From NCBI GenBank assembly GCA_016186945.1, contig JACPKR010000027.1:43969-58759 (forward strand): DNA of 14,791 nt, in the 5' to 3' direction. Positions 1 to 14,791 of this stretch are shown piece after piece (within the stretch, counting starts at the first letter, position 1; the number at the start of each line of letters is the position of its first letter). The notes beneath the pieces were generated by a model. That model saw nothing but the letters and a program-made list of their open reading frames with translations, was not told the DNA's origin and did not search any database. The DNA comes from Deltaproteobacteria bacterium (GTDB taxonomy: Bacteria > Bdellovibrionota_B > Oligoflexia > Oligoflexales > Bog-1112). The translations under genes and the position numbers were made by a program.

Positions 1-163
1 ATCCCGCGGTCAAGCCGCGGGATGACAAGAGGTCTAAGCGGGATGACAAGAGGTCTAAGTTGGATCCCGCGGTCAAGCCGCGGGATGACAAGAGGTCTAA
101 GCGGGATGACAAGAGGTCTAAGCGGGATGACAAGAGGTCTAAGCGGGATGACAAGAGGTCTAA
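1..163. repeat. Tandem array of a 21-bp unit with two palindromic hairpins
   Basis: Six copies of a 21-bp unit (starts GCGGGATGAC, ends GGTCTAA) lie at 17-37, 38-58, 80-100, 101-121, 122-142 and 143-163. Two copies of a perfect 9-bp palindrome (ATCCCGCGG, loop TCAAG, CCGCGGGAT) sit at 1-23 and 64-86. Positions 1-58 and 64-121 are identical, so a 63-bp higher-order repeat is visible, followed by two further simple units. Units are contiguous with no unique spacers, so this is not CRISPR. The palindrome resembles dispersed intergenic palindromes known from many proteobacteria, notably Rickettsiales. The array probably continues beyond the left edge. Its last unit overlaps the gcdH stop codon at 160-162. 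Confidence 0.9.
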
Positions 164-1332
164 AAGGCGGCAACGCCTGTAATTTCCTGTCCTAAGATGA
201 GTAGGTGGATATCGTTTGTTCCTTCGTAGGTGATAACGGTTTCCAGGTTGCAGCTATGGCGCATGGAAACGTACTCGTCGAGTAAGCCGTTTGCTCCCAG
301 GATATCTCGGCAGGCTCTGGAAACTTCCAGGGCCATTTCGCAGTTGTTTTGTTTACCCATACTGACTTGAGCGTAGTGCAGTTGGCCTTCGTCTTTCAGT
401 TGCCCCAAGCGCAGAGACAGCAGTTGGGCCTGGGTGATGCGAGACAGCATGATGGCGAGTTTCCGTTGCACGAGCTGACGGGAAGCCAATGTCTTGCCAA
501 AGAGCACGCGATCCTGGGCGAAGCGGCAAGCTTCGTCATAGCAAGCTTCGGCCGCTCCGACGGCTCCCCATGCGATGCCGTAACGCGCTTGGGTCAGGCA
601 GGCGAGGGCCGACTTCAAACCTTCGGTACCTGGAAGGAGAGCCTCCTCGGGAAGTCTGACATCATCGAAGTAAAGCTCGGCAGTTTCGGAAGCTCTGAGC
701 GATAATTTGCCGGTCATTTTTTGGGTCTTGAATCCTTTCGCGTCTGTGGGCACCACAAACCCTCGTATTCCGGCTTCTGTTTTTGCCCAGATGACGGCGA
801 CATCAGCGATATTACCGTTTGTGATCCACATTTTTGACCCGTTGAGAACCCACCCTCCTGCCTTTTTCTCTGCTTTTGTTTTCATGGAGCCTGGGTCGGA
901 GCCTCCTTCCGATTCGGTCAGTCCATAGCAGCCGATCGCTTCCCCTTTCCCCAGTGCTGGCAGCCATTTTTTCTTTTGCTCTTCGCTGCCGAAGGTGTGG
1001 ATGGGGTACATGACAAGAGCGCCTTGGACGGATACGAAGCTTCTGATGCCGGAGTCGCAGCGCTCCAACTCTTTCATCACCAGTCCGTACGAGGTGTTGT
1101 CCATTCCTGGGAGGCCGTAGCCCGTAAGGTTGGAGCCTAGGAGACCCAGCTCCGCAATGCCTGGTACGATTTCCCTAGGAAAGTGGTCCTTTTGGAAAGC
1201 TTCGCGAATCAGTGGCTGAATGTCTTTGCTTACAAATTCCCGGACTGAGGATTGAATCATTCTCTGTTCTTCACTTAGAAGGGATGAGAGGTCCAAAAAA
1301 TCAGGGAATGGATGGCTTGTCAACTTACGCAC
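160..1332 (-). CDS. gcdH: Glutaryl-CoA dehydrogenase (acyl-CoA dehydrogenase family)
   Basis: Cytosolic FAD enzyme that oxidises and decarboxylates glutaryl-CoA to crotonyl-CoA in lysine, hydroxylysine and tryptophan breakdown. The 390-residue protein has the usual family length and is complete. An FAD-binding stretch CYGLTESEGGSDPGS lies at about 135-149. The C-terminal signature TYEGTNDIHLLILG carries the catalytic base Glu370, the same number as in the mature human enzyme. Arg97 and Ser101 in RSFVSVQ match the substrate-carboxylate region of glutaryl-CoA dehydrogenases, which separates it from short-chain acyl-CoA dehydrogenases. The start is GTG at 1330-1332, chosen because TAAGGAG lies 5 bases upstream; that SD begins with the TAA stop of the preceding acyltransferase gene, so translation is probably coupled. 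It is the last gene of a lipA operon, and the stop codon falls inside the terminal repeat unit. Confidence 0.93.
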   Translation of the reverse strand: MRKLTSHPFPDFLDLSSLLSEEQRMIQSSVREFVSKDIQPLIREAFQKDHFPREIVPGIAELGLLGSNLTGYGLPGMDNTSYGLVMKELERCDSGIRSFVSVQGALVMYPIHTFGSEEQKKKWLPALGKGEAIGCYGLTESEGGSDPGSMKTKAEKKAGGWVLNGSKMWITNGNIADVAVIWAKTEAGIRGFVVPTDAKGFKTQKMTGKLSLRASETAELYFDDVRLPEEALLPGTEGLKSALACLTQARYGIAWGAVGAAEACYDEACRFAQDRVLFGKTLASRQLVQRKLAIMLSRITQAQLLSLRLGQLKDEGQLHYAQVSMGKQNNCEMALEVSRACRDILGANGLLDEYVSMRHSCNLETVITYEGTNDIHLLILGQEITGVAAF

Positions 1333-1341
1333 GAGAACTCC

Positions 1342-2202
1342 TTATTTTTCTGAGTTTTCCCAGCGCCAACGTTTATAGTTCCAACACCATTGCTCTGGGT
1401 ACATACGAATGATGCCTTCTATTTTTGTAGCAAATCTTTGGGTTATCGTGGGGATATCTTTTTCCGAGTGTCCGGGGGGTAATAGAATTTCCGAGAGGAG
1501 ACGGTACTGCATTGGTCCTTCCCGCAGGCAAAAAACTGCGAGAACGGGGGCTTCTAGCTTGGCTGCCATCATCGCGGGGCCAGAGACAAAGGGCGTCGCT
1601 TGCTTGAAAAAAGAGACTATGGGTCCCTGTCGGCCTTTTGGTTTTTGGTCCATGACGAAGCCCAGGTTATCCCTATTCTTTAGGATCATGATCATCCTTC
1701 GCAGAGTGCTTTTGGCCTCGGCATCCAGGATGCTCACGCCCATTTTAGACCGCAGGCGTTCGATCCAGCGGTCCACGCTCGGGCGACGGGATTTCTTGGC
1801 TAGAGCGTAGAACTGTCCGTGAGAGTGTTCGGCACTGAATCTTCCCACCCACTCCCAGTTACCCACGTGAGCGGTGATCGTGATACTACCGACGGGACTG
1901 TTTTCGAGGGTTTGCAAATTCCGCGTAAAGTCATCCATGCCGCTTACTTTCAAAATGTCGGCGGCGTAGACTGCCTTGATGGTTTCGGCGAAGATCTGTG
2001 CTTGGGATCGCAAGGTTTGGTAGGCAAAAGATTTTGCAAATGACGAGTGCGGTGGCAGTCCCCAAATTTTTTCGATGTTGAGGAAGAGAATCGTTCTCTC
2101 CTTTCGCCAAAGGAGCAAGCGCAGGTAGGTGAGGAGAGAAAGGAGCGGGTTCAGGACCCCCCAAGGGAGAAAGGTCAGAAGGTAGGTTAAAAGGTTCAGC
2201 AT
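1342..2202 (-). CDS. Lipid A biosynthesis lauroyl/myristoyl-type acyltransferase (LpxL/HtrB family)
   Basis: Membrane-associated acyltransferase of the LpxL/LpxM/HtrB family, which adds secondary acyl chains to lipid A on the inner face of the inner membrane. The 286-residue length is typical, or slightly short. A hydrophobic leucine-rich N-terminus (about 1-32) would anchor it. The catalytic HX4E motif is at His112-Glu117 (AHVGNWEW), followed by the family block GFVMDQKPKG and a C-terminal PEQWCWNYKRW motif typical of lipid A acyltransferases. The ATG start overlaps the end of lipA by 7 bp and the stop is 9 bp before gcdH, so it is the middle gene of an operon. Family membership is secure. 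The acyl donor and exact position acylated cannot be read from sequence, and other lipids such as ornithine or aminolipids are possible acceptors. Confidence 0.87.
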   Translation of the reverse strand: MLNLLTYLLTFLPWGVLNPLLSLLTYLRLLLWRKERTILFLNIEKIWGLPPHSSFAKSFAYQTLRSQAQIFAETIKAVYAADILKVSGMDDFTRNLQTLENSPVGSITITAHVGNWEWVGRFSAEHSHGQFYALAKKSRRPSVDRWIERLRSKMGVSILDAEAKSTLRRMIMILKNRDNLGFVMDQKPKGRQGPIVSFFKQATPFVSGPAMMAAKLEAPVLAVFCLREGPMQYRLLSEILLPPGHSEKDIPTITQRFATKIEGIIRMYPEQWCWNYKRWRWENSEK

Positions 2203-3086
2203 ACGGACGTCGCATGCTTGAAGAATTCGGCAGCCTTATAGGAGCTTCTCACGAGCGGCGCTGAGGCTACCCCCTTGAAGCCCATGGTTTCCGCTTCGGC
2301 CTTAAGTTGGGCGAAAATATCGGGGTGTACCCATTGTTTCACAGTCAGGTGTTTTTTCGTCGGTCGCATGTATTGCCCGATGGTGAGGAAGTCGACATTA
2401 TGCTCGCGTAAATCTGCCATCGCCTGACGGATTTCGTCCCAACGTTCTCCCAGGCCCAACATGAGGGCGCTTTTCGTGTAAAGCTTGTAGTCTGCCGTTT
2501 CCTTCGCAAGTCGCAGTGTCTGGAGAGACTGCTGGTAGTGGGCACGCGCGTCTCTTACACGGGGGCTGAGGCGCTCGACTGTTTCCAGATTGTGTGCGTA
2601 GACTTGTACGCGAGCGTTCACAACGGTTCGAATGGCGTTCTCATTTCCCCCGAAGTCTCCTACGAGCAGTTCGATATCCATAGAAGGGTTGAGGGCTTTT
2701 ACCTCCTGCACGACGGAAGCGATATGCCCTGCTCCACCATCGGGAAGGTCGTCGCGGTTGACCATCGTCATGACGACATACTTCAGACGCATGGTCTGAC
2801 AGCTTTCCGCAACGTTGCGTGGCTCGTCTTTATCAGGAAGCGCGGGGGCTGCGTGCGTTTTTATATGGCAAAAACGACAGGCCCGGGTGCAAGTATCACC
2901 CATCAGCATGAACGTCGCTGTTCTTGTGTTCCAACATTCGCCAATATTGGGGCATTTCGCTTCTTCACAAACTGTAGCAAGATGACGTACGCGCAAGTCT
3001 TTCTTGATCGCAAAGTATTGCTCTCCACCGGGTAAGGAAGATTTAAGCCAGGTTGGTTTGCTGCACTGGGCATTTTTTGCATTCAT
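2196..3086 (-). CDS. lipA: Lipoyl synthase (radical SAM)
   Basis: Cytosolic radical-SAM enzyme that inserts two sulfurs into the octanoyl chain carried on E2 and GcvH proteins, giving the lipoyl cofactor of 2-oxoacid dehydrogenases and the glycine cleavage system. The 296-residue protein is full length. The auxiliary cluster ligands are Cys40, Cys45 and Cys51 (CEEAKCPNIGEC), and the SAM cluster ligands are Cys66, Cys70 and Cys73 (CTRACRFC). The C-terminal RSSY motif, which supplies a serine ligand to the auxiliary cluster, is at 280-283. VMTMVNRDDLPDGGA and TKSALMLGLGE are further family blocks. The ATG start is preceded by a modest GGAAA. It is the first gene of the minus-strand operon with the acyltransferase and gcdH. 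No lipB is seen next to it in the window. Confidence 0.97.
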   Translation of the reverse strand: MNAKNAQCSKPTWLKSSLPGGEQYFAIKKDLRVRHLATVCEEAKCPNIGECWNTRTATFMLMGDTCTRACRFCHIKTHAAPALPDKDEPRNVAESCQTMRLKYVVMTMVNRDDLPDGGAGHIASVVQEVKALNPSMDIELLVGDFGGNENAIRTVVNARVQVYAHNLETVERLSPRVRDARAHYQQSLQTLRLAKETADYKLYTKSALMLGLGERWDEIRQAMADLREHNVDFLTIGQYMRPTKKHLTVKQWVHPDIFAQLKAEAETMGFKGVASAPLVRSSYKAAEFFKHATSVC

Positions 3087-3113
3087 AAGTTTCCGTCGGA
3101 GTTGATGAGGCAG

Positions 3114-3141
3114 TTGACCTACGCGAAAGGTTCTATATAAG
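3114..3141 (+). promoter_or_regulatory. Possible sigma-70 promoter for sthA
   Basis: TTGACC at 3114-3119 and TATAAG at 3136-3141 are separated by 16 bp and face sthA in the 174-bp gap between the divergent lipA and sthA starts. A second -10-like TATAAT lies nearer the gene at 3205-3210 but lacks a good -35. This is a motif match only. A clear promoter for lipA on the other strand was not recognised. Confidence 0.4.
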
Positions 3142-3260
3142 CCTTCCTCGCGCTCCCTTCATAAACTGAGGAATGAAAGGAATCCTTGTCCTCTGCAAAT
3201 CTATTATAATAAAAGTATACTTAGCCAGTAAAAACAGAGAATTTTAGAGGCTATCGCACT

Positions 3261-4661
3261 ATGCAACCGAGAAAAAAGTATGACGTCATTGTAATCGGCA
3301 GCGGTCCTGGAGGTGAGGGCGCTGCCATGCAGGCTGCCAAACTTGGCTTGAGGGTCGTCATCATCGAGAAGGCTGAGCTTGTCGGTGGCAACTGCACACA
3401 CCTGGGGACAATTCCGTCAAAAACGATCAGGCACATGGCTTCCCAGCTTGTGGCGTTCAAGTCTGATCCTCTCTTTGCTTCTTTGACAGCGAGTATCAAT
3501 ATCAGTTTCTCAGAAATCCTCGATCGCTCTCGGGATGTTATTTCCAAGCAAGTCCTTCTACGCAGCAGCCATTACTCGCGCAACAAGGTTGAGCTTATTC
3601 ATGGGAGGGCGTCTATCGAAGATGCTCACTCGGTCAACATCGACAAGGGGTTTGGCCTGAGTGAATCGCTTACGGCAGAGAATATTGTCCTAGCAACAGG
3701 GTCGAGGCCTTTTCACCCGGAGGATATTGATTTTTCCCATCCGCGCGTTTTCGACTCGGACACGATTTTGGACCTTTCTGTAGACCCACGGACCATCACG
3801 GTCTATGGGGCGGGTGTGATCGGTTGCGAGTATACAAGCATATTCCGAACTCTGGGGAAGAAGGTAACCCTTATCAACAGTCGCTCGAAACTTCTGAGCT
3901 TCCTGGACGATGAAATTGTTGATGCGCTCTCCTACCACCTTCGCGACCAGGGAGTTGTGATCCGGCATAACGAATTTTACGACTCGATTGACCTCCTCGA
4001 CGATAAGGTTGTCATGAGCCTTAAGTCAGGGAAACGGGTGAAGTCCGATATTCTTCTTGTTGCGACAGGAAGGATTGGAAATAGTGAAAACCTAGGGCTT
4101 GAAAAACTTGGTATCGAAACCAACCGGCGTGGCTACATCCTTGTCAACGAAAAGTATCAGACGAACGTCCCCAACATCTATGCCGTGGGGGACTTGACTG
4201 GCTTCCCTTCACTTGCAAGTGCGGCTTATGATCAGGGGCGTTTTGCTTCCATTAAAATCCACGATCCAGACAGTGACGATGCTTTGATAAAGGATATTCC
4301 CCTGGGCATTTACACAACGCCCGAAATTTCCTGTGTGGGAAAAACTGAGCAGGAACTGACCGCAGAACACATTCCCTACGAGGTCGGTGTGGCAGCGTTC
4401 CGTCACCTTGCCCGCGCGCAAATCACGGGAAGGACAGTCGGCATGCTGAAGCTTCTCTTTCATAGGGAAACCCTGGAACTTCTCGGCATCCATTGCTTCG
4501 GGCAAAGTGCGAGCGAAATTCTCCACATCGGTCAGACAGTGATGGCACAGAAAGGGGCGGCCAACTCCCTGAAATACTTTACCCAGACTACTTTCAACTA
4601 CCCCACTATGGCAGAAGCGTACCGAGTTGCCGCCTTGAACGGCCTTAACCGAGTGTGCTAG
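3261..4661 (+). CDS. sthA: Soluble pyridine nucleotide transhydrogenase (Si-specific NAD(P)+ transhydrogenase)
   Basis: Cytosolic FAD flavoprotein that passes hydride between NADPH and NAD+ and so rebalances the reduced nucleotide pools. The 466-residue length equals that of E. coli SthA. An FAD-binding Rossmann motif GSGPGGEGA lies near residues 13-21 and the nucleotide-binding motif GAGVIGCEY in the middle. The sequence [13 protein letters not shown] has one cysteine where disulfide reductases such as lipoamide dehydrogenase have CX4C, which is the diagnostic difference of SthA. Other SthA-typical blocks are [26 protein letters not shown] and the C-terminus [25 protein letters not shown] lies 10 bases before the ATG. 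It is transcribed alone, divergent from lipA and convergent with yggS across 21 bp, and no terminator hairpin is evident between them. Confidence 0.96.
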
Positions 4662-4682
4662 GCCACTTGGGGCAAGGACGCA

Positions 4683-5369
4683 TTACAAGCGCTCCCCAAA
4701 CAGGGCGGTGCCGATCCGCACCACATCGCTTCCCATACTGATAGCGAGTTCAAGGTCCTTGCTCATTCCCAGGGAAAGTTTTCCCGCGCCTACACTGTCA
4801 GCAGCCGTGCGCAAGGAGCGGTAAAGGTCTTCCGCCTGACCTGACGCTTCAATCGCGTCTGGGGGAATCGACATGATCCCTTGCAGGGCAAGTTGGGGGA
4901 AGTTTTTGACGATTTCCTGCGCAAGGGCTGGCACGTCCTTTAGAAGCACACCGCTTTTCGTCGCTTCCTCGCCAGCGTTCACCTCGATGAAGATGGGAAA
5001 GGGGGTTTTGCCGAACTCCTCGGCATAACGTGCAATGTAGCGGGCATGTTTGAGGGAACTTACGGTCTGAATTTCCGACGCAACGCGCACAATCCGCTGG
5101 ATTTTGTTCGATTGAAGGGTTCCAATGAAGACCCAACGAAGGTTCGGAAGCTTAGCGGCTTTTACCTCTAGTTCATTGCAGTAGTTTTCTCCGAACTCTC
5201 GCTGCCCGAGTTCATGCAAGGCTCGAATCTTGGTCTCTGGCTGCGCCTTAGTTACGGCAAGGAGGCGGACCGAAGAAGGGGAGCGCCCCGCATTTGCACA
5301 AGCGTTCTCTATTCTTTGTTTTACAGCTGAATAGAAAGCAGCAAGCTTATTTGCCTGGGACAAGGTCAT
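4683..5369 (-). CDS. yggS: PLP homeostasis protein, YggS/PLPBP family
   Basis: Cytosolic pyridoxal-phosphate-binding protein (YggS/PipY/PROSC), a single TIM-barrel domain thought to buffer PLP and influence amino-acid and vitamin B6 balance; no catalytic reaction is established. The 228-residue length is normal. Lys41 in LLAVTKAQ is the expected Schiff-base lysine. GENYCNE, RWVFIGTLQSNK and the C-terminal SLGMSKDLELAISMGSDVVRIGTALFGER are hallmark blocks, the last forming the phosphate-binding end. The ATG overlaps the TGA of the upstream small gene (ATGA at 5366-5369), so translation is coupled. It ends a three-gene minus-strand cluster and converges on sthA. In many bacteria yggS sits beside proC, yggT or sepF; none of these is visible here. 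Confidence 0.95.
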   Translation of the reverse strand: MTLSQANKLAAFYSAVKQRIENACANAGRSPSSVRLLAVTKAQPETKIRALHELGQREFGENYCNELEVKAAKLPNLRWVFIGTLQSNKIQRIVRVASEIQTVSSLKHARYIARYAEEFGKTPFPIFIEVNAGEEATKSGVLLKDVPALAQEIVKNFPQLALQGIMSIPPDAIEASGQAEDLYRSLRTAADSVGAGKLSLGMSKDLELAISMGSDVVRIGTALFGERL

Positions 5370-5734
5370 TTTCCCTCAAGTACTTCAACGGCAAATTTCC
5401 CGATTGCTTTCCTTACAGCCTTCCAATCCACGTCGTCGAAATCAAGAATCAAACCTTTCGAGACGATAGCGTTGACGATGCGCTCTTTGCCTTCAAAATC
5501 CCACAAAACGTCTTCAAGGCTATCCACGATCATCCCTGCCTCAAAATTTGTCCGGCCTTTTTTTCCGTGATTGTACCGGCGATACACTTTTTGAAATGCT
5601 TTCAGTTCCTTTTTCCAATGGCTTTTTTCCTGATGTTTGGGAAAACAAAGCAGCATGGTCAAATGGAGAGCCACGACGGGAGCGTAACTTTCCAAAGTTT
5701 CAACGGCTTCGGAACGTCTAAAGGCTGCATTCAT
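5366..5734 (-). CDS. Hypothetical small helical protein coupled to yggS
   Basis: Not recognised. The protein has about 122 residues, is predicted to be mostly alpha-helical and soluble, with no signal peptide. A lysine-rich middle (HWKKELKAFQKVYRRYNHGKKG) is followed by an acidic-aliphatic C-terminal half with KGLILDFDDVDWKAVRKAIG. The ATG at 5732-5734 is preferred over the adjacent TTG at 5735-5737 because AGAGAGGA lies 6 bases upstream. The stop overlaps the yggS start (ATGA), and the upstream secreted-protein gene ends 45 bases away on the same strand. This close coupling supports a real gene. A faint similarity to helical DUF29-like proteins was considered but is too weak to use. Confidence 0.72.
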   Translation of the reverse strand: MNAAFRRSEAVETLESYAPVVALHLTMLLCFPKHQEKSHWKKELKAFQKVYRRYNHGKKGRTNFEAGMIVDSLEDVLWDFEGKERIVNAIVSKGLILDFDDVDWKAVRKAIGKFAVEVLEGK

Positions 5735-5779
5735 CAAAAATCCTCTCTCAGTTATGCCGGAATGGATGCGGGAAAGTTT

Positions 5780-6187
5780 TTATTTTTGCTCTTCCGCCCC
5801 TGATTTTTCAAGGGGAGACTCTGCAGGAATTTGATCACTCGCGGGTTGTGTCGGTGGGGATACTACGGCCGGACTTTTGCTTTTCACTGGCTCTCCCCCT
5901 TCGATGGTGGGAACTCCCTGGTTTTCCCCTTTGTGGATCATCGTCGGCACCTTGTGTTTGGGAAGAACCGGCTGGGCGGTGCTAAGGGGTACGAAGCTTT
6001 CCTCCTCATGTACAGAGTAATGCGGGGCGATGATGAAAACATTGCCCTTTGCGTCTATTTCCACATCGACTTTTTTTAATTCCTGGCTGAAAGCACTCGA
6101 AATGTCGGTACCGTTCAAATAAACACTTCGTGCCAGCAAGCTTGGAGACGCCCCTATGGAAACGAAAATGCAAAGTTCCCTTAGCAA
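5780..6187 (-). CDS. Small secreted/periplasmic protein with VYLNG motif and proline-rich tail
   Basis: Function unknown. The 135-residue protein starts with a short hydrophobic export-type segment (about 2-19, ending LLARS). A compact region with VYLNGTDIS and VDVEIDAKGNVFI follows at about 21-60, and then a disordered tail rich in Pro, Glu, Ser and Lys. A region of this kind, with an NG-x-DIS turn and a DAKGNV beta-hairpin, is reminiscent of small exported proteins of Bdellovibrio- and myxobacteria-like genomes; that is recall, not a search. The start is TTG at 6185-6187, chosen because GAGGAG lies 6 bases upstream and no better ATG is available. It is the first gene of the minus-strand cluster ending in yggS and is divergent from the LpoB-like gene. 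The signal peptide is marginal and could be a membrane anchor. Confidence 0.66.
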   Translation of the reverse strand: MLRELCIFVSIGASPSLLARSVYLNGTDISSAFSQELKKVDVEIDAKGNVFIIAPHYSVHEEESFVPLSTAQPVLPKHKVPTMIHKGENQGVPTIEGGEPVKSKSPAVVSPPTQPASDQIPAESPLEKSGAEEQK

Positions 6188-6248
6188 AATGTTCTCCTCT
6201 TCGCTATTATATCAAACCGTCATTGAAAATGGGAGAGAGGTACAATTC

Positions 6249-6860
6249 ATGAAGTTCAGAAGTATTTTAATTTCAAGTGTCATGGGCCTACCCGCATTCT
6301 TTTCTGCTTGTGATCCTGCCTTCCAGGCAGAATATTCCAACCCCGACGCCGTAGAAATCGTCGATGACCGGTGGAATGAGACAGATGCGCGAAAGACTGC
6401 GGAAATTCTTATCAGCTCCATGCTTTCCAAACCATGGTTGAACGAGTTCAACCGCGCACACGGACAAAAACCTATTCTAATCGTGGATGATATCGAAAAC
6501 AGCACAGCCGAACATATCGACACGAAGGCTATTGGTGAAGCTTTGCTGCACGAGTTGATTAATTCCGGGCAAATTCGCTTCGTAGACGCTTCACGCCGCG
6601 ACAAGATTCTAAAAGAGGTAAAGTACCAGCAGGAAAGTGGGATGGTTGCCGAGGCTTCACGCAAAAAGACGGGGCGACAGATGGGCGCAGATTTCCTGAT
6701 GGGCGGAGGGATCTCCACCCAGGTTCATATGCAAGGTGGGCTTAAGACAGTGTCCTACACAACCTTTCTCAAGCTCACCAATCTGGAAACTGCAGAAGTT
6801 GTCTGGACGGAAAAGTATGATATAAAGAAGCGCTTCAAACGTTCTGGAGCAGGTTGGTAA
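6249..6860 (+). CDS. lpoB: Penicillin-binding protein activator, LpoB family lipoprotein
   Basis: LpoB-family lipoproteins reach across the periplasm to stimulate the bifunctional peptidoglycan synthase PBP1B. The protein has 203 residues from the ATG at 6249, chosen because GGGAGAGAGG lies 8 bases upstream and a lipoprotein signal follows directly. An in-frame ATG at 6156 would bury that signal. The lipobox is FFSAC with Cys21. The domain matches LpoB in WNETDARKTAEILISSML, KPWLNEF, KPILIVDDIENSTAEHIDT, GQIRFVD, GADFLMGGGIS and LTNLETAEVVWTEKYDIKK. The residue after Cys21 is Asp, which in enteric bacteria retains lipoproteins in the inner membrane, whereas E. coli LpoB is outer-membrane; the rule may not hold here. 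It is followed after 24 bases by a COG3014-type lipoprotein, a pairing seen in other bacteria. Confidence 0.88.
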   Translation: MKFRSILISSVMGLPAFFSACDPAFQAEYSNPDAVEIVDDRWNETDARKTAEILISSMLSKPWLNEFNRAHGQKPILIVDDIENSTAEHIDTKAIGEALLHELINSGQIRFVDASRRDKILKEVKYQQESGMVAEASRKKTGRQMGADFLMGGGISTQVHMQGGLKTVSYTTFLKLTNLETAEVVWTEKYDIKKRFKRSGAGW

Positions 6861-6884
6861 TAACATCTCTTGATTGTGAACTTT

Positions 6885-8153
6885 ATGCGCCTTCTTTCGC
6901 TTGTTTCTTTATCGTTTTTCCTTGCCCACTGTGCGTCCTACACTGACGAAATCAAGGCGATGCGCGATGACTTCGTCGGGTCGCACTACAGTGCCGCGCT
7001 TGAGAAGATGGACAAATCATCCCTCCGGGAAAGCCAGAAAAATCGCCTTCTCTTCCATATGGAGAAAGCGATGATCCTCGACCGCATGGGAAAATTGCAA
7101 GACTCCCGCGCCCTCCTGTCGCGAGCCGATCAGATTGCAGACGAACTTTACACAGTCAGCATCACCAAAACGGCTGCTACCTTCATCGTGAACGAGAGCG
7201 TCGCTGACTATGCGGGCGAAGATTATGAAAAGGTGGCCATCCACACGATCATGGCGCTTTCCTACCTGGAAGAAGGAACTCTTAAAGAAGCAAGGGTCGA
7301 GGCAAAGAAAATTTCCTTGAAACTTGCGGAAATTACCCAAAAGTACGATCCCCAGCACGCCGGTTATAAGGAGGACGCTTTTGCCCTTTTCCTTTCCGGC
7401 ATCATTTTCGAAGCACTAGAGCAATGGGACGATGCCATCATCGACTATCGACAGGCATTTGGTCTTTTCAGCAGCTCGGCCTATTCGAAATTCTACGAAG
7501 GGCCTATCCCTCCTTCCCTTGTGACATCGCTGTACGGTGTTGCGAAAAAAAGGAACCGCTCTGATGTCCTGAAAGATTTGAAAGATCGTTTTCCCGATCT
7601 TCTTGCCAAAGCCGACGGACTTCCCAAGGGGGGAGACCTCGTGGTGATCCATGAGGCGGGAAACATCGTAACGAAGACCGCAAAGGACTTTGTTCTTCCG
7701 ATCAGCGGGCAAATCATCCGCTTCTCTTTCCCCGTCATTGAGAAAAAGAAAATCGCCTGGCAAAACACTATCAACGGCGTCAACATCGACGGTGTGTTCC
7801 ACGACGCCTCTAACCTTGCCAACATGAACGGCATCGCTTACCAATGTCTGGAAGACCGAAGGGGGCGCCTGATCCTGAAAAGTGCTGCACGGCTTATCAC
7901 AAAGGCGAAACTGGTTGATGAAGCTCACAAGAACTTCGGGCCTCTTGGAGGTATCGCTGCTAACATTTTCGCAGCAGCTACGGAAACAGCAGATACACGA
8001 AGTTGGACTTTCCTCCCCCAAGCGTTCTACATCACACGGGTACGCCTATCCCCTGGCAAGCATGATTTGGAAATCAAAACAGCAGGCAGAATTTCTCAAA
8101 TGCAGACGGTTGACGTGAAAGAAGGTGAAATCACCCTTCTGCGTTCGAAATGA
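6885..8153 (+). CDS. COG3014-like TPR-type lipoprotein, partner of LpoB
   Basis: Probably an envelope lipoprotein; the family (COG3014) is uncharacterised but often lies beside lpoB. The protein has 422 residues from the ATG at 6885. TTG at 6870 and GTG at 6876 are in-frame alternatives; none has a convincing SD, so coupling to the upstream stop at 6860 is likely. The signal runs MRLLSLVSLSFFLAHC, with a slightly unusual His before Cys16. Residues about 20-235 look like tetratricopeptide-type helical repeats (SLRESQKNRLLFHMEKAMILD, EALEQWDDAIIDYRQAFG). The C-terminal half is beta-rich, with GDLVVIHEAGN, a KIAWQNTINGVNIDG block and RSWTFLPQAFYITRVRLSPGKHDLEIKT. By position it may assist cell-wall synthesis control; this is inference. 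Confidence 0.82.
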   Translation: MRLLSLVSLSFFLAHCASYTDEIKAMRDDFVGSHYSAALEKMDKSSLRESQKNRLLFHMEKAMILDRMGKLQDSRALLSRADQIADELYTVSITKTAATFIVNESVADYAGEDYEKVAIHTIMALSYLEEGTLKEARVEAKKISLKLAEITQKYDPQHAGYKEDAFALFLSGIIFEALEQWDDAIIDYRQAFGLFSSSAYSKFYEGPIPPSLVTSLYGVAKKRNRSDVLKDLKDRFPDLLAKADGLPKGGDLVVIHEAGNIVTKTAKDFVLPISGQIIRFSFPVIEKKKIAWQNTINGVNIDGVFHDASNLANMNGIAYQCLEDRRGRLILKSAARLITKAKLVDEAHKNFGPLGGIAANIFAAATETADTRSWTFLPQAFYITRVRLSPGKHDLEIKTAGRISQMQTVDVKEGEITLLRSK

Positions 8154-8160
8154 ATGGCAT

Positions 8161-8235
8161 GGAGGAGGTTTGGAGGTTTTGGCAAGGAGGAGGTTTGGAG
8201 GAAACTGCGCAGCTGGTTCCTCCAAGCTGCTCCTC
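8161..8235. repeat. Palindromic dispersed repeat, copy 1, with a 16-bp direct repeat
   Basis: The 46 bases 8181-8226 match 13153-13198 with four differences. Each copy contains a perfect 9-bp stem, TTGGAGGAA (8195-8203) and TTCCTCCAA (8217-8225), around a 13-base loop; here an outer GAGGAG/CTCCTC pair (8187-8192 and 8230-8235) extends it. The 16-mer GGAGGAGGTTTGGAGG occurs at 8161-8176 and again at 8186-8201. It lies just after the COG3014-like gene, so a role in 3' end formation is possible, though no T-run follows the stem. The rest of the 149-bp gap to 8302 shows nothing recognisable. Confidence 0.8.
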
Positions 8236-8302
8236 AAGAATTCACATGATCTGACCGAAAAACCCTGCGAGATTTCGTAGAAAGGTCCATCGGTTGGTAA
8301 AT

Positions 8303-9289
8303 ATGAAAATAAAAGAACAAATTCTTGTGTTAACGCTAAGCTGCGGACTTAGCTTCGTTTTTTCTTGCCAACCTGAAGTCAAGAAGACGGCTCCACCGAC
8401 TTCTCCCCTTGAGAAGGAGCAAAAGGTAGGCGAGCCGACTGCTCCGACCGCACCCCAGCCTCCCAAGGGAGGAGCGAGTGGCGGGGGTGACGATCCCTTC
8501 GGTGGTTTAGGCGCCTTGCTGGGAGGACTTGGGAGGAAAGGCGGTGCAGGAGGAGGCGGAGCAGCAGCAGCGGGAGGTCCTGAAGGCGCCCAAGGAGGCC
8601 CTGCTGGGGATCCTTCGCAAATACTGCCGTCCCCACGATTCAAAACCCCGTTCCTCTCGTTTCAATTGCACCTGCCGACGAAAAACTCCATGTATGAGTG
8701 CCCTGGGGATTCTTTCTGGGTTGGTACACAAAGTTACTACGATGGTACCGCCAAAGACCGGATCTATCAGGAGACCTGCCAATTTTTCGAAGATGGGTTG
8801 GGCAGACCGTTGAAGAAACAAAACTGCGAAATTAAAAACGCAAGCGATTTTGAGGAAGACTTCGACTTTACCTGTCCCAAAGGCTCACTGCTTTCTGGGC
8901 ATCAAACAAAGTATAGCCCCGACAAGAAAGATCGCCAGCACAGCTTTTCATGTTGCGAGGCCGTGACAGAGGAAGGCAAAAAAGTCGACTTCATCGAACA
9001 ACCCGTTGAGGGCACGGAAGATGTCGCACAGATTTGCGAGCAATCTATCGTGGCACGCCAGACATCTCTCCCACAATTCGCAACGAGAGATGTGAACCCT
9101 GATCACGGATCGGTCGAGTTCAAGTGCCAAAACAAGATTGACACCATGCAAGGCCCGATGGTCGTTGGGTCAATTGTACGAAACGTCAACGCAACTTACT
9201 GGGATAACCTAAAAGACCGAATATTTTCCTTTGAATGCTGTGTGCTCGGAGTCACTCCGGATACTCCCCCAGCGAACCCAGGGAATTAA
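8303..9289 (+). CDS. Lipoprotein with Gly-rich linker and dermatopontin-like cysteine domain
   Basis: The protein has 328 residues from the ATG at 8303. TTG at 8294 is an in-frame alternative, with AAAGG 8 bases ahead of it. The lipobox is FVFSC with Cys22, followed by Gln, which suits outer-membrane sorting. A Pro/Glu-rich stretch and a Gly/Ala-rich linker (about 55-103) lead to a domain at about 130-315 with ten cysteines. Three modules repeat: Cys133-DRIYQETC159, Cys191-DRQHSFSCC218 and Cys275-DRIFSFECC313. Each runs C, then a G-x-x-S/T-like strand, then DR-x(4-5)-C. This is the layout of animal dermatopontin (DRQWNYAC, DREWQFYCC, DRQWKFIMC), including the CPxG opening and a middle module with GxQxxY before DR. 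Dermatopontin is an extracellular adhesion and matrix protein; the bacterial role is unknown. A flagellin starts 8 bp later. Confidence 0.8.
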   Translation: MKIKEQILVLTLSCGLSFVFSCQPEVKKTAPPTSPLEKEQKVGEPTAPTAPQPPKGGASGGGDDPFGGLGALLGGLGRKGGAGGGGAAAAGGPEGAQGGPAGDPSQILPSPRFKTPFLSFQLHLPTKNSMYECPGDSFWVGTQSYYDGTAKDRIYQETCQFFEDGLGRPLKKQNCEIKNASDFEEDFDFTCPKGSLLSGHQTKYSPDKKDRQHSFSCCEAVTEEGKKVDFIEQPVEGTEDVAQICEQSIVARQTSLPQFATRDVNPDHGSVEFKCQNKIDTMQGPMVVGSIVRNVNATYWDNLKDRIFSFECCVLGVTPDTPPANPGN

Positions 9290-9297
9290 GGGAAGAG

Positions 9298-10236
9298 ATG
9301 GGCTTTAATATTTCCGACAACGCGATCCTTGCTCAGTTGCAACGCAACCTAGCCAAGGCCAAAGACGAGCAAGCCGACACGATTGGAAAACTTTCTACGG
9401 GCAAAGTCTTCACACAGCAAGACCCCCGTCCCGCTGATCGCGCCATCGCGGAAAGCATGGAGTATCGCATCCGCTCGCTCAATACAGCCAAGCGTAACGT
9501 CAATGACTCCATCTCCCTGCTGAATACAGCAGAGTCCGGGATGAACGAAATTGCAAACATCATCACCCGCATGAAGGAAATCAACCTCACGGCCGCAAGC
9601 TCAACTATAAGCAACCAGGAACGACGCTATCTCTTCATCGAATACGAAGCCCTCCACGATGAGGTAAACCGCATTACGAAGACGACGGAATTCAACGGTA
9701 TCCCTCTTCTCTACGGCGCATCTGACAAGGTGCCTGATACCATGGTCTTTCGCCTCGGAGACCCGTACCTGGAAGAGTCTTTCTTCGGCCGTGGACAAGA
9801 CGTCAATACCATCACATTTGCAGATATCAAAAATGTAAATACAACAACAGAAGCACTGGGCTTGCAAAGCGCTCGGGAACTTCTCGAAGACACTAACGAT
9901 ATCGAAGGGGTTGAATTGGAAGATATCGAAGACTTTATCATTCCCGAGGAAGACGACATCTTCCCAACGAGCTACGATCAAGCTCTTACGGTGCTTTCAA
10001 CCAGTCGTTCTATATACGGCGCCCTGCAGTCGCGATTTAATCGAGTTCTCGATTACATTGATGTCTACCAGGAGAACATTGAAGCCGCAAAATCCAAGAT
10101 CACCGATACCGACTACGCGCAGGAAGTCACGAACCTGCTTAAATCCAAGGTCCTGATCAACGCCAACACAGCCTTACTCGCCCAAAGCGCAATCGACGCC
10201 CAGCAGACTCTTCAGCTTCTCAACGCCGTCACCTAG
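9298..10236 (+). CDS. Flagellin (divergent, short central domain)
   Basis: Structural subunit of the flagellar filament, exported by the flagellar type III system. The protein has 312 residues from the ATG at 9298; AAGGGA lies 4 bases upstream, and an in-frame ATG at 9235 lies inside the preceding gene. The N-terminal D0/D1 helices (1-140) include KLSTGKVF, NVNDSISLLNTAESGMNEIANIITRMKEI and TEFNGIPLL. The C-terminal helices (226-312) include SRFNRVLDYI, ENIEAAKSKITDTDYAQEV and LLAQSAIDAQQTLQLL. Only a short, strongly acidic middle remains (about 193-222, many Asp/Glu), so no D2/D3 domain. The usual SSGxRINSAxDDAAG block reads STGKVFTQQDPRPADR here, which is unusual. It shares a transcript with the dermatopontin-like lipoprotein. 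No other flagellar gene is nearby, so it is probably one of several flagellins. Confidence 0.9.
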   Translation: MGFNISDNAILAQLQRNLAKAKDEQADTIGKLSTGKVFTQQDPRPADRAIAESMEYRIRSLNTAKRNVNDSISLLNTAESGMNEIANIITRMKEINLTAASSTISNQERRYLFIEYEALHDEVNRITKTTEFNGIPLLYGASDKVPDTMVFRLGDPYLEESFFGRGQDVNTITFADIKNVNTTTEALGLQSARELLEDTNDIEGVELEDIEDFIIPEEDDIFPTSYDQALTVLSTSRSIYGALQSRFNRVLDYIDVYQENIEAAKSKITDTDYAQEVTNLLKSKVLINANTALLAQSAIDAQQTLQLLNAVT

Positions 10237-10814
10237 ACCCCCAGCTCGTCCAAGGTAAGCGAGAAGCTTGGGGCAAAGTGGCGCAGAAAGTAGTCGACCT
10301 CCTTCATTTTGAAGGCTCGCAGTTTTTCCTCGATTGTAAGTTTCGCACGGTTGAATTCAAGATTACCGACAGAAAGCTCCTCCAGACATTTGAGGTAGGC
10401 GCTCAGAGTGTCTGCTGCTTTTACCACGCGCCAGGCTTTGTCATCTGTCTTCTGGGGGTGGATCAACGCGTTATATTCCGCTTGCAAGTCATCGGGAAGG
10501 TAGGAGAGCAGTTTGCTGCACGCTTCCAACTCCATCTTCTTGTATGCGTCTCTAATTTCCTGCGAGAAATACTTCACAGGTGTGGGCATGTCTCCGGTGA
10601 AAACTTCGGAGGCATCGTGAAACATTGCTAGAACAGCCACACGCTCCGGATTGACGTCACCCCCGAAATAGCGATTGCCGATCACTGCTAAGGCATGGGC
10701 TACGATGGCTACTTGAAGGCTGTGTTCCTGTACATTTTCCGGCCGGATGTTTTGCATCAAGGGCCAGCGCTGGATCAGCTTCATTCTTGAAAGGTAGGCG
10801 AAAAAATGACTCAC
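10233..10814 (-). CDS. yfbR: 5'-deoxynucleotidase YfbR (HD domain)
   Basis: Cytosolic metal-dependent phosphatase that removes phosphate from deoxyribonucleoside 5'-monophosphates, acting in nucleotide salvage and dNTP pool control. The protein has 193 residues against 199 in E. coli YfbR, and the alignment by eye is close throughout: SHFFAYLSRMKLIQRWPLM, ENVQEHSLQVA, FHDASEVFTGDMPTPVKYF and AYLKCLEELSVGN. The HD metal ligands are His31, His66, Asp67 and Asp135. Trp17 corresponds to the E. coli residue that favours deoxyribose. The GTG start at 10812-10814 is fixed by a near-perfect AAGGAGG 6 bases upstream and by homology at the N-terminus. It lies at the end of the mod operon, with its first 158 bases overlapping modC in another frame. 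Its stop shares CTAG with the flagellin stop. Confidence 0.96.
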   Translation of the reverse strand: MSHFFAYLSRMKLIQRWPLMQNIRPENVQEHSLQVAIVAHALAVIGNRYFGGDVNPERVAVLAMFHDASEVFTGDMPTPVKYFSQEIRDAYKKMELEACSKLLSYLPDDLQAEYNALIHPQKTDDKAWRVVKAADTLSAYLKCLEELSVGNLEFNRAKLTIEEKLRAFKMKEVDYFLRHFAPSFSLTLDELGV

Positions 10815-11493
10815 TGACTTCCTCCTTCGGTCTCAAGCCGGAGAAGCGGGGCAAGGTGCTCCGCTCTATGTGACCCTCTTTTATAAAAATAACATTCGCG
10901 GCAAGGCGTTCAAGTTCGGACGGAGTATGGGTAATATAGAGGATGGGCACTTGCGAATCTGCCGCTACCTGCTCGATTAAAGTTAGAATCTCCTCTTTCG
11001 ACTCCCAATCTAAAGCAGAAAGTGGCTCGTCCATGCACAGAAGTTTGGGTTGCGAAAGAAGTGCACGAGCGATGGCGACACGCTGTTTTTCTCCTCCCGA
11101 GAGGTTTTGCGCCTTTTGATCTAGCTTGTGAGAAATTCCCATTTTCCAGGCAACGTCGTCAAGTCTTCTCCTGCTTTTTTCTGGCGAGCGACGACTTGCG
11201 TACAGCAAATTCTCATGCACGTTCAGATGAGGAAACAACGCGGATTCCTGGAACACGAACCCGATATCACGCTTTTCTGCGGCCAAAGATTTACTACCGT
11301 TTTGCCAGAGCTGACCGTTGAAGCGGAGAATCCCTCTGGTCTGCGGTTCTAAGCCAGCGATAGCGCGCAGAAACGTGGATTTCCCAGACCCTGAGCGGCC
11401 GAAGAAGGCTGTCACTCCTGACGCGGGGATGCTGAAGTCTCCACTTTCAAGTCTAAATCCCTCTTTCTGTAATGTTAGGTTTCCTTCAATCAT
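10657..11493 (-). CDS. modC: Molybdate ABC transporter ATP-binding protein, lacking the C-terminal TOBE domain
   Basis: Cytosolic ATPase that drives molybdate import with ModB and ModA. Walker A is GRSGSGKST (32-40), the Q-loop glutamine is Gln82, the signature is LSGGEKQRVAIARAL (131-145), Walker B is LLCMDEP with Glu156, and the switch His is His189. The nucleotide-binding domain is intact. At 278 residues it is shorter than E. coli ModC (352). The C-terminal 52 or so residues, read through yfbR in another frame, do not look like the molybdate-binding TOBE/Mop domain. The natural end may once have been near residue 225, with loss of a stop extending the frame; this is inference. The ATG overlaps the modB stop (ATGA). 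Another oxyanion substrate such as tungstate cannot be excluded. Confidence 0.92.
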   Translation of the reverse strand: MIEGNLTLQKEGFRLESGDFSIPASGVTAFFGRSGSGKSTFLRAIAGLEPQTRGILRFNGQLWQNGSKSLAAEKRDIGFVFQESALFPHLNVHENLLYASRRSPEKSRRRLDDVAWKMGISHKLDQKAQNLSGGEKQRVAIARALLSQPKLLCMDEPLSALDWESKEEILTLIEQVAADSQVPILYITHTPSELERLAANVIFIKEGHIERSTLPRFSGLRPKEEVSESFFRLPFKNEADPALALDAKHPAGKCTGTQPSSSHRSPCLSSDRQSLFRG

Positions 11494-12188
11494 TGTCTGA
11501 ATTTCAAACCCAGTCGAAAATTGAAACTGTAAACCATAAGCAAAACAGCGAGAGAAAACAGAAGCATGACACCCGACAGAAGATGAGCTTGTGAATATGC
11601 CAATGTCTCCACATGATTAAAAATGTCAATCGACACCAGTCTTGTTTTTTCTGGGATGTTTCCACCGATCATTAGAACAACGCCAAACTCACCTACGGTA
11701 TGGGCGAAGGTCAGCGTTCCTGCTACGAAAAACCCTTGCCGCGACAGTGGTACGACGACCGTAAAAAAACGATCGAGAGCAGAGGCTCTCATCATGGCTG
11801 CCGCATCGAGGAATTTCTGAGGAACAGCCTCAAACGCGTGCATAAGCGGCTGCACAGTGAACGGTAACGAATAGAAAACCGAGCCAATCACAAGGCCGGT
11901 GAACGAAAACGTAAGTTGCCCTTCAAAACCAAAGAGTCGCAAGGCCCCCGTCACCAGACCATCCGGATTAAGGACGATGAGCAAATAAAACCCAAGCACT
12001 GTGGGGGGAAGCACCAAGGGCAAAGCGACGACAGCCTCGATGAAAATTTTGAACCGGGAACGCATCCTTGCTACGGCCCACGCCAAAGGGGTTCCCAGAA
12101 AAAGAAGGATCGAAGTTGTCACAAACGCAACTTTTAATGTAAGCCAAATCGGCCCCAAACCAATATTGACACCAAAGATCTCGATCAC
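11490..12188 (-). CDS. modB: Molybdate ABC transporter permease
   Basis: Inner-membrane channel subunit for molybdate uptake. The 232-residue length is typical, with about five hydrophobic helices. The EAA loop that contacts ModC is at EAVPQKFLDAAAMMRASALDRF, and EFGVVLMIGGNIPEKTRLVSIDIF is a strong ModB/CysT-type block found in molybdate and sulfate permeases. ALPLVLPPTVLGFYLL is another ModB hallmark. The start is GTG at 12186-12188 with only a weak GGAT ahead of it. No in-frame ATG was found at a comparable position; the nearby ATG at 12193-12195 is out of frame. It lies 105 bp downstream of modA, a gap filled largely by a compound inverted repeat, and overlaps modC by ATGA. Confidence 0.94.
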   Translation of the reverse strand: MIEIFGVNIGLGPIWLTLKVAFVTTSILLFLGTPLAWAVARMRSRFKIFIEAVVALPLVLPPTVLGFYLLIVLNPDGLVTGALRLFGFEGQLTFSFTGLVIGSVFYSLPFTVQPLMHAFEAVPQKFLDAAAMMRASALDRFFTVVVPLSRQGFFVAGTLTFAHTVGEFGVVLMIGGNIPEKTRLVSIDIFNHVETLAYSQAHLLSGVMLLFSLAVLLMVYSFNFRLGLKFRQ

Positions 12189-12236
12189 GTTTCATCCGAC
12201 GGGTGAGTTATATAGTGTTCAAGATAATCAATTTGG

Positions 12237-12352
12237 GGAAAAACTTTTTGAAAAAAGTTATTTCCCCAAGCCCCTTTTCAAAAACTTCAATATCTAAAGT
12301 TTTTTGGGGGGAGGCGTGGAGGGGAACTTTTTTTCAAAAAAGGTCCTCTCGA
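12237..12352. repeat. Compound inverted repeat between modA and modB
   Basis: Two related modules of about 50-55 bp face each other and meet near 12290-12300, where AAAACTT and AAGTTTT form the core of the palindrome. The left module contains its own hairpin (GGGGAAAAACTTTTTG then AAAAAAGTTATTTCCCC, about 12237-12267). The right module contains a matching one (GGAACTTTTTT then AAAAAAGGTCC, about 12332-12356). Similar elements with TTTTGAAAAA...CCCC cores are dispersed in several Gram-negative genomes, by recall. Depending on folding it could attenuate or stabilise the modABC transcript. The last 20 or so codons of modA lie inside the right module. Confidence 0.75.
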
Positions 12353-13109
12353 CAAATTCTTTTTCCCAAAGACTATATCCAAAATTCTCGATTACGTTTC
12401 GCACAGGTGCGCTACGAAAGAACGTGAAAAAGTCCTTCACGACAAGCCTCCTGGTGCGCTTCAAAATAACTGCTTTCTGGTAAATAGGTTTATAGAGGTG
12501 TTGCGGAGGGATGTAAAATTCTCCTTTTTTGTTCACCTCATTTTCTGTCTCAACTAACTGCGAGACTGAAATAAAGCCAAGCTGCGCATTCCCGGTAGAA
12601 ATATAGTGGAACGTCTGCGCCACACTTTCTCCAAAGACCAATTTGGGCTTGAGTCCATCGTAAACACCCCACGCTCGCATGACTTCCACGGCAGCAGCGC
12701 CATAAGGCGCCGTCTCCGGGTTAGCGAGGGCCAAATTTTTGAACCCACCTGCCTTGAGAACTGCACGAGGATCGGTCCCTAGCTTCATTGACAGGCTGAA
12801 CAATGCAAGCTTGCCTTGCGCGTATATAAACTCGCTCGCTGAATCAGCTAACCCTTCTTTCACAAGCTGCTCAGGACGTTCCACATCCGCTGAAAAAAAG
12901 GCGTCGAAGGGGGCCCCGTTTTTTATCTGCGCAAAAAGCTTGCCCGTTGAACCGAAGGACAAGAGGACCTTGTGGCCTGTCTTCTCATGATATTGCTGTG
13001 CCACTTTTTCCATCGTCTTGGAAAAATTAGAAGCAACCGCGACGTGGATCTCTTCCGCTGTCGCCAATCCAGAGAAAATAAAACCTAGGATCGTTATCAA
13101 CGTTTTCAT
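12294..13109 (-). CDS. modA: Molybdate ABC transporter periplasmic binding protein
   Basis: Periplasmic protein that captures molybdate and delivers it to ModB. The protein has 271 residues from the ATG at 13109, chosen because GGGAG lies 5 bases upstream and a classic Sec signal follows (KTLITILGFIFSGLATAEE, cleavage after ATA near residue 18). The upstream in-frame codons to 13157 would precede the signal and are not used. ModA blocks are VAVASNFSKTM, SFGSTGKL, APFDAFFSADVERPEQL, NPETAPYGAAA and LGFISVSQL. The family usually ends soon after a GY, here FGYSLW near 246-251. About 20 extra residues (to FPSTPPPKKL) are encoded by the neighbouring inverted repeat, so the tail is probably acquired. 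It is first gene of modABC-yfbR; no ModE-like operator was recognised. Confidence 0.95.
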   Translation of the reverse strand: MKTLITILGFIFSGLATAEEIHVAVASNFSKTMEKVAQQYHEKTGHKVLLSFGSTGKLFAQIKNGAPFDAFFSADVERPEQLVKEGLADSASEFIYAQGKLALFSLSMKLGTDPRAVLKAGGFKNLALANPETAPYGAAAVEVMRAWGVYDGLKPKLVFGESVAQTFHYISTGNAQLGFISVSQLVETENEVNKKGEFYIPPQHLYKPIYQKAVILKRTRRLVVKDFFTFFRSAPVRNVIENFGYSLWEKEFVERTFFEKKFPSTPPPKKL

Positions 13110-13152
13110 ACTCGCTCCCATGGCGCACATATTCACGCAAATTTTGGATTGT

Positions 13153-13198
13153 GGCAAGGAGCTGGTTTGGAGGAAACTGCACAGCTGCTTCCTCCAAG
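13153..13198. repeat. Palindromic dispersed repeat, copy 2
   Basis: Second copy of the 46-bp element at 8181-8226 (42 of 46 bases identical). TTGGAGGAA (13167-13175) and TTCCTCCAA (13189-13197) form the same 9-bp stem with a 13-base loop. It sits 43 bases upstream of the modA start, between modA and the divergent ATPase gene, so it may lie in the modA leader or mark the boundary of the two transcription units. The flanks differ from copy 1, as expected for a mobile or dispersed element. Confidence 0.8.
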
Positions 13199-13221
13199 AA
13201 ATCCCTTGGGGGTTAATAAAC

Positions 13222-13287
13222 TCTGAAATAGTAGAGTGTATTCGACTTTTTTTTATGATATAGTCATGTATAGTCTACTATTTCAGA
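13222..13287 (+). promoter_or_regulatory. 14-bp perfect inverted repeat, candidate operator upstream of the ATPase
   Basis: TCTGAAATAGTAGA (13222-13235) is the exact reverse complement of TCTACTATTTCAGA (13274-13287). The 38-base AT-rich interval contains a -10-like TATGAT (13254-13259) and two direct copies of TATAGTC (13259-13265 and 13269-13275), ten bases apart, one helical turn. The ATPase start is 14 bases beyond the right arm. The arrangement resembles an operator for looping or cooperative binding by a regulator, or a large stem-loop in the leader. No good -35 was found. Confidence 0.55.
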
Positions 13288-13301
13288 CAAGTGGTGGTAA
13301 G

Positions 13302-14423
13302 ATGGAGAGATATCTAAAATCGTTTATTATCGAAGACTTAAAAGAAAAAATGGTCTTTGTGGGTGGACCCAGGCAGGTGGGAAAAACGACGCTGGCCCTG
13401 AGCCTTTTGAAGGCAGCAGATGAACGCGATCCTGCCTACTTTAACTATGATGATCAAAAGTCCAGGGCTGCAATTTTGGAGGGGCGTTTTCCTGCCCATG
13501 CACCCATCGTTGTTCTGGATGAACTTCACAAATTTAAAAACTGGCGAAATCTTCTAAAGGGCTTTTATGATACGTCTCGAAGCTATAGAAAATTTCTGGT
13601 TACAGGGTCAGCGAGGCTTGATTTCTATAGAAGAGGGGGAGATTCCCTGCAAGGGCGTTATCACTACTACAGACTACACCCACTCCATCTCGATGAAGTT
13701 TCAGATATGGCAAGGCTTCTCGTTTTTGGTGGTTTCCCAGAGCCATACTTTAAAGGTAACAGCAGGCACTGGAATCGCTGGCAGAATGAGCGTCGTGTTC
13801 GCGTCTTGCAAGAGGACCTTATTTCCTTGGAACAGGTACGAGAAGTAAGTCAGGTCGATCTTCTAGCTTCAGTCCTTTCCGATCGGGTGGGGTCTCTGCT
13901 GTCCGTTAAAAACCTCGCAAAAGATCTAGGGGTTGCCTTTGAAACCGCTGATCGTTGGATCGAGATTTTAGAAAATCTGTATTACTGCTTTAGAATTCAA
14001 CCCTACGGAACTAAAGAACTACAAACGACAAAAAAGGAACGAAAGCTCTATATGTGGGATTGGTCTCTATGTCAGACGGCAGGTGCTAGATTTGAAAATT
14101 TCCTCGCATCTTATCTTCTCAAGTACTGCCACTTTCGCCAGGACTACTATGGAGACAATCTGCAGTTAGGATTTCTTCGCGATCGGGAACAGAGAGAAAT
14201 AGACTTTGTGATCATTAAGAATCGAAAAATCATCGCTGGGATCGAATGCAAGACAAATTCCACCGCCATCAGTCCAAACATCAAGTATTTCGCAAAGAAA
14301 ACAAAGATCCCACAGTTCTTTCAATTTCATCAGGGGAGTGAAGATGCAGAGATTATGGAATATAGGACGAGGTGCGTCCCCTTCGCACAAGTTCCTATGA
14401 TATTTCCATGTGGGATGATCTAA
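13302..14423 (+). CDS. AAA ATPase with DUF4143 domain
   Basis: The protein has 373 residues and is full length for the AAA/DUF4143 family. The start ATG at 13302 has only GGTGG ahead of it, but the family usually opens as this one does (MERYL...). The earlier in-frame ATG (13266) and GTG (13236) lie inside the inverted repeat. Walker A is GPRQVGKT (22-29), Walker B is VVLDELHK with Asp73 and Glu74, and TGSARL (101-106) is a sensor-like element. A C-terminal DUF4143 region carries a PD-(D/E)xK-like pattern, Asp301 then E315-x-K317 (EIDFVII...IECK), which suggests a nuclease-type fold. The biological role of this very common family is not settled; roles in mobile DNA or stress have been proposed. 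The stop overlaps the convergent neighbour by 4 bp. It may have been horizontally acquired. Confidence 0.88.
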   Translation: MERYLKSFIIEDLKEKMVFVGGPRQVGKTTLALSLLKAADERDPAYFNYDDQKSRAAILEGRFPAHAPIVVLDELHKFKNWRNLLKGFYDTSRSYRKFLVTGSARLDFYRRGGDSLQGRYHYYRLHPLHLDEVSDMARLLVFGGFPEPYFKGNSRHWNRWQNERRVRVLQEDLISLEQVREVSQVDLLASVLSDRVGSLLSVKNLAKDLGVAFETADRWIEILENLYYCFRIQPYGTKELQTTKKERKLYMWDWSLCQTAGARFENFLASYLLKYCHFRQDYYGDNLQLGFLRDREQREIDFVIIKNRKIIAGIECKTNSTAISPNIKYFAKKTKIPQFFQFHQGSEDAEIMEYRTRCVPFAQVPMIFPCGMI

Positions 14424-14791
14424 AAAGAATTAGGGTAATGCCAATCCAAGGGGGCACCATTTTTCTTTTTCCATTGTTCAGCGTACTCCCTTACTTTTGG
14501 GTCCGGTCTAGCTGCACTTTCTCTAATGAGCTGCTCGAATTGGGGTAACAACGTGCGGTCGGAATGGAGACGGGAACTCATCTCCACTGGCAGTAGGGAA
14601 GAGAGGTGATTGTTGGAAGCAAAAAATTCACTGTTTATGCCCAATCTTTCCATGTCGCCCATTAGGACACCAACCCAGAATCGGTCGTAGTTAGCCATCT
14701 TGAATATCACCTTCTTTTTCAACATGTGGTCATGATAGGAAAAGAAAAAGCCGGCACCCGGATCTATGTTTCTAAATATCCGCACGTGCTC
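14420..14791 (-). CDS. Hypothetical protein, 5' end cut by the window edge
   Basis: Not recognised. The frame is open from the right edge to a TAG at 14420-14422, giving at least 123 visible residues. A GTG at 14783-14785 could start it, but the frame runs on upstream, so the true start is probably outside. No signal peptide is visible in the part seen. It is rich in aromatic and charged residues (YDRFWVGVLMGDMERLG, EQLIRESAARPDPKVREYAEQW, a C-terminal LDWHYPNSF) and is likely alpha-helical. It converges on the ATPase gene and shares CTAA with its stop. Codon use does not clearly set it apart from its neighbours. Function and family are unknown. Confidence 0.6.
   Translation of the reverse strand, partial: EHVRIFRNIDPGAGFFFSYHDHMLKKKVIFKMANYDRFWVGVLMGDMERLGINSEFFASNNHLSSLLPVEMSSRLHSDRTLLPQFEQLIRESAARPDPKVREYAEQWKKKNGAPLDWHYPNSF

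Follow-up and report, generated by a model that had tools for sequence, protein, structure and literature searches.

Dermatopontin is usually regarded as an animal extracellular-matrix protein, and its module is known from animal skin matrix and from shells. Its matrix partners are decorin/proteoglycan, collagen and integrin. On the bacterial side, Helicobacter HpaA is a flagellum-associated or sheath adhesin lipoprotein that resembles the protein described here in general terms, as a lipoprotein and proposed adhesin with a flagellar link. In animals, dermatopontin is a matrix protein, and the mammalian protein contains five intramolecular disulphides (PMC7703894). For the dermatopontin genes of choanoflagellates, horizontal acquisition has been proposed; the choanoflagellate dermatopontin/EGF proteins likewise place the dermatopontin (DERM) domain outside animals but are multi-domain, eukaryotic proteins with Ca-EGF domains (PMC7971027). 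A limited literature search found no account of a bacterial dermatopontin; entries for DERM proteins from bacteria may nonetheless exist already in automated databases. Here, we analyze a DERM protein from an uncultured, flagellated bacterium. The window, that is, the whole stretch of 14,791 nucleotides under analysis, spans positions 43969-58759 of contig C15 in a draft genome (G000) of 2.66 Mb and 76 contigs.

Family membership and domain architecture

The open reading frame at 8303-9289 (+) encodes 328 amino acids from an ATG at 8303, or 331 from an in-frame TTG at 8294. The Pfam DERM profile (PF14704) matches its product in two stretches at 67 bits (E 2.9e-18), compared with a curated gathering cut-off of 28.3 bits. 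No other Pfam or NCBIfam family matches the protein, and 14 control genomes that were searched gave no match. A comparison with the DERM profile had been named as a check by a previous reading of the DNA (hereafter the sequence-only reading), and its outcome is decisive: the profile match shows that the product is, at the level of sequence, a true bacterial member of the DERM family.

The protein consists of a signal peptide, a low-complexity stalk and a three-module head (Table 1). Its cysteines lie at positions 14, 22, 133, 159, 175, 191, 217, 218, 245, 275, 312 and 313. Each module of the head has a cysteine at its start and a DR-x(n)-C or CC motif at its end; the DR pairs at 152, 210 and 305, with the closing C159, CC217-218 and CC312-313, delimit three tandem DERM modules with the motifs DRIYQETC, GHQTKY...DRQHSFSCC and DRIFSFECC. 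The sequence-only reading had located the closing cysteines at exactly these positions and had described the three modules and their motifs, GHQTKY and DRQHSFSCC included, as they are present; module 2 is the one that it had likened most closely to animal dermatopontin. Furthermore, its proposal of a lipid anchor is supported by the PROSITE-like lipobox at Cys22, and that of a flexible Gly-rich stalk by the composition of the segment (24 Gly in 96 residues). The bacterial protein and animal dermatopontin (PF14704) share the profile, matched well above its cut-off, three modules that each close with DR-x(n)-C or CC and, as predicted for the bacterial side, the number of five disulphides. The bacterial protein differs in its putative lipid anchor, its long stalk and a longer loop in module 3.

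Proteins with this lipoprotein-plus-stalk architecture, termed type A, occur in six genomes. The PS51257-like lipobox pattern is strictly matched in three of the six type A proteins, the window protein included; outside the strict pattern, the canonical LISC core is found in one member, and the residue preceding the cysteine is R or Q in the other two. Judged by this pattern, a lipid anchor is likely for the type A proteins, if not equally firm across members.

Table 1. Coordinates of the DERM gene, its parts and its neighbours in the window
Feature	Coordinates	Strand	Basis
Sigma-28-like promoter candidate, TCAA-N16-ACCGAAAA	8234..8261	+	3 mismatches, weak alone
Type A DERM lipoprotein gene	8303..9289	+	ORF; Pfam DERM 67 bits, E 2.9e-18; TTG start at 8294 possible
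Signal peptide with lipobox-like FVFS-C22 end	8303..8368	+	PROSITE PS51257-like pattern at Cys22
Low-complexity stalk, residues 23-118	8369..8656	+	Composition: 24 Gly, 12 Ala and 16 Pro in 96
DERM module 1 (Cys133, Cys159)	8684..8818	+	Cys positions; predicted beta strands, block pLDDT ~90 or more
DERM module 2 (Cys175, Cys191, Cys217-Cys218)	8819..8968	+	Best Pfam stretch, residues 130-220, covers modules 1-2; cysteine pairing
DERM module 3 (Cys245, Cys275, Cys312-Cys313)	9020..9256	+	Model, Cys positions, pairing; long low-confidence loop
Divergent flagellin gene	9298..10236	+	8 bp past DERM stop; Flagellin_N 85.6 bits, Flagellin_C 51.9 bits

Predicted cysteine pairing and fold of the DERM head

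The three modules of the window protein contain ten cysteines, whose joint loss was analyzed in an alignment of 16 bacterial DERM domains. Cysteines vanish only as pairs, namely 175-218 (in two proteins), 191-217, 245-313 and 275-312, and Cys133 and Cys159 are never lost among the 16 domains. When losses of equal sizes were drawn at random, 3% of the draws could be reconciled with one consistent pairing. This pattern of paired loss implies five disulphides in the DERM head (133-159, 175-218, 191-217, 245-313 and 275-312). The number agrees with that of mammalian dermatopontin, a comparison that concerns the number alone and not the pairing.

AlphaFold2 predicts an all-beta architecture of three repeated blocks for the DERM domain of the window protein (pLDDT 80, pTM 0.78) and for that of a paralogue (pLDDT 89, pTM 0.85), the latter model with one helix in a loop. 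A Foldseek search against the PDB gave no match at E values up to 0.001, and a sequence search of the PDB found no dermatopontin (DERM) structure. In second-look alignments with PDB entries, the predicted beta architecture resembled domain III of Vip3 (Z 7.0-7.3 over ~120 residues, best rmsd 3.7-3.9), the C-terminal domain of PCSK9 (Z 2-4.6) and jacalin-type lectins (Z 2-3.7). These proteins have no sequence relation to the DERM head, and the Z scores (2-7.3) are too low for homology. The models thus suggest a beta-prism-like arrangement; because all Z scores are below 8, kinship is not proven, and the likeness may be a mere common arrangement. Among the viral models matched at a probability of 1.00 is a phage 'binding domain' protein. 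The viral model A0A1S6L1V4 (465 aa) aligned over a short segment of 54 columns with an rmsd of 1.7 and, from its equal length, is probably the DERM-bearing tail protein of Vibrio phage pVa-21.

Distribution of DERM genes in bacteria and phage

DERM genes are present in all eight genomes (seven genera) of the window's bacterial family, whereas none of 50 other genomes of the phylum exceeded the Pfam cut-off. A profile built from the bacterial DERM members gave a concordant result, apart from a borderline match in G036 (E 3.4e-4, 21.5 bits). Therefore, DERM in this family is a family-specific expansion and not contamination. Contamination by eukaryotic DNA was ruled out by GC and GC3 values like those of the neighbouring genes, by the ordinary bacterial genes on the contig and by the presence of DERM in 8/8 genomes. 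Type A is found in G000, G002, G003, G004, G005 and G007, and a short secreted DERM protein (type B) in seven genomes (G000, G001, G002, G003, G005, G006 and G007). Type C, of ~580 aa with a C-terminal DERM domain, is found in G001 and G004. A tree of the DERM domains contains one well-supported fork and long branches and leaves type A versus types B and C unresolved. The N-terminal ~400 residues of the type C proteins (L028:8414-10120 and L029:1272-3023) have no Pfam match.

In the region L030:8173-11205 (contig C40), the window's own genome carries a second DERM gene, which follows a gene for a eukaryotic-type carbonic anhydrase and faces, in convergent orientation, a gene of the transglutaminase-elicitor family (PF16683). 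A convergent pair of DERM and a homologue of the latter gene recurs in G001 and G006 (compare L032 and L036). PF16683 itself is found in 50 of 56 genomes of the phylum, often in multiple copies, an unexplained expansion.

A survey of 383 relatives added only two DERM matches, both outside the phylum. The first, from a bacterium of another phylum (L087:6243-7514), comprises collagen-like repeats followed by a C-terminal DERM module, and the genome search match extends beyond a stop codon. The second (L088) lies at the C-terminus of a long protein resembling a tail fibre and is weak, with the open reading frame scoring 25 bits, under the cut-off. A protein of Pseudoalteromonas sp. NC201 (L045:5668-6459) reaches 118-119 bits; it is likewise bacterial, with a signal-peptide-like N-terminus and three modules, but belongs to a gammaproteobacterium, has no visible lipobox or stalk and lacks two of the five inferred disulphides. 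A minor tail protein of Vibrio phage pVa-21 resembles the window protein in bearing an above-cut-off DERM module (38 bits) at its C-terminal end and differs in being a phage tail protein with a single module. Contig searches with a single protein found no relatives, and those with a four-sequence alignment found four. No DERM was found in 395 Bacteroidetes genomes, by a search that gave no match anywhere, and scans of viral contigs found no additional DERM. One of the four relatives found with the alignment, a Bacteroidetes candidate (L049), was rejected: it is a long protein built of repeats in which CPG...VG motifs occur by chance, and its genome is without a DERM match.

Flagellin neighbour and proposed role of the DERM lipoprotein

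The type A gene and the flagellin gene form an operon-like pair on the same strand in three genera, with gaps of 8 bp in the window and in G005 and 16 bp in G007. The paired flagellins are 46-51% identical across these genera, and the DERM domains are 30-39% identical to that of the window. In G006 and G003, the gene directly ahead of the flagellin orthologue instead encodes a chemotaxis receptor, at distances of 7 and 25 bp, respectively, and G003 keeps its flagellins with the type A gene elsewhere. No flagellin and no FliF match was found in G002 and G004 (drafts 84% and 93% complete), in which the type A lipoprotein is present. The adjacency to flagellin noticed by the sequence-only reading is thus conserved in three genera and is not universal. 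As the lipoprotein also occurs in two aflagellate relatives, it need not be part of a flagellum; DERM and flagellin are probably coupled in some members of the family, in a non-obligatory way.

Sigma-28-like sites were sought within 100 bp upstream of the three pairs. The best site has one mismatch in G005 (P 0.002), three in the window (P 0.06) and four in G007 (P 0.28). The window's site alone is not significant, and the three combined (P 0.002) indicate that such sites are commoner than expected. The corresponding value upstream of type A genes not beside flagellin is P 0.34. A sigma-28-like site with two mismatches likewise accompanies the gene of one secreted paralogue (L030).

An identification of 9298-10236 as FlgL was set aside, given that flagellin models score far higher and the best NCBIfam matches are flagellins. 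This flagellin contains a strongly acidic stretch (ELEDIEDFIIPEEDD) before its C-terminal domain, a trait common to the G003 and G006 orthologues, and the window's genome has seven Flagellin_N loci. Just upstream of the DERM gene, 6156-8153 holds an LpoB-like lipoprotein gene and then a gene for a TPR-containing protein. An ATPase-like open reading frame at 13236-14423, identified by eye, has a GC3 of 0.43, below the rest of the window, and was possibly acquired.

What might a dermatopontin-type head do on a bacterial surface? We propose, with a probability of roughly 0.55, that the window protein is an outer-membrane lipoprotein with an outward, surface-binding head for adhesion or recognition, and that in some genera its production alongside a minor flagellin matches adhesion to motility. 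The lipid anchor would hold the protein in the outer membrane, and the flexible Gly/Ala/Pro stalk would bear a head of three disulphide-stapled beta modules that would face outside. The beta-module surface may bind a glycan or another surface polymer, making the protein an adhesin or a surface-recognition head. In some genera, the protein would be produced together with the minor flagellin, probably from a sigma-28-type promoter, and this co-production would tune adhesion to the motile state. Three features favour an outward adhesive or glycan-recognizing head: the predicted anchor with its stalk, the resemblance of the modelled fold to known domains and the position of DERM at the tips of a phage tail protein and a collagen-like stalk. 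DERM ends the collagen-like, Pseudoalteromonas and Vibrio phage tail proteins, which points to a surface-recognition tip. An adhesin role of the DERM lipoprotein is plausible.

The pairing with flagellin could also be an incidental neighbourhood without functional coupling, which would be compatible with either a recognition or a matrix role of the head. The different gene order in G003 and G006 and the persistence of the lipoprotein in aflagellate relatives fit such a neighbourhood. However, the order is kept in three genera despite the low identity of their DERM domains, and sigma-28-like sites are in excess upstream of the pairs; we consider this alternative somewhat doubtful.

A second alternative concerns the target of the head: the protein may be a structural envelope or matrix protein, binding and organizing the exopolysaccharide or surface layer of the cell that makes it, with no foreign target. 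This would parallel the matrix role of dermatopontin in animals (PMC7703894), and the matrix could also include the secreted paralogues, one of which is encoded, in three genomes, convergently with a gene of the transglutaminase-elicitor family. The presence of a DERM module at the end of a phage tail protein speaks instead for recognition of a target, and we consider a purely structural role rather unlikely.

A structural role in the flagellum, such as that of a membrane sheath lipoprotein, in place of one as a free surface adhesin is quite improbable for the protein. The same-strand pairing with the divergent flagellin in three genera (gaps of 8, 8 and 16 bp) and the upstream sigma-28-like sites would suit a flagellar component, but G002 and G004 keep the lipoprotein with no match to flagellin or FliF, and G003 has flagellins and encodes the lipoprotein elsewhere. 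Finally, convergence of the DR and CC motifs in an unrelated cysteine-rich protein, with which the identity of only about 20-40% among members would be consistent, is refuted at the sequence level by the profile E value, the above-cut-off matches in 8/8 related genomes and the cysteine pairing pattern.

Beyond the proposed role as a stalked recognition head, DERM may originally have been a prokaryotic or phage surface-recognition module, placed at the tips of phage tails, on collagen-like stalks and on lipid-anchored stalks, from which the matrix protein of animals arose later; in this lineage, it would be coupled to flagellar expression, with adhesion as part of the motility programme; this scenario is speculative, and we regard it as distinctly unlikely. 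The bacterial DERM proteins are possible reservoirs and, as such, bear on the report of horizontal transfer to choanoflagellates (PMC7971027). A lipid-anchored DERM protein with its cysteine framework, family-wide and paired with flagellin in several genera, may offer a simple system in which to address the ligand and the age of the domain.
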